Below, one piece after another: positions 1 to 64,000 of a stretch of DNA of 64,000 nucleotides (position 1 is its first letter; each line of letters opens with the position of its first letter). This DNA comes from Hyposmocoma kahamanoa. Lineage: Eukaryota; Arthropoda; Insecta; Lepidoptera; Cosmopterigidae. The translations under genes were made by a program, and so were the position numbers. The stretch is from positions 24,136,077 through 24,200,076 of the forward strand of contig NW_020653854.1 in assembly GCF_003589595.1 (NCBI RefSeq), given 5' to 3'. Under the pieces are notes generated by a model. That model ran no database searches. It saw nothing but the letters and a program-made list of their open reading frames with translations, and was not told where the DNA came from.

Positions 1-633
1 TGTCATAACAATGAATGTAGTACATGTATGTTAGTCGGTTTGTATGGTATACATTGCATTATTATTCATCCGATTGCGATAAAACCTTCATGAATTTATG
101 TGTGCACGTTCGTAAAATTTTTCGCAATATCAGATGCCACTATTGGCGTCTCTTGTCATGTGTTTTCTCTCTCATTGTTACGGCTATAGCTATGCTGTGC
201 AGGTTGATAACTTCGCTCATTTTAAGCGCCATAAAATATAAAAATTAGGACAAAGATCTAATCTTTGGTTGTAAAACGTTAATAATACTAAGATTTTCTT
301 TATACTTATTGCTTCCTTTTATAAAAATATCAACGTACGAATAGCGACAGCAAGTAGTAATTATGTACAAAACACAAACAGGCGAGAAGAGGACCACACG
401 TGGGGGTGGCGGATGGATTTAATTTGCTTACGTCCGCCAACCCCCTAGGGCAGACGTGCCAAATTTGTTTTGCGTTTGCTACCAATTGGTTGCAGACACG
501 ACAAAATTTTAAAACCGGGGCAAATTCAGCGAAGGCAGACGGGAAATGAAGGCTGAATGCGTCGATCGTTGATCATGTATCCTAATTTTTACATGATTTT
601 ATCATTTCAGAAATGTTACTTTGTTTTTAATTT
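1..633. other. AT-rich stretch without recognisable gene
   Basis: Nothing coding or repeated elsewhere in the window was recognised here. Reading frames are short and lack familiar motifs. Confidence 0.5.
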
Positions 634-860
634 AACTGCCTCTATGGCCAAACGGTTACCAAGCTGGACTGCTACGTAGAGATCCGGGGTTCGATTCCCG
701 GGCCGGGAGAAATATTTGTATGGCCTACATTTATTTCTCTTGTGAGTTCGGGTGTAACGTGCGGTTGTCTGTGTGTGTCCATGGCACCCGCGATGCAGAG
801 TTTCCATAGTGCGGGGCTATGATTGTGAACGTTGTGAATGTTGTAATAATCAAGATTGGT
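634..860 (+). repeat. SINE-A copy 1 (tRNA-derived SINE)
   Basis: The head reads as a tRNA relic: an A-box-like TGGCCAAACGG and a B box GGTTCGATTCC followed by CCGGGCCGGGAG. The body shares GTATGGCCTACATTTATTTC and GTCCATGGCACCCGCG with seven other copies in this window. These boxes are the internal RNA polymerase III promoter of tRNA-derived SINEs. The copy is diverged (for example CTATGGCCAAACG where others have CTGTGGCCGAACG), so it is old. Confidence 0.88.
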
Positions 861-2486
861 TTTATAGCGGGGGGTATCATAAGTTTTTGTTATTTATACC
901 TTGAACATCATCGGAAGAAATGCATTCGTGTAAATTATTAAATTTGACCAGTCCATTAATGAGCATGTGCAGATCTTCTTCTTATCGTATCGAGGACATA
1001 CATGCATTATAATATCTTCCAGCAAAAGTCTTTAAAACGGTAAAGCGTGATTTAACGTAATACTTATTTATATGGTTACGAATTTCATTAATTTATGTTG
1101 TCTATACGGACTGATAACAATAGATTCCCGTAAATAATATTTGAATATATACCGGCCGGACCTAACCATGTTCAATTTCATTTTTAAGTAGAAAGCTTCC
1201 GTGAGACTCAGACATATCAAGTAAACTAACGGATAAGTTACGCCTTTAAGTCTCACACACGCACGTACGCACGTATACGCATCTTTTTATTGATTTTTTG
1301 TCTTCCTTAGTTTTTTTCACCCCTGTACACACGTTGTCTTCGATTAAAAACTAGTATTTGTTACCGGATGTCGGAGACCAGGAGACTCATAGCGCAGGTC
1401 TAATCTAGTTTGAGCTCCTGTCTCCCATCCTTTTGCTTTTGTCTATGATTATTATAGCTGGACATAAACATACTCCTGAGCACGCTAACTCTCCCGGTCT
1501 TGTGTTTCTATATGCGTATTATTTTTTGAAATTAGAGTACATAGGCGACAAATTATTATTCCTATTAAGTAAGTGCTACAAATGATTACCTCAAAAATTA
1601 AATTCTAGTTCTGTTTCTATAGATGGTTTTCGTCTCAACAAGTAGTCAACAATAATAATGATGATGAAATAAAATAAAAAGATTAGACTGGAACAAATCA
1701 GTAAGTAACTATTGAATTGTGGCTGGGTGGAAAACGGACGTCTATACAACTCTAATATTGAGTTATCGATGTTTGCTTGAACTATCTCGCTATATTGAAT
1801 ATCGAAACCCACACAATTACATTAACCGCCACGAAGAGAATTTACGAGCGAGACGAATTGAATAAAATTACCATAGCAATTATAATATTTTCGCATCCTA
1901 GGTGTAATAAGGCCATATCTGCAAAATTATCAACTTTTCAGGAAAGAGGTTTAAAGATTCTACGAATTTCATTATTCGGTGACTTTACTATGCTTAAATA
2001 AGTAGCAGTAGGGCTACTTGTGTAAAAGTTCGTCCAGGGAAGTCTGTCACCTTACCTTGTCACCATGTTACACCTATCTGCTTTTTAAAATAAGCACGCT
2101 TTTCAAGCTTTCAAGCTTTTACTTATGTTTCAAGTCCCACCATCTTTGTTTCCAAAACAAATTAATTCATCAATGTGAATAATAATTTTATAAATAAAAA
2201 TAAAACTCATGTTTTGCAAATAAACTTACTCATCTTAAAAGCTTTAGCGGTCTATTCTTGCTTTTCGCCATCAACACAACGTTGCAAGCTTTTTTAACTT
2301 AAAAGTCTACGCGCTTAAATGTTTTTCGAAACGATTTTGTAAGCTTCAAACTAAAAAGCGTTTTAAAAAAGCACAGCGTTTTAATGTTTAAAAAAATAAG
2401 CAGTTTTTCCATTTCAACTCAAAATTATGTTTGTTTCGTATATTTCGTACTATTTTTATACGTTTATGTGATAAAAGCATTTTTGA
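861..2486. other. Non-coding stretch with minor repeats
   Basis: Holds a short CA/CG-alternating run near 1253-1282 and an imperfect hairpin near 1372-1430. The segment 1520-1575 (GGCGACAAATTATTATT) recurs in diverged form near 9737-9800, marking a low-copy repeat. No gene recognised. Confidence 0.4.
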
Positions 2487-2610
2487 AGGCCTCTGTGGCT
2501 GAGTGGCTTGCACACCGGTTTTCATAGTGCCGCCATCTCTGAGGTCCCGGGTTCGATCCCCGGCTGGGTCAGTGTAGAAACTAACTTTTTCATACTTCAG
2601 GGTAGAAAAG
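2487..2610 (+). repeat. tRNA-like SINE head, separate family
   Basis: The segment begins GGCCTCTGTGGCTGAGTGGC (A-box-like) and carries GGTCCCGGGTTCGATCCCCGG, where the T-arm-like stem CCGGG/CCCGG closes around the B box. It cannot be folded into a complete tRNA with a paired anticodon stem, and it runs on into TCAGTGTAGAAACTAAC. It is best read as a single copy of a SINE family distinct from SINE-A. Confidence 0.65.
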
Positions 2611-3542
2611 GCGTAAAAGCCATACTTCAAAGTTTGCAAAGGCGAGTGAAAAGCATTTTTATTAACGCTTTCCTTCCATTGTAATTTTTGCTGCTATTTT
2701 TATATATATTTTTTTTGCCAAAAAAATGTGTTTTCGTCAAGGAACTTGATAATTTAATTGAATTATCAGAGCTCATTTTTACAAAATTGGCGTTTACGCC
2801 TTTTGCCCCCCCAAGTATTGATATTGTCTCGGAGTTTAGGTGTTTGTGGTGCCGTCGTTGTTTCCAATTTTCATAATGATGTTGTCTAATACCTGTATAA
2901 TATGTACATATAAATATATATATTGACGTATAATCACATGTGGCGTTATGATAACAAGAGTACCTACGTTTTGTTTCAACCAATTATAATTATGTTAAAT
3001 AACTATAGGGTTCTTTTTGTGTTACCTTGTATCGTTAAGTGAATAAATATTTATAACTTTGAGAGTCAAAGGAACAATTGACGAATACCGAATATAAAAG
3101 TGTTTTGTTTTGTGCTTCCAGTCAAAATTTTTGTACGTAACATTGAGGATTGGTACGAGTCATAAATAAATTTAAATAGGTGCTTACGCAAATGTCATAA
3201 TTTATGTAAGTAAATAATAACGTTTATTGAAGCCGGTCGAATTTTTGCTTCTTTATTTTCATTGTGCAAGCGAGCCCTGCAAGAGCGATGTTGTGTAAAG
3301 AAACTTCCTTTTTTAAAGTTTGTCACACCACGGTTTCTCTGATCGTGCTCTTCGGTTAAGTCCGCGTGGTACGAGCGTGAGGAAACTTTCGACAAAGTTT
3401 CGACTATTTTCGGGGCGTTACGACATCCCCGCTTTTGCGAAAGCGATTGCGACACGGTCAACACCACGAACATCGAAGGAATTGACATTGTCGATTCTTC
3501 ATTTTTTTTATATCATGGTATGAGTTAAATACAAATATTGTA
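2611..3542. other. Stretch without recognisable gene
   Basis: A 118-codon open frame lies on the minus strand at 2627-2983. It has no familiar motif and low-complexity AT-rich composition, so it is not called as a gene. Confidence 0.4.
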
Positions 3543-3770
3543 TAGGGAAGTACCGCCACCTTACCTATTTCTGCCGCTAAGAAGTAATGTGAGCATTACT
3601 GCGTTCCGGTTTTGAAGGGTAAGGGGTGCTGGCGAAATTATAGGTACATGGGGCTTGTCCACTTGCGTTTTAAAGCTCTGAGTGGCACTGCAACTGTTAT
3701 GGACAAGCGTGTCGCTTACCACCAGGCTTAGTCGCCCCGTCACGTGGTATTATAAAAAAACAATGGAAAT
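3543..3770 (-). repeat. rep-D copy 1
   Basis: Recognised by GGGAAGTACCGCCACCTTACC at one side and CAACTGTTATGGACAAGCGTG near the other, ending in a run of A after CACGTGGTATTATA. At least fourteen other copies share these blocks. The internal palindrome GTAATGTGAGCATTAC is a constant feature. No tRNA head, open frame or clear terminal inverted repeat was found, so the class is unresolved. Confidence 0.85.
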
Positions 3771-3875
3771 GAAACTATTGTTCCACAGGTCCCACGCCCT
3801 TTACGTGTATGTCCACGTGACCTGGCTGTAAAAGGCCCGAAACGTTGGTTTGTTTGAAAAACAAACACCTATGCG
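3700..3875. repeat. Left arm of rep-D/rep-F inverted duplication
   Basis: The end of rep-D plus the adjoining rep-F sequence (AAATGAAACTATTGTTCCAC, CCCGAAACGTTGGTTTGTTT) recurs in reverse complement at about 4096-4275. The two arms are separated by about 220 bp. Both arms carry the same rep-D/rep-F junction, so the composite was duplicated in inverted orientation rather than formed by two independent insertions. Confidence 0.75.
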
Positions 3876-4066
3876 TGATTTAGATTCGACAATATAGTTT
3901 AATTTACGAAAGAAAAATTTTAGACATCCAATCGAATGGTTGTTTTAGTTAAATATTTATAGTACATGAAGGACCAAGTGTCTGAAATAAATCATTATTA
4001 TTATTAAAACGTAAATAAATAAGTAAAAATATTTCGAGTTCTTAGGTTTTCGCGATTGTTACACAT

Positions 4067-4384
4067 AGGAAATGAAACTATTTTTCCGGATTTAAATCGC
4101 GTATATTTGTTTTTTCAAACAAACCGACGTTTCGGGCCCTTTACAGGTCCCATGGTCACGTGGACATACACGTAAAGGGCGTGGGTCCTGTGGAACAATA
4201 GTTTCATTTCCATTGTTTTTTTTATGATACCACGTGACGGGGCGACCAAGTCTGGTGGTAAGCGACACGCCTGTCCATAACACTCAACCGTGACCATGGG
4301 ACCTGTAAAGGGCCCGAAACGTCGGTTTGTTTGAAAAAACAAATATACGCGATTTAAATCCGGAAAAATAGTTTCATTTCCTAA
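4067..4384. repeat. rep-F foldback element (MITE-like)
   Basis: A near-perfect terminal inverted repeat of roughly 90 bp: the left arm contains AACCGACGTTTCGGGCCC, the right arm its complement GGGCCCGAAACGTCGGTT. Both outer ends carry TCCGG and the GAAATGAAACTA block. The centre holds a rep-D fragment (GTGACGGGGCGACC, GGTGGTAAGCGACACGCC). Such long palindromes are typical of non-autonomous foldback DNA elements. No transposase is present. Confidence 0.85.
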
Positions 4385-4389
4385 GTAAA

Positions 4390-5317
4390 AATATCTTTTT
4401 CTCAGATTTCAAAAACCATGCTTTCGATGGTTTATTAAGACACATCATACTATCTAACTTTTCTTTTCATTCGGCGAAAGTATCTTAGGTAGGTGCTCTC
4501 AGCCATCCTCGCCAACCCTTCAACTTCTCCTTGTTAAAATTTAATTAACTCGCGATTTTTGCATTGTTATACTCTACAAATGTAGAGTTTACGATTTTAA
4601 ACGTTATAGTTATATACTTTAGTACTTTTTATGGTTAAAATAAGTGCGCGTTTGACCTCCATTTCACCTGATAGAAAGTGACGACGAGGTCGACGATATA
4701 CATTATATGCATGCACAACTAAATGATGCCTATTCTAGTGATGTAAGAAACCTGTGCTTCTAATTCTGCAACTGCGGAAATTCCGCACGCTTTTTCACAC
4801 CTGTTTCCGCTTTGCGATGGGGCGCGTGGGTCTTAACAGTTTTGTGTTGTGTTAAGAGTGTAATTATTTTCATAATAAACAAACACAAGCCCTGTTCGGA
4901 ACTATTTCATTGCGATCTTTATATTTAATATTTACACATCCGCTTCCAAATCCGTTTCCGTTTCTACAAATATTTACTTTTAACATCTAGTAAGAGTAAG
5001 AGATGGCATTTCAGATAACATTAAAGCAACAGCAATTACTAAATTAGGTTACTTCCATTTTTATTAATATGGAGTTTTGCAAAGTAATACCTGAATCTAT
5101 AATTTATTTTAACATCTGGTTTCATTTCTGTTGAAGGTTAAATCGTATAAAATAGCTACGCTTGTGTTGAATATTTTTTGAGGCAGTTAATTTTGCCACT
5201 CTCCCCCGCATAAAATTAATAAAGTAAATGACATAAGCGCCACTACAGTCGTAAACACCACCACCAAAATTATACCCGACTTTTGTCCGTTCCCACTTGT
5301 TTGAGGCGTCCTCATGA
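4390..5317. other. Stretch without recognisable gene
   Basis: AT-rich sequence with no frame, repeat or RNA gene recognised. Confidence 0.4.
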
Positions 5318-5575
5318 TTTTTTTATGATACCCAAATGTCGGAACGACCAATTCGTAGGCCTGGTGGTAAGCGACGCGCCTGTCCATAACAGTTGCTGCA
5401 GTGCCACTAAGAGCTTTAAAACGCAAAAGAATGAGGGGCACTGCCATTGCGCCCGTCGCCCTGTTGATAAGTCCCATGTGCCTGTAAATTCGCCGGAACG
5501 CATTAATTACTGCTAGGCGACAGAACTAAGTAAAGCGGCTAAGAACTAAGTACTTCCCTGAAGTACCAGTAGTAA
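5318..5575 (+). repeat. rep-D copy (opposite orientation to copy 1)
   Basis: Contains TGGTGGTAAGCGACGCGCC, CTGTCCATAACAGTTG and CACTGCCATTGCGCCCGTC in the reverse of the order in copy 1. The far end (GGTAAGGTGGCAG region) is diverged. Confidence 0.8.
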
Positions 5576-6599
5576 CAGCATAGTAGTAGAACAAAATTGT
5601 TATTTTTAAATTTATTTCATGACCTTGGATGCAATTTTTTTTTTATTAATTTATTTCTGGCCATGGAAACAAAGTCCTTCAGCCGAAAACATAAAAATAA
5701 GTTTTTCTGTAAATATGGCCGCCACAAAGAGGATAGGCAATTTGAGGCGGCGCGGCGTGCTTGGATTGACTCGGGATTCCTTAGAACGGGCCGATACGGG
5801 TATTTTAGTTCGAGATTCGTATAATTTCGCGTTTTAATCTTCGATTAAGGCACAATAGCACTATCCTATTCCACTTTAAACTAGATTTCACAAAATAATT
5901 GAAAGTCAAAATAAAAACGACACTTTTCCCTCCAAAAGGTCCAGAGCGAATCTCCCCTTGGATGCAAACTCCTTCTGTGTTGCCACTGCAGTTTTATGTG
6001 TCATTCATTTTATTATTGAGATTGTAATGAAAAGATATCTTTATGTCACTTCGTTATAAAAAAGATAACGAGAGCACGAAAATGAAACTCATTAGTCACC
6101 AAGGCTGGTTAGGACAAAACATTATCCGAATTGACGATTACTTAATTGACTTCAAATCCACATACCACAAAGTTCAAGGTCCGACCCGATAGTTGTAATC
6201 GTTGGCTACTTGTTATGAATGTTGTCTATGTAGATCCAAACCAACTGTTGCTTATTTTATTGTCGACAAACACAACAGACGAACAAAGTTAATAGTGTAC
6301 AGAATACAAAGGTTTTTTTTCGTAAAATAAAAACAATGAGAATATAATATATTAAAACTAAATTGATTAAAGTCGAGTACGTCAAGCTGGATCGTTCTCA
6401 TCGTAATAAGAATAGAGTTAAATTTAAATTCAAGTTTCAAGTTTGTGCTCTTGACCCTGCACACGTATCAAGTGCTTATAGTCCTTGTATTTTTTTACCG
6501 CTTAAAACATAATACACAACAATATTTCTAGTCGCATTTTAAACTGATTATTAAATGTCGAGATTTTTCTCCACCATGATATTCAATTGTTTTTTTGTG
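5576..6599. other. Stretch without recognisable gene
   Basis: A short frame starts ATGGCCGCCACAAAGAGG near 5715 in a good initiation context and is locally GC-rich, but runs only about 40 codons and matches nothing recognised. The rest is AT-rich. Confidence 0.35.
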
Positions 6600-6603
6600 A
6601 AAC

Positions 6604-6690
6604 TTACTCCACTAGTTTGTTATAATTATTAATAAAAGATCGAACATTTCGATCCGGCTGGATTCGAACCAAAGTCTTTTAGCAACCTTA
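6604..6690 (-). repeat. SINE-B 3' fragment
   Basis: CACTAGTTTGTTATAATTA and AAGATCGAACATTTCGATCC are the reverse complement of the SINE-B tail seen near 14.1 and 20.7 kb. It is followed by GATTCGAACC, a B-box remnant. Confidence 0.7.
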
Positions 6691-6838
6691 CGTATTTTTC
6701 TATATGCTTGTTACAGATCTTTATTTTGGTTTTTAACGACTTTTTTGCCGTGGCGCCATCTGTGTGAAATCTATTTCATAAAAGTACACTGAAATGAAGC
6801 TGTTTTTTATTTAGTTCCGAAAAATTAGTTTAATTTTT

Positions 6839-7070
6839 TCCATGACCGGACGGTTCCCATGCTGGTCTGCCACACAGAGGTCCGGATTTGATTCCCGGGC
6901 CGGGAGAAATATTTGTATGGCCTACATTTATTTCTCTCGAGAGTTTAGTGTAATTTGGGTGTATTTTCTTTCTTTCTTAATTTATGGTTGTCTATGTCCG
7001 TGGCATCCGCGATACAGGATTTTCCTAGTGCGGGGCTGTGAGTATGTGCGCTATTATTATTGTCAATAAT
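6839..7070 (+). repeat. SINE-A copy 2
   Basis: Starts inside the head (ACCGGACGGTTCCCATGCTGG), keeps GATTCCCGGGCCGGGAG, the GTATGGCCTACATTTATTTC block and the GCGGGGCTGTGAG end, and runs into an ATTATTATTG tail. Confidence 0.85.
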
Positions 7071-7229
7071 AGCTATAAAAATAAATATCTCTCTTTCTCT
7101 CTTTCAATTGGTATAGAATGGTCGATACCATATTACTTATTCATTTATGTCATGTATCACCACGAGAGTTAACGGAATTAATTGAAAATTTCCGGAAGGA
7201 TTGGGGCTACAATGAGGTGACAAATGTAA

Positions 7230-7417
7230 TTCAGCGAATCAATTTATTTTTAACCGACTTTAATAAGGAGGAGGTTCTCAATTCGTCCGTATTTTTTGTC
7301 ACGCGATTACTACCATGTTTGTGAACCCATTTCGATGATTCTTTTTGTATTGGCCACATTGAAATTTGAATAAAATATTCCACCTCTAAGGGTAGCAAAT
7401 TAGGGAATCCGTTTTAT
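7230..7417 (+). repeat. rep-E partial copy
   Basis: TTTTAACCGACTTTAATAAGG, GGAGGAGGTTCTCAATTCG and the later ATTCCACCTCTAAGGGTAGC are diagnostic of rep-E. The copy breaks off where a 25-bp hairpin begins at 7418. Confidence 0.75.
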
Positions 7418-7471
7418 CATTTTCATGTATATGCAAAGATTTCAACAAATCTTGGCATATACATGAAAATG
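7418..7471. repeat. Tight 25-bp hairpin with 4-nt loop
   Basis: Arms 7418-7442 and 7447-7471 are complementary with one mismatch around the loop CAAC. The arms centre on CATGTATATGC. A palindrome this tight would extrude as a cruciform or form a strong RNA stem. It sits at the broken end of rep-E. Confidence 0.85.
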
Positions 7472-7534
7472 TACAAGCAAAGTTTTGAAAGCGGTTTGTT
7501 TAATAAAAAAAAAGTTGTATTTATTATAAAAATA

Positions 7535-7672
7535 CTCCATTAGTTTATTATTGTTGATAGAAAGATCGACGACAAAAAAAAATGTTTTGAACCGTCTGGA
7601 CACGAACCAGTGCTTGTTGCCTCAACGTGGTTGCTCTTACCAACTGAGCCACGGATCGAGCCAGCAGAACTT
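7535..7672 (-). repeat. SINE-B, near-complete tRNA-headed copy
   Basis: Read on the minus strand it begins GATCCGTGGCTCAGTTGG (A box) with GTAAGAGC closing a D-arm, then GGTTCGTGTCC (B box). It continues to the GATCTTTC tail that recurs in the other SINE-B copies. The anticodon stem does not pair, so it is a SINE rather than a tRNA gene. Confidence 0.8.
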
Positions 7673-8110
7673 ACGAATTTATCTATGCGCTTGTTCTTCA
7701 TATGAATAATAATAAATATATAACGGCGCGTTATTAAAATAGTTGATTGCTGATTATCGAGATTCGAGTACTTACTTACTTAGTTTAGTATGATTTCAGA
7801 TTAATCTCTACTGCATACGCAATCCCTAGAATACGTGAGCTTACCGATGTTGCTACTGCTAGACTAGTTTACTTTAGTTACTTCCGTAGTATAATGTCCT
7901 ACGGGATTCTCATGGGGGGTAAAGGATACAAACTATACAAACCATATTTGTATTGCAAACACGAGCGATTCATTCTGTGTACCGTTTAGCATGTCGGATT
8001 TCTTTCAGATAAAAGTTTAAGGAGACTGGTATCATGACTGTGGCATCACAGTACATTTACTCAAATGTTTTGTATGCCCGTATAAATATACGTACTTTCG
8101 TCAAGAAAGA
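7673..8110. other. Stretch without recognisable gene
   Basis: No repeat or frame was recognised. It separates SINE-B from the first LINE 3' end. Confidence 0.35.
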
Positions 8111-8114
8111 AGAT

Positions 8115-8520
8115 ATCCATAATAAACACTAAGAACTAAGTCCAATTTCATGGTACCACGTTTTCGTTTAACTAAGGCAAACGATTTTTTTATGGGGAAC
8201 TTATTACCATTTCCTAAGTTTAAAACTTACATTAAAAGTATTTTAATTGAAAATTCGTATTACCAAATTGTAGACTACGTGTTGGATAAAGACGTATGGA
8301 AAGACAACGTGAGTTTAGATTCCACACAAATATGATTCAAAATGTATTCTATAGCACTTAAGTTTATTTGAAAAGAGCAATCCCTAGAGTCTCTTGCTCG
8401 TTCTTCTCAGAGAGGTCAGCGTAGTGAAGGAGCAGTAGCTTAAAAAATGACGTTTTCAAGTGTAAAAATTTTACATAGGGAGTAAATGATTATCTGACTT
8501 TGACTTTGACCCGCTAAATC
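8115..8520 (+). pseudogene. LINE ORF2 C-terminus and 3' UTR (CR1/Jockey-like), copy 1
   Basis: The peptide PKFKTYIKSILIENSYYQI (start 8150, stop 8333) has the look of the extreme C-terminus of CR1/L2/Jockey-type LINE reverse transcriptases, where a K-x-x-L...YY...D-Y pattern precedes the stop. It is followed by a 3' UTR block AATCCCTAGAGTCTCTTGCTC, repeated near 9.08 and 16.07 kb, and by a TGACTTTGACTTTGAC tail typical of LINE 3' ends. Everything upstream in the element is missing (5' truncation). Confidence 0.6.
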
Positions 8521-8780
8521 AATGACTGTGGTTATTATTATTTTAGAGTGGGTAACACCGAATGTAGTTGTGTCAGTTTTTCGGCGAAAAGAAGAAGTTT
8601 GACAGGTCACCCGTTGTCATGTGCACTTATAAACCCATTGGCTCTAAATTTCATTAATTTGACGTTATTATTCATCGCCGGATTAACGAATTAATAACAA
8701 AGAATGAATAGACCAATTATCAAATAATTCTTGATACAATAAGTGACGAGGGAGTTTCCCTCAACGTTTCCTCTTACGTC
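8521..8780. other. Spacer between two LINE 3' ends
   Basis: No frame recognised. It separates two LINE tails of the same family in the same orientation. Confidence 0.35.
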
Positions 8781-9215
8781 TTCCAGATATCCATAATATT
8801 AACCTTAGAAATAAGTCCAAACTCATGGTAGCACGATTTCATTTAACCGAGGTAAACTGTTCTTTTGGGAACTGAATACGTTTTTACAATAAGATTCCGC
8901 AGTGTATATTAAGATTGTAATTTCCTAAGTTTAAAAACTACATTAAAAATACTTTGATTGAATAGTCATATTACAAACCTGAAGACTATGTGTTAGATAA
9001 ATACGTATGAAATGACGACATGGCTCCAGATTCCACATAAGTGTATTCCATAGCATTTAAGTTTATTTAAAAAGTGCAATCCCTAGAGTTTCTTGCTCGT
9101 TCTTCTCAGGGAAGTCAGCGTACCTAGTGAACGAGCAGTAGCTTAAATGTGACGTTTTCAAGTGTAAATTTATTTTACCTATGGAATAAATGATTCTTTC
9201 ACTTTGTTTTACTCC
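8781..9215 (+). pseudogene. LINE 3' end, copy 2 of the same family
   Basis: Parallels 8115-8520: CCAGATATCCATAATATTAA matches AGATATCCATAATAAACACT, then CTCATGGTAGCACG, a degenerate form of the YY...D-Y coding segment with stops, and GCAATCCCTAGAGTTTCTTG. Less intact than copy 1. The shared order suggests either a local duplication or two insertions of one family. Confidence 0.6.
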
Positions 9216-10439
9216 GACATATATAAATATTTAGGTACGTGTATTATTATTAATAACAATAATGAAGACTTCAAGCTACTTGAGGTTTCCGGAAGGACAA
9301 AGCCCGGACCACATGTGACGTAGCGACAGCACAACGGTATATCCGTCACGATGGCTGCATAGTTTAATAACCATTACGTGTTTAACTCCCGTTTTACTCG
9401 TTCCTTCCTTGGAACTTGGTCCGTACGAGCCGTGGAAACATCTGGGTAAATTGTTTATGGCCTTGAATCTAAGAGCCTGTGCTGTAGGCTTCGTCAGGTA
9501 GACACAAATATAAACCAGCAACAGGCTTCGTCGCATAAAAATTAATAATACAATTCCCCAGACTTAGTTAGTTAGTTTAGATCCAGAGCGTGGATCTAAT
9601 CTCCTAAAGCCTCTATCTCTAAGCCGACGACCAAACTCCCTGATGAATTTGATCCAAATTTAGTTAAACTAAAAAATAGCGTCGACTTACCCTTTTACAA
9701 ATCCCGGAACTTCTCGGAGATGATTATATTTGAATGTTCGTATTATTTATTGAAATTTTAGTACCATGGCGACAAATTATTATTTCCTATTAAACTATTT
9801 GCTAAAAAATACTGTCACAAAAAAAATATTGTAGTTGTGTTTCTTAGGTACTTACATTTGTTTACTTAGATATTTAAAACATAAACAATAGATAACCTAT
9901 ATTATGGACTGTTTAGAAAACAAATGAGCATTGCCTGCGTGCGATACGTTCACGTTTCCCGTTTTTTTTTAAATTTTTTTTTTTGGTAATTTTATTTGTT
10001 TTTTACTTTTCAGACATTGTGTTTTACTAGCTTAGAATGATAAATACATATAAATGTTTTTTGTACATAAACCAATATCTTCGATTTGTTAGATTTTCGT
10101 AACTTTAACTTCTTTTAACTTTTTATCCGGAGATAGAAAACATTTGTCGATAACGATAAAACGTTTAAAAAAGTATAGTATCAACTGTAAAAACAGTATT
10201 TAATTCTATTTGACCATTTGGCAAGTTGTTAGTGCTATTAGAATATATAAAACAAAAAAGATACTTATTCATACTAAGGCGACCCAACCTGGTGCTCACG
10301 CCACTACACCTCCAGTCTGCTGTATCGCCTACGCGCAGATGACGCACGTTTTACGAACGCGCGTTTCCGGAACCACTGAATTTGTGAACGGGTTTCTAGC
10401 TGACTGAATCGCGTTAACACGCGAGTAAAGGTTCTAATT
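9216..10439. other. Stretch without recognisable gene
   Basis: A minus-strand frame of 86 codons (9276-9536) starts MRRSLLLVYICVYL but has no recognised domain. The stretch 9737-9800 is a diverged repeat of 1520-1575. The rest is AT-rich with T-runs near 9961-9985. Confidence 0.35.
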
Positions 10440-10620
10440 AACCCCGATGTAGTATACATGGGCACAGAGAAGGATACTTAGGTGGTTGGCATATTTAGAG
10501 AGTCCTCAAAAGTTGATGAGGGCTGACAAACTCAAACTTAGGTATCACGACCCAATTGAGGACGTACTAAAGAAAGGCCAGGTCAAGAGTACTTTTAACC
10601 GACGAGCTTGTATGAAAGAT
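10440..10620 (+). pseudogene. RTE-like LINE ORF2 C-terminal fragment
   Basis: EDVLKKGQVKS and NRRACMK, within a frame starting near 10486, resemble the C-terminal tail downstream of the reverse transcriptase in RTE-like LINEs common in Lepidoptera. The same EDVLKKGQVK block recurs at 30254-30400. Only about 45 residues remain. It runs directly into a SINE-C fragment. Confidence 0.55.
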
Positions 10621-10624
10621 TTCA

Positions 10625-10700
10625 CGACATCGGTGGCCCAATGGTTTGCACAGTTGGCGCTGGATGAAAAGGTTCCGGGTTCTATTCAGTAGCAGTAGAG
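10625..10700 (+). repeat. SINE-C head fragment
   Basis: GGTGGCCCAATGGTTTGCAC and GGTTCCGGGTTCTATTC are the A-box-like and B-box-like parts shared with copies near 13.9 and 27.4 kb. Confidence 0.6.
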
Positions 10701-10712
10701 CGCATGAGTTCG

Positions 10713-10968
10713 TTAAGGGAAGTACTGCCACCTTACCTATTTCTACCACAAAGCAGTAATGTAAGCATTACTGCGTTCCTATTATGAAGGGTACGGGTGC
10801 TAGTGAAGTAACAGGCACAGGAGACTTGTCAACTTATGTCTCAGGGTGGCGGGTGCAGTGGCAGTGCCCCTTCGATCTTTGTGGTTTAAAGCCTGAGTGG
10901 TACTGAAACTGTTATGACTAGGCGTGTCGCTTATCACCAGGCCTACGAATTGTTCGTCCTGCCAGAAA
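10713..10968 (-). repeat. rep-D copy
   Basis: AGGGAAGTACTGCCACCTTAC to AGGCGTGTCGCTTATCACC, same orientation as copy 1. Confidence 0.82.
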
Positions 10969-11034
10969 AAATCCCGTTAGCACCAATTTGCGAAATGAAC
11001 TTCTCTAAATTGTATTATTAAAATTTTTTGGGAA

Positions 11035-11178
11035 TTAACTCCACTGGTTTTTATTATGATTAATTATTACAAAGATCGAACACATAGAAAAACTTTTTCG
11101 ACCCGATGGGACTTGAACCCACGACCATAATGCACCGTAGTTTTGCTCTTACCAACTGAGCTACGGGTCAAGTTATCG
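11035..11178 (-). repeat. SINE-B, best-preserved tRNA-like head
   Basis: On the minus strand: GACCCGTAGCTCAGTTGG, GTAAGAGC, then GTGGGTTCAAGTCCCATCGG and GTC. The acceptor ends GACCCG/CGGGTC pair, the D-arm and T-arm pair, but the anticodon arm does not. The tail GTTCGATCTTTGTAATAATT identifies SINE-B. A functional tRNA was considered and rejected because of the missing anticodon stem and the attached SINE tail. Confidence 0.8.
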
Positions 11179-11470
11179 AGTTGTCGAAATTTTACTATGA
11201 CATGACATCTAGTGAGATATTTTGGAATCTTCTTCACCGCAGCTCTCTTCTTCTCTAAGTGGATTCTGCAGCTTGATTTTGATTGCCTCTTCCAATCGGA
11301 AACTGCGTCTCTTCGAGGCGCAATGTTGTGATTCACAACTGGCCGATCGGAAACTTTGACATTTCAAATCGGAACAATAGTTGATTTAACTCACAAATTA
11401 GAAAGGAATAGTAGGAATCAGGTTCATCTTCTCGCTCGGAAACCCATCTAATTTCGGGACTACCCCATCT
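11179..11470. other. Stretch without recognisable gene
   Basis: No repeat partner within the window and no frame with known motifs. Confidence 0.35.
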
Positions 11471-11858
11471 GTACGGGTCAATGCACATTATTGTGCAACT
11501 GACAATATGCAACGTCGCACCCTACATTGTGCACGTGCAATACGTATAAATTATAATTTTCAGTACAATAAAGTTACTCCGTGGTATCGGTCGAGTATTA
11601 TTTCTACAGCATCTTTGACATCTCCCTGCATCATCTCGCTGATATCACCTGACATATTACTGTACGAGAAAAGCAGCTCGTACATGTTGGTCCTTCGAGC
11701 CGGATATGAACCAGCGACCTATGGATATAATTTTTTTTTTTTTACCACGGAGTAACTTTATTGTACTGAAAATTATAATTTGTACATATTGCACGTGCAC
11801 AATGTAGGGTACGACGTTGCATATTGTCAGTTGCACTATAATGTACGTTGACCCGTAC
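11471..11858. repeat. Inverted repeat with about 115-bp arms and tRNA-like loop
   Basis: Arms 11471-11585 and 11743-11858 match in reverse complement with only a handful of differences. Landmarks: GTACGGGTCAATG at the outer left and TTGACCCGTAC at the outer right, GTTACTCCGTGGTA and TACCACGGAGTAAC at the inner edges. The roughly 155-bp loop holds CGAGCCGGATATGAACCAGCG beside a T-run, which on the minus strand is a B-box-like remnant after an A-run. This is a foldback element or an inverted duplication around a SINE piece. Confidence 0.88.
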
Positions 11859-11984
11859 ACCATCGGTTCGATTCAGATTTTAATCAAAATCAGCATGCTG
11901 CTCTGGGTGTTCATAGTACAAGGAGTTCCTTAGTTTGAGACCAGTTAATTGGAGTGGTTGTCGGCACATTCTTTATATAAAAGT

Positions 11985-12080
11985 ATGATACGTATGAGTG
12001 AGATGAATGTGTGTCAGAAGCGTAGCAAACGGAACACCTTCGGTTTCTGCCTTTACTGATGGAAAAAACAGGCGTGAAGT
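11985..12080 (+). pseudogene. Possible short LINE C-terminal remnant
   Basis: GTGTGTCAGAAGCGTAGCAA resembles the GTGTCAGGATCGTAGCAAGC block that follows the RTE-like fragment at 30.36 kb, encoding a degraded V-C-Q-x-R-S-K motif. Too short for a firm call. Confidence 0.3.
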
Positions 12081-12781
12081 CATTAACCTACCAATGTGAG
12101 TACATATGTATTTACGTACAGTGAACATTAACCCGGTTTCCAGCTAGCAATGAAAAGTTTACAACGATATCAAAGATAAGAAAATAGCATAAAGCGTGGC
12201 AAAAAATACTTATCATAAATAGACATAGGGGAAAGGTGTACCAGATGATCCCCTTAAGGGAGAATGGTGGTAGTTTAAAAGATATTCAGCTTAAAGCGTT
12301 GAATGATAGAAAATTTGTCTATTTACATGTTGTCTTACTAAAAACGTTTTATTTTTTGATCTTTCATTATTATATTTGAACATTTTTAAAACCCTACTAA
12401 AGAATCGTCTTCGATCGTCCGAGATGATCCCCTGGGAATGGGCAAGATGATCCAGGAGATCATCCCCCTATTTAGGAAAATTTCTAAGTATTGATAGAAA
12501 CAAATGAAAACAACAACTTTTTAGGCTTAACAAAGTCCTTACTTATGTAATGTAGGTATATGAAACAACAGTTACGGAACTTCGAGAACAAATAATCCTA
12601 ATCAATTAATATCTTACAGGTACCTAAGGGTGGGCGATATTGTTTTTGACATTGACAAAATATCTTGTTTCAATAGCCCATACATCCTCGTCTTCATATC
12701 TTTAATGTACCTACTTTACGAGCTGGATTTCCTGTTTAACACATCTGATGAAAACAGTTTTTTTTTCACCTAAATATTTCA
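12081..12781. other. Region with repeated GATGATCC motifs
   Basis: AGATGATCCCC occurs near 12245 and 12423. GATGATCCAGGAGATCATCC near 12448 is palindromic. No other family member was seen, and no gene. Confidence 0.35.
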
Positions 12782-13228
12782 TTGAACCAACAGACCCTTT
12801 ATTTTTACCGTCTTTTTAATGGCATAACGCGTACCTACTGCGAACTGTTTACTTGCCAATCTATGTGGCATCCTACTGTTTACGCCTCTAGTTCTTTAGA
12901 TCATAATCTTCCGACCACCCACCACGATTCGTTTTTCTTTTATAATTACGCGGCCTGGTCTAAAATAAGAAAAAGCATTTATACGCAATACAGAAATCCA
13001 GTCCTCTACTATTTTATTCTTATTGCAAGCTATTTAATTGAGAGATTTCAGTACTTAGAAAAAATACAAATTAAAAATAGTACATTAACAATATATACAG
13101 CACAAGTTAATCCCCACGGATCATCACACCAAAACCATAATCATGCCCCAATTTACTTATTTTTATTATTTTTTTTAAGCAAAATAACCTGTATATTGTC
13201 TACTGTTACCATGCCATTGAAAAAGTAA
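12782..13228 (+). CDS. 148-codon open frame of unknown origin (doubtful)
   Basis: One of the longer uninterrupted frames in the window (MNQQTLYFYRLF... start). It is rich in Tyr, Ile, Leu, Ser and His, has a hydrophobic FLLFFLSKI near the C-terminus, and shows no recognised domain. The composition is what translated AT-rich non-coding DNA gives. No splice sites or polyadenylation context support it. Probably a chance frame, reported only because of its length. Confidence 0.15.
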   Translation: MNQQTLYFYRLFNGITRTYCELFTCQSMWHPTVYASSSLDHNLPTTHHDSFFFYNYAAWSKIRKSIYTQYRNPVLYYFILIASYLIERFQYLEKIQIKNSTLTIYTAQVNPHGSSHQNHNHAPIYLFLLFFLSKITCILSTVTMPLKK

Positions 13229-13900
13229 ATAGAGCATTATACAAAGCAACCAACACAAAAATTTTGCCTAAGTTTTTAATCAACTTTACCTTAGATCAAA
13301 CTCACACAATTTTTGTTCTTTTCCACAAAAATTAACTCGTCACCCACATCGCTATTACGAATTGACTGACGAGAGGGCACATTGAGGCCTACATTTTACT
13401 GAAGAAAATATCTAGATGACGTTACTAGTTTCGCTACAATTCATCATCAATAAATACATCAATTTAAAGAAAGGTAAAAACCATAGACGTAATTATTTTA
13501 ATGGCTTATGGTATAGGAAAAAAAGTAAATGCGCTACTATTAAATGGGCTTTGTTTTATGGTTGTGTAGGTGCCTGCATTAAATACCTTCCATAATCATG
13601 AATGGCAGTCGCTAATAGTCACGAAGATTTTTACCTATGCCTTCATTTTAATATCCTATTTTTTTAAGATCGTTTTATTCATTGATCATTTATCTAGGGA
13701 CTTCTCACGGGTTCCCATATCTAAGCTCTATGTTCCATCATTTAATTATATTTTGTACTTATTGGTAGATAATACACAAAGAGTAAGTAATACCTCTCTC
13801 TGAAATACCGGAATATTCAAAAGTGTAAGGCAAATAATCAAAACAATGTAGAGTTCGAGTTCTTTATTTTTTATTTTATTTACAAAAACAAATACACGTT
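13229..13900. other. Stretch without recognisable gene
   Basis: The short string ACGAATTGACTGAC near 13358 also occurs near 44734. Otherwise nothing recognised. Confidence 0.35.
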
Positions 13901-13902
13901 TA

Positions 13903-14015
13903 ACGAACTCGGTTCCCCAACAGTTTACAATGTGGGCGCTGGATGAGGAGGTTCCGGGTTCGGTTCTCGGTGGGACCAATTGAGTAAGTGGGTAGTACCT
14001 TTTCCAAAATAAAGT
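13903..14015 (+). repeat. SINE-C copy
   Basis: Contains CAATGTGGGCGCTGGATGAG and GGTTCCGGGTTCGGTTC followed by GGACCAATTGAGTAAGTGGG. Matches the head of the copy near 27.4 kb. Confidence 0.65.
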
Positions 14016-14049
14016 TAAAGTTGGCATAGCGTCTGCCACGTTTGCTAGG

Positions 14050-14165
14050 AGACGTCGTTTCGAATCCGGCCGGATCGAAGGAAGTTTTTCTAAGTGTTCG
14101 TATTAATAATAAATCTTTGTATTAATAATTACAACAGACTAGTGGAGTAATTTCACAAAAAATAC
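14050..14165 (+). repeat. SINE-B 3' part
   Basis: From a B-box remnant GTTTCGAATCCGGCCGGATC through TTTGTATTAATAATTACAAC to AGACTAGTGGAGTAATTTC, the SINE-B tail. It lies immediately downstream of the SINE-C copy. Confidence 0.72.
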
Positions 14166-14219
14166 TTGAATATCAATTAATATATATAATAAATTAAATA
14201 ATAAACTTTATTCACTACT

Positions 14220-14519
14220 GTGGCGACGTATTTACTAAATCAAATGAAACTAACACCATATTATATTAAACCACTTAAAAATAACAAAAATAATGGAAGC
14301 AACTTACAACTCGACATAGAACTAATTGAATTAGATAGTTTTGGAAGTCATGGCAGTGGAAAAACGCTGGCTTCTTTAAACAGGAGCTACAGCTCTCTAA
14401 CAATAAGTTTATCCTTCAGAACCAATGACGAGTATGTTTATTATATTCGCACGAACACAAAACAGGCTGCCTTAACCTACTTTTTGTCCAAGACGAAATA
14501 TAGAACGAAATATTACAAG
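14220..14519 (+). CDS. Open frame ending at a consensus splice donor (hypothetical exon)
   Basis: The frame opens near 14220 (MATYLLNQMKLTPYY...) and contains FGSHGSGKTLASLNRSYSS. It stays open past TACAAG|GTAAGA at 14520, a full-match 5' splice site. That combination is a weak hint of a real exon. No domain is recognised: the GSGKT string alone is not a convincing P-loop because there is no preceding hydrophobic strand. Chance or mobile-element origin is as likely. Confidence 0.22.
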
Positions 14520-14675
14520 GTAAGAAATGTGTTTGTTTATGCACATTTCTATCTCCCAAATGAATGATTTAAAATAACGGTTTTCGTTAATAATTTTGAA
14601 GTGTACCAGAGATAGCTGTTGTATTAGTGTTATATTGTTTCAATCTGCCCGTGAGCGAAGATGTAGATAAAGCCC

Positions 14676-15153
14676 ATCGAGTATGTAACCAGAAATAGAG
14701 ACGAGCCAAATAATTACGGTGATAACTGCGCGCCGATTGGCGAGCCCGAATTTGAAATAATTGACAGGTGTCGTCAACTGTTAAACTTCAAATCGACCAG
14801 TTTAACTTGAGCTTTGCTATAATGGATGAAAATTGAAAAATTACATATTAAATTACCGGTGAAATGTGATTCAGTTTGTTTTCTAATTAGATGTTTTGCT
14901 GTTTTCCCACACCACCGAATGGAACATTTGTTAGAGATATGATCTTTGTTACAATAAATACAGAATATTTTTGGAACATACGGAGACGTACGCACAGGTC
15001 AGTTGTTGGCGCTGTACTATTTCGGCTTTCTAATTTGTGATTTCAGCGCAAACGAGAGTTGATATTTAAAAATGATATCAGGCCCATTTGCCTGATGACT
15101 TGCCAGGGATGGATGTCCCTTATTTCGTCTCTATTTCTGGTTATGTACTCGAT
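14676..15153. mobile_element. 478-bp element with 29-bp inverted repeats around a zinc-knuckle fragment
   Basis: Arms 14676-14704 and 15125-15153 are reverse complements with two mismatches; shared core AACCAGAAATAGAGACGA. The outer flanks GATAAAGCCC and GATAAAGGCT look like a diverged target duplication, but its length is uncertain. The interior carries a minus-strand gag-like zinc knuckle (see next entry). Confidence 0.65.
14774..14995 (-). pseudogene. BEL/Pao-like Gag zinc-knuckle fragment
   Basis: A 73-codon frame contains CIYCNKDHISNKC (residues 12-24), a C-x2-C-x3-H-x4-C pattern followed by a segment (KTAKHLIRKQ) resembling the K-x-I-L-R region after the knuckle in BEL/Pao Gag. In that family a second C-x2-C knuckle should follow; it is absent here. 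No protease, reverse transcriptase or LTR is present nearby, so this is a short orphan fragment enclosed by inverted repeats. A cellular zinc finger is possible but the spacing favours a retroelement. Confidence 0.42.
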
Positions 15154-15409
15154 GATAAAGGCTGAGGGGATTATAGTGTGTTGTAAAACACTTTTTTTAC
15201 AATAAAATACACGCACTAGTTTTTAATATCTTTTTATTTCTCTTACCAATTTTACATGACGTTCGAAGAAGCTATCTTCCAAAAAGTGACTGTCATATTG
15301 TTATTATCAAAAATCGGGTACAGCCCAGTTTGCAATTTTATTTTCTCGTAGAATATTTGTTTAAATATTTAAAAATTGCAGATTTTACCGTTATCTATCA
15401 TTATTAGGG

Positions 15410-16030
15410 TGGCTTCAGGCGGCGCCTCATCACTGCGACCATTAATTGATGTATTGTGATCACCACTAATTACAGTTCGGAGCCAAGGCCAAAAACATTA
15501 AAGAACTGAAGGAACTGGAGGACTTTCCTGACTCCGACAGTTTTTATGTCCTTTTGTTGTGGCCTGTGCCTTGTCAGTATGGAACTCGTACAAGAGTTTC
15601 ATCCGCCTCGTGGCAGAATCTACACTCTCTATTTTCTCTCTGCCCAATATTTGACATGTGGTTGTTCAAGCCACAATGCCCTGTTAAGGCTCTAAGTCAG
15701 CATTCTGCCATTTCTGTCCAGGGACAGAGCTTCCCTACCGTGTTTGGCACTGTATTCAGCTATCAGGGTTTTGAATACCCTTAGTCTGCAGCCACAAGTC
15801 TCTAAAAACGTGTATGCTCTCAGCAGAGTGAGCTTTGCCAGGTTGTGTGCTATCATGACCAATGAAGGCCTCTCTAGTACTAGCCTTTGCCAATTTTGCG
15901 CTGCCTCATTATCCTCGATGTCAGAGTGACCTGGAACCCAGCGCAGGACCACAATCCTTCTCCTTCTTCTTTCTTTGAGTTCTCTACAATGCTCGATGTT
16001 TAAACTGTGGCTTCACTATCTGAGTTAAAG
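15410..16030 (-). pseudogene. R1-like LINE: RNase H and C-terminal domain, frameshifted
   Basis: Read on the minus strand. A DSEA motif (RNase H, about 16000) is followed after a frameshift by WVPGHSDIEDNEAAQ (15692-15952), the classical histidine-aspartate end of the RNase H fold of LINE retrotransposons. After another frameshift or stop come LTGHCGLNNHMSNIG and CRFCHEADET, the C-x2-C-H zinc-binding tail. The final VRKVLQFLQFFNVFG leads to a stop at 15470-15472. Domain order is as expected for R1/I-group LINEs. At least two shifts and stops make it dead, and everything 5' of RNase H is missing. Confidence 0.8.
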
Positions 16031-16064
16031 TAAAAATATTGTAATGATAAACGTATTGAAATGT

Positions 16065-16165
16065 ATATTTACAAAGAGCAACCCCTAGAGTTTCTTGCTC
16101 ATTCTTTTCAGGGAAATCTACCTTATGAAGGAGCAGTAGAGTTTGATAAATATACTTGTCTATTA
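16065..16165 (+). repeat. LINE 3' UTR fragment (same family as 8.1 and 8.8 kb)
   Basis: AGAGCAACCCCTAGAGTTTC, TTGCTCATTCTTTTCAGGG and GGAGCAGTAGAG match the 3' UTR blocks at 8370 and 9075. Confidence 0.65.
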
Positions 16166-16267
16166 TTGCTCGTTAAGTCTCTAACTATTTTTATTCATAT
16201 GGTTTAGGGGCCGTTGCTTCTCATTCAGTATTTTATAATCAGCTACTAACAAGTGATTTATAATTAT

Positions 16268-16485
16268 TAACTGCCTCTGTGGCCGAACGATTACCATGCC
16301 GGACTGCCACGCAGAGGCCCCAAGTTCGATTCCCGGGCCGGGAGAAATATTTGTATGGCCTACAATTATTTCTCTCGTGAGTTTGGGTGTAATTTGTGGT
16401 TGTCTATGTGTGTGTCCATGGCACCCGCGACACAGGGTTTCCCTATGGGGCTATGTTGAGTGTGTGCGTTATTTATTTATTTATA
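16268..16485 (+). repeat. SINE-A copy 3
   Basis: Complete head TGCCTCTGTGGCCGAACG, B box GTTCGATTCCCGGG, body through GGGGCTATGTTGAGTGTGTG and a TTATTTATTTAT tail. One of the cleaner copies. Confidence 0.92.
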
Positions 16486-17264
16486 ATTTTGCAAGTTCTT
16501 TGCGGTTCATGTTTTTTCTTAAAAGAAAGCGCAATATGTTGTGCGGCGACTGTTGCCACTTGCCACCTACGTATAAACCCGTCAAAGGGATTGCAGTAGA
16601 TCGGTTAGATAGAGAATTACTTTAAATTGTTTTGTATTGTAATGTAACGACAAAAGAAACTGAGGTACTGAAAATGTTGAAGAGCATATGGCGCTCTATA
16701 CACTGGCCTTCCACGATCATAAATGAACACGTCGATACCTCCAATAAGCACTACGCCAACTTAATTTTCGTATTTTGTTCTTTTTTCCAATTTTCTTTTT
16801 TGTTTCTTTATTTTTTTTTCACAAAATTTGGGGAGCACAATATTAGTAAATGAATGCGGCTTTTTACAAAAATAACAGAAAATGACCAAAAAATAAAGAT
16901 GGCGTATTCATTGGAGGTTTCGATACGTTATTATAATTTATTTTCAATGTAGGTATTCCTTACGAGCTGTAGTACCTCGCAACCGTTCTTAAAGCACAGT
17001 TGCGCATGCGACGCGGATATGACGGGGTCAATGGTTCTCCTTGCCGTGGTGTTCACCTCTACCGACCTCATTTGTTCTGCATATGATTAAAAAAAGAAAA
17101 TAGCGTTTCGTTATATTTGTCCACGTCGTGCCCCATCCAAAGTAATGGCAGGTAAACCGACCATGTGCTAATAATGGTCATTAGTAAGGAGATAATTAAA
17201 ATAAACGGCCGCGCTTGTGTTATTGTGTACATATATTGACCTTGAGAGTACGCACGTAGGTATT
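16486..17264. other. Stretch without recognisable gene
   Basis: Frames at 16296-16853 are fragmented and overlap SINE-A. The segment 16975-17060 is more GC-balanced, but neither strand gives a recognised protein. Confidence 0.35.
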
Positions 17265-17462
17265 TAGCCGAACCTAACTAAACTTGACACGTTAAATAAA
17301 TCCGTAGTTTTTTTATTTTATTTTTTTAACCTAACCTAACTTCTCGTTTAAATAAATCCGTATAGAGTTTTCTTTATTTTCGATTTTTCTTCATAACCTA
17401 ATCTAACCAAACTTGGCTCCGTAAATGAATCCGTATAGTTTTTTATTTTGGATTTTTTTGTG
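17265..17462. repeat. Three imperfect tandem units with CCTAA runs
   Basis: Units start at about 17270, 17328 and 17394 with AACCTAACTAAAC, AACCTAACCTAAC and AACCTAATCTAACC. Each is followed by TAAATAAATCCGTA or a one-base variant and a TTTTATTTT stretch. The period varies (about 58-66 bp). CCTAA is the insect telomere unit on the opposite strand, but runs here are at most two units long. Confidence 0.7.
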
Positions 17463-17794
17463 CGAGCTACTCGACCACGGAGGTTGTTACAATCGGTTCA
17501 CAAATGTCGCATAATCTATAAAAAAATACTGTCGCATTGAGAATTTCCTTCTTTTTTGAATTCGGTTAAAAGGTATCAAATGGACTACATTAGGATTTCC
17601 TTGGTGAACGAAGACTAAAGAGGTCCATGACTCTTATAAGTAATCGAATACAGGTTGAACAATTTATAAGTGAGTGAGGTTAACGACTTGCGATTGTCCT
17701 CCAAGACCTTTGTTTGGTTTATTTTTATATTAATATATTATGGTTTTCCGTGTTTTGAGATTGAAGCATTGGCGAGTTGCTGCGTGAAATTTAT

Positions 17795-17845
17795 TATTTT
17801 TAACCAACTTCAAAAAACGGAGGAGGTTATACGTTCGGCTGTATG
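17795..17845 (+). repeat. rep-E terminal fragment
   Basis: TTTTTAACCAACTTCAAAAAACGG followed by AGGAGGTTATACGTTCG is the rep-E end, about 45 bp only. Confidence 0.6.
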
Positions 17846-18241
17846 TACGTTTTATGCTTTGAATAATAACGCATAGAATGATAGTTTCATATCAAACGTA
17901 CTGTCACAAGTGAGGCAAAAATCAAATTCATGTAGGTTAGTTTTAGTAGCAGGTTAATTTTCGGTTTTAGTGAATATTTATATAAAAATACAAGTTGAAA
18001 CGCGTTACTTCCTTGTGGAATGTGATGTTAGTATCTATTTTATGTTTGCCTGACGTATTTTTACACTCATTTACCGCACGTTTCGTCATTTTTAGCTAAA
18101 ATTCTTGAGCTGTTCGCGGTGCAAGTTGACCTTGAGCACTGAAGGCCCGCCCGCTCGTGTAGGCCCATTGGGCGCGCTTCAATTTGCCTCACTTAGCGTG
18201 TGCGGACTAGGTTTCTATGCGTTATTATTCTAAGGTTTTAT
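17846..18241. other. Stretch before the gap
   Basis: Contains a GC-rich patch with GGCCCGCCCGCTCG near 18145. No gene recognised. Confidence 0.35.
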
Positions 18242-18251
18242 NNNNNNNNNN
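18242..18251. other. Assembly gap (10 N)
   Basis: Ten consecutive N. The true size is unknown, and continuity across it should not be assumed. Confidence 0.99.
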
Positions 18252-18425
18252 CGGGTTAGATAATCGAAAGAACGGAAGTTGATGACTTTAAGAACAGCTC
18301 TCTGCGCTCTTTCCAGGTTTATCAGGGTGGTCTTATGTGCACCGCCCGAGGATGTAATGCAGTAAAGTAGTAATGATTGACAGAGGGCTTAATGCACTGA
18401 TTTGAGAAGGGCGCTGCTAGCTGCA
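18252..18425 (-). pseudogene. LINE ORF2 fragment abutting the gap
   Basis: On the minus strand, LERAQRAVLKVINFRSF preceded by a Gly-Gly-Ala stretch matches the region C-terminal to the reverse transcriptase in Jockey/CR1-type LINEs (the Y-x-x-x-x-W-G...L-E-R-A-Q-R-A pattern). The frame is interrupted upstream. The 3' continuation would lie in or beyond the gap. Confidence 0.62.
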
Positions 18426-18562
18426 TATCTTAAATTTTTAAAAACATATATCAATTTCCGAACTCTAGAAATACTAGACTTATTATTAATACTTGTTTTT
18501 TATTTGCGATGTTAGTTGCACCGATATGGTGATAAGAGATAGCTCTTGGCAAATTTCCTGTG

Positions 18563-18802
18563 ATACCAAGTGACAGGACGAGCACACGTCTGTCCATAAC
18601 AGTTGCAGGGCCAGTCAAGCTTTAAACCATTAAGATCAGAGGGGCACTGCCACTGCGCCCGTCCACTGAGACGTAAGTTGACAAGTCCCATATGCCTGTA
18701 ATTTCACCCTTACCTTTCAAAACCGGAACGCAGTAAAGGTCACGTTACTGCTTGGTTGCAGAAACAGGTAAGGTGACAATCCTTCCCTGGACGAACCTTA
18801 TT
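18563..18802 (+). repeat. rep-D copy
   Basis: ACCAAGTGACAGGACGAGC through GGCACTGCCACTGCGCCCG to GGTAAGGTGACAATCCTTCC. Confidence 0.82.
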
Positions 18803-19141
18803 TCACAAGGACCCTTTACAAACAATTGACATTCTCGCAATAAAACTTCCTTCATTGTAACTCGACAACAATGAACTGCATCACCGACACCGATTTAGCT
18901 ATCCTATTATCATTTAGTTAGTGGGTAGTATCGACGTAGTAACATAATTGGTTGCAACACAAAAAAGACAAAAAAATAGGGCACAGTGGTCGGTTATGTA
19001 GTACAAAACGATATTTTGTCACGCTCGGAATGCTTCCTCAGTGTGTGCCTTAGAAAATTGTCCTAAATTATATGAACGCCCACATCTTCGTTTGATTTCA
19101 ACACAAATTTAGTAGTATAAATTCCTTGTGAAAGAGTTTTT

Positions 19142-19338
19142 TAATGATACAAAGTGACCCGACGAACCAGTCATGCACCTGGTGGTAAACTGCTTTAAAT
19201 CGCAAAGAACTCATTTGCACACCGTCATTAGGCATAAGTTGACAACTTCCATGTGCCTATAATTTCAACAGCAGCCTTACCCTTCAAAGTAAGAACACAG
19301 TAATATTTGTAAGGTGGCAGTACTTCCCTGTAAGGCGA
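19142..19338 (+). repeat. rep-D copy, internally deleted
   Basis: AAAGTGACCCGACGAACCAG and GTAAGGTGGCAGTACTTCCC delimit it. The middle (CATAACAGTTGCAGTG block) is lost. Confidence 0.72.
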
Positions 19339-19519
19339 GACTTGCACGAGAGTGACATAGAAGCGCGAGATATTGCTATTTTCTATGGGAGTATAGCAAC
19401 GGTCGAACCCTTTCTCACTTTACTATCACTATACTACTGAAGTTCGTCTAGTACTGTTCTAGACGCCACCACCATTACTGGTGTGAGCATTTCCAGATTT
19501 TCGTTGAAGTTTTCAAGGG

Positions 19520-19690
19520 TTTGGTAAAATTACAGGCACATGGGACTTGTCAACTTTGTCTCACGGTAACGGGTGCAGTGGCAGTGCTGCACCGGTTTAA
19601 AGCTCTGCTGCTGTTATAGGTATGAGTACAGCTTACCGCCAGATGCACGACTTCTTCGTCCCGTTCCTTGGTATCATAAAAAAAATAACA
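19520..19690 (-). repeat. rep-D partial copy
   Basis: TTACAGGCACATGGGACTTG to GGTATCATAAAAAAA, minus orientation. Together with the preceding two copies it makes a local rep-D cluster. Confidence 0.72.
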
Positions 19691-20423
19691 AATGTTGGCG
19701 CAAGACAATAATAAAGCCCACAAATCATAGTTAGTACCAACCTTTAGAAAGTAATATTACCTTATTATTTGCTTTCCTTCTGTTCGTTTTTCGTAAGTGT
19801 TGATAGAGTGTAAGATTCATAATATTAAATTAATTGAATATCACAATGTTTTAGTATTATAATATTCAATTCTTTTTTGTATTAAATGATACCACTAGTT
19901 TGTTAAATTCGAACCAGCGCTTTCGGCAGTACACTATCTTAATAAAGACGATATAACCTACAGTTATTACCATTTTGTACGCGTATTTGGGGCAGTACGC
20001 AGTGCGTTGACACAGGAGTAAACAAATTGAGTGGTAACGTGTTTACAAGTTCAACGTATTTGAATTATTGTAAGAGTTCAAAGGACTCCATATTGAGGAT
20101 ATGCATAGTTCGTGTTGGGGTTAACGTATGGATTATCGGTGTAGGTTTAATAATGTTTGAGACTAAATAAATACTCTTTTAACACATGTTCACTTATTAA
20201 TACAAAGATCGAACAAGTAAGCGTCCAGTTACACGAGGAGAAAATTTCCACCACCACGCCTTCATGTACTTTAATGGCGAATCTGAGTTCTGTTTACTAG
20301 GCAACAACATTTAAATTCTTCTGAATAATACAACGCCGAGACCAAATTCAAGCCAGCCTCATTTAAGTTAAAATTTAAATGCTGAATAAATAGAGCGTGT
20401 TTTGCCATGGCAGTTAGACACAC
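19691..20423. other. Stretch with SINE-B scraps
   Basis: CCACTAGTTTGTTAAATTCGAACC near 19888 and TACAAAGATCGAAC near 20200 are SINE-B tail remnants. No gene recognised. Confidence 0.4.
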
Positions 20424-20460
20424 GCGCTCACCCCGCGCGGCCATCGCTCGGGGTGAGCGC
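20424..20460. repeat. GC-rich 11-bp stem hairpin
   Basis: GCGCTCACCCC at 20424-20434 and its exact complement GGGGTGAGCGC at 20450-20460, around a 15-nt loop. It stands out in GC content from the surrounding sequence. Confidence 0.75.
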
Positions 20461-20491
20461 GATTAAATTCATGTCGAATATATACACCCTA

Positions 20492-20670
20492 CGGCTGCTA
20501 ACATATTGACTGCAACTTTGCAGTTAATGCGAGAAGTCGTAATCAACGTCCGAGACCTCGACTTCGTGAAGTTGATACCAACTTAATGCATGCAGTCGAT
20601 CTAGGCTGCATGAAGGCGGTTTCGATTGCATGAAGTTGATACGCATTAACTTGCAGTCAATTAGCAGCCT
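20492..20670. repeat. Foldback element with GGCTGCTAA ends
   Basis: The left end carries GGCTGCTAACATATTGACTG, the right end TTGCAGTCAATTAGCAGCC; the inner parts repeat GCATGAAGTTGAT. About 180 bp. A partial copy lies near 33255-33345. No coding capacity. Confidence 0.72.
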
Positions 20671-20679
20671 AAGAAAAAT

Positions 20680-20795
20680 TCCTACGATCCGGCTGGATGC
20701 GTTCAGCATATCGTGCCTGATCGAAGAATTTTTCTTAGAGTTCGATCTTTGTATTATTAATTATAACAAACTAGTGGAGTAATTTCACAAACATA
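20680..20795 (+). repeat. SINE-B 3' part
   Basis: ATCCGGCTGGATGCG, GATCTTTGTATTATTAATTA and AACTAGTGGAGTAATTTCAC. Abuts the foldback on one side and a SINE-A remnant on the other. Confidence 0.7.
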
Positions 20796-20796
20796 T

Positions 20797-20985
20797 ACCA
20801 TGCTGATCTACCACGTAGAATATGCATATGTATGGCCTACAGTAATTTCTCTTGTGAGTTAATTTGTGGTTGTCTATGTGTATGTCCATGGCACCCGCTT
20901 ACAGGGTTTCCCGAGTGCAACAACAATAATACATCATTATCCCGCGCTAGGGATATGAGTGTGTACGTTATTATTCTCATATTGT
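20797..20985 (+). repeat. SINE-A copy 4, degenerate
   Basis: The head has lost its B box (ACCATGCTGATCTACCACG). The body TATGGCCTACAGTAATTTC and TCCATGGCACCCGC is recognisable. Confidence 0.72.
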
Positions 20986-21069
20986 AATTGAATATCATGG
21001 TAAGTAGTAAAACAATGATATTCAATAGACTTAACATGCTCATTTATTTGAATCCAGCGTTTAAATTAT

Positions 21070-21200
21070 TTATCTTTTCACCGAGTTCTTAGTTTCGTGA
21101 TTGGAAATGAAATTATTCTTTTTCGGTCTAAATTGAGTATATTTACTTTTTGTTTCGGGCTCATTACAGATCCCGTGCTCACGGCTGACTAAGACGGTAT
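21070..21200 (-). repeat. rep-F partial copy
   Basis: GAAATGAAATTATTC, TTTCGGTCTAAATTGAGTAT and TTTCGGGCTCATTACAG match one arm of the 4.1-4.4 kb foldback with divergence. Confidence 0.6.
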
Positions 21201-21257
21201 TAGTCATCAACCAGTCATGTCTAATATTACTGCAAACCAATATTAAACCATACTTAC

Positions 21258-21539
21258 TTACTCCGCTGGCTCAGCGACTCGAAATGCGTCCCGGCCTCCG
21301 AAACGAGATGGCGCCGCTTTCTTTGGTCCAGGAATACTACCACTTGTTTGCGGAGGGAGTAGTGGAATCACTTCTGTAAAAAGTTTTTCTATTATACTTG
21401 CCGTAAGCCAATAATTGCTTACCACTTTCCCATCACTTAGTGTTCTCCACACATTATAATTTTTTACTCGACGTCTCTCTACTTCATCGGCACGTTTTTG
21501 TTCTCTCAAAGCCTCTTCAATAAGCAAAATTCTCGCCAT
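21258..21539 (-). pseudogene. Possible PIF/Harbinger (HARBI1-like) N-terminal fragment
   Basis: A 93-codon frame. Residues 1-27 are a charged helix (EEALREQKRADEVERRR). Residues 41-75 read NYWLTASIIEKLFTEVIPLL then PPQTSGSIP, which resembles the (R)-L-S-x-x-x-x-x-x-L-x-x-x-I-x-P-x-L-P-P pattern near the start of HARBI1-like nucleases. The catalytic Asp-Asp-Glu domain is absent: the frame ends after about 20 further residues. Homology is by pattern only; an unrelated frame is possible. Confidence 0.35.
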
Positions 21540-21709
21540 TTTGCAGCAAACAATACTTCAACGTTACCTCGATAACTAACGTTGATTTTATGTCATAATT
21601 ACGGTCAAAGTCCTGTCAAACGGACTTTCGGAGTAAGCTTTCCGCAAATACTTATGTCAAATCATCGAAAGCACTTCGGAGTGAGAACCGCCCGATTAGG
21701 AGGAAACGG

Positions 21710-21982
21710 CTATCGTTGCGACGTGTTGCGGACTGCGTAGTGGGCCCCCTGTGCAATCTCTCGCCAATTGTCGCTCGAGTGATACCTGGGACGACCAACC
21801 AGCCTTCGTCCAGTAGGTCGACCCAGATAGGCTCGATGACCGAGCCAGCGAAGTCTGTGTGCTTTGGTTTCTTCAATGACGTTTAGCTGGGCGACGAGCT
21901 CTTCTAATCTACCGTTCTCCCGTGGGACTGGCCCAACATTTTCCTGAGAACCTTTCTCTCAACCGCCAGGAGTTTGTTCTCT
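21710..21982 (-). pseudogene. RTE-like LINE ORF2 C-terminal fragment
   Basis: Minus-strand translation gives VERKVLRKMLG, then after a frame change HRLRWLGH, GRPTGRRLVGRPRYH and NWREIAQ, ending at a stop at 21710-21712. This order, with the R-L-R-W-x-G-H and G-R-P-x-x-R motifs, is characteristic of the tail downstream of the reverse transcriptase in RTE/BovB-like elements of insects. The frame is interrupted near 21925, so it is non-functional. Confidence 0.75.
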
Positions 21983-22050
21983 AATAAACCATACTAAACA
22001 AAACAAATATACTGAACTATAGTCACATAAGGTAGTTAAATTAATAATTG

Positions 22051-22284
22051 CGCCGCTGTTAGCTGAAAGGGCGCATGTGACATTTTTTCATAAAATTTGT
22101 TATGTATACAGCCGTGATCAGTAAATAAAAGCAGATCTGTTAATATTTTTATTGTTTCCTAGATGGTTAAGGTATAAAGGTACCGCAAGAGAAAAGTAGA
22201 CTTTTTTTTAATTTAATTTCTTTAAATATTATTTTCTCGGTTTTGAGTTTTTATCACAAGCGCCATTTCAACTAACAGCGACAG
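22051..22284. repeat. rep-H foldback element
   Basis: Left end CGCTGTTAGCTGAAAGGGCGC, right end GGCGCTTGTG complement followed by TTTCAACTAACAGCG. Interior blocks GCCGTGATCAGTAAATAAAA and ACCGCAAGAGAAAAGTAGAC recur at 29.26-29.35 kb. About 234 bp, no open frame: a MITE-like element. Confidence 0.75.
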
Positions 22285-22540
22285 CATTTTGGTAACTATT
22301 TTTTATTTTTGTTGAAAATAATAATTACTTTTATTGATAGTCGTTAACATCTGTACAAAAGAATTACATTACTTAATAGTTGGTGTACGTAATTAGTGAT
22401 TGATTGCTGACACGTCAGGCAGACGCCATTAAAAGATTAAACCTGTATCAGTATAACTGTATAACTATTGCTGCCAAAGCGGATAACCATCAGTCTTATT
22501 TTACAAAATATATTGAAAAAAAAAAGTTATTCCTAAAGAG

Positions 22541-22666
22541 CACAATGATTATAGCAGCCAGCTCAATAATTGTACAACAAGCACAATGATTGTAGCAAGA
22601 AGCACAATGATTTTAGCAAGAAGCACAATGATTAAAGCAACAAACACAATGATTTTAAGCCAACAA
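22541..22666 (+). repeat. 21-bp minisatellite, six units
   Basis: CACAATGATT recurs at 22541, 22582, 22603, 22624 and 22645, with a degenerate unit (CTCAATAATT) at 22562, giving an exact 21-bp period. The unit ends in TAGCAAGAAG or variants. Because the period is a multiple of three it does not shift a reading frame, but no convincing coding frame spans it. Confidence 0.88.
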
Positions 22667-22875
22667 TTTCAAGTAACGAAAGTAATCATGTTATATGATT
22701 GATTGGCGAATATCCCAGAAGCACTGCAATAACGAGGCAGTCCCAAGAACATCCTGAAGGCATTCTTGTATTGTACGCGAAGGGCATTGTATGCTTTTTA
22801 AATGTAATTGATACATGGGCTGCTCGTGTAAAATACTTGACAGAATGATTTAAGGGTGTAATTTTGATTTGATTT

Positions 22876-23670
22876 TTAACCGACCTAAAAAAAGAGATGG
22901 TACTTAATCCGACTGTATTTTTTCTGAACCGATTTTGATGATTCTTTTTTGTTGTAAAGAGAATACCTCAGTATTGGTCCCATTTGTATTAGAAGAAAAT
23001 ATTCCACCTCTAATGGTAGCAAACTAGGGGATGAATCCGGTTTCACGCACTTTCCGGTAACCGGTTTTAATAAAACTTGACAAATAGAAACATCTATTCC
23101 TCGACCTTTTGAGGTCCTTTTTTTTTTACAAAAAAAGTTACAATTATTATATTCCTTGTAACGGGCACTACTGCCGTCCACTAAATAAACCCCGGCTAAG
23201 TGACAAATGGTCAAATAACCGTTTTAAATAGCAATAATCTCAGTACAGAGTACTACAAAAACCGACCTCAAAAGTACGTGGAATTACATATAATTACCAA
23301 CTTTATTGAAATCGGTTACCAGAAAGTGCGCAATACGGGACTTGACAGAAGAGATAATAAAAATCGGTTCTCACTACTCAAAGTATATTGAGAGAAAAAG
23401 GCCTTAAATTGGAGAATAGCAAAATCAACCATTAAAATAATTGCTCCTTATAATAAAACTTAGGCGCTATTTATGAAAATGAATCTTCATGCCTGAGCAG
23501 CCACCCTTAGAGGTGGATGATTTTCTTCAAAATTAAATGGAGGTACCCTCTTTCCAACAAAAAAATAATCATGAAAATCGGTTCACAAATACTGGAGTTA
23601 TCGCGTAACATACATACAAAAAAAACACAGTCGAATTGAAAACCTCCTCCTTTTTTTGAAGTTGGTTAAA
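22876..23670. repeat. rep-E, long inverted-repeat copy
   Basis: Left end TTTTTAACCGACCTAAAAAAAG, right end CCTCCTTTTTTTGAAGTTGG, with matching sub-terminal blocks (GAACCGATTTTGATGATTC on the left; ATGAAAATCGGTTCACAAAT on the right). Interior includes AATCTCAGTACAGAGTACT, shared with copies at 28.8 and 40.0 kb. The long degenerate inverted repeats mark it as a foldback-type element. Frames inside are fragmented. Confidence 0.78.
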
Positions 23671-24387
23671 AAATTGATCATAAAATTCTCCTTTAAAAAC
23701 ATATAAAATTAGATAATGTGTTTGACTTATCGGAACTTACCCTAACGAAGCATAGCTGAAATATCATGTAACAATTTCATTATTTTAAAACTGGGTTATG
23801 GTTTTTTTATGATATCTCAAAAAATTGTTTTGTCGCTTAGCGACGTTTTACTAGCTTTCATGTCAACTTTAAATCAATGCAATTTGAAATGAATTGTTAC
23901 TTTTTGCCTACGGAATCACCTTCACAGATTCTTGGTATTTACTGACCCGACTATTTTGTGCTCGTGACACCGCAAGGCGTTTTTGCAAATTACGCGGCTC
24001 ACCTTGCCGTCGCCCACTTGAGGCAGAGGTCGGTGTGTTTTTCTGCCAATACAGCCAAATACTGTTTTTACAGCTTGCGGAAAATAATCAGATAGTGTAT
24101 CAGGCGAATGAACGATAAGGGTAAAAATTTGCAAAACGAGTGTGTATATTTTTTATCGGGTTCAATGACACGGGTGGGAAATGAAATCTCTATTGGAATC
24201 CGATAGGGGCGATTTGCGAACGCACCAGATTAATGAGAAATATAATTACTAATTAGTAATTCTTCGTCACGTCTCAACATTGCGTGTCTGGTGACTTTAA
24301 TAACAAAATACCAAACAACCACATCAATAACCTCGTCTCAGACTAAAGAAATCCCTGTAGAATCTTGTCGAAAATTCGTTGCCCAAA
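23671..24387. other. Stretch without recognisable gene
   Basis: The 23894-24134 interval has overlapping frames on both strands without known motifs. Confidence 0.35.
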
Positions 24388-24422
24388 TTGATTCTACCGG
24401 GATTCGAACCCGGTACCACCTT
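24388..24422 (-). repeat. Isolated tRNA T-arm-like sequence
   Basis: On the minus strand GGTACCGGGTTCGAATCCCGG gives a perfect T-arm with B box. No matching 5' half was found upstream on that strand, so it is a SINE or tRNA pseudogene remnant. Confidence 0.5.
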
Positions 24423-24467
24423 TTTACTATTATGACTTTGGTTTAATCACGATACTTTTAAAGTCTA

Positions 24468-24680
24468 CTTTTAACCGACTTAAAAAAAGGAGGAGGTTCT
24501 CAAATCGACCGTTTCTTTGTGTGTATATTACGACTCCGACATTTGAGAACCGGTTTCGATGATTCTTTCTTGTTGGAAAGGGGGTACCTCAGTAGTGGAC
24601 TCATTCAAACTTGGTAAATAGATGTAATTCCACAAACTGTTGAGGTCGTTTTTTTTTGTAAGAAAAAATTACAATTAATG
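24468..24680 (+). repeat. rep-E half copy
   Basis: TTTTAACCGACTTAAAAAAAGG, GATTCTTTCTTGTTGGAAAG and GAGGTCGTTTTTTTTTG. Confidence 0.78.
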
Positions 24681-24849
24681 TTGGCCATCTTTTCGTAATA
24701 GGCATGCGGTTAATTTTACATGGAGACTTGCTATTGTCCGTAGTTTGTAATAGGCAATACTATTTAGTAATTTTACGGCTACAACCAAACGTTTATTTCT
24801 TATGTACATATGTATATCTATTTTCCAATGACTTCTTAACTGTTTAATT

Positions 24850-24975
24850 AAAATTTTTATACAATTTTTTTTTACTAGTTTGTTATAATTATTAATACAA
24901 AGATCGAACATCCGGATCGAAGGAATTTTTTCAGAGTGTTCGATCTTTATATTAATAATTATAATAAGTTTAATC
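24850..24975. repeat. SINE-B tails in head-to-head palindrome
   Basis: TAGTTTGTTATAATTATTAA followed by ACAAAGATCGAACATCCGG, then the inverse GTGTTCGATCTTTATATTAA. Two SINE-B ends face each other around CGGATCGAAGG, making a near-palindrome of about 100 bp. Confidence 0.7.
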
Positions 24976-25079
24976 GTTGCTATTTTAAAGATAATGCCTA
25001 ATTAAAAAAAATAGATAGGCTAGTACGTCTTTCGAAACGTTTATGCTTTTAATATCATAGCGCATCCCTAGTTTTGGAA

Positions 25080-25215
25080 CCCTATTAAATTTCGAGTGAT
25101 CAGTGTCGGTGAGCGCCTGCGCGGTGCGGCGGCGGCGGCCCGGCGCGCACGGCGTGGTCGCAACCTTGCGGCGCGCGCAGGTCAGATTTTTCGAAGGTCG
25201 ATGACTCGGACCGTA
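25080..25215. promoter_or_regulatory. GC-rich CpG island-like patch (possible promoter/5' UTR)
   Basis: A sharp GC-rich block (GGTGCGGCGGCGGCGGCCCG) in AT-rich surroundings, with an arthropod initiator-like TCAGT at 25100-25104 and a weak splice-donor-like CAG|GTCAGA at 25180. Such patches often mark gene 5' ends, but no coding exon could be tied to it. Confidence 0.3.
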
Positions 25216-25674
25216 ATCGCGCGAAGAGTTATTGTTATTTAAGCGCACCCAGACAACTACGAACTGCGCAATGCGTACACTGCTCGACATTTTCAATACA
25301 TTATTTTGTCATACTTAAACATAAACATTTATTAGTAACCTCTACTTTGTCATAATGACTTCAATGAATCTTGGTCAACTAGAACCATGTTTGCAGAGGC
25401 GCTGCTGGTTGATGGTTTCAATGCCCATTATCCGCGAATAAGCAGCCTTATTGCTCCGCAGACTAAAAAGCAGAACCAACACCATTTTACAGGTTTATAT
25501 ACATGATAGATTATGACCTACGCATTATGAATTGATCTCACGAGTCTATAGGATCGAGATGCGAGTGAGAGATAGTAGCCTGCCACTTTTATTATTATTT
25601 AATTTAATTTTTATAATTAAATTTTTTTAATTTGTGACCTTTTTCTACTTTTTATTATTATTTAACTGCCTTAT
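25216..25674. other. Stretch without recognisable gene
   Basis: AT-rich, no repeat partner. TTATTATTATTTAA runs near 25590 and 25655. Confidence 0.35.
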
Positions 25675-25895
25675 TATCTAACTGCCTCCGTGGCCGAACG
25701 GTTACCATGCCGGATTGCCACGCAGAGGTCCCAGGTTCGATTCCCGGGCCGAGAGAACTAGTTGTATGGCCTACAATTATTTCTCTCGTGAGTTTGGGTG
25801 TAATTTGTGGTTGTCTATGTGTGTGTCCATGGCACCCGCGACACAGGGTTTCCCTAGTGCGGGGCTATGTTGAGTGTGTGCGTTATTTTCTTGGT
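25675..25895 (+). repeat. SINE-A copy 5
   Basis: Full head TGCCTCCGTGGCCGAACGG, B box GGTTCGATTCC, body, and GCGGGGCTATGTTGAGTGTG end. Closest in the window to the 45.7 kb copy. Confidence 0.93.
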
Positions 25896-26066
25896 CTACT
25901 ACTATTTTTTTTTGTAAGTTTACTAACTTTTTTTACTAACACAGCTGTATTTATATTATTCTATACATTTGATGAATAACAACTGCATTTGGCGTTTTGT
26001 CAGACACGACTTACTTAGGAACGTTATTTAATACCAAATTATCGACATTATTATTAAATAATACCA

Positions 26067-26245
26067 AAACTGCCTCTGTGGCCGAACGGTCACCATGCTG
26101 GTCTGTCACGCAGAGGAACGGAAGAAATATTTGCATGGCCTACATTTATTTCTCTCGTGAATTTGGGTGTAATTTGTGGAGGTCTATGTGTGTGTCCATG
26201 GTAACCGCGACACAGAGTTTGCGTTGTGTGTGCATTATTTATTTA
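26067..26245 (+). repeat. SINE-A copy 6, deleted B box
   Basis: Head TGCCTCTGTGGCCGAACGG is intact, but the segment between GCAGAGG and GAAGAAATATTTGC is collapsed, removing the B box. Only about 170 bp from copy 5, same orientation. Confidence 0.86.
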
Positions 26246-26394
26246 TTTAAATTATCCTGTAGATCGATAATTTCGTACTTTCTTAACTTTATTATTTGGT
26301 TAACATTAGTGACTAAGCAGCGCTAGTAAAGCGCGTTTATTGATAGAAGGAAAAACAACTGTGATTCGACATACAGGTAGAGTCGACGACAAAG

Positions 26395-26680
26395 ACGCTT
26401 TTTGGAATATTATTTCTTTTTTTAAATGGACTTGCTCTTGACCACTACCTAGCTCTGGAGCAAAGATAGGATCTACGATGAAACGAGCTAGCCCAGAAGA
26501 TACCTATTCAGTCGCACCTTAAAAATACTCGGGTTGTATGAGTTCGGAAACATAGTCGCAGGCAGGGAATTCCATTCCTGGGCGGTGCGCACAATAAAAG
26601 ATGATGAAAAGCGCTTAAGTACGCTTGAAGGAAATATCGACCAATTTCGAATTATTCGAACCGTCTTTACCTTCAATTAG
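26395..26680 (-). pseudogene. LINE ORF2 extreme C-terminus (Jockey/CR1-like)
   Basis: The 62-residue frame 26488-26676 contains RTAQEWNSLPATMFPNSYN then FKVRLNRYLLG and a stop. The R-T-A-x-x-W-N-S-L-P...F-K-x-R-x-N-R-Y-L pattern is the conserved end of ORF2 in Jockey/CR1-type LINEs of insects. The sequence upstream (26677 and above) carries no recognisable reverse transcriptase, so the copy is heavily 5' truncated. Confidence 0.78.
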
Positions 26681-27114
26681 GAATTCAAATGTGGAATCCG
26701 TCATTCGTGGACTCGCATAATTTGTCACCGCTCAATAATCGGCTTTTACACATGTCACGCAAATAAACACTTATTTAATTAGTGAGGGGAGCAGATTCAC
26801 GGACTTTACGTTATAATATCTTCGTTATTGAATACGTTAAACAGTGATAGGACGGATATGTTCTTAGTACATGTAGTCGTTATATTGTTATTTTTAATAA
26901 TATCTGCTTGAAACCGTTACGTATCGCGTTTCTATGACATGGAAGAACTTACGCAAGTATTTAATAATATATTTTTAAAATTTTTACGTATTAATGCAAT
27001 TAGTTTTATGATAAAAGAAACCGTAAAATAAGTAAGATAGATTACGATAATCGCAAAGATAGGGAATAATCGCACGTGTTATTACTTAGATTGGTTGACA
27101 ATCTCGTTTAGTAG
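26681..27114. other. Stretch without recognisable gene
   Basis: AT-rich, nothing recognised. Confidence 0.35.
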
Positions 27115-27402
27115 CAGTAGAGCTCCTTGTGAAAGGGTTCATCCAGGGAAATACTGCCAACTTACCTATTTCTGCCGCCAAGCAGTATTGTGAGCGTTAC
27201 TGCGCTCCTATTTGGAAGGGTAAGGGTGGTGGTGAAATTACAGGCACATAGGACTTGTCAACTTATGTTGCGCAGTGGCAGTGCCTATATGATATTTGCG
27301 ATTTAAAGCTCAGTGGCACTGCAACTGTTATGGATAGGCGCGTTTGTTTACCACCAGGCGCGCGACTTGTGCGTTCGTCTCGTCACTGGTTATTATAAAA
27401 CA
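27115..27402 (-). repeat. rep-D copy, full length
   Basis: Shows the outer end AGAGCTCCTTGTGAAAGGG, then TTCATCCAGGGAAATACTGC, and finishes at CACTGGTTATTATAAAACAA. Defines the longer limit of the family. Confidence 0.86.
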
Positions 27403-27411
27403 ATTTTAAAT

Positions 27412-27560
27412 ATAATCTCGCTGGCCCAGCGGTTTGTACTGTGGGCACTACGTGAGTAGGTTCCAGGTTCGATTCTCGGCAGGAACAAATTGGGGAAATT
27501 AACTTTCTAAATTTGTGAATAGTGGTGTCAGGCACATTGTTATTATTCATTACAATGCTC
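27412..27560 (+). repeat. SINE-C copy, best preserved
   Basis: CTGGCCCAGCGGTTTGTAC (A-box-like), GGTTCCAGGTTCGATTCTCGG (B box), then AACAAATTGGGGAAATTAAC. Inserted right at the A-tail of rep-D. Confidence 0.75.
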
Positions 27561-27787
27561 AGAAATAATGCTGCCGTTGATAATACCAAGTCATCGTAGC
27601 GTCCGTTTTGGTATGCGCTACTCTTACGCAACAGCGGCGGTGCGGGGACGATAAAAAATTAAGATAAATTGCCCAGTTAGTGCACTAGGATGCGCGGGCG
27701 ACGATTTAAATGAGATTTATTTGAATGGACTTTTTATTGTTTTATCTCATCTTTTACAGTGCAAATATTTCAAATCTTGAATAACGG

Positions 27788-28018
27788 CTGTGAACTGACA
27801 ACCGGTACTATATCAATTTTGACAACTTTACACGGTGAAGAAAAAAACTTGTTTGCGTCATTTATATAGCATCTGGTTTATTAAATAAAAATACTTAGTT
27901 TTTAAATATTTTTATTACACATGTTATTAAAAACAATGTGACTATGAAATAGTATAAAATGGTATTAAAAAGTGAAATCTTTAGAAAATTTTAATAGTAC
28001 CGGTTGCCAGTTCATATT
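27788..28018. repeat. rep-I copy 1 (MITE-like)
   Basis: Left end CTGTGAACTGACAACCGGTAC, right end GTACCGGTTGCCAGTTCATAT. The sub-terminal AATTTTGACAACTTTACA block is shared with the copy at 51.5 kb. No open frame. Confidence 0.8.
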
Positions 28019-28715
28019 CGGTATACTAACGACTTTATTTAGAATCTATGACTGACTAAGCCGTATAATGGTTTGTCCTATCGACTCTCAGAGAGTCGCG
28101 GAATCGAGTACCGGTCGACGATGAAATCGACCTCTCAGTCTCGGAGTTTAGTTTGATATTTACCATGAGCGTTTCAATGAATAAAACATCGTGGGGAAAT
28201 CTGTACACATCTCTAAATCATTTCTATGATGAGTATGTAATTCCCAATCCGTACCGAGCCGTCGTAGAAACTATAGCCCAAGACCACTCAGTGTGAAAGG
28301 AGGCCTGTGCCCCCTAAAGTGGGATGAGTATACATATCTAAACAAAAATTAGGTTTTTTGTTGCTTTTTGGACATTTTCATGGAGCAAGAATAAACCCGG
28401 ATGTTGTAGCTCTTTATTTTTTGCAATCGAAATTTACACTTGTAACCTTCAAAGGCTTTTAAAATGATCAAGGAAGTTTTTTTAAGGTCAAATATAAAGA
28501 AACTCTGGTATCTTTCTCTGCCCAAAAAAGATAATTTATATATATCTATAGAAGGGGAGCGTCGGGCAATAATATCTACCTGCGACAAGAATAGTGGCGG
28601 TCGTTTCTTTTTTCTAACAAAAGAACCCATAGTTCATTTTAGAAAAAACGTGACCTTCACAAGTAAGTCATGTGTAGGAGAACTTAGTAGACGGTTAGTG
28701 GTACAAATATAGTTT
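28019..28715. other. Stretch without recognisable gene
   Basis: Overlapping frames on both strands near 28349-28712 are AT-rich and motif-free. Confidence 0.35.
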
Positions 28716-28750
28716 TTGAAGGTTGGTAGGCTAAGACATGTAGAGAGAAT
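28716..28750 (+). pseudogene. Tiny LINE remnant (R-L-R-H-V-E-R-M)
   Basis: GGTAGGCTAAGACATGTAGAG encodes VGRLRHVER, like the R-L-R-W-x-G-H-V-E-R-M motif of RTE-like LINE tails. It is cut off by rep-H. Very short. Confidence 0.35.
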
Positions 28751-29995
28751 GATGCTGCCATTAATTGAAAGGGCGCATATGATACTTTTTCAAATAATCT
28801 CAGTACAGAGTACTAAAACAACCGATCTCAAAAGTACGTGGAATTATGTCTATTTGCTAAGTTTTATTGAAATATCCCCTAGTTCGCTACTATACAGGAC
28901 TTGACACTGGAGATAATAAAAATCGGTTCTCACTACTCAAAGTATATTGAGAGAAAAACGCCTTGAATTGGAGAAATAGCGAAATCAACCACTAAAATAA
29001 TTGCTCCTAAATTAGAGTTTAGGCGCTATTTATAAAAATGAATCTTCATGCGTGAGCAGCCACCCTTAGAGGTGGATGATTTTTTCAAAATGAAATGGGA
29101 CCACTATATAAGTACCTCCTTTCCAACAAAAAAGAATCATGAAAATCGGTTCACAAATACCGGAGTTATCGCGTAACATACATACAAAAAAAAGAACATA
29201 CAGTCGAATTGAGAACCTCCTCCTTTTTTGAAGTCGGTTAAAAATGAGCTACATGTACTGCCGTGATCAGCAAAAAAATACGAATCTACCACTATTTTTA
29301 TTTTCCCATGTGGATTAGGCATGAAGTTACAGTAAGAGAAAAGGGCGTAAGTAGCTTTGGTCAAGCTTAATTAAATGAACGCATTTACAAAACAAATTAG
29401 AAAAAAGTCGTAATTGCTTACGTCATTTAATTTTCTACACATTTCAATCACTGAAGTAAATGAAAAGACGCAAGTCATACTTAACTTTCTAAATCTTCTT
29501 CAATTAAAGCTCTACATGAATGTAGTTACTGAAAAGTATTTATTTCCCAGATGACGGTTGCATAATACTCACATTAATTTCAAATAAAGTGAAAACATTT
29601 CCACTTTATTTTCCTTACCTTACTTTTCATTTAAGTAATAAAAATCTTGAAAATATCAAGCTACGACTTTAAAAAGACATTGTAACCACATAATGCCCTT
29701 TCATCTTATTATTACACTAACGTTAACAATAATGTTGTAATTATGCTAAGTTGAAAAGGCAGAAGCGGTTACTTGTACCCATTTTACCTAGTATTGAAAA
29801 AGAGTAATAATTAAACAATGAAACATTAATGATATTCCATATTTCGCATATAAAGTTTGTCTTACCGCGTTTGCAACAAAAAAGTGTCTACGTTTTTTCT
29901 TTTGGAAACAGCAGATATTTTTTCTTTAAAAATTATTTTGTCGGTTTTGAGTTTTTGTCACAAGCGCTCTTTCAACTAACGGCGACAGAATGAAT
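28751..29995. repeat. rep-H element carrying nested rep-E
   Basis: The left end TGCCATTAATTGAAAGGGCGC and right end TTTCAACTAACGGCGACAG are the rep-H termini, about 1.2 kb apart. Inside, 28790-29245 is the rep-E right half (AATCTCAGTACAGAGTACTA to CCTCCTCCTTTTTTGAAGTC). Then rep-H interior (CTGCCGTGATCAGCAAAAAA) continues. The 62.9 kb locus has the same H-E-H order. Confidence 0.65.
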
Positions 29996-30253
29996 GAAAA
30001 ATTATTAACGAAACCGATTTATAAGGCGAGAGTGAGCGGGTAAGGGCCGACCAAGGCGAACTATTTGAATCAGGCTTCGGCACCAAATTAACGCATTTTA
30101 CTGCAGGATCTAGATTTAATTGAAAAAAAAATATATTTCAGATAAAATGTATAGAAGAAAACAATTAGTGACAGAACAAAATCAAACATAAAGAATTACA
30201 ATGCAATAAAAAAGTGCTTAAAAGAAAACGATGGTAGGTATGTCGTTGATACT
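29996..30253. other. Stretch without recognisable gene
   Basis: AT-rich, leads into a LINE fragment. Confidence 0.35.
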
Positions 30254-30400
30254 TACCATGACCAAACTGAAGACGTTCTAAAGAAAGGCCAGGTCAAAGT
30301 TGCCCTTAATCAAAGATCATATATGAAATCACTAATGCGTGTTGATGAGGCGAAAGAAGTGTCAGGATCGTAGCAAGCGGAAGTCTGTCTTTGCCTATCG
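30254..30400 (+). pseudogene. RTE-like LINE C-terminal fragment, second copy
   Basis: YHDQTEDVLKKGQVK and MKSLMRVDEAKEV match the fragment at 10.44-10.62 kb and extend it further toward the C-terminus. The frame is lost at a TAG in GGATCGTAGCAAGC. Confidence 0.6.
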
Positions 30401-31579
30401 AGTGCCTTTTCTATTTTTTGTTTTTCGGCTTTAATCTCGGTGCGTAAAGTTGTATCGGTGGATAAGGGTACTTTATGGTTGCATTATCGTTACCTTAAAT
30501 CGACAGATCATCTTCAGAATTTCCCCCCTTTGCTGAATTCGGGTCTAATCTAAGAAGAGTGTTTAGTCCATGGTTACCCACGCTGAGTCAATGCCAGTTG
30601 GGAAGTTTCGACGTTTTCGAAAGGTTGCGAACCTTTTTCGCCAAGCAGGTTTCATTTCGATGTTTTCCTTCATCGTTAGTGAGAGGATTCCTGCTAAACC
30701 TCTAATGCACGTAATATAGAATTTAAAATATGACAATCTTTCTCTCAATTCTGCCAAAGCTTGCTATACCAACACTTTAAAAGGTAAATAAATAACAATG
30801 AGAAATATTGTAACATTTCTAATGCGCTTCAATTCAGTTCGATTCGACGGTATAATGATAGCTCGGAAGAAAAAATGCTACCGTGTCCCAGTGACACGGT
30901 TGTAGCGTCCACGAACGGTGCAAGGTCAGGTCAACGATGTGCATTTACTAGAGCAATAGTTGTAATCGCGCAGGTGTAACACAACAACAAAGACCGATAA
31001 AGATTGCAAAGGAAAAAAATTCGTAAAAAAAAACATAATAGTGAAAAAGAGAATCAAGAAAAGGGGGTCACGGACAGAACGGTGTGCGAATTACTTATCA
31101 TTAAGGTCGTAATTCAAGCTGTGGAGTTAGTAACTATTTTACGAACTAGACAACGATAAACGGAGATAATAAAAAAGAAAAGAAAAATAAGATTACGTTT
31201 AAAAGTAGGTCATGTATGGACTGTCAAGGAGTCACCACTCATACACGGAGAAGCGGCTTGAGCCGATCAGGAAAAGGTTTATATCCATGAAATAAGAGCC
31301 AAAAAAAAACGTTGCTAGTTTCGTTACCACTCGTTTGGGTCAGCGATAACGAAATATGCATCTTTTTCGGACTTAATACTTTTTCCGACAGGCTTAATGT
31401 GATTCCTGACTCTTTCTATTAATCGTGTCTCAATAAAGTGGAGAGTGGCCTTGACGAGAACGGCTGATCTTCAGTAGTGGAGTGACAAAGCAGTGCTTTA
31501 CAATGATACGGTACTCGGCTGTCTGCTTTCAACAGTTCTCTGCGACCTCCACCAAAACATTTCATAGATGCAGTAGATA
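30401..31579. other. Stretch without recognisable gene
   Basis: A minus-strand frame 30563-30757 (residues MAELRERLSYFKFYI...) is GC-balanced and basic at its end but unrecognised. CCAGTGACACGG near 30888 pairs with CCGTGTCCCAG just before it as a small hairpin. Confidence 0.35.
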
Positions 31580-32830
31580 GATAAAATCTTTATTCACCAC
31601 CATGACAAATACATACACAGACACATGATACAGACATTAACTTAGACGTAACACAGTAATATATTCTACTAGTATCTCTCTTGGAAGCCATGGCAATGAA
31701 AAGGCGTTGACTCAGCATAAATGACGCGGCTGCCCGCGACGCTGGTATTTTGCCAGGATAGGGACAGGGACGCCGCTCGTAAAAACTCAAACCAAAACCA
31801 ATTTCATTCAATTCAAATTCTAACCAATTCAATTCAATCCGATTCAATTCAACTCAATTCAATCCAATTAAATTTCATCCAATTTATTTATTTATTTTTC
31901 TTCATTTATTTTTTCTCAAACACCTTAGCCACTCATATTTCCAATTTTTGGATATTTAAAAGATACTCTTGCAGCTTCTGCTTGAATATTCTTTTTGTAT
32001 CGCTGTTACGGATAGGAGGAATATTGTTCCAACAACGAGTGGCTAAGTATCGGAAACTCCCTCTAAATGCAGCGGTACTATGCCGGGGGGTACAAGCAGA
32101 AACACCCTTGCCGACCTTACTCCAAAGCAAGAGTTTACCGCGGATGACCAAGTGAGTTTCTCATACAAATAATAAGGTACGTGAGACTGAACAACAACAA
32201 TCCAGTCAGATGCAATTGAAGGCGCCCACCCATCGTAAGCATGTCAGACTTATTTAGAAAAGGTGTCACATCACTTCGAGGTGGCATTGAAAAACAGAAA
32301 CGTGCACATGCATTTTGCACTCGTTGCAGTAGTCTATGCGTTCTTGCCAAAAGACACGGGCCAAAGGCAGTAATTAAGTTTGGAGAGTATAAGAGATTCG
32401 TATAAGTGAATGTGTAAGTCCAAACTTAAGAAGCTACGAATGTCATAAATGATCTTTAACCTAAAAAGACAGTTCTGTACTACTTTGGCTGCTCAAAGCG
32501 CAGTCGACTGTCCATAATAACACCCAAATTCCGAACCTCCGACACCAACTCAATACATCTACCCAAAACCTTTACTTGGGGCAAATGTGATTCTATGTCC
32601 TGAATCTGTTTCTTGGAACCCATAATCGTGAATTTGGACTTAGTGGGGTTTAGTACAAGAGAGTTATTACCCGACCACGCAGTAAGACGGTTTAAGTCAT
32701 CATTGATCTTAGCGATGGCTTCAGCGGTATTCCTTGGAAAGAAAGAAAGGTATACGATACACTATCTTCCGAAGCGTCATAGGCACCTCGTTGTGGATCA
32801 TTGTCACATCAATTATCTTCTTTGACACTA
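31580..32830 (-). pseudogene. 5'-truncated CR1/Jockey-like LINE: RT thumb, C-terminus and 3' UTR
   Basis: Minus strand, in order: AEAIAKINDDL and LTAWSGNNSLVLNPTKSK (region just after the reverse-transcriptase YADD box, 32500-32720), LGVIMDSRLRFE, then NACARFCF and SDVTPFLNKSDML (32135-32350), AAFRGSFRYLATRCWNNIPP (31933-32151), and the end FKQKLQEYLLNIQK. A GC-rich 3' UTR follows, finishing GAATAAAGATTTTATCTATC at about 31580. Stops and frame changes near 32490, 32430 and 32150 inactivate it. The catalytic FADD/YADD core lies beyond the truncation point. Confidence 0.83.
31795..31885 (-). repeat. AATTC-rich simple repeat inside the LINE 3' UTR
   Basis: ATTCAATTCAAATTC, CAATTCAATTCAATCC and related strings make an impure 5-bp array, probably expanded from the 3' UTR of the LINE. 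Confidence 0.7.
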
Positions 32831-33254
32831 TATATGTATGTATGGCTTAAGTGCCTGCATCCATGTTAACACGAGCAACTTTGTTGTAGTCGATGGTCCT
32901 TCTCCACAAAGTTAGCGCTTTAACATTAACATTAACTGCAGGCAGTTATCGTCGTCGATGTCGAGATGAAAGCACGGACGTTACTTCTGTTATGCCGCCG
33001 GCGTAATCGAAGCCTAAAACGAAAGCGTGCAGTGGCTAGATCCACTATTGTTATGTTGCTATAGAGAAGGTGTATTTTATGTACTGTACTCGAAATAAAG
33101 ACAAGATGAAAACAAATTTTACAACTACTTTAGAATGTCGAATGCCTCTTTTGATTAATTAAACGATGAAAAGCATCAGTCTCATCAAAAATTATAATGT
33201 ATCCTCGTAAGAACGTCAATTATTACTTTCGGTTCTCGGACTATCGCTCACATC
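32831..33254. other. Stretch without recognisable gene
   Basis: A GC-balanced patch near 32940-33060 (TTATCGTCGTCGATGTCGAG) has no recognised protein. Confidence 0.35.
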
Positions 33255-33345
33255 GACGCTTGAAGTTGAAATCTCGGCTGCATGAAGTTGATTACTTCAC
33301 GTATTAACTGCAAACATGTAGTCAATCTGTTAGCAACCTAACGGC
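33255..33345. repeat. Partial copy of the GGCTGCTAA foldback
   Basis: CGGCTGCATGAAGTTGATTAC and ATTAACTGCAAACATGTAGTC correspond to the right part of the 20.5 kb element. Confidence 0.55.
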
Positions 33346-34561
33346 CTCGGGCTGTCTCCTTCCAACGGTTCCCTGTCACCTTCAAAAAGGCAATAGAAGT
33401 ATTAGATACACTAAGATGTACAAGTAAATGCTCTTATTACCTGGATATAAAGATTTGACGTCGAAAAGTGTGATGACTACGTAATTTGTAAAGATTACCG
33501 TATTTACTACAAGAACGTTTCAGTTCAAATAAAATAAAGTTAGGGAAGATGATAGCAATTGCTTTTGCAATGAAATCATAACATTTAATAACAGGCTCAA
33601 AATGTTAGATAATGACCGAAGCAATTCATATTCCGATAAACAGGAAACAAGGAGTGGCCGATAAACAGCGTTGTGTGTGCAGGATCTTGTCCAGTATCAA
33701 TAATATCTAAATAGAATGGATTTGTCTTTATCTTGCTTTCAAGAACACGATTAGGTATAGGTTGGTATATTCTTGTATACCACTGCTGTACTTGCAATGT
33801 CGCTAAAATGAAAGAAAGTCACGACAGTGGACATATAATTCAGAACATTTTACAGGCACGGGCATTCACGAAAGTTTTATCGCTATCAGATTAACAATAA
33901 TGAAACGTATACGGGACAAACGTAGAGTATAAAATAAGATGAAATAGTAGATCATATTGTGCAGAAATTAATTGCAACACGCAGTTACGGCCTAGTAGCC
34001 CAGTTGTGGGTCTATGGCTGCAAGGTCAGATCGGGCTGGTACCCGAAGGGACAATCAGTTATTCAATAATGTAGCAGTTTTTAATGGACGTGTAAACTAT
34101 ATAGAGGGAAGAAAAAACAAATAGAACAGTAAATAACTAGTCAGAGAAAGAAAAGGAACTGAATAGAAAGGTAGCGTAGAGAAATTTAAGTTCATAAAGG
34201 GGATCCAATGGAAAGGTGCCAATAAAGACTTCTCTCTTACCAGGCACTAAAGAAACGTATAACAAGGGAAGCACTAAATGAGCTGTGACATTACGTAATT
34301 CGAGAAATAGACTAGAATAAGAGGCTTAGACTTTATGATAAACAATGGCTCCCAGTGACTTTTCGCAATATCATGATAGAGAGGTAAAAAGTCCATTAAA
34401 CGGTTATCACTACACTAAGTACTGTCGATATAGTTCTTTCGACGCTAAACCTTGACCCAGTTGCAAGTGAGGTGCTTTGGAGCCTTATTATTAACTAGAC
34501 TCACCGGTACTACGTACGATGCCGGTACGAAACATCAGTAGACATGATCTGACCTTTAATA
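33346..34561. other. Stretch with a weak tRNA-like sequence
   Basis: TAGCCCAGTTGTGGGTCTAT near 34000 is A-box-like, but no convincing B box follows. A motif-free 66-codon frame lies at 33597-33797 on the minus strand. Confidence 0.3.
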
Positions 34562-34615
34562 GGAGTTCCACAGGGAAGCATATTGTTACCCATGCTATTT
34601 ACTATTTACAACTAT
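34562..34615 (+). pseudogene. Isolated reverse-transcriptase motif of a LINE
   Basis: GVPQGSILLPMLFTIYNY is the conserved RT block G-V-P-Q-G-S-I-L-G-P-x-L-F (here L for G). No open frame continues either side: upstream 34300-34560 and downstream 34620 onward have stops. It is a decayed LINE of the CR1/Jockey type. Confidence 0.7.
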
Positions 34616-35490
34616 TTGCATTTTTTCAAATTTCCTATATAGATAATTTGTTAAAGTTAATATTGTTGCTATTCTCTGTAATATCGATTCTGTGAGAGGC
34701 CAGAGCATAAATAGCATAAGCTGTGTAGAGTGAAAGCACAAAAACCTAGATTGACCTTTTGTGTTTTTGTTTTTATATTGACAGGTTTACATTATTTTTC
34801 TCGTAAATTTGTAATGGAAGTAAAAGGAAAAATGTTAAGATATTCCATTATTCAGATAACTAGTAAAGAAACATCTCAATATTTTCCTACTTTTAGTCAA
34901 GTAAATGTGTCTCCGCATTTTTACGCCAATTGGATTTAGAAAGGAAAAACGTCAGGTCATCAATAGCGAAGTATCTTTCGTACTTAAACATGACTCGTTA
35001 GATCTTGTTGTATAAAGATTTGTGTGTGTTGTTCAAACTATCTAGCTAGGTGAAGACTAAAAATCAGCAAAACGATTTCGACTGCGAAGAGTCTTTAACC
35101 TTTTTGTCCACATCACTCAATTGTTTTTTTTTTCTTTTCGTTTGTTAAGTATTGTGTTCCTTATGTTTTGTGGAGAAATAAATACCTTTTTATTTTATTT
35201 CAAAAAGATTTTATTGTCAAATATACAGTAAGAGGAAAGGAACCAACTCGACAATTGATTGAAGTAGCGTTTATTGTCGAGTTTGGCGCGTCCCTTTAGT
35301 GCTCTTGTGATTTCTTTTGTTTTAGACCTGTTACACAAGGCGACATTTAGCAGCGAAGCAAGCGAGCGACTGCATCGATACAAACGCGCGACTGCATCGA
35401 TGCAATGGCCTATAAATCGCAAGTGTAGCGATGTTATCGCGGGTTTCAGGAACGCGCGTCGCCGTGTGTAACCACTCTTAGTTTAAAAAA
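34616..35490. other. Stretch with a short direct repeat
   Basis: GCGACTGCATCGATACAAAC and GCGACTGCATCGATGCAATG lie side by side near 35368-35410. A minus-strand frame covers them but is unrecognised. Confidence 0.35.
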
Positions 35491-35655
35491 AATATCGAGT
35501 TCTTAGGTTTTAGTTTAGGTTAGTTCTTAGGTTAGGTTTGCTTCACGGTCAACCGTGACCATGGAACTTGTACAGGGCCCGAAACGTCGGTTTGTTTAAA
35601 AAAACAAATGTACGCGATTTAAATCCGGAAAAATAGTTTCATTTCCTATTTAAAA
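35491..35655 (+). repeat. rep-F single-arm copy
   Basis: CCGTGACCATGGAACTTG, GGGCCCGAAACGTCGGTTTG and TCCGGAAAAATAGTTTCATT match the right arm of the 4.1-4.4 kb foldback almost exactly. Confidence 0.8.
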
Positions 35656-36312
35656 AATTAGTTAACTTAATTTCTTTATGCAATTTAAATGAGCTTAGCT
35701 CATCGATTATTATAGTGATTTGAAGAAATGTTTTATAGTACCAGAATGAGCGATATTCGTTGATTTTAATCCTCTTACGTAAACCTCGTTCGATGTGAAG
35801 TTATGTGGAACGATCCTAATGATTTTTAGTTATTCCTGTAGGTACACGTACGTCTCAATCGTACTAGATTGAAATGAGGAGGTACGGACTGTTTCTCCCG
35901 CTAGATGGCGTTTGAATTCGGGTGCTTTTGAACTGTCAAAGTCATAATATAAGTAAAACACGTTGAAAATTATTAAAAATGTTAATTTGTACATTGTTTT
36001 AGGGGTTTTTTAACAGGGTAAAACATATGCCACTCCGATTTTAACACGTGACGTCCAAACGTTTACGCATTTTTTTATTAATTAATTAATTAATTTGTTA
36101 TCTTCGGATTAACAACATTACACTAATTGTATATATAATTACAATACAGAAAATACAAATAGATGTGAAAGCAGTTATAATTAACCACATGTTACGATGT
36201 TAACAGTTAAAAAAAAGGATAGTATTGTTCAAACAATTGAGTATGCACCACGAGTGTGGAGGGTGTGCTTGTGTAGGATGTGTTTGTGTGGAATAGATTG
36301 AATTAAATTTTA
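35656..36312. other. Stretch without recognisable gene
   Basis: A TTAATTAATTAATTAATT run lies near 36075-36095. Nothing else recognised. Confidence 0.35.
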
Positions 36313-36605
36313 TGACACCAAGTGACGGGACGAGCAAGTTGTGCGTCTGGTATTAAGCGACACGCCTGTCCATAACAGTTGCAGTGACACTCAGAGGTTT
36401 TAAACACAAAGATGTGAGGGGCACTGCCACTGCGCCCGTCACCCTGACACAGGTTGATAAGCCTCATGTGCCTGTAATTTCACCTGCACCCTTTCCCTTC
36501 AAAACCGGAACCCAGTAATGCTCACATTACTGCTGGGTGGCAGAAATAGGTAAGGTCGCAGTACTTCTCTGGACGAACTCTTTCACAAGGAGCTCTACAG
36601 CTGCA
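36313..36605 (+). repeat. rep-D copy, full length
   Basis: ACCAAGTGACGGGACGAGC to TTTCACAAGGAGCTCTAC, among the best copies. Confidence 0.88.
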
Positions 36606-37374
36606 AATATATTTAAAAAATATATATATAAAAATGTAAAAAAATAAGGTCATTCATTAATTACATGCTTGCTTACTTTGCGCCTTTTATTTACATTTCT
36701 GTGTCAATTCGGCTGTTGGTAGGTGTTTATTTTGGTCCAAGTTATTTTTAACCGATCTCAGAAGTGCAATGCGTAGGGTTGTGACAGCAATTTCTTGGAA
36801 TTTATGAGTCACAAATATAATAACGTTTATTAATCCTAACTTTTTAGCAGGACGTTCCCACAACTGCAAACAAATTTAAATAATGAAACAATTTACGGAA
36901 ATGAAATAAAAAATACCTATTTACTCAGGTCATGTATTTGTTATCAACTTATGACGATCCTTGATGAAGAATGATATTTGTTATTTAATTTAATGACAAC
37001 AATATTATTAATATCAATTATATCAATATAATTTGTAATACTTTGACATGTAGTGCAATTTATACTGTAATATTATTATATTTGAGAAATAAACGCATCT
37101 GAATACAAATATCTCACAGTTTAAGGCATGTTTACTTAGTAACAAATCTCAGTGTAATATCTCAAAACTCCAATACTCTTTGTCATACATCACCTAGCAA
37201 CCCTATATAACTAGGGGCGTCAGCCCCCCCGGGGCCAATGCCCCACACGCCCTATATCCTACTCAGGGTAGATACGTCTGAGGCACTCACCTTTCACGGT
37301 TCAGAAAGAACTTGGTGAAATTAATAACGTTGACGAGAACCATCCATTTTATGGTTAAGTGATTTTAATTTGTT
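36606..37374. other. Stretch without recognisable gene
   Basis: ATATATAT run near 36620. A C-run patch AGCCCCCCCGGGGCC near 37221. No gene. Confidence 0.35.
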
Positions 37375-37685
37375 TTTTATTCCACTTCAAACAAAAAGGA
37401 GCAGGTTCTCAATTGGACTGTATTGTTTTTGAGTGCATGTTACGTGATAACTCTATCTTTTGTGAACCGAATTCGATTTTTATTTTTTTGTTGGAAAGGG
37501 GGTACCTCAGTAGTAGTCCAATTCAAATTTGAAGAAAATATTCCACCTTTAAAGGTAACAAATTAGGGGATGAATCCGGGTTATTGGATCCATCCACTTT
37601 TATTTAACTGGTTTCAATGAAACTTGGAAAATAGGTATAATTCCACAAATTTTTGAGGTGTTTTTTTTATAGAAAAGTTATAATT
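37375..37685 (+). repeat. rep-E half copy
   Basis: CCACTTCAAACAAAAAGGAGC, GTTCTCAATTGGACTGTATTG, ATTCCACCTTTAAAGGTAAC and TTGAGGTGTTTTTTTT. Confidence 0.75.
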
Positions 37686-38221
37686 GTTACATTTACCCGT
37701 TTGTAATTTGTGCTGCAATTATGTGGAGGTAACAACAAGTTACAATTCCATTTGATGTAAATTATCCAGTTGCGTAAGACGTTGTTTTGTTTTATTTTAC
37801 TTTGTGGAGGTTGGACGAGCGCGTAGCACCGTGTGACTGTCAGTGCGGAAAAGTCTGCCACGTGCAAAACACTTTTGTTGACTTGCAGGGCACATTGAGC
37901 TTAATTGCTTATTTCTTCTATATTTCGTATATTTATTGTATGTTGATAAAACGTTTATTCAACACGAACGCTAATTAACAACAACTTTACAAACAAACAT
38001 AAACAGTTACGTAGTACAAATTAAAATCAAAGAAAACCGTGATTTGTATAAATTTATAATTAACAAAATTTATCAAAACAAAATTCTGACTAATTTTGTG
38101 TTGAAAAGGCCCTAGCTCAGCATAGATACTATAGACCCTGACAGACTACAGCACTTGGTGAGCACCCACGTAACGATATCACCAAAGTGCAATCGGGTAG
38201 AAAAAATCTAAAAATTAAAAA
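37686..38221. other. Stretch without recognisable gene
   Basis: A 63-codon frame at 37787-37978 includes TCAGTGCGGAAAAGTC and a hydrophobic end; unrecognised. Confidence 0.35.
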
Positions 38222-38495
38222 AAAACTAAGTGACGGGATGAACGAGTTGTGCGCCTGATACTAAGCGACACGTCTGTCCTCAACAGTTGCAGTACCACTC
38301 AGAGCTTTAAATCACAAAGATCTGAGGCTCACTGCCACTGCGCCCGACACAGTGAGATATAAGTAGATAACCTCCATGTGCCTGTAAGTTCCCCAATTCC
38401 CTTACCATTCGAAACCGGAACGCAGTAATGCTCACACTAACTGCTTGGCGGTAGAAATAGGTAATGTGGCAGTACTTCCTTTAACTGCTACAATA
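38222..38495 (+). repeat. rep-D copy
   Basis: AAGTGACGGGATGAACGAG to GGTAATGTGGCAGTACTTCC. Confidence 0.85.
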
Positions 38496-38602
38496 TTTTG
38501 TACCTCCTTGTGTGCTCCTCTACTGCTATAACAATTAAATACCGAATAACCTAAGACGGATTCCCTGAATCTCCTATGGTTTCGGATTTCCTCTACTGTC
38601 CC

Positions 38603-38830
38603 CATTGACTTATAAATAAATGGACGACGGGTCTAATACAAAAACCACGAAAAAAATGTCCCAAGTCAACCTATTCGAAATTTAAAATGTAATGTCATCG
38701 CAGTATCACGCTGTCAGTAGAACAAATGAAGACTAAAGCGGAGTTTGGCGCTCTGTATACGATTTTAGCGCCTTACAAGTGCGGACACTTTTTAGCGCGG
38801 ACCCGACGTCCATATAATTGTAAGTCAATG
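38603..38830 (+). mobile_element. MITE-8 copy 1 (228 bp, 8-bp target duplication)
   Basis: Begins CATTGACTTATAAATAAATG and ends CATATAATTGTAAGTCAATG, an inverted repeat of about 24 bp. Flanked on both sides by ACTGTCCC (38595-38602 and 38831-38838). Interior blocks ACGGGTCTAATACAAAAACC and AGCGCGGACCCGACGTCC are shared with the other two copies. An 8-bp duplication is typical of the hAT and P superfamilies. No transposase inside. Confidence 0.92.
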
Positions 38831-39014
38831 ACTGTCCCAGTAAAAAAACACACTGTATATATTATTTTATTACGTAATATTGCCTACAATGTAAAATTTG
38901 CGTGTGTCGAAGTAATTTTTTTTGCTAAACTTCACAATTTACACTAAGTATATGTTACGAAACAACGAAATCTTGACCTAAAATTACTTTAAACACCTTT
39001 TAAAGTGCTATAGG

Positions 39015-39307
39015 CATTGACTTACAAATAAATGGAAGACGGGTCTAATACAAAAACCACGAAAAAAATGTCCCAAGTCAACCTATTTAAACGTAGTGAC
39101 ATGTAAAGGAATATGAAAAAGCTAAAACGTTGAATTTAAATTGTAATGTCATCGCAGTACTGTCTAATTTTCACTGTCAGTCGCTTCGCTGTCAGTGGTA
39201 CAAACGAAGACTAAAGCGTGAATGACGCTCTGTATACGATTTTAACGCGCTATAAGTTCGGACACTTTTTAGCGCGGACCCGACGTCCATATAATTGTAA
39301 GTCAATG
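39015..39307 (+). mobile_element. MITE-8 copy 2 (293 bp)
   Basis: Same ends as copy 1, flanked by GCTATAGG at 39007-39014 and 39308-39315. It is about 65 bp longer because of extra sequence around CACTGTCAGTCGCTTCGCTG. Confidence 0.92.
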
Positions 39308-39569
39308 GCTATAGGTGTAAAGGTAGATTTTAAAGACCTTTTAAAGTGCTATAGGTGTAAAGGTAGATCTAGTTACATTTACACCGAAGGTACGAATTAA
39401 AACTTGATTAAACCAGTACCACATATATTAATCTGATAATTGCTTTATATTATATAATATAAACCAATTTTTATCTATTTACTTCCATTTTCATAACATA
39501 ACGTGTTTGATTCATTGGCAGTTGAGGACCTCAAATGAATCAATTGCGACTATAAAACATTTTATGGGA

Positions 39570-40015
39570 TTTTTAACCGACTTCAAAAAATCTGAGGAGG
39601 TTCTCAATTCGACTGTATGTTTTTTTTGTATATATGTTACACGATAACTCCGGTATTTGTGAACCGATTTTCATGATTTTTTTTTGTTGGAAAGGGAGCA
39701 CTTCCATAGTGGTCCCATTTAATTTATTTAAAGGGTGGCTGTTCACGCATGAAGATTCATTTTTATAAATAGCGCCTAACTTTAATTTAGGAGCAATTAC
39801 TTTAATGGTTGATTTTGCTATTTCTCCAATTCAAGGCGTTTTTCTCTCAATATACTTTGTGTAGTGTCGTAGTGAGAACCTATTTTTATTATCTCCAGTG
39901 TCAAGTCCTGTATAGTGGCGAACTAGGGGATATTTCAATAAAACTTAGCAAATAGACGTACTATTCCACGTAGTTTTGAGGTCTGTTTTTTTAGTACTCT
40001 GTACTGAGATTATTA
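39570..40015 (+). repeat. rep-E copy
   Basis: TTTTTAACCGACTTCAAAAAATC, ACGATAACTCCGGTATTTGTG, ATGAAGATTCATTTTTATAAATA and TAGTACTCTGTACTGAGATT. Mirror orientation to the 28.8-29.2 kb copy. Confidence 0.82.
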
Positions 40016-40034
40016 TACCACCAATTTTTTTAAT

Positions 40035-40345
40035 ACCAAGTGACTGGATGAACACGTCGTGCGCCTTGTGGTAAGCGACGAGCTTTTAATCACAAAGATT
40101 AGAATAGTCGAGTAAGTAGAGTCACGCTGAGGCATAAACTGAAAAGCTCCACATACTTAGTAGAGCTCCTTGTGAAAGAGTTCATCCAGGGAAGTACTCC
40201 CACCTTCTCTATTTCTGCCGCCAAACAATAATGTGAGCATTACAGCGTTCCAATTTTGAAGGTGCTGGTGAAATTACGGGCATATTGCACTTGACAACTT
40301 ACGTCTCAGGGTGTTAATTCCGTCATTTGGTATCATAAAAAAATA
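40035..40345. repeat. Two truncated rep-D pieces, opposed
   Basis: 40035-40100 is the AAGTGACTGGATGAACACG end in plus orientation. 40155-40345 is AGAGCTCCTTGTGAAAGAG to GGTATCATAAAAAAAT in minus orientation with an internal deletion. Confidence 0.72.
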
Positions 40346-40580
40346 TACATAAATTTAGTTTTGTATGGGAGTCGACATGTAACAAAATAAGTGTAATGTC
40401 ATTGGTCATACAAAGGCAACGTTAGGCGTGTACACACGGATCCAATAAGCCAGTAAATAGTTTAAACACGGTGATAGTTATTTGGGTCCATTAAAAGTAT
40501 CTCAACAATAACATAGGACCAAACTGTAAATTAAATCCGCAGAAGAGCAGAATTACGTTACTGTGTAATCATTTAAATAT
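40346..40580. other. Stretch without recognisable gene
   Basis: Nothing recognised. Confidence 0.3.
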
Positions 40581-41045
40581 ACAGTTCTTTTGAACACATT
40601 TCAAACCTAAATGCAGAATTATCCTTATCATAAGATGGCAAATGTTCCTTAGAGACTTGTAGAGAAATTATATTTAAATATTATAGAGACGATACAGAGA
40701 AATATGTACTATTGTAAGTATGAAACAATAAAATATACAATTGTTTTGAAGACATTCCAAACCTAAATGTTGGAATAACCTTGTCATAAGATGGCAAAAG
40801 TTGACGCTTAGAGGCTTGAAATTAGACTTAAACATTATAGAGACGGTATAGAGAAATAGTACTATTGTAAGTATGAAACAATAAAATATTACAGTTCTTT
40901 TGAAGACATTCCAAACCCATTCCAAACCTAAATGTAGGAATAACCTTGACATATGATGGCAAAAGTTGACGCTTAGAAACTTAGGAGTGCAATGAATGAT
41001 ACAGAGAATTAGTACTATTGTAAGTATGGAACAATAAAAAATATC
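40581..41045. repeat. Tandem array, three units of about 155 bp
   Basis: Units start at 40581, 40737 and 40891 with ACAGTTCTTTTGAA or ACAATTGTTTTGAA, and each ends with GTACTATTGTAAGTATGAAA or a one-base variant and an ACAATAAAA block. Unit three has a short internal duplication of CATTCCAAACC. The unit length is near nucleosome size, as in satellite DNA, but only three units are here. A 92-codon minus-strand frame across it is an artefact of the repeat. Confidence 0.9.
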
Positions 41046-41226
41046 ACAACTTTAAATCTCATTACTTAGTTGTTTATTTGCTTATTGCAACACATCAGTG
41101 TATGTAAATAGAGGCGCATTACACAGTAATTAACTTCAATAAAAATATACAAATACCTACCACTTATTGCATTTGTGATAACATGATTACCGTTTTATAA
41201 AAATTCTTATCGCATACCATGCCTCG

Positions 41227-41556
41227 TTGCGGCGTTGTTTAGTTTTACTGACTGGACATAAAATCTATTTGTCATTTTATCAAAGTCCATCCATGGATCG
41301 AAATGATTTCCATCTCGACCCCCCGTCGTTTCCAAGGGGCGGTCCAAATGCCGACCAAAATTCTACGGTCACTTGGAAAGTAATGGTTCGGTATGGCCAC
41401 TTTCTCTACGCTCCGATCTACCATACCAGTCTCGTGCCAACCGTCGAAGCGGTCGAACGTCTAACTGGATTCGTAATACATTGCCGTTGTGATACTGCGA
41501 AAATAACACGGAAGTACGAAAAATCTTTAAAAATCCAACAGATTGTGCAGTGCTAG
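41227..41556 (+). CDS. 109-codon open frame, unrecognised
   Basis: The frame runs through GC-balanced sequence from 41280 to 41520, unlike most AT-rich chance frames here. It includes DPPSFPRGGPNADQNSTVTW and PTVEAVERLTGFVIHCRC. No domain, signal peptide or repeat is recognised. It could be an exon, an unrecognised mobile-element relic or chance. Base composition is the only positive evidence. Confidence 0.25.
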   Translation: MRRCLVLLTGHKIYLSFYQSPSMDRNDFHLDPPSFPRGGPNADQNSTVTWKVMVRYGHFLYAPIYHTSLVPTVEAVERLTGFVIHCRCDTAKITRKYEKSLKIQQIVQC

Positions 41557-43555
41557 TGAAAAATTTGCCCTTGCTACGTGATCGATGCTTACCTGAGTGG
41601 ATTACAAAGTTGCTTGCGTGGCTGTGTGTGCGTTTACCTTGTTAACAACATTGTTGCTGACAATTTTGCAACTCGTGACGATTTCGTTTTGCAAATCAAA
41701 CTTTTTTTAGGAAACTTTAACAGGTGCGTATTAAATAATTACTTTAAAAAACTATCATATTACAATTTATAAATGATGCAATAACGTTTAAAATCATCGG
41801 AACGGGATTTAAAATCAACGAAGAAATGTAAGAGACCCAGCTGTATCCATAATGTAAATTGGTGTCATTATATTTATGGTACCTTCCGTGCCATAATTGA
41901 CGGCGACCTTTTGACTAGTTTTATGGGTATGCTACTTTCATATCACGAGCATATTCCATAACAGAGTTGCCATTTCTTGATTACGTCATTATATCAATTA
42001 CGGCATGACTATAGTCGCGTAGGCCTTGACAATAAATGATTGATTCACCAGTGGTATGTCAATTAAATTTTGCAACACAGCAAACATGATAGCAATATCC
42101 TCACGGCCGTGCAGTGAAAGGTCCGTCATGTCGACGGCTTTAAAAATAAAGAAAACTAGCAGCGAGTTGGCGAGCTAAAAAACTGCACGCTGGAAAGAGA
42201 AGGCATACGAAAACTGAACAAGTGCGTTACCCCCGCGAAGATTATCGCGCATTTATTTTTACTTATCCCGATGTTAGCGGTCCCGAGCCACGCTACGCTC
42301 ATGTTTATAAATTGATCTAATGTTTACCATTACAATTTCAAATGGTTAGTTGATCCGTGCCTATTTATCCTTCACTGCGTACGATGATCTAAGAATCACA
42401 CTTTTTGTGACATCGTTTGTATTTGTCATTGTTTCCACTCACCGAATATACAAGATCTAAATGAGACGCCGTTGCAATTGTTTGACATAGTAATTGTTAT
42501 TGATACGATGTTTACAATTTACATTGGTGAAGGCACTTCCACATCGGAGACATCATTAAAGTCAATTTCTAACAACTAATTATAATCAGTCAACGAGTAA
42601 TTATTTTCCCAGCGGGCTCACGGCTTCGCTTATCATGTTGGAATGGCTGTGTAATTAGTTTTGTGTAAAATTAGCACGACCGGTTTGCCACCGACGACGT
42701 CGTCGCCGGCTGTTCTCGCTACGTGTCCGCTGTGTGCATCATCCTCGATCTCAATATTTTCATGCAATCGCTATTCACTCTCGTCCTCAAAGTAATCAAT
42801 TCGTTCCATGTTACAATCATGTATAATTTACAGTCCGATTCTTGATCTTCTTTTGTTTTTGAACAAACTGATTATACATAATGTATAAGTCTAGAGTGAA
42901 TATCTAATTGTCATTAAGATTCATAACATTAATTTAAATGTCATATTAAAAAACAATTTATGGTCAATAAACTATTTATAACTGGTGTATAATTCGGATG
43001 TAAAGTCTGAAACGTCATAAATTACACACAACGAGAATTTGCTTTTAACGTACCATGGTTCAATGGCAGTAATCTCAATAAGTGAAATTACTCTACGTCT
43101 CCAGAGAATATCAATGTTATCGCTTTATCTTCATTGTCATTTATCTCGTTTGTAGTTCCTCGACACGTCTCTGGCTAACCGCATCACTCGTCATCTTATA
43201 GCCGTTCTTTATCAATGTGTCAATACTGAAATCGTTATAAACAGTAAACATTTCTAGTTATTATATACATAGCTGTTCTATACGGAATTCATCGGGTATT
43301 GTTACTTACGGCGACAACTGCGAAATGGCCTTTACGCTCGGGCGCGCGGCCATGAGGAGATCTTCTGAAGGTTGCCTCTTATCGAATTACCCAATTGCAA
43401 CTTTTAGCACTCTATTACTTTACCTCCCGATATGTCACGCCACCTAAGTTTAGCCGAACAAAAGAAGTTGATTCTTCATAAAAACTTCTTGTTCCAGATA
43501 GACAAGCCTCAGATTCACACATAAAGAGCTTACAGTAATAATTGATATTGTAGTT
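41557..43555. other. Repeat-poor non-coding stretch
   Basis: None of the repeat families above occurs here. A GC-rich patch ACCGACGACGTCGTCGCCGG lies near 42693, and GCTCGGGCGCGCGGCC near 43336. Low repeat density just upstream of the candidate gene start fits a conserved or regulatory region, but no element was identified. Confidence 0.4.
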
Positions 43556-43775
43556 GTGTGCGTAGCAAGCCAATAGGTCGACCAACCAGTCGGCCAGACG
43601 CCCTCCCTCCCTCGCCTGTCCACCGTCTGTCGCTCCCTCCCCCCTTGCCCCCCACTGCGCCAGCTAGTCATCATTCCGCCGCCGGATTGACTGTACGTCT
43701 CTTACTTTTATCAGTACAGAGTTCTTTACGTCATATTTCATTTTGTTCAGTTTAAAACTCACACTGGCCGAGCAG
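43556..43775 (+). promoter_or_regulatory. Candidate promoter and non-coding exon 1
   Basis: A CCT/CCC-rich GC block (43600-43680) is followed by two arthropod initiator-like TCAGT sites (43711-43715, 43747-43751). A consensus splice donor GAGCAG|GTACGTG follows at 43776. The arrangement fits a short 5' UTR exon. No TATA box is evident. Direct proof of transcription is lacking. Confidence 0.35.
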
Positions 43776-43877
43776 GTACGTGCGTGGCTTATCATCCAGT
43801 TCCCAAGAACACGTTTACACTTTTGCTGATAAAATTTTAAGAAATGTTGAAACTTACTGCTGCTTTTGTTGTTACAG

Positions 43878-44127
43878 GTATCAACCTATACTTGGGACTG
43901 GGTGTGAACCCAGATACGACGTGTGGTTTTATGTAATCGTGATACTTTTACTGGAGAAACTTAGTGGATTTGTGAAGATTTGCTGTTTGTACACCGATAA
44001 CTTGGATTGAAGTGATTAAATAAGTGAGGTGTACTTTTCGGTCTCTTACATTGTAGTGTTCTGTAAACAAGTGATTTGTGCATTTATTGGATTGTATTCT
44101 TGGACAGCCACCAACTAAATGGCCATT
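43878..44127 (+). CDS. Candidate exon 2 with start codon Met-Ala-Ile then splice donor
   Basis: Preceded by a pyrimidine-rich acceptor TTTTGTTGTTACAG (ends 43877), which with the donor at 43776 would give a 102-bp intron, usual for insects. The exon carries an upstream ATG immediately followed by TAA (43931), then CAACTAAATGGCCATT at 44112-44127, a good initiation context. It ends at a perfect donor ATT|GTAAGT (44128). Only three codons would be encoded; the remaining exons would lie downstream, possibly outside the window. Entirely inferred from signals. Confidence 0.3.
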
Positions 44128-45130
44128 GTAAGTACCACTTCATTTTCTTCCTTATTAGGTTCCGAAGTTATTTTAAATACAGCTCTATTAGCAATTTGAT
44201 ACGATCGTCAGACAACAAAGAAAGCTTAATAATGTTCGGTAAAATTATAGGACGAATTCGCTCAAAAAAATCTTTAAAGCATCTCTGAATTGGGTCAGTC
44301 AGAGACCGAAATATTTGTTTAGATTGAGTCCACGCCAAATTAAATTATGTATATTAAGATGAAAATAATTAACACACACCAACAAAGACGCGCATGACAA
44401 ATTAGCATATAACAAAATTTATGCTTTTAAGAAATGAGCAACTGAAATAAACCAGAACACATTAAAATTTTAGAAATCTAACTTGTCAAACACGACCACG
44501 GCAAGTAGGGTACGTCGAATTTTGAAGAGGTTACTCTGGACGATGCAAGTGTGCTACCAGGCACCTGCTTTTAATCATTCTATGGATTCCCACGCTCGAG
44601 CTTTCTATACTCGCTTTCCAAAGTTATTCTCTAAGCAATGTATTACTTGCAATTTTGCAATGTATTATTCTCGTGAAGAAGCAAGTCTGCCAGCTAATGA
44701 GATAGATAGATTGCGAACTGCCGCCGCCATCTTTACGAATTGACTGACGCGCGCCGTGGCCTCGTGGAAATACGGTTTTAGAACGCAGTTGTCACCTCGT
44801 GCTCTTATTTGTTTCTTTATATTAATCCAAACAATCTCTTCTTCATGTCCATTGTTGACGAATTCGTTTTGCATTCGATCGATCGTACTTTCCAGACACG
44901 TGAAGCGCTTACACGAGAAAATGAAGTGTCTGTACCTCCTGGATCATTTAAGTATACCCATTTGTCAGTGTTTACTTCTGATTGATGCTGTTTTGTCGTC
45001 ACCGTCGTCTTTTTAGAGACGTTTATCACGAGTTGGTACCATTCGTTGTATCGAAACAAACTTGTGTAGGCTTATTTTAGTCTACAGTTCTTATTATTTA
45101 TTTTTCTCTTATTCCGAATATTTGTTTTAT
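44128..45130. other. Possible intron with unassigned frames
   Basis: Frames at 44483-44743 and 44756-45016 (plus) and 44817-45059 (minus) are moderately long but without known motifs. If the start exon above is real this is intron. Confidence 0.3.
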
Positions 45131-45265
45131 AACCTTTCGTGTGCGAGCATGCAGTGATTGCATCTCGAGCCGCGGTTGCGCGAGCGCAGCACAGAGGTAG
45201 TGGAAGTAGGTCAAGGCGCTCGGCCGCGCTGTTTCCTACTTGCCTCGCCTCGCTGCGAGTTATGA
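45131..45265. promoter_or_regulatory. GC-rich CpG patch
   Basis: CGAGCCGCGGTTGCGCGAGC and AAGGCGCTCGGCCGCGCTG stand out in composition. It could be an alternative promoter or enhancer; no coding frame is recognised. Confidence 0.25.
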
Positions 45266-45679
45266 GGAAGACACTCGTTATTCAAACTAAAAATCTTTAT
45301 CACTTACATATTGCTCTGATGACGTAAATTTTTTGCGCGCGGAGCAATAACAACCATTCGTACTAAAAATATTACGTGGTAAATACCGCTAAATTACAGG
45401 ATTAGTATAAGATTTTGCAGGTCGGGACACAAAGAAGAACGTAGTCTTTGCGCATTGCGTAGTTTTTTAGAAAGTATTTTAACTTGTTTTCGTTTTTTAT
45501 AAATATTTATTTATCCTTATTATAATAATACAATATTGCACCATTTAGAACTAGATTGCAGTCCAAAATTATATTTGAAATTTATATTTAACTCTCACAT
45601 TTTTGAACACGCGATTCTTATTAGTCAGTGGATGGATATATTTTGAAGTTTTATAGAAAAATTATTTACGAGTTATTCC

Positions 45680-45680
<1 letters not shown>
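45266..45680. other. Stretch without recognisable gene
   Basis: AT-rich, nothing recognised. Confidence 0.35.

Positions 45681-45713
<33 letters not shown>
45681..45713. repeat. (TAA)n microsatellite, 11 units
   Basis: A pure TAA run directly joined to the 3' end of the minus-strand SINE-A. It is the expanded SINE tail, seen as ATT repeats when read with the element. Confidence 0.95.
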
Positions 45714-45715
<2 letters not shown>

Positions 45716-45916
45716 GCTCACAATCAACATAGCCCCGCACAAGGGAAACCCTGTGTCGCGGGTGCCATGGACACACAATTAGACAACCACAAATTACACC
45801 CAAACTCACGAGAGAAATAAATGTAGGCCATACAAATATTTCTCCCGGCCCGGGAATCGAACCTGGGACCTCTGCGTGGCAGTCCGGCATGGTAACCGTT
45901 CGGCCACGGAGGCAGT
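45714..45916 (-). repeat. SINE-A copy 7
   Basis: Complete on the minus strand: TGCCTCCGTGGCCGAACGG, GGTTCGATTCCCGGGCCGG, body, GCGGGGCTATGTTGATTGTG, then the TAA-type tail. With the 25.7 kb copy it defines the family consensus. Confidence 0.93.
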
Positions 45917-45982
45917 TAAATTCCTGACATTGTTGAAAACGGTTATGCTACAAAGTTACCTTCTTACGTAATATGTTTAAGG

Positions 45983-46316
45983 CTCGTATTCTAGAACTCT
46001 ACTCAATGCTCAAGTTAGGATTTGAGTATGGTTTAAAGCACTCGAAATCATACTCAAGTCCCTGCCATTAGGGTCGTATTTCCATTGCTTGTGTTTCAAT
46101 TGCAATCCTGACTTGAGCATTGAGTAGAGTTCTAGAATATGACACTTAGGATCGTATTCTAGAACTCTACTCAGTGCTCAAGTCAGGATTTGAGTATGGT
46201 TTAAAGCATTCGAAATCATACTCAAGTCCCTGCCATTAGGGTCGTATTTCCAGTGCTTGTATTTCCAGTGTAATCCTGACTTGAGAATTGAGTAGAGTTC
46301 TAGAATACGACCCTTA
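45983..46316. repeat. Two tandem copies of a 160-bp hairpin element
   Basis: Each copy (about 45983-46143 and 46148-46316) starts CGTATTCTAGAACTCTACTC and ends with the complement GAGTAGAGTTCTAGAATA. Inside each, GAGTATGGTTTAAAGCA and CATACTCAAGTCCCTGCC add a nested inverted segment, and ATTAGGGTCGTATTTCC repeats the outer GTCGTATT. The copies differ at few positions, so the tandem duplication is recent relative to other repeats. The left flank GTTTAAGG and internal TTAGG do not give a clear target duplication. Confidence 0.92.
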
Positions 46317-46425
46317 GACTGATATATTGAACGTTATGACACGCCGCGTTGTAATGAACTACTTTATTAATATGCATACGTATTTTGTAGTGTGTTTTCT
46401 AGCTATTCTTGTATTATATTCTTGT

Positions 46426-46494
46426 ATTGAGATGTAGCATCAAAAGATCGATTAACTGTTGTTAACGACATTTGTTTTGATGCTACATCTCAAT
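46426..46494. repeat. Perfect 20-bp hairpin with 29-nt loop
   Basis: Arms 46426-46445 and 46475-46494 are exact complements around GAGATGTAGCATC. The loop contains a weaker GTTAAC-type pairing. The size is that of a microRNA precursor, but also of a small MITE relic. Confidence 0.9.
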
Positions 46495-47437
46495 TTGTAC
46501 ATAATTTTAATTAGTAATCTTTTAGTATCGATATTTAGTAGCGATATAATTTCTTTAGCTATTCCGTTTGCGCATATGTTAATGCTTCATTGCCGCAGGG
46601 CTACAAGACACAATCAGATAGTGTAAAATGTTAACGTAACTGGGCACTCGATTTTATCTATTTTGGTTTTGGGTCAAGGATTTAGGTGAAGTTGATAAGT
46701 ATTTATTGCGATTCTGTCTTTCCCGGAGCACTTGATAGAAACTTTAGTAACTTCATTTACTTGTGTTTTGATTTTATTCCATTGTCATTCAACACACTTA
46801 GATATTTAATCACTTTATCGTCTTCTAAAGCGTTCTCATCAATTATGGATACCTTTGTGACAAAAATTTGTTTCTCAAAAATTTATTTGCCCGCACAATC
46901 CCTGTCTTCCTATGTTATTTATATTGTTTTCAATTCAGTCATCAAAATTATCTCGGTAAAGATAACGTATCCTCTAAGTGCATAGTCATGCACGCTTCTC
47001 TAGTGCGGGTTGAAGATATCACACATTTTATTATTTTTATTTATTTATTCAAAATACAAACAGTCGGTATAAAACAATTATTTCATTAACGAAGATATAT
47101 AAAATTGACCTAGAGTTTCCTTAATTTATAATGCAGTTGAAATCTTAAAGACTATCAATATACATACTATTGTGTAGAACAAATCATAGTAAGGGCGCAT
47201 TTATTCGATACGAATTTCGAGATTAGCTTCTTAAATGATCCTGGGCACGCGGGCGAGACTGGCTTGCATTTGGTCCAGGCGGCGGCTCGCGCGGCGGTTG
47301 TATTATTCAGAGGAATTTAAATGTCGTTGCCTAGTAAATAGAATTCAGATTCCATTAATGTACATGAAGGCGTGGTAACTCATCGCCGTGCGAAAACTCG
47401 CCCCGTGTAACGGGCACTAAAGCTTTAATTAAAAATA
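46495..47437. other. Stretch without recognisable gene
   Basis: A plus frame at 46686-46985 (99 codons) is hydrophobic and Ser/Phe rich, unrecognised. A GC-rich spot GGCGGCTCGCGCGGCGG lies near 47280. Confidence 0.35.
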
Positions 47438-47890
47438 TTAAATAATGTAATAATGGGAGCGCGAAAAGGTCATAATTTCGCATTTACCATTGTTGAATAG
47501 CAGCTTGTTGTCCACACTCCATTTGCTCACTGCGACGATGTCCTGTTGCAAAGCATAACAGTCCTGGGTCGACTTAATGGGCATGACAAGTTTCACATCG
47601 TCGGCGAATAATAAAACCGTGGCCTTGTTAACAGCTGTTGGAAGGTCATTTATAAAAATAAGAAAAAGGAATGGTCCCAAATTTGATCCCTGACTTATGC
47701 CAGAACGTGTATGGTATGGTTTTGACTGGTATGGTCCATATCTTACGAACTGTTTCTGGTCTTTAAGATAATCGGCAAACAGTTTTAATAGCCGGGGGAC
47801 GAATCCCATTCTACTTAGCTTCTGCAGTAAAATATCGTTGTCAATCCGGTCAAAAGCCTTTTGCAAATTAAAACAAATTAATTTGTTAGC
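47438..47890 (-). pseudogene. LINE reverse transcriptase domain fragment (CR1/Jockey-like)
   Basis: A 142-residue open frame, the longest recognisable RT piece here. It shows QKAFDRIDND (residues 2-11, the A-motif Asp region), GISQGSNLGPFLF (residues 56-68, the Q-G-S block) and LLFADDVKL (residues 85-93) with the intact FADD catalytic pair. WSVDNKLLFNNGKCE follows, the post-catalytic block. The frame extends upstream a few codons to about 47885 as FNLQKAF. The endonuclease, the N-terminal RT half and the C-terminus are missing, so it is a dead fragment despite the intact frame. Confidence 0.88.
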
Positions 47891-48844
47891 GAATTACAGA
47901 AAATATCTACAACCATGAACCTGCTGTTGTACGTCTGACATGATTGCCTAATAAAGCAATTGCCAATTAAACGTTTTTGCGACTTCTTAATTGAGAAACC
48001 TGTATTCATACGACCAGATCTTTCAATTTGGCGGGGTCTCTGAAATCTATAACGTTCAGTAGAGGTGTCGAATCAAATTCATTATTTATTACTTTATATA
48101 AACTGGTAGTAACTATGTAATGGCTCTTGAGCAATTTCAGTTTATGCCAAGAGCCTTAATATTTTGCACTCTTTCAATCTTGTCTGTTGAACTGTACAGC
48201 CGAACTCTAACCGATACGAATAAATCTATTAAATAAAATTTTATATGTAAAAGAATTTTTGAAGAGCTTTCCTTAGTAGTATTTATGAGGTCTGTGGTCT
48301 TTCCCAACGTAGGATGAACCCGAACTGTTTATATTTTCCAAAGGTTCCTTCGACCTTCTTGGAAGTACCGGTTTTATCACAATATTTACCACCATGGTTA
48401 GCGAAAGTATTTATCTCAGAATTAAAATCACATACATGTCGCCATATTGATTCGGACCGTTAGCTTCTCAATGGAGCAGCAACTGTTTTCCCACTAGGCT
48501 GCTACCGCTTTTAGTTTTTCAATTAGAAATAGCAATGTTTATTTGCTATGTAATGTAACTAGTTCACAAGTTATGGTAACAATCATTTTACCATGTGGAA
48601 TGTAAACAAACGGAGTGGTGGTTATAAGAGGATCGGGGCGGCTCCGTGCCGACCTACTTTGATACCGCGTAACAATTATGATAACGTTCCTTTCTCTGAT
48701 GTGCCACATAACGATATTTACTTGCCTTATACTTTGTTAACTATCACAGTCTACTTGTATATTTCATATGTCCCGTTTTAGATCACGTCTCTATTAAGCG
48801 GATTAATTTTTGATCAACAAATCAAGTCACAATTACGTTTCTAA
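47891..48844. other. Stretch without recognisable gene
   Basis: Upstream of the RT fragment (minus strand) no endonuclease motifs were recognised. A 62-codon plus frame lies at 48593-48781, motif-free. Confidence 0.35.
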
Positions 48845-48895
48845 TTAACTGACTCCGTGGTTGAACTGTTACCGTACAGGGGTCCAAGTCTGCTA
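48845..48895 (+). repeat. SINE-A head scrap
   Basis: TAACTGACTCCGTGGTTGAAC and GGGGTCCAAGTCTGC resemble the SINE-A head. The body is absent. Confidence 0.5.
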
Positions 48896-49230
48896 TTTTT
48901 TTTTTGAAATCACTGGTCATTATAATTCCATTGAGACTCAACAGCATAGATCATGAACTTGATTCATAAACCCTGAGGTGGGTTTGTAGTATTTGAACCC
49001 GGTGTGGATATATTTACGTGTCCTCTGAGTGAATTTACAAAGGTTGCTTTGTATATCTGTTGTTATAAGTCACATAAGTAATAAGGAACAATTCGCCGTT
49101 ACATATTTCACTTATCTATAGAAAAGTAGGTTAATTATACTACTCTTCTAAGTTCAGTATAATATTTGATATTTTACTGTTTTTTAAAAACAATTAGAAC
49201 TGTCGTTTATACGTGGACTATAGATTCAGT
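48896..49230. other. Stretch without recognisable gene
   Basis: Nothing recognised. Confidence 0.3.
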
Positions 49231-49256
49231 TCGCTGCCATCCATTCGTCTCTTCCA

Positions 49257-49457
49257 TTAGCACTTTACTGCGTCCGGTTCACAGTTTTCAAACTGATATT
49301 CTAAAATGTGTGCCAAAGCTTTATCATCTAATATAACATTGACTTTCACGTTAGATGATGTAACTGCTAACTGCAGGCTCCCTGCCCCCACGCCCCGCGT
49401 CTCTATTAGGTAAACTGGCGGCGCGCGCGCAGCTTTCACTTCGCTATACACTTTCAC
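49257..49457 (-). CDS. 66-codon open frame in GC-balanced patch, unrecognised
   Basis: Begins MKVYSEVKAARAPPVYLIET and continues with VGAGSLQLAVTSSNVKVNVI. GC content is well above the neighbourhood (GGCGGCGCGCGCGCAGC near 49417). This could be a 5' exon of a minus-strand gene or a promoter patch. No splice donor was securely placed and no domain is known. Confidence 0.25.
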   Translation of the reverse strand: MKVYSEVKAARAPPVYLIETRGVGAGSLQLAVTSSNVKVNVILDDKALAHILEYQFENCEPDAVKC

Positions 49458-49499
49458 CGTGCAGTTCCGTGTACACGTTGATACCGATTCACACTTGCG

Positions 49500-51142
49500 C
49501 GAATATTATGTATCTATTATATGTTTGGCTTAATTGCTGGTTTATTACAAGATTGAAAAATTATACATTAACTTAATAACTATGTTAGTAGACAAGGAAA
49601 GATTAAAATGTTCTATTTATGAACGCATTGTTAAAAGCAAGTTAAAGTCAAGTTTATTAAATAATAATGACGATCGAACAAGTGAAGGAAAATTAAATTT
49701 AATAACGATAAGTGGTTTCAATTGTGTAACATCGAGCCGTAAAAGCGACAATCCATAGGACTTAACAACATATTTGCTGCTACCAGGAACGACATACCCG
49801 TAAACTTGTCGTATTTATTTACGATTGCAAGCTGCTATTTTCAATGCAAAGTGTCAGGAGTTATCTGTTCGCGATAACGATGTTACGTACGATGTTGTCA
49901 TGTCATCGCTTCCGAGTACTTATCTTTACGTAAATAGTTTAGGGACATTTCAAATTATTATCATATGTAAACTAATAGATATTTGTATTGTCACAAAACA
50001 TCACTACGTCATTTGAACTTCTTCGAATTTGTGAATTAACTTGCTTGTGGATTATCAATTCATATCTATTATTGTCACCTATTTTAAATTACGCATTTGG
50101 GAATAAAGAAGACTTTAAACAATGTGAGTGGTTTTAGTTAAAAGTTTTTACAAATTGAAAATGTTATCCAATTTTATTTTGTAATGAAACACAAGAAAGA
50201 AATTGCCCTCAGTCGTGGCACACATGGCAACATTTCCACAATAAAAAAACCAAAGGAAAAAAACAGTACTAAAAAAGTTAGAAATCTCTTTTTTAATTTA
50301 TTTACTGCCCTTAGATTCAAGTAATTAAGTCGAAATGTGAGAGACATAAGTTATACAAAACAGTAATAGAAGTCACATAATGGCCACCATAAAGATACAA
50401 CGACATCCCGAGAAAAAATGTCAGAAAATTAAACTACATATTCAAGAGAAATTTAATCTAAGACCTGGCCAATTGACGTTTTAGCCTGTCTTGAAGGACG
50501 AAAAGGTTTACTAATAAAAAACTAGAACAAAAGTAATTAAAATTGTAATTTGTGTTGCCAACACAAAATCGATATAGGTACCAAAAATTGGCGAATCACA
50601 CAGTCACGAACTTCGTCATTGATAAACTTGTCACGTTCTAGCGAAAGTGGAAACGATGAATATAAAAAAAAATCAAACTACAAAGTTTTAAAGGCTGAGT
50701 CATTTATACACTAGTAGATGTTATAAAGCTATGAGCAAATATTCGAAAATTCGCAGAAGCCAAAAGGTCCAGTTTAAACTCTGCGAAATTGGTCGCTGTG
50801 GCATGACTCATCAACTTTTTGTCGATTCCCGAGAAATTGATATTTGGGTGACTCGTGTGTGTTGTAAAGAATTATCGTTCCCTGGAGTAATGTTAATTGG
50901 ATGTTATTTGCCTATTTTGAAAATGTATTTGTTTTCAATTATTCTTTGCTACGTGTTGTGTACGTTGTGATTTAGTTTGTTTCGAGGAAATGGAATTTCA
51001 TATAAACGTTGTCGTGAAATTCGCGACAACGCCTATAGACGCCATATCGAAATTTTCAATTTGCCTCAAAAGTACTTTAGTAAATTTGCATAACTTTGTG
51101 ATCTGATCACTGACATATATGACATGATGAAAATATTTCTTG
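49500..51142. other. Stretch without recognisable gene
   Basis: Plus frames at 49534-49758, 49825-50016 and 50731-50970 lack motifs. A small hairpin GTTGTCG...CGACAAC lies near 51008-51030. Confidence 0.35.
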
Positions 51143-51150
51143 CCCTTGAC

Positions 51151-51378
51151 CATTGACTTACAAATAAATGGACGACGGGTCTAATACAAAAACCACGAAA
51201 AAAATGTCCCAAGTCAACCTATTCGAAATTTAAATTGTTATGTCATCGCAGTATCGCGCTGTCCGTAGAACAAATGAAGACTAAAGCGGAGTGTCGCGCT
51301 CTGTATACGATTTTAGCGCCTTACAAGTGCGGACACTTTTTAGCGCGGACCCGACGTCCATATAATTGTAAGTCAATG
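51151..51378 (+). mobile_element. MITE-8 copy 3 (228 bp)
   Basis: Begins CATTGACTTACAAATAAATG, ends TATAATTGTAAGTCAATG, flanked by CCCTTGAC at 51143-51150 and 51379-51386. Same length as copy 1 and very similar to it. Confidence 0.93.
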
Positions 51379-51518
51379 CCCTTGACAAAAGAAAATGTAA
51401 CATACAGTCTTATTTTCTTTTTTTTTGTCGATTTTCTGGAAATCGATTTACTTTACCACATTTTCAAGTTCTAAACGGATATTTCTTTGGAATACATCTA
51501 TATTGATTTAACAGTACG

Positions 51519-51746
51519 ACTATAAACTGGCAACCGGTACTACCTCAATTTCAACAACTTTACAGGATTTAGAAAAATCATTTAAATAGCATCTTATTTA
51601 TTACATAAAAATACGTAGTGTACATACGTACATGAGTAATAAAAATATTTAAAACTACGTATTTTTATTTAACCAGAATTCACAATTTTTTTCTTCATGC
51701 TGTAAAGTTGTCAAAATTGAGATAGTACCGATTGCCAGTTCACAGT
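51519..51746. repeat. rep-I copy 2
   Basis: Left ACTATAAACTGGCAACCGG, right ACCGATTGCCAGTTCACAGT, with AACAACTTTACAG and CTGTAAAGTTGTCAAAATTG extending the inverted repeat to about 47 bp. Interior AT-rich with TAAAAATACG repeated in inverse. Confidence 0.82.
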
Positions 51747-51775
51747 CGAGTAGTAGATTTCGTTGTGGTAGAGTT

Positions 51776-51965
51776 CGTCCAGGGAAATACTGCCACCGCC
51801 CCTATTTCAGCCGCCAAGCAGTAATATGAGCATTACTGCGTTACGGTTTTGAATAGTAAGGGTGCTGGTGAAATTACAGGTACATGAGACTTTGATTCAT
51901 GTCTCTGTGTGACGGGTAGTGGCAGTACTCCTCAGATCTTTACGATTACACCTTTGAGTGGTGAC
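51776..51965 (-). repeat. rep-D copy, truncated
   Basis: GTTCGTCCAGGGAAATACTG to CCTCAGATCTTTACGATTAC. The GACGGGACGAAC end is missing. Confidence 0.78.
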
Positions 51966-52892
51966 ACACTCTTCGTCAGACAGTGGCGTTGACATTTTAA
52001 CTATCCTTCCCAGTGTTGCTGTTTCTATAATTGATTCTACTAATTACACAACTATTACTAATTATGACCACTGTATCCGCTAATTTATACAAATTATACA
52101 TTAATATCTCCACTTGACACACACATCAATATTTTATATTTCTTTTTTTACTCCTTTATAATATGGTTAAAATATTAAGCAGAAATAGTGGTTTAAAACA
52201 GCAATATTGAACCGGAAACGCAGTATTTCAAGGTCACCAGACTGTCTTTTGCCGTCGCGTTTAGCCTTCTGTTCGAATGTTTTATTATTTATGTTGTATG
52301 GTATTTCATTTAGTAATTATGAAATAAGTCATAAACGATATTTGCCATAAAAGACAAACCTCGCTTAAATAGGCATTACATGAAAATGCGAGTTTTTTTT
52401 CGTCATTGCTACTCATAAGACACGAAACTAATTTATCCAGATAGATCTGTTCAATTAAAAAATAATAATACGTACACGTAATGTACGTACACATACGTAG
52501 ACTTAATAATATGGAAATATTTTTCTCCCATCCTCTATATACGCGTACATGCGATTAAAGATAAAAAAATTGCTTTTTCGACTTTTAATTATCTAACACT
52601 CGTTGAATAGGTTACGTTCCGTTATTACGATTTGAAGTGAAGATGGTAATATTTAATTCTATTTCTCAATTAACTCTTTGTTTTTATTTCCTCGTGGTAG
52701 ACATAAACGTGTAGTGTTTTACTTATTACTATATCTCATTGTTTCTGTATTTATTTCAACAAAGAGCGTGACGAATAAAACAATCCTATAAATCTAGTCG
52801 CAAGCAACTTTAGAGCGAAACATTGAGGACAAAGACATAATGAGATTAGAGGTTGACTGTGGTAATAACTTTAACAGTCATACATTTATTAG
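51966..52892. other. Stretch without recognisable gene
   Basis: ACGTACACGTAATGTACGTACACA near 52470-52492 is alternating purine/pyrimidine. Nothing else. Confidence 0.35.
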
Positions 52893-53190
52893 GAGTACAG
52901 TTCCTTGTAAAGGAGTTCTTCCAGGGAAGTACTGGCATACCTGTTTCTGCCGCCAAACTGTAACGTGAGCGTTATTGCGTTCCGATTTCGAAACCGGTCC
53001 GGTGTGATGGTGAAACTACAAGCACATGGGACTTGTTAACTTTATGTCTCAGGGTGACGGGTGCAGTGGCAGTACCCTTTAGATCTTTGCGATTTAAAGC
53101 TTTCACTGGCCAATGGTTGAGGCCGTGTTGCTTACCAGGCGCACGACTTGTTCGTCCCGATCCCGTTACTTGATATTATAAAAAAACTTA
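52893..53190 (-). repeat. rep-D copy
   Basis: ACAGTTCCTTGTAAAGGAG to GTTACTTGATATTATAAAAAAA. Confidence 0.82.
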
Positions 53191-54027
53191 CAAAGTCCCT
53201 GTTACCAAACTAGTTGTAAAATGTTTCCTTGTACCAAGAACTAAGTACATTACAAGCAGTTAAGTGTGTTTCTGGACATTCCGCAAACTATAGACAATTT
53301 TCATTTGTAATGTCTGTTACCAGTAAACATGTTATTTTGGTTCAACCGCTTTAAGGAAAATATTATTTTTGGATCCAAAACGTTAACATAGGTAGTTAAC
53401 AGAGAACAGGAAGGAAGCAGTTCTAGACCTAATCAGTGCTTGTTTTGTCAGCATCCTCCAGTCCAGCAGAACTGGACATGGTTAGGCAAAAGAAAACATC
53501 GTGGAATACCTGAAACAAAGTTCTCCGAAGACATTTAAATTTTTACCCTATTTTAGGCCAGTGCAGTGAGGTGGACGGTGAGCTTATTTCCCTAAAGGAG
53601 ATTCGTATCAAACAGTGTATACAGTGTTGATACAGTTAATGAAGTAAGTTTCACATATAAACATAAGGTACAAACACGCAAAATCATTTCTGTCAGGGTG
53701 CCAAATGTTCATAGGGCCAAATGATGTATAATATTGCTAAATAGCGTAACAAACCGGTTAGAGGCTGACAGTGGCAGCTATTGACCTAGTGGCACACAAA
53801 TCGAAGGAAAACTACTCGTTGCGTGTGCGCTCGAGCGGTCTTACTTTTACACAAAATCAGCTTTTGATATGTGAGCAATATGTTTGTGTATGCATTTTGG
53901 CTTTGTATCATGCATGACACAAAACAGTGTAAATGTTTGAATGAAATTCCAATTTATAGCCTTTTGTTACTGTGTAAAATAGAAGCAAACTTGAGGTTTG
54001 AATGTTTTTTCCAATGTTACTGGTGTA
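53191..54027. other. Stretch without recognisable gene
   Basis: No repeat partner or motif found. Confidence 0.35.
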
Positions 54028-54137
54028 GTCAAGGGCACGTCAAAATTGACATTTTGAACTTTGAATCGGTCTTATCGCAAACGGCTGTTGCATTGAAGAG
54101 TTGCCAGCTTAAATACCAAAATTGACGTGCCCTTGAC
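54028..54137. repeat. 110-bp foldback with 16-bp perfect ends
   Basis: GTCAAGGGCACGTCAA at 54028-54043 and its exact complement TTGACGTGCCCTTGAC at 54122-54137. The interior has no frame of note. A single copy in this window. Confidence 0.85.
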
Positions 54138-54344
54138 CCTTGCCGTAAATTCATACAATAATTCAATTTACTTCATCCAAACATCTAAACTAAATGTGGC
54201 ATAATTTTGGGCTTTGTTTCTGTGCTCTAAATAATTAGGTATGTCTAATCAGACAGTTGTTATAGTTGTGAATTGACAACCTAACGAAACCATTACCAAG
54301 AATATTGACGACGAATGTGAGTTATACGTACCTATACTTACGAA

Positions 54345-54527
54345 ATGTTAACAATTGCCGCAGTAAAAATATCACTGAAAGCTAAACAGGATCCGGAAAT
54401 GACCTACAAAGGTCATTTGCTGAATGGGTTCCTAGCGCACAACCAGATTGCTGATGTGTTCGCGGACAATTTGTCTCAATTCACAGCTGCAATAGCACGC
54501 TATGTAAACTATTATAAAACTAGGTAA
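54345..54527 (+). CDS. 60-codon open frame, unrecognised
   Basis: LKAKQDPEMTYKGHLLNGFL and FADNLSQFTAAIARYVNYYK look protein-like. The frame is preceded by TTGCCGCAG (acceptor-like, 54355-54363) and followed by ACTAG|GTAATC (weak donor). It could be an internal exon or captured fragment. No family recognised. Confidence 0.22.
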   Translation: MLTIAAVKISLKAKQDPEMTYKGHLLNGFLAHNQIADVFADNLSQFTAAIARYVNYYKTR

Positions 54528-54903
54528 TCTTGTATTATATATTTCCAATTTATATGTCTCATTTTACTTTGTTATTATTATTTTGTCAAACTTAATTTAT
54601 CTTGCTGGACGTTTGGCTTGACCTGTAAGTCCACAAGAGTGTTATTATAAATAAATTAGTATATCGTGAGTGCAAGTTAGTATCTCCAAGTACGTGTCTT
54701 TACAATCTTCTTACTATAAAGCTTGCCATCGTGGTGCAAAGATTTGACAATCGTCGTAAGGTGCTCGCGCCAGACGTACAGGAAGGAAGGTACGGTACGT
54801 CGTCCATGGAGGCTTCTTTCGTGCACCCTAGATCACGTGCGTAAGTGACATAGAGTTGAATTTAAATCCTACGAGAGTTTACGCACAACGTCCGATTCGT
54901 ATC
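54528..54903. other. Stretch without recognisable gene
   Basis: Nothing recognised. Confidence 0.3.
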
Positions 54904-55089
54904 GGGGGCTACTCTCGATCTTCGTCGGACATCCGTCCGAAACAATTACTGTGAAATAAGTAATATTCGACAAAATTACAAGCCAAGTATCCAGTATGAA
55001 GCTTCATTCGCATCACGCGTCTTTTCATTTGGTCAAGTGTTGCTTATTTGGCAGTAATTGTTTCGGACGGAGATCGAGAGTAGACCCCC
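54904..55089. repeat. Foldback with GGGGG-CTACTCTCGATCT ends
   Basis: Left arm 54904-54951 and right arm 55052-55089 are complementary (CTACTCTCGATCT; CCGTCCGAAACAATTACTG) except for about 9 extra bases, near TCGGACATC, in the left arm. The outer flanks CCGATTCGTAT and CCGAATCCGAG are also partly inverted. Confidence 0.8.
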
Positions 55090-55134
55090 AGGCTCCGAAT
55101 CCGAGAAATGACGGTCCGAAATGTCACAGGGATC

Positions 55135-55322
55135 ATTTTTAACCGATTTCAAAAAAGGAGGAGGTTCTCAATTCGTCTGTATGTATATTACGCGATATAT
55201 TCTTTTTTGTTGGAAAGAAGGCACCTCAGATGTGGACCCATTTAAATTTCAAGAAAATATTCCACCTCTAAGGGTGGCAAACTAGGGGACGAATGACTTT
55301 TGAGGTCGGTTTTTTTAACCGG
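55135..55322 (+). repeat. rep-E half copy
   Basis: TTTTAACCGATTTCAAAAAAGG, GGAGGTTCTCAATTCGTCTG, ATTCCACCTCTAAGGGTGGC, TTTTGAGGTCGGTTTTTTTAA. Clean example of the short form. Confidence 0.85.
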
Positions 55323-55804
55323 AGGTTAGGTTATATCTCTAGGTGTACAAGCGATATTCGGATTTTCTTGGACACGAATCAGACTTAGCGCACAAGCGAC
55401 ATCCGAAATGGATCTGAGTTTTCTAGCTTTGTGTGGTCTTGGATCCAGAACGAATACAAATCGGACGTAGTGTACAAATGCGCTTTTGTCTGTACAGCAA
55501 CCTGAATTATACTGAAACTTGCCATGCGATAGTAACGCTCCGTCTTATTACGAGATAGTTATTCTACGACACTGTATCTCCGAGATCTCAATAAGTAAAT
55601 GCCCGCAAAATCTCAATAAACGAAATAGTTTTCGTTTGTACTAACAATAACAAACGGACGCATGATGTTAAAATTGTTAAATGAATCTTGGGTACATTCC
55701 AAACAGACTAAAGTCGCGTGTTTATCTTAAAATAGATAGCGGGATATTTCATCGGCTCTATATTGGTATACATCTGGTGAAAACAGCAATTTTTTTTATC
55801 TATA
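55323..55804. other. Stretch without recognisable gene
   Basis: Contains loosely repeated ACAAGCGATATTCGGA and ACAAGCGACATCCGAA. Confidence 0.35.
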
Positions 55805-56090
55805 ATAACTAAGTGACGGGACGAACAAGTCGTGCGCCTGATGATAAGCGACACGCCTGTCCATAACAGTTGTAGTACCAAAAAGAGCTTTGGATCACAA
55901 AGATCTAACGGGCACTTCTACTGCGCTCGACACCCTGAGACATATGTTGATAAGTCCCATGTCCCTGTAATTTCACGTATCCTTCAAAACCGGAACGCAG
56001 TAATGCTCACACTACTGCTTGGCGGCAGAAATAGGTAAGGTGGCAGTACTTCCCTAGACGAACTGTTTTACAAGGAGCTTTTAAATTCAC
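55805..56090 (+). repeat. rep-D copy, full length
   Basis: AAGTGACGGGACGAACAAG through GGTAAGGTGGCAGTACTTCC to TTTTACAAGGAGC. Confidence 0.88.
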
Positions 56091-56798
56091 ATAAAGTTTT
56101 TGAAGGTACGCAATCTCAGTTGACACTTAAAAAATTTTGACTAATTTTTTAAACAATGTAATTCCGCTCTACATTGGTACACCCAGCGAAAACCCAATCA
56201 GGGTCTGACGATTTTCTGCATAGAGAGACGACTTAATTTTAATACACTAAAGTTACCTCAGACGACTTAATTGTTATACAACAACGATTACAAAGCCTGA
56301 CATAGCTTTAATGTGGATATGTTAACAAGGATTTATTTAACTTCCGTGTTAAGACACTGTTAAAACCTTAGTCACGAAACTGTCTTCACAATTTGTGCGA
56401 TCAATTATTGTCACATTTAATTTTCCGTCACCAAAAAACCTTACTGCCGTGTCCGAGTACTTTTGTGGAAGAAAAGTGCGCATTTGACCTCCAACTCACC
56501 CTGTTTAGGAAATATGTCTACAGGCAAGAAATTTGCTTTCAGAAGCGTGGAGTGTCGTTAGAGAACGTTTCTCTACTAATCATCGTATTTCAATTGAGAG
56601 GATGGTTTCTCAATACCCCAGCTCGGGATCCAGTATTGCGTAAATTGGAATGTGTTCTTTGATCAAATAAAAATAAGGTACTTAATTAATATTTTTTGCT
56701 GCTATAGATCAGAATAGGTTTTGGTGGTTTCCTTTATTAGAATATAATATTAGAATATGGTCTGCTTTAATATTAGACATAACTAGTTGATGACTAAT
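56091..56798. other. Stretch without recognisable gene
   Basis: A plus frame at 56393-56662 (89 codons) contains HQKTLLPCPSTFVEEKCAFD and is not AT-driven; unrecognised. Confidence 0.3.
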
Positions 56799-56950
56799 AC
56801 CCTCTCAGTCAGCCGCAGCCGTGACCATGAGACTTGTTAAGAGCTCGAAACGTTGGTTTATTTGAAAACAACAAATATAACCGATTTAGAACCGAAAATA
56901 TAAATTCATTTTCAATCTACAGCAATCACGAAAACCTAAAAAACGCGATG
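56799..56950 (+). repeat. rep-F diverged arm
   Basis: GCCGTGACCATGAGACTTG, AGCTCGAAACGTTGGTTTAT and GATTTAGAACCGAAAATATA. Confidence 0.65.
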
Positions 56951-56984
56951 TAATATTTCATGATTTATCTTTTTTTTATAATAA

Positions 56985-57228
56985 CAAGTGACGGGATGAT
57001 AAAGTCGCGGGCCTGGTGGTAAGCGACACGTCTCTTCGTAACAGTTGCAACTGTTACGAAGTCACTTAGATCTTTAAACCGCAAAGACCCTCCGGGCATT
57101 GCCACTGGGCCCGTCACCTTGAGACATATGTTGACAAGAAACCCTTCAAAACCGAAACGCAGTAATGCTCACATTACTGCTTGCCGGCAGAAATAGGTAA
57201 GGTGACAGTACTGCCCTGGACGCCAAGC
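56985..57228 (+). repeat. rep-D copy
   Basis: CAAGTGACGGGATGATAAAG to GGTAAGGTGACAGTACTGCC. The outer end is cut off by the adjoining LINE piece. Confidence 0.83.
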
Positions 57229-57375
57229 TCCTCCAAGAATCTCAGCACCTTCCTAGGTTTGCTGAAGACTTCTGGGAGCGACCTCGGCACTCCAAAATTC
57301 GCCTTGTAGATAGCAATGCCGGAGACTTGCAGTAGGATGTGCGCAGCCATTTCCTTTGCCTCTATATGGGCTGTC
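57229..57375 (-). pseudogene. R1/I-like LINE ORF2 C-terminal fragment
   Basis: The minus-strand frame KEMAAHILLQVSGIAIYKA then GVPRSLPEVFSKPRKVLRF and LEELG is the typical end of RNase H-bearing R1/I-group LINEs (E-T-x-x-H-x-L-x-x-C, here with Q-V replacing the Cys). It corresponds to the part of the 15.4-16.0 kb copy after its zinc-binding residues. Its 3' end is cut by rep-D. Confidence 0.68.
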
Positions 57376-57749
57376 CGTGATACCTAGATTGAAAATGTGT
57401 TTATTTTACGGACCATAACCCGTTAGAGCGTCACTTAGAGTGCATGGCCATAACCAATAAAAAAGTTTCTCAGCTATCATTCAAGATGTAAAAGTACTGC
57501 ATTGAAAATACGATCGTTTGAAAATTTGAATAATGCTGAAGAACCATATTAAAGAATCGAGTCATACTAATATATTACAGGAAGGAGTAATAAATACAAT
57601 AACAAATTAATTTTTCCCAAGGACGCAGATGCGTTTAATGATTATAACCTACATGTATTGAATAGAATTTACGAGCGGGTCTCAACGACCTGGTATATAA
57701 GTGTGTTAGTCTTTGTAAACAATTTTTGTGTTTGTGTTGTGAAACAAGC
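57376..57749. other. Stretch before the Transib insertion
   Basis: No gene recognised. Confidence 0.35.
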
Positions 57750-57754
57750 GATCG
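57750..57754. repeat. Transib target-site duplication, left (GATCG)
   Basis: Identical to 60440-60444. Five base pairs fits the Transib/RAG integration signature. Confidence 0.93.
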
Positions 57755-57790
57755 CACAGTGGAGTATTTGACTTAAAAATCCGGTCAAAA
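57755..57790 (+). repeat. Transib left terminal inverted repeat
   Basis: Opens with CACAGTG, identical to the consensus heptamer of vertebrate recombination signals. An A-rich TAAAAATCC lies 12 bases after the heptamer and TCAAAAGTC lies 23 bases after; both match the RSS nonamer ACAAAAACC at six of nine positions. The transposase is expected to bind and nick here. Confidence 0.93.
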
Positions 57791-58020
57791 GTCGAAAAAT
57801 TTTTTTTTAACAAAAGAGGCCCTAACTACATTGTTTGTACGCCTCACTACATGGGTTATCATACACCGGTTCCAAAATTGACCTCAAGCCCGCCCGCTCG
57901 GGGTACAGGTCGTCGGAATCTAGTCGATGTTGAATGCGCACGTCTTTGTTCTCGATACGCACTTAATTTCTATTACTTTACATTTTGAGTTTTGTGTAGT
58001 GATTTTTGAGAAGATTTTCA

Positions 58021-58039
58021 ATGGATACTGAGGCTCAGG
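58021..58039 (+). other. Predicted transposase exon 1
   Basis: ATGGATACTGAGGCTCAGG encodes MDTEAQ plus one base and ends at a consensus donor (CAGG|GTATGT). Joining to the acceptor at 58345 keeps the reading frame of the long exon. The alternative is an unspliced start at the ATG at 58327 inside TTAAGATGG, which lies before the acceptor. Confidence 0.55.
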
Positions 58040-58345
58040 GTATGTACTACATTTTGATACCAAATGATGTTCGTTTTTCTATATGTATAATTTATTTTTT
58101 ATGAGCTACACTAAAGTATAAATACTTTTGACGAAATTGTTTAGAACATAAGTGTTTTTGTTGTTGTTCCGGGCAAGATCGGGCAAATAGACTTTTAATA
58201 ATATTAACTATGCATCTTAATAATGCTTTCCATACAAAAATATCTCACCCATCTTGCCACCATTTTTTTTTATAACTGTTCATCTTACGTAGGTAGTTTT
58301 TCGTTATACTTGCTCATTAACTTAAGATGGTGTTTTTTGTTTTAG
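58040..58345 (+). other. Predicted 306-bp intron in the transposase
   Basis: Begins GTATGT and ends with the pyrimidine-rich TTTTTTGTTTTAG. It carries GGGCAAGATCGGGCAAATAG near 58173 and CTCACCCATCTTGCC near 58244, a small inverted pair. No stop-free frame crosses the intron. Confidence 0.5.
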
Positions 58346-58884
58346 GTTCGACCTCAAAAAATATCCAAATGTCTCGAAGATCATTGTACATGATTTTCAA
58401 AGACAGCAGTAAACGAAAACTGGATCAAAAGTTATTGGGCATGGAACAGAAACTACTGGAATTAACGAAATGTCCAGAAAATGAGTTCCAAACTTTAAGG
58501 AATGATCTGAAACATTTTAGGTCAGATTTAAAGCAAAGATGGAGCTTAGCCAATAACACAGAAGCCCGTTTTTTAATAAAAAATAAAAAATGGTTAGATG
58601 CTTCCATAACATTGCATAGCTGGTCAAAAATATCTTCGTCAAAACCAGGACGACCAAACAAGGCGTTCCAGGAATTAACTGATCGCAGCAAGAAACGCAA
58701 AGCAAAAGAACGTCGAGAGCAGGTGCCTGTCGAAGAGCTGACATATGCTGCCCGAGTCAGTCAACGAAAATTAGGAAACGTCGAAGCATCGAACATTATA
58801 AAAGACGTCACTGCCACTCCCACAAGGGCGAAAAAGTTTAAAAAAGCGCTTTTCGGGGCTCAACAAATGTCTGTAAAGAAACAT
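58346..58884 (+). pseudogene. Transposase segment 1: N-terminal DNA-binding part
   Basis: Highly charged and helical (KLLGMEQKLLELTKCPENEF, LRNDLKHFRSDLKQRWSLAN). A Gly-Arg-Pro element SKPGRPNKAF follows, reminiscent of the G-G-R-P hook in the nonamer-binding region of RAG1, and then the Transib-typical ELTYAARVSQRKLGN and IIKDVTATPTRAKKF. It ends at the TGA codon 58885-58887; the frame continues open beyond that stop. Confidence 0.82.
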
Positions 58885-58887
58885 TGA

Positions 58888-59124
58888 GATTCAGAAGCTT
58901 TGTCCCTCTTCATTGAGTGTGATTTTACCAAAAGACAATACGAAATATTACACGAGTCGAATAAGAGTATCTATCCATGTTATTCGCTAGTCAAAGCAGC
59001 GAAAAAGGATTGTTATCCGAGGGAAGAATCAATGCGTGAAACAGAAACTTGTGCAGAAGTTTATCTCCAAGATTTATTAAATCACACGGTTTCTAGACTG
59101 ACAATATCTAGAAGATGTATTTGA
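58888..59124 (+). pseudogene. Transposase segment 2: linker after the in-frame stop
   Basis: Same frame as segment 1. DSEALSLFIECDFTKRQYEI and IYPCYSLVKAAKKDCYP match the E-A-L-x-L-x-x-x-x-x-L-x-x-x-Q-Y and I-Y-P-x-Y blocks of Transib proteins. YLQDLLNHTVSRL closes it before a shift into the next frame. Confidence 0.8.
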
Positions 59125-59809
59125 AACCTGTACTTCAGAAGAATTACAAGATATGGAACTTATAACGAAGTGGGGTTGCGATGGTAGTCAACAGAGTCAA
59201 TTCCAGCAAAAGTTTGAAAACGATTCAGAAGATGATTCCAATATATTTGAAAGTTCATTGGTTCCTATACGATTACAATCAAATATCGGAGACCAAAAGA
59301 AAATTTTATGGCAGAACCCAACACCGTCATCGCCGCGGTTCTGTCGGCCAATTCGAATAAGGTTCCTTCATGAAACTGCAAGTATTATAAAAAATGAAAT
59401 AAAATATGTAGAGGACCAAATAAAACAATTGACAAAGACACAAGTATCAAATTCTACTGGAGTGATGTATGTTCGACATACCTTGGTTCCAACCATGGTA
59501 GATGCAAAGGTGTGCAATGCGGCCACGGGTACAACGTCGACCATGAGATGCTACATATGTGGAAAAACATCAAAAGAGTTTAACGATTTTAAAACAACCA
59601 AGACGGAAAATCCTGAAGCACTTAAATTCGGGCTTTCAACTTTACATGCGAGAATCCGATTATTTGAGACACTCCTGCACATAGCCTATAAAATGCCTTT
59701 TAAAAAATGGCAAGCTAGGGGTGAAGATGAAAAAAATATTGTCAAAGAAACGAAAAAACGAATTCTAAAACATTTCAAACAGAAAATGGGATTGATTGTA
59801 GATGTCTAA
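59102..59809 (+). pseudogene. Transposase segment 3: both catalytic aspartates and C-x2-C
   Basis: The frame opens at 59102 (LEDVFETCTSEELQDME). KWGCDGS places the first catalytic Asp at 59180-59182, equivalent to RAG1 D600. SPRFCRPIRIRFLHETAS and a charged helix follow. MVDAKVCNAATG places the second Asp at 59501-59503 (RAG1 D708). RCYICGK supplies the zinc cysteines (RAG1 C727/C730). FGLSTLHARIRLFETLLHIA and FKKWQARG are Transib hallmarks. Ends ...KQKMGLIVDV at a stop caused by a shift. Confidence 0.9.
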
Positions 59810-60236
59810 AGCCGGCTTTGGAAATTCAAACTCGGGAAATACAGCCAGAAGGTTTTTCAGTGATCCTGAAACAGCTTCTGAAATCACAGGCATCGACATA
59901 GGCCTCATCCAGAAGTTTAAAGTAATATTAGAAGCTATTTTCTCTGGCCATGAAATCGATGAAACCAAGTTTGCAAATTTTGCCCAAGAGACCGCGGAAC
60001 TGTATGTGAAATTATATGGTTGGCATCCAATGACACCCGCATTACACAAAATCCTCATACATGGTAATACTATTATCAAGCATGCCCTTCTACCTATCGG
60101 ACAACTCTCTGAGGAGGCTGCTGAAGCCAGGAACAAACATTTTCGGTCACCCTTTTTTACCAGAAACTGTAAAACTGTTTGTGCAAGTGGATCCTTAAAA
60201 GTTCAAGAGTTGAATGTGGAAAATTGTGGGTGTTGA
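59802..60236 (+). pseudogene. Transposase segment 4: H-x4-H and catalytic glutamate
   Basis: The +1 frame relative to segment 3, overlapping it by eight bases. GFGNSNSGNTARRFFSDPE leads into helices. HKILIH (His codons at 60045-60047 and 60060-60062) matches RAG1 H937/H942. LLPIGQLSEEAAEARNKHFR aligns with the RAG1 region around E962; the Glu at 60123-60125 (A-E-A-R-N-K) is the best match. Residues after KHFRS do not follow the expected pattern, suggesting a further shift or deletion. Confidence 0.9.
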
Positions 60237-60290
60237 AATAATTTTTTGTAGTGAAGCCTTGTATCATGTGTATGTATTACTATTTTTGGC

Positions 60291-60296
60291 AATAAA
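60291..60296 (+). promoter_or_regulatory. Polyadenylation signal AATAAA of the transposase gene
   Basis: AATAAA about 55 bp after the last stop, inside the element and followed by T-rich sequence. Confidence 0.6.
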
Positions 60297-60403
60297 TATT
60301 AAATATTTCTTTTTTTTCACCCTGTATTATTACAGTAAATTAACTATATAGTATTGAAAACAGAATTTTAAATGATCTCAAATAAAAAAATGGCAACAAA
60401 TAA

Positions 60404-60439
60404 TTTTGACCGCATTTTGAGGTCAAATACTCCACTGTG
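60404..60439 (-). repeat. Transib right terminal inverted repeat
   Basis: Read inward from the end: CACAGTGGAGTATTTGACC, then TCAAAATGC after 12 bases and TCAAAATTA after 23 bases. It shares 33 of 36 positions with the left end. The GCGGTCAAAA / CCGGTCAAAA block at positions 27-36 is conserved between the ends. Confidence 0.93.
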
Positions 60440-60444
60440 GATCG
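60440..60444. repeat. Transib target-site duplication, right (GATCG)
   Basis: Identical to 57750-57754. Confidence 0.93.
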
Positions 60445-61761
60445 TTCAGCTTGTAATATACGTTTTTGTGTTAATACGTCAAGTCGAGTTGAACGCCCCG
60501 CTACTGCAGCAAAAGGGTTCGACGGAACTACTTTAGTGACAATAGTGAACATTTGAAAACTACGATCGTCATTTCGGTTAGATATCGTAACGAATACAAT
60601 ACAATCGTAACGTAACCATTTCTATATTCAACTTGTAAACGCGATTATCGCCTTAAAAGGAAACAGGCAAGATAAAGCAGTACATGGAAATTTAGTAATT
60701 CGTGATGATAAAGAAATTTCAAGGTCATTGACTGGTTCGTAAGTATTGTTAAACAATGAATGAAGACGAGAAAGGAATTGCAATAACAGTCCCTAGGGAA
60801 GTAACATATAACAAACACCGGAAACATAAAGCTATTTAGCTGGCCCATTTGTGTCGCGATAAATTACACTGGTCTAATAATAGAGGGCGCTATGCGGGGG
60901 AAAATAGAACGCGAAATGTGGGCCGCAGTCGCGCGCGCACATCCACTGCTGTTGTGATATGTTTTTGCTTGACGTGACAAATACATTTCATCGTGTTAAT
61001 ATACATATTATAATGACAAGCCCGTATGTGTCACACGCAAATTAGTTCAAGTCTAATTAATAATTTCGAAGAAAATTCCAACAAACACAAGACTGTTTTG
61101 AATACGAAGAACAAGTTACGGCTTAACGGTGCTCCTTCAGGTAGTATAACAAAACTCCCTATCACATCATAGTAACAGTTATAAAATATTGTCATCAAGA
61201 ATGTTTTATAATTAGCAGAATAAAATTTCAAGTAAATACACTTACATTAAAAATAAAATTGTTATATTTTTAAATACATTGCTGTAGTAAAATAATTGCT
61301 AGTTACACGTCAAAAATATAGACCAACATGATGACAACATATAAATATTACTTCCAGGATTTCAGGGAGAGACATTATTCACTTTGTGTGTTATTTACTT
61401 CAAATTTACGTAAATATATTTGCCTATATTACTCTTTAAACTAATAGCTTATATAACCTACCAACCAGTGTTGCCAGATGATTACATTTTTCGAATTTTT
61501 CGTAACATTTGACCCTCTCGCGTAAGTTTCGTTTTTAAGGCAATTTTATCGCGTATCTTTCGAAAAATAACTTTTTTTTTTAATTCAACTACATCTGTTA
61601 TTATAAATTATGTAATATAGTTTACGATCGCAACCATATTACACAATAAAGATTAGCGATGGCGCAAACAACTTGAAATCTGCTTATTATTGCTTAGAAC
61701 CTATATCTTGAGATAAATATGTATCATTAACAGATACTTAGACTTTTTGTTTTTTTTTTCA
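60445..61761. other. Stretch without recognisable gene
   Basis: A GC-rich spot GGGCCGCAGTCGCGCGCGCA lies near 60919. Frames are short and motif-free. Confidence 0.35.
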
Positions 61762-61982
61762 TAATACTAAGTGACGGGGCGAACAAGTCGTGCACCTGGT
61801 GGTAAGCGTAACGCCTGTCTGTAACCACCTACAGAGATCACTCTGAGACATAAGTTGACAAGTCCCTGTAATTTCACCTGCACCCTTACCCTTCATAATG
61901 CTGTACAGTAATGCTGACATTGTTTCGCGGTAGAAATGGGTAACCGAACCCTTTCACAAGGAACTCTATTGCTTCTAAAAAA
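61762..61982 (+). repeat. rep-D copy, shortened
   Basis: CTAAGTGACGGGGCGAACAAG, GACAAGTCCCTGTAATTTCAC and CCCTTTCACAAGGAACTC. The middle and the GCAGTACTTCC end are reduced. Confidence 0.8.
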
Positions 61983-62104
61983 GTTTTTAAATTTAATTTT
62001 AATTTAATTTAGATCTTTTGGGTGTATATAGTTCAATAATGTCAAATGTATTTTTTCACTATTTAAATGTTTTTCCTTTATAAACAATTAATCTTAGTAA
62101 TACC

Positions 62105-62280
62105 TTAAGATTGTCATGTGTCATTTCCAAGGGTGAGAGCCTGGTGACTTGTAGTACAGGCGTTAAGCCTTTAACAAGCACCAGCGCCCAAAAATAAGTT
62201 ATTGCATGTATCTTAAATTACTAAGAACTATATGTACGTATTTTTGTGGATGAATAAACGTTATTATTATTATTATTCTA
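62105..62280 (+). repeat. LINE 3' end with ATT tail
   Basis: GGTGAGAGCCTGGTGACTTG, CAAGCACCAGCGCCC and GGATGAATAAACG followed by TTATTATTATTATTATT. The GAATAAACG(TTA)n ending is that of many insect LINE 3' UTRs. The coding part is absent. Confidence 0.6.
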
Positions 62281-62896
62281 AAATGTAACTTTTGCAGCAG
62301 AAATGTAACTTTTCAGGTAATGAAACGTAATTTTCGACTCAGTGAGCCTGGCAACACTGCTACCAACTTGTATTGGAGGTATAATACACATAAACATGGT
62401 TGTTCAAAATCTATCGGACGGAATATCGGTTTTTCGACATTAAAAAAATACATAGACATTAAAATAATACAACTTTTTTTTTAATTCATAATGGAAACAG
62501 AAGATATTGGTAGTTTGACTAAACTTCCCTCGATAAATAAAATCACAAAATTCCGCAAAAATTTAATTAATAAACTATTTTTACCTCACTAGCTCGGAAA
62601 GGCTTTCTTTCTCATTAGGAATCTGCGCGCAAAAAGGTTTTTGAAATTCGAACTTGACGATGGACTGTGGGCGCTGAACTCTTTCAATAAAAAAGAACAT
62701 GAGACGTTCAACTACGCGATTTTTACATTATTTGTGTAATATAAACCCACTGATATATTTTATTCTGAACTGATGTATCAGGCAGGTGCATTCGATTTTT
62801 TTTTGAGATTATGCAATGACATTTGGTCTTCCGTGTTCCGTAATAAATACGACAGGGGACTACGAGCTTATTTTACATTGAGAGTATATATCCGCC
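62281..62896. other. Stretch without recognisable gene
   Basis: Nothing recognised apart from A/T runs. Confidence 0.35.
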
Positions 62897-63375
62897 ACCA
62901 TTACTTGAAAGGGCGCTTGTGATAAAACTCAAAATCGAGAAAATAATGTTTAAAACAATGATTAGTTTCATTACTTTTAGATATTTACTTTTATCTTGTC
63001 TTCATACCTTATCCACCTAGGAAATTATAACTTTTTTTTTTTTATAAAAAGAACGTCCTCACAAGTTCGTGGACTTACATCTATTTTATTGAAATCAGTT
63101 ACCGCAAAGTACGCGAAACCGGATTCCTTACACCCTTAGAGGTACAATATTTTCTTCAAATTGAAATGGGACCAATACTGAGGCTGAGAACAAAAAACGA
63201 TTCACCAAAACCGGTTCACAAAAATCGCGTAACATACATAAAAGATACAGTCGAATTGAGAAGCTCCTCCTTTTTGAAGTCGGTTAAAAAATCGCCATTT
63301 TTTCTAATCGCTGCAGTATGTATAATGAATTGTTTGAAAAAAATTTCAACTAATGGCGACAGATTTTATTTCTAA
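62897..63375. repeat. rep-H with nested rep-E (second composite)
   Basis: Left rep-H end CCATTACTTGAAAGGGCGC followed by GATAAAACTCAAAATCGAG. The rep-E half runs 63050-63295 (TTCGTGGACTTACATCTATT to TCCTCCTTTTTGAAGTCGG). The right rep-H end is TTTCAACTAATGGCGACAG at about 63345-63362. Same nesting order as 28.75-30.0 kb. Confidence 0.7.
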
Positions 63376-63770
63376 AAGACAAGGTGTTCAAACATCGTGC
63401 AAATGACTTTCTCCGGGTCTTCGCCTTAAATGTCTTGTTTCAAAGACATTAAGAAATCGAATTCAGGGATCAGTTTCTGAATTAGTTAATGCCTACTTAA
63501 GTACTTCCATTCCAAATTTATTTATCGGCTTACTAATCACTTACATACTTGAATACACTTACATTTGTTCAAGGCAGGCTGTTTACCTTTACGAAAAGGA
63601 CCTATTAGGTGATGTTAGCTAAATAATTAATAAAAAGTACCTGCTGAGAGTTTTTTAATTTTGTGATTTGCAAATTTTCACCCACGCAACTTTCCGTTTG
63701 TAGTCATAGCTATTTGTTTAGCGAATCAATTAAAAGTCCCTATTAGGGGTACGGCTTCCCCCTTCCGAGA
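63376..63770. other. Stretch without recognisable gene
   Basis: Nothing recognised. Confidence 0.3.
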
Positions 63771-63826
63771 GGTATGGAGTGTGTCTATAATACCTACGGG
63801 AGGGTATTATAGACACACTCCATACC
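63771..63826. repeat. Perfect 24-bp hairpin, 8-nt loop
   Basis: Arms 63771-63794 and 63803-63826 are exact complements (GGTATGGAGTGTGTC... / ...GACACACTCCATACC) with loop TACGGGAG. The flanks CCCCCTTCC and AGGGAGGGGG extend the pairing imperfectly. Confidence 0.95.
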
Positions 63827-64000
63827 TAGGGAGGGGGACTTCAATAATCTGCACCTACTCGTCTGGGAAATTAAACGAATATAAATTTGATATACATCAA
63901 ACCTCATAGTATTGCGAGAAAAAATATTTGTTCATTTACCACTTATTGTAAAATGATTCATTGTGTCTATTCAAGGCTAAAGGTTGACTGTTCATAGTAG
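63827..64000. other. Window end without recognisable gene
   Basis: Nothing recognised. Confidence 0.3.

Follow-up and report, generated by a model that had tools for sequence, protein, structure and literature searches.

A decayed copy of a rare Transib family in Hyposmocoma kahamanoa, with exact V(D)J-type heptamers at both ends

The window, by which we mean the whole analysed stretch of 64,000 nucleotides, contains a Transib element of 2685 bp at positions 57755-60439. The element is bounded by two inverted arms of 36 nt (57755-57790 and 60404-60439; 33 of 36 positions match), both of which begin CACAGTGGAGTATTTGAC and hence with the heptamer CACAGTG, and it is flanked by the 5-bp sequence GATCG at 57750-57754 and 60440-60444. 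Both of these features, inverted repeats beginning with CAC and a 5-bp target site duplication, are those of the Transib superfamily. The range 57750-60444, given for the element in a sequence-only reading of this DNA, corresponds to the element together with both duplications. The terminal 18-mer is found twice in the window with up to three mismatches, against 0.05 copies expected (100 shuffles). A gene on the sense strand occupies most of the element, and the features are as follows.

57750-57754, no strand: left target site duplication GATCG, 5 bp
57755-60439, plus strand: Transib element, 2685 bp
57755-57790, plus strand: 5' terminal inverted repeat, 36 bp, heptamer CACAGTG
57785-57790, plus strand: TCAAAA, the distal nonamer-like block of the 5' end, at spacer 23
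58021-58039, plus strand: predicted first exon, ATG, encoding MDTEAQ plus one base
58040-58345, plus strand: predicted GT-AG intron
58346-58887, plus strand: N-terminal part of the transposase, open until the in-frame TGA at 58885-58887
58648-58656, plus strand: GRP motif of the predicted RAG1-NBD-like domain
58885-58887, plus strand: premature stop TGA, where the C2615 copy has no stop
59083-59119, plus strand: stretch that contains the first frameshift
59180-59182, plus strand: first catalytic Asp, aligned with HzTransib D126
59501-59503, plus strand: second catalytic Asp, aligned with HzTransib D225
59549-59560, plus strand: C(2)C zinc motif CYIC
59789-59825, plus strand: stretch that contains the second frameshift
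60045-60062, plus strand: H(4)H zinc motif HKILIH
60123-60125, plus strand: catalytic Glu, aligned with HzTransib E436
60148-60149, plus strand: site of a deletion of about 127 bp
60404-60439, minus strand: 3' terminal inverted repeat, heptamer CACAGTG
60404-60409, minus strand: TCAAAA, the distal nonamer-like block of the 3' end, at spacer 23
60440-60444, no strand: right target site duplication GATCG, 5 bp

The ends of the element are backed by other copies of its family in the host assembly. A long copy on contig C2615 carries CACAGTG at its two ends and matches the window element from first to last base, while nothing significant in the C2615 locus matches the 600 bp beyond each end of the element (best E 0.9); hence the sequence common to the two copies stops at CACAGTG. 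A 3' fragment on C2340 also supports the end. The boundaries first drawn from the 36-bp repeats and the identical GATCG duplications are correct, and neither of these copies places the true end elsewhere. The C2615 copy is flanked by CTGCG and CGCTG and thus lacks a matching duplication, so that the evidence for duplication in this family comes from the window copy only.

The start codon, splice donor and splice acceptor of the predicted first exon and intron are found in the C2615 copy as well, and the frame after the intron contains MSRRSLY, which is the start of a related protein, P0001. Compared with the C2615 copy and with relatives, the gene has suffered one stop, two frameshifts and the deletion of about 127 bp, the last of which takes out most of the transposase region past the catalytic Glu. 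All residues of the DDE triad, the C(2)C motif and the H(4)H motif are present, though in broken frames, and the RAG1-core landmarks that the sequence-only reading ascribed to the enclosed protein are indeed there. Its description of the element as complete holds for the ends, both of which are present, but not for the gene, whose frame is broken.

Homology to Transib transposases is seen both in matches to the solved HzTransib chain 6pqn and in the fold of P0001. Two pieces of the broken gene match the chain (59153-59806, E 1.9e-45; 59802-60233, E 4.1e-35), and the N-terminal piece gives no comparable match to 6pqn because the chain lacks that region. With a profile (E 1e-151), the solved chain aligns at profile positions 172-656 with few short gaps. 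The read-through sequence, used as a protein query, found 708 relatives, and the best among the 120 listed is P0001 (84% identical, 665 aa); the nine relatives with organism names among these 120 we take to be insects. No transposase relatives were found in viral and genome collections. The predicted structure of P0001 (pLDDT 89.6) has HzTransib 6pqx as its top fold match (E 1.2e-37, TM-score 0.91 over the target), and the fold matches at E <= 0.001, 49 in number, all belong to HzTransib, RAG1 or BbRAGL. The best match, in sequence as in the fold of P0001, is therefore HzTransib and not a protein outside the Transib/RAG1 group. Pfam searches with the pieces of the element gave nothing above the cut-offs; P0001 reaches Pfam RAG1 PF12940 below the cut-off (E 0.0025), and profiles of the RAG1 NBD based on sequence only give weak matches (4.9 and 2.7 bits). 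The protein is predicted to carry a RAG1-NBD-like domain with a GRP motif.

In its own genome the window family is a rare one. A DNA search of the assembly (728 Mb, 2727 contigs) gave at least 26 matches. Besides the window, the family is represented by the C2615 copy (2340 of 2406 columns plus 283 of 294 identical; 97%), the 3' fragment on C2340 and scattered pieces on C1536, and the remaining matches are other families at 64-78% or short end matches. The reading frame of the C2615 copy is likewise interrupted, and neither the DNA search nor a search with P0001 revealed an intact copy of the family in the 728 Mb. The end 18-mer occurs three times exactly and three times with one mismatch in the whole assembly; at up to two mismatches it is matched 51 times, versus 17 times for the reversed pattern. 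One match to the 18-mer also occurs in viral contigs. A one-mismatch end on C402 was set aside: it is a diverged remnant, 76% identical across its last 67 bp and flanked by CGTCG, and no partner end was found for it within 3.6 kb. All five readable ends of the family carry CACAGTG (two in the window, two on C2615, one on C2340). The suggestion of a distinct Transib subfamily is hence upheld: this is a rare, dead and separate low-copy Transib family, with one 97% copy and fragments in the assembly, and is matched to no named family.

The search with P0001 gave 69 matches in the host assembly, of which 30 were excised as loci together with five of the remaining 39. Ends with a 5-bp duplication (one mismatch tolerated) were read at 29 of these 35 loci, and the six without such ends were dropped (L010, L031, L033, L035, L038 and L040); L010 is the C2615 copy, with both ends present and no duplication. 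The duplications are identical in 27 of the 29 loci and rich in G+C (0.75 versus 0.37 for the window). We grouped the 29 copies into 16 families of our own definition, each represented by one copy, which yields 32 ends; ends could thus be read for no fewer than 16 Transib families of the host genome. In sister families the element stops at the homologous position, and each has duplications of its own. The survey leans to the clade of the window, since its query is a relative of the window protein. Moreover, CAC occurs in all surveyed ends by construction, because the script that read the ends required it on both sides; when this requirement is lifted, CAC comes out top at 22 of the 30 distinct loci, a different sequence does so at three, and five give none.

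A second block, inside the heptamer, is shared much more widely than the exact heptamer. Of the 32 ends, 28 have the motif CA[A/T]AA at a distance of 22-24 bp inward from the heptamer, which is the layout of a 23-RSS. Shuffled ends give a mean of 0.69 with single bases (1000 shuffles; range scored 21-24; maximum 6) and of 1.01 with dinucleotides (1000 shuffles; range scored 22-24; maximum 6), the two ends of a family not being independent in these tests. In other 3-bp ranges away from this peak the motif is never found in more than six of the 32 ends. Identity between deep groups (352 pairs; the groups are our own, and those of L034/L036 and L042 are sisters on the transposase tree) is highest at positions 31-36 (0.62), followed by 4-7 (0.45) and by 8-18 and 19-30 (0.30 each). 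With a shift of one position allowed, the values are 0.77, 0.58, 0.38 and 0.41 for positions 31-36, 4-7, 8-18 and 19-30, respectively. In the window element TCAAAA stands at spacer 23 at both ends, so the heptamer and spacer are those of a 23-RSS; the nonamer ACAAAAACC is not, as the two ends agree with it at six and five of nine positions at spacer 23, and equally well or better at spacer 12 (six and six of nine). Only the CAAAA core of the nonamer is kept.

Four ends lack the block at 22-24, namely the 5' ends of L022, L034, L048 and L050. Related blocks are found in L022 (ACATTA) and L034 (GACAAT). In L048 the block lies at 13 bp on the 5' side and at 23 on the 3' side, and in L050 at 14 and 24, so that the two ends would differ by one helical turn; one of these two families has many near-identical intact copies. 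In L049, the sister copy of L048, the block occurs at 13 only. The 5' end of L048 has a second CA[A/T]AA, at 20, as well as a run of A at 23. Its best score for the complete nonamer is at spacer 23 (7/9, within this run), and the 3' end of L048 scores 5/9, with spacer 23 no better than 13; the additional block and these scores weaken the 13/23 reading of L048.

Kapitonov and Jurka 2005 is said to be the source behind Figure 2 of PMC8355894. As far as its text was available, that figure presents Transib ends with nonamer-like sequences and symmetric spacers of 20-22 bp; Transib5 of Drosophila and Transib2 and N1-N3 of Anopheles are given there with 12/23 pairs. The accessible part of PMC8289069 describes symmetric TIRs in most Transib families and, against a nonamer reading, little or no similarity to the nonamer in TIRs such as those of Hztransib. 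We tentatively suggest, with somewhat less than even confidence, that insect Transibs have a bipartite, 23-RSS-like end, composed of a CAC heptamer, 23 bp and CA[A/T]AA, that is read by the RAG1-NBD-like domain, with two families of the same genome whose two ends differ in spacer by one helical turn (13/23 and 14/24). Recognition of the CAAAA block by this domain is itself a prediction. The kept block layout is more telling than the exact heptamer, and both the layout and the NBD-like domain have already been described for Transibs in kind.

The heptamer itself varies considerably. Over the 32 ends we find CACATAG nine times, CACAGTG and CACTATG six times each, CACACAG, CACGGTG and CACTGTG twice each, and CACATAC, CACAGAG, CACTCTG, CACAGTA and CACAATG once each. 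Position 7 is G in 30 of the 32 ends, and the two heptamers of a family are identical in six of the 16 families. The form CACWATG, which as the typical Transib end is reportedly traced to Kapitonov and Jurka 2005 and was taken as such in the sequence-only reading, is indeed present in seven of the 32 ends, but the commonest heptamer is CACATAG (9/32, in a sample leaning to the window's clade). The element is closer to the RSS than the family average, as had been claimed (no mismatch to the RSS heptamer versus a mean of 1.44 over the 32 ends).

It is nevertheless very improbable that the exact CACAGTG marks a Transib lineage specially near the source of the V(D)J signals. Such a lineage would account for the exact consensus heptamer at both ends and for a CAAAA block exactly 23 bp inside each of them. 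CACAGTG is, however, found in six of the 32 ends and four of the 16 families, where independent column frequencies predict 4.38 ends; both ends have it in the window family and in L042/L052, the 5' end only in L027-L030 and the 3' end only in L036/L039. The transposase tree (midpoint root; L050, L029, L030 and L043 are not on it) places the window family in a fully supported clade of 17 rows, and 13 of the 14 ends in the seven other families of this clade are not CACAGTG (nine CACATAG, two CACACAG, and one each of CACATAC, CACAGAG and CACAGTG). The heptamer is scattered over the tree and requires at least three changes on the 5' side and at least three on the 3' side, and no RAG1 or BbRAGL is as close to the protein as HzTransib. 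Because of this scatter, the repeated changes and a count near expectation, CACAGTG is one state of a drifting motif, and the exact match to the RSS heptamer is likely due to chance within a constrained motif. With six ends seen versus about 4.4 expected, the exact heptamer indicates no special V(D)J link, and the view of this locus as a special illustration of the Transib-RAG connection finds no support, as three other families of the 16 share CACAGTG. Heptamers and nonamers identical to the RSS in some Transib ends are already mentioned in the available portions of PMC6941560 and PMC8355894; within the portions available, the papers returned by a literature search on Transib and CACAGTG-like ends held no text table of Transib ends.

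A RAGL transposon (RAG1L-RAG2L) or a domesticated RAG1-like gene would also explain the RAG1-core landmarks and the RAG1 structures among the fold matches, but we consider either of them hardly credible. HzTransib is a far better match than RAG1 or BbRAGL in both sequence and fold, the frame is broken, and three antisense reading frames of the element have no Pfam match, kelch and RAG2 included (E up to 0.1). No convergent RAG2L gene was thus recognised in these three frames. That the true element is larger or smaller, with the 36-bp repeat internal to a composite, is just as implausible: the C2615 copy does lack a matching duplication, but the match to it spans the element and leaves the outer flanks unmatched, and sister families stop at the homologous place with duplications of their own.

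The locus thus almost certainly holds a copy of a Transib DNA transposon. The copy has matching inverted ends and a 5-bp duplication, its transposase gene is broken, and it was likely moved here by cut-and-paste through a RAG1-like transposase of the same family that was still intact. By analogy with the biochemistry of HzTransib and RAG1, two transposase subunits would pair both ends, with the N-terminal NBD-like domain predicted to bind the A-rich block at spacer 23 of either end. The DDE core may then nick just outside CAC, upon which the flanking DNA would form a hairpin and the transposon end would be freed blunt, as expected from the same two systems; what could be consulted of PMC6941560 reports the flank hairpin of HzTransib and its catalytic residues D126, D225 and E436. 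Insertion across a 5-bp target, usually GC-rich, probably generated the GATCG duplication, again on the model of HzTransib and RAG1, and the 5-bp target of RAG is likewise described as GC-rich in the accessible text of PMC11844651. After insertion the copy decayed by a stop codon, two frameshifts and a deletion.

The window element is a tidy but ordinary Transib with nothing special in its heptamer match. It is of value as a way into one genome rich in Transib families, across which positions 4-6 of the heptamer drift, whereas G7 and the CAAAA block about 23 bp inside are kept. This pattern of drift and retention separates likely constraint from coincidence in the resemblance to the RSS. The kept block layout and the families with a one-turn end difference, which are candidates for a 12/23-like rule, form an adjacent result that deserves follow-up. 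If the bipartite reading of the ends is true, the logic of spacers in V(D)J recombination would have been invented by a transposon.

Among the known systems, ProtoRAG and other RAGL transposons share CAC ends and 5-bp duplications with the window element (PMC7204232 and PMC8289069, in the parts available), but RAGL elements carry a RAG2L, of which none was found in the three antisense frames here. The likeness to the V(D)J system lies in the exact heptamer CACAGTG, the spacer of 23 and the CAAAA core of the RSS, and in the RAG1 core fold with the predicted NBD-like domain. The differences are the nonamer, matched at six and five of nine positions at spacer 23, the same spacer at both ends, and the absence of a RAG2 at the element by Pfam in three antisense frames. 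HzTransib of Helicoverpa zea (6pqn, 6pqr, 6pqu, 6pqx, 6pqy and 6pr5) is similar in the transposase core with its DDE and zinc residues, as well as in its TIRs and 5-bp duplication, but it is reported to be 3518 bp long with a deduced protein of 489 aa (PMC1852546, as far as accessible). The solved HzTransib chain starts at profile position 172, whereas the relatives of the window family have about 665 aa and an extra N-terminal part that contains the NBD-like domain. The available sections of PMC9435367 describe a GRP-bearing NBD equivalent in Transibs of Subgroups I and II, and for Subgroup II symmetric as well as asymmetric TIRs, lack of the RAG2-binding alpha11-alpha12 region and a CTT2-type tail. 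The profile of the window family aligns to HzTransib with few short gaps through the zinc and C-terminal parts, and the family would probably belong to Subgroup II of that paper, a placement made via the HzTransib match rather than the paper's own tree. Finally, the Transib ends in Figure 2 of PMC8355894, as far as shown in the part available, resemble those of the window element in having a heptamer and a nonamer-like block at a fixed distance, and differ in the spacers, which in the window element are 23 and 23 by our count.

Ends with two different heptamers are common to four copies of one Transib family in the host assembly (L027, L028, L029 and L030), each of which has CACAGTG as its 5' heptamer and CACATAG as its 3' heptamer. 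The sequence CACAGAGGAGTATTTCAC, which differs from the end of the window element by two mismatches, is found at 9 places on several host contigs and may be the mark of another Transib or of a short non-autonomous family.

In the left flank of the window Transib, about 50 bp (57168-57222) match three places in L012, a locus on contig C2340 with a 3' fragment of the window family, at 88-95%; the stretch is a short dispersed repeat. Other features of the window are as follows, the reverse transcriptase piece being possibly a retroelement remnant.

11098-11170, minus strand: tRNA gene, Thr (ARAGORN)
22539-22654: tandem repeat, unit 21 bp
40575-40982: tandem repeat, unit 156 bp
45980-46317: tandem repeat, unit 168 bp
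47438-47893, minus strand: reverse transcriptase, open piece (PF00078, E 1.5e-18)

Unequal spacers occur in host Transib copies at three loci.

C8:11547700-11553000: L048, Transib copy
C648:12551000-12556600: L049, Transib copy, same family as L048
C523:12109500-12114800: L050, Transib copy

The ends of the L048/L049 family, read in these two copies only, have CACTGTG with the distal block 13 bp inside at the 5' end, and CACGGTG with the block 23 bp inside at the 3' end (n = 2 copies for each). An uninterrupted 657-residue frame is present in 20 of the 69 Transib matches of the host assembly, as it is in L048, so that this family looks recently active. In the single copy L050 the heptamers are CACTATG and CACTGTG. 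The block ACAAAAAT lies 14 bp inside one end and 24 bp inside the other, and each of the two blocks matches the nonamer in 7 of 9 letters; the ends of this one copy are a 12/23-like pair, with spacers one helical turn apart.
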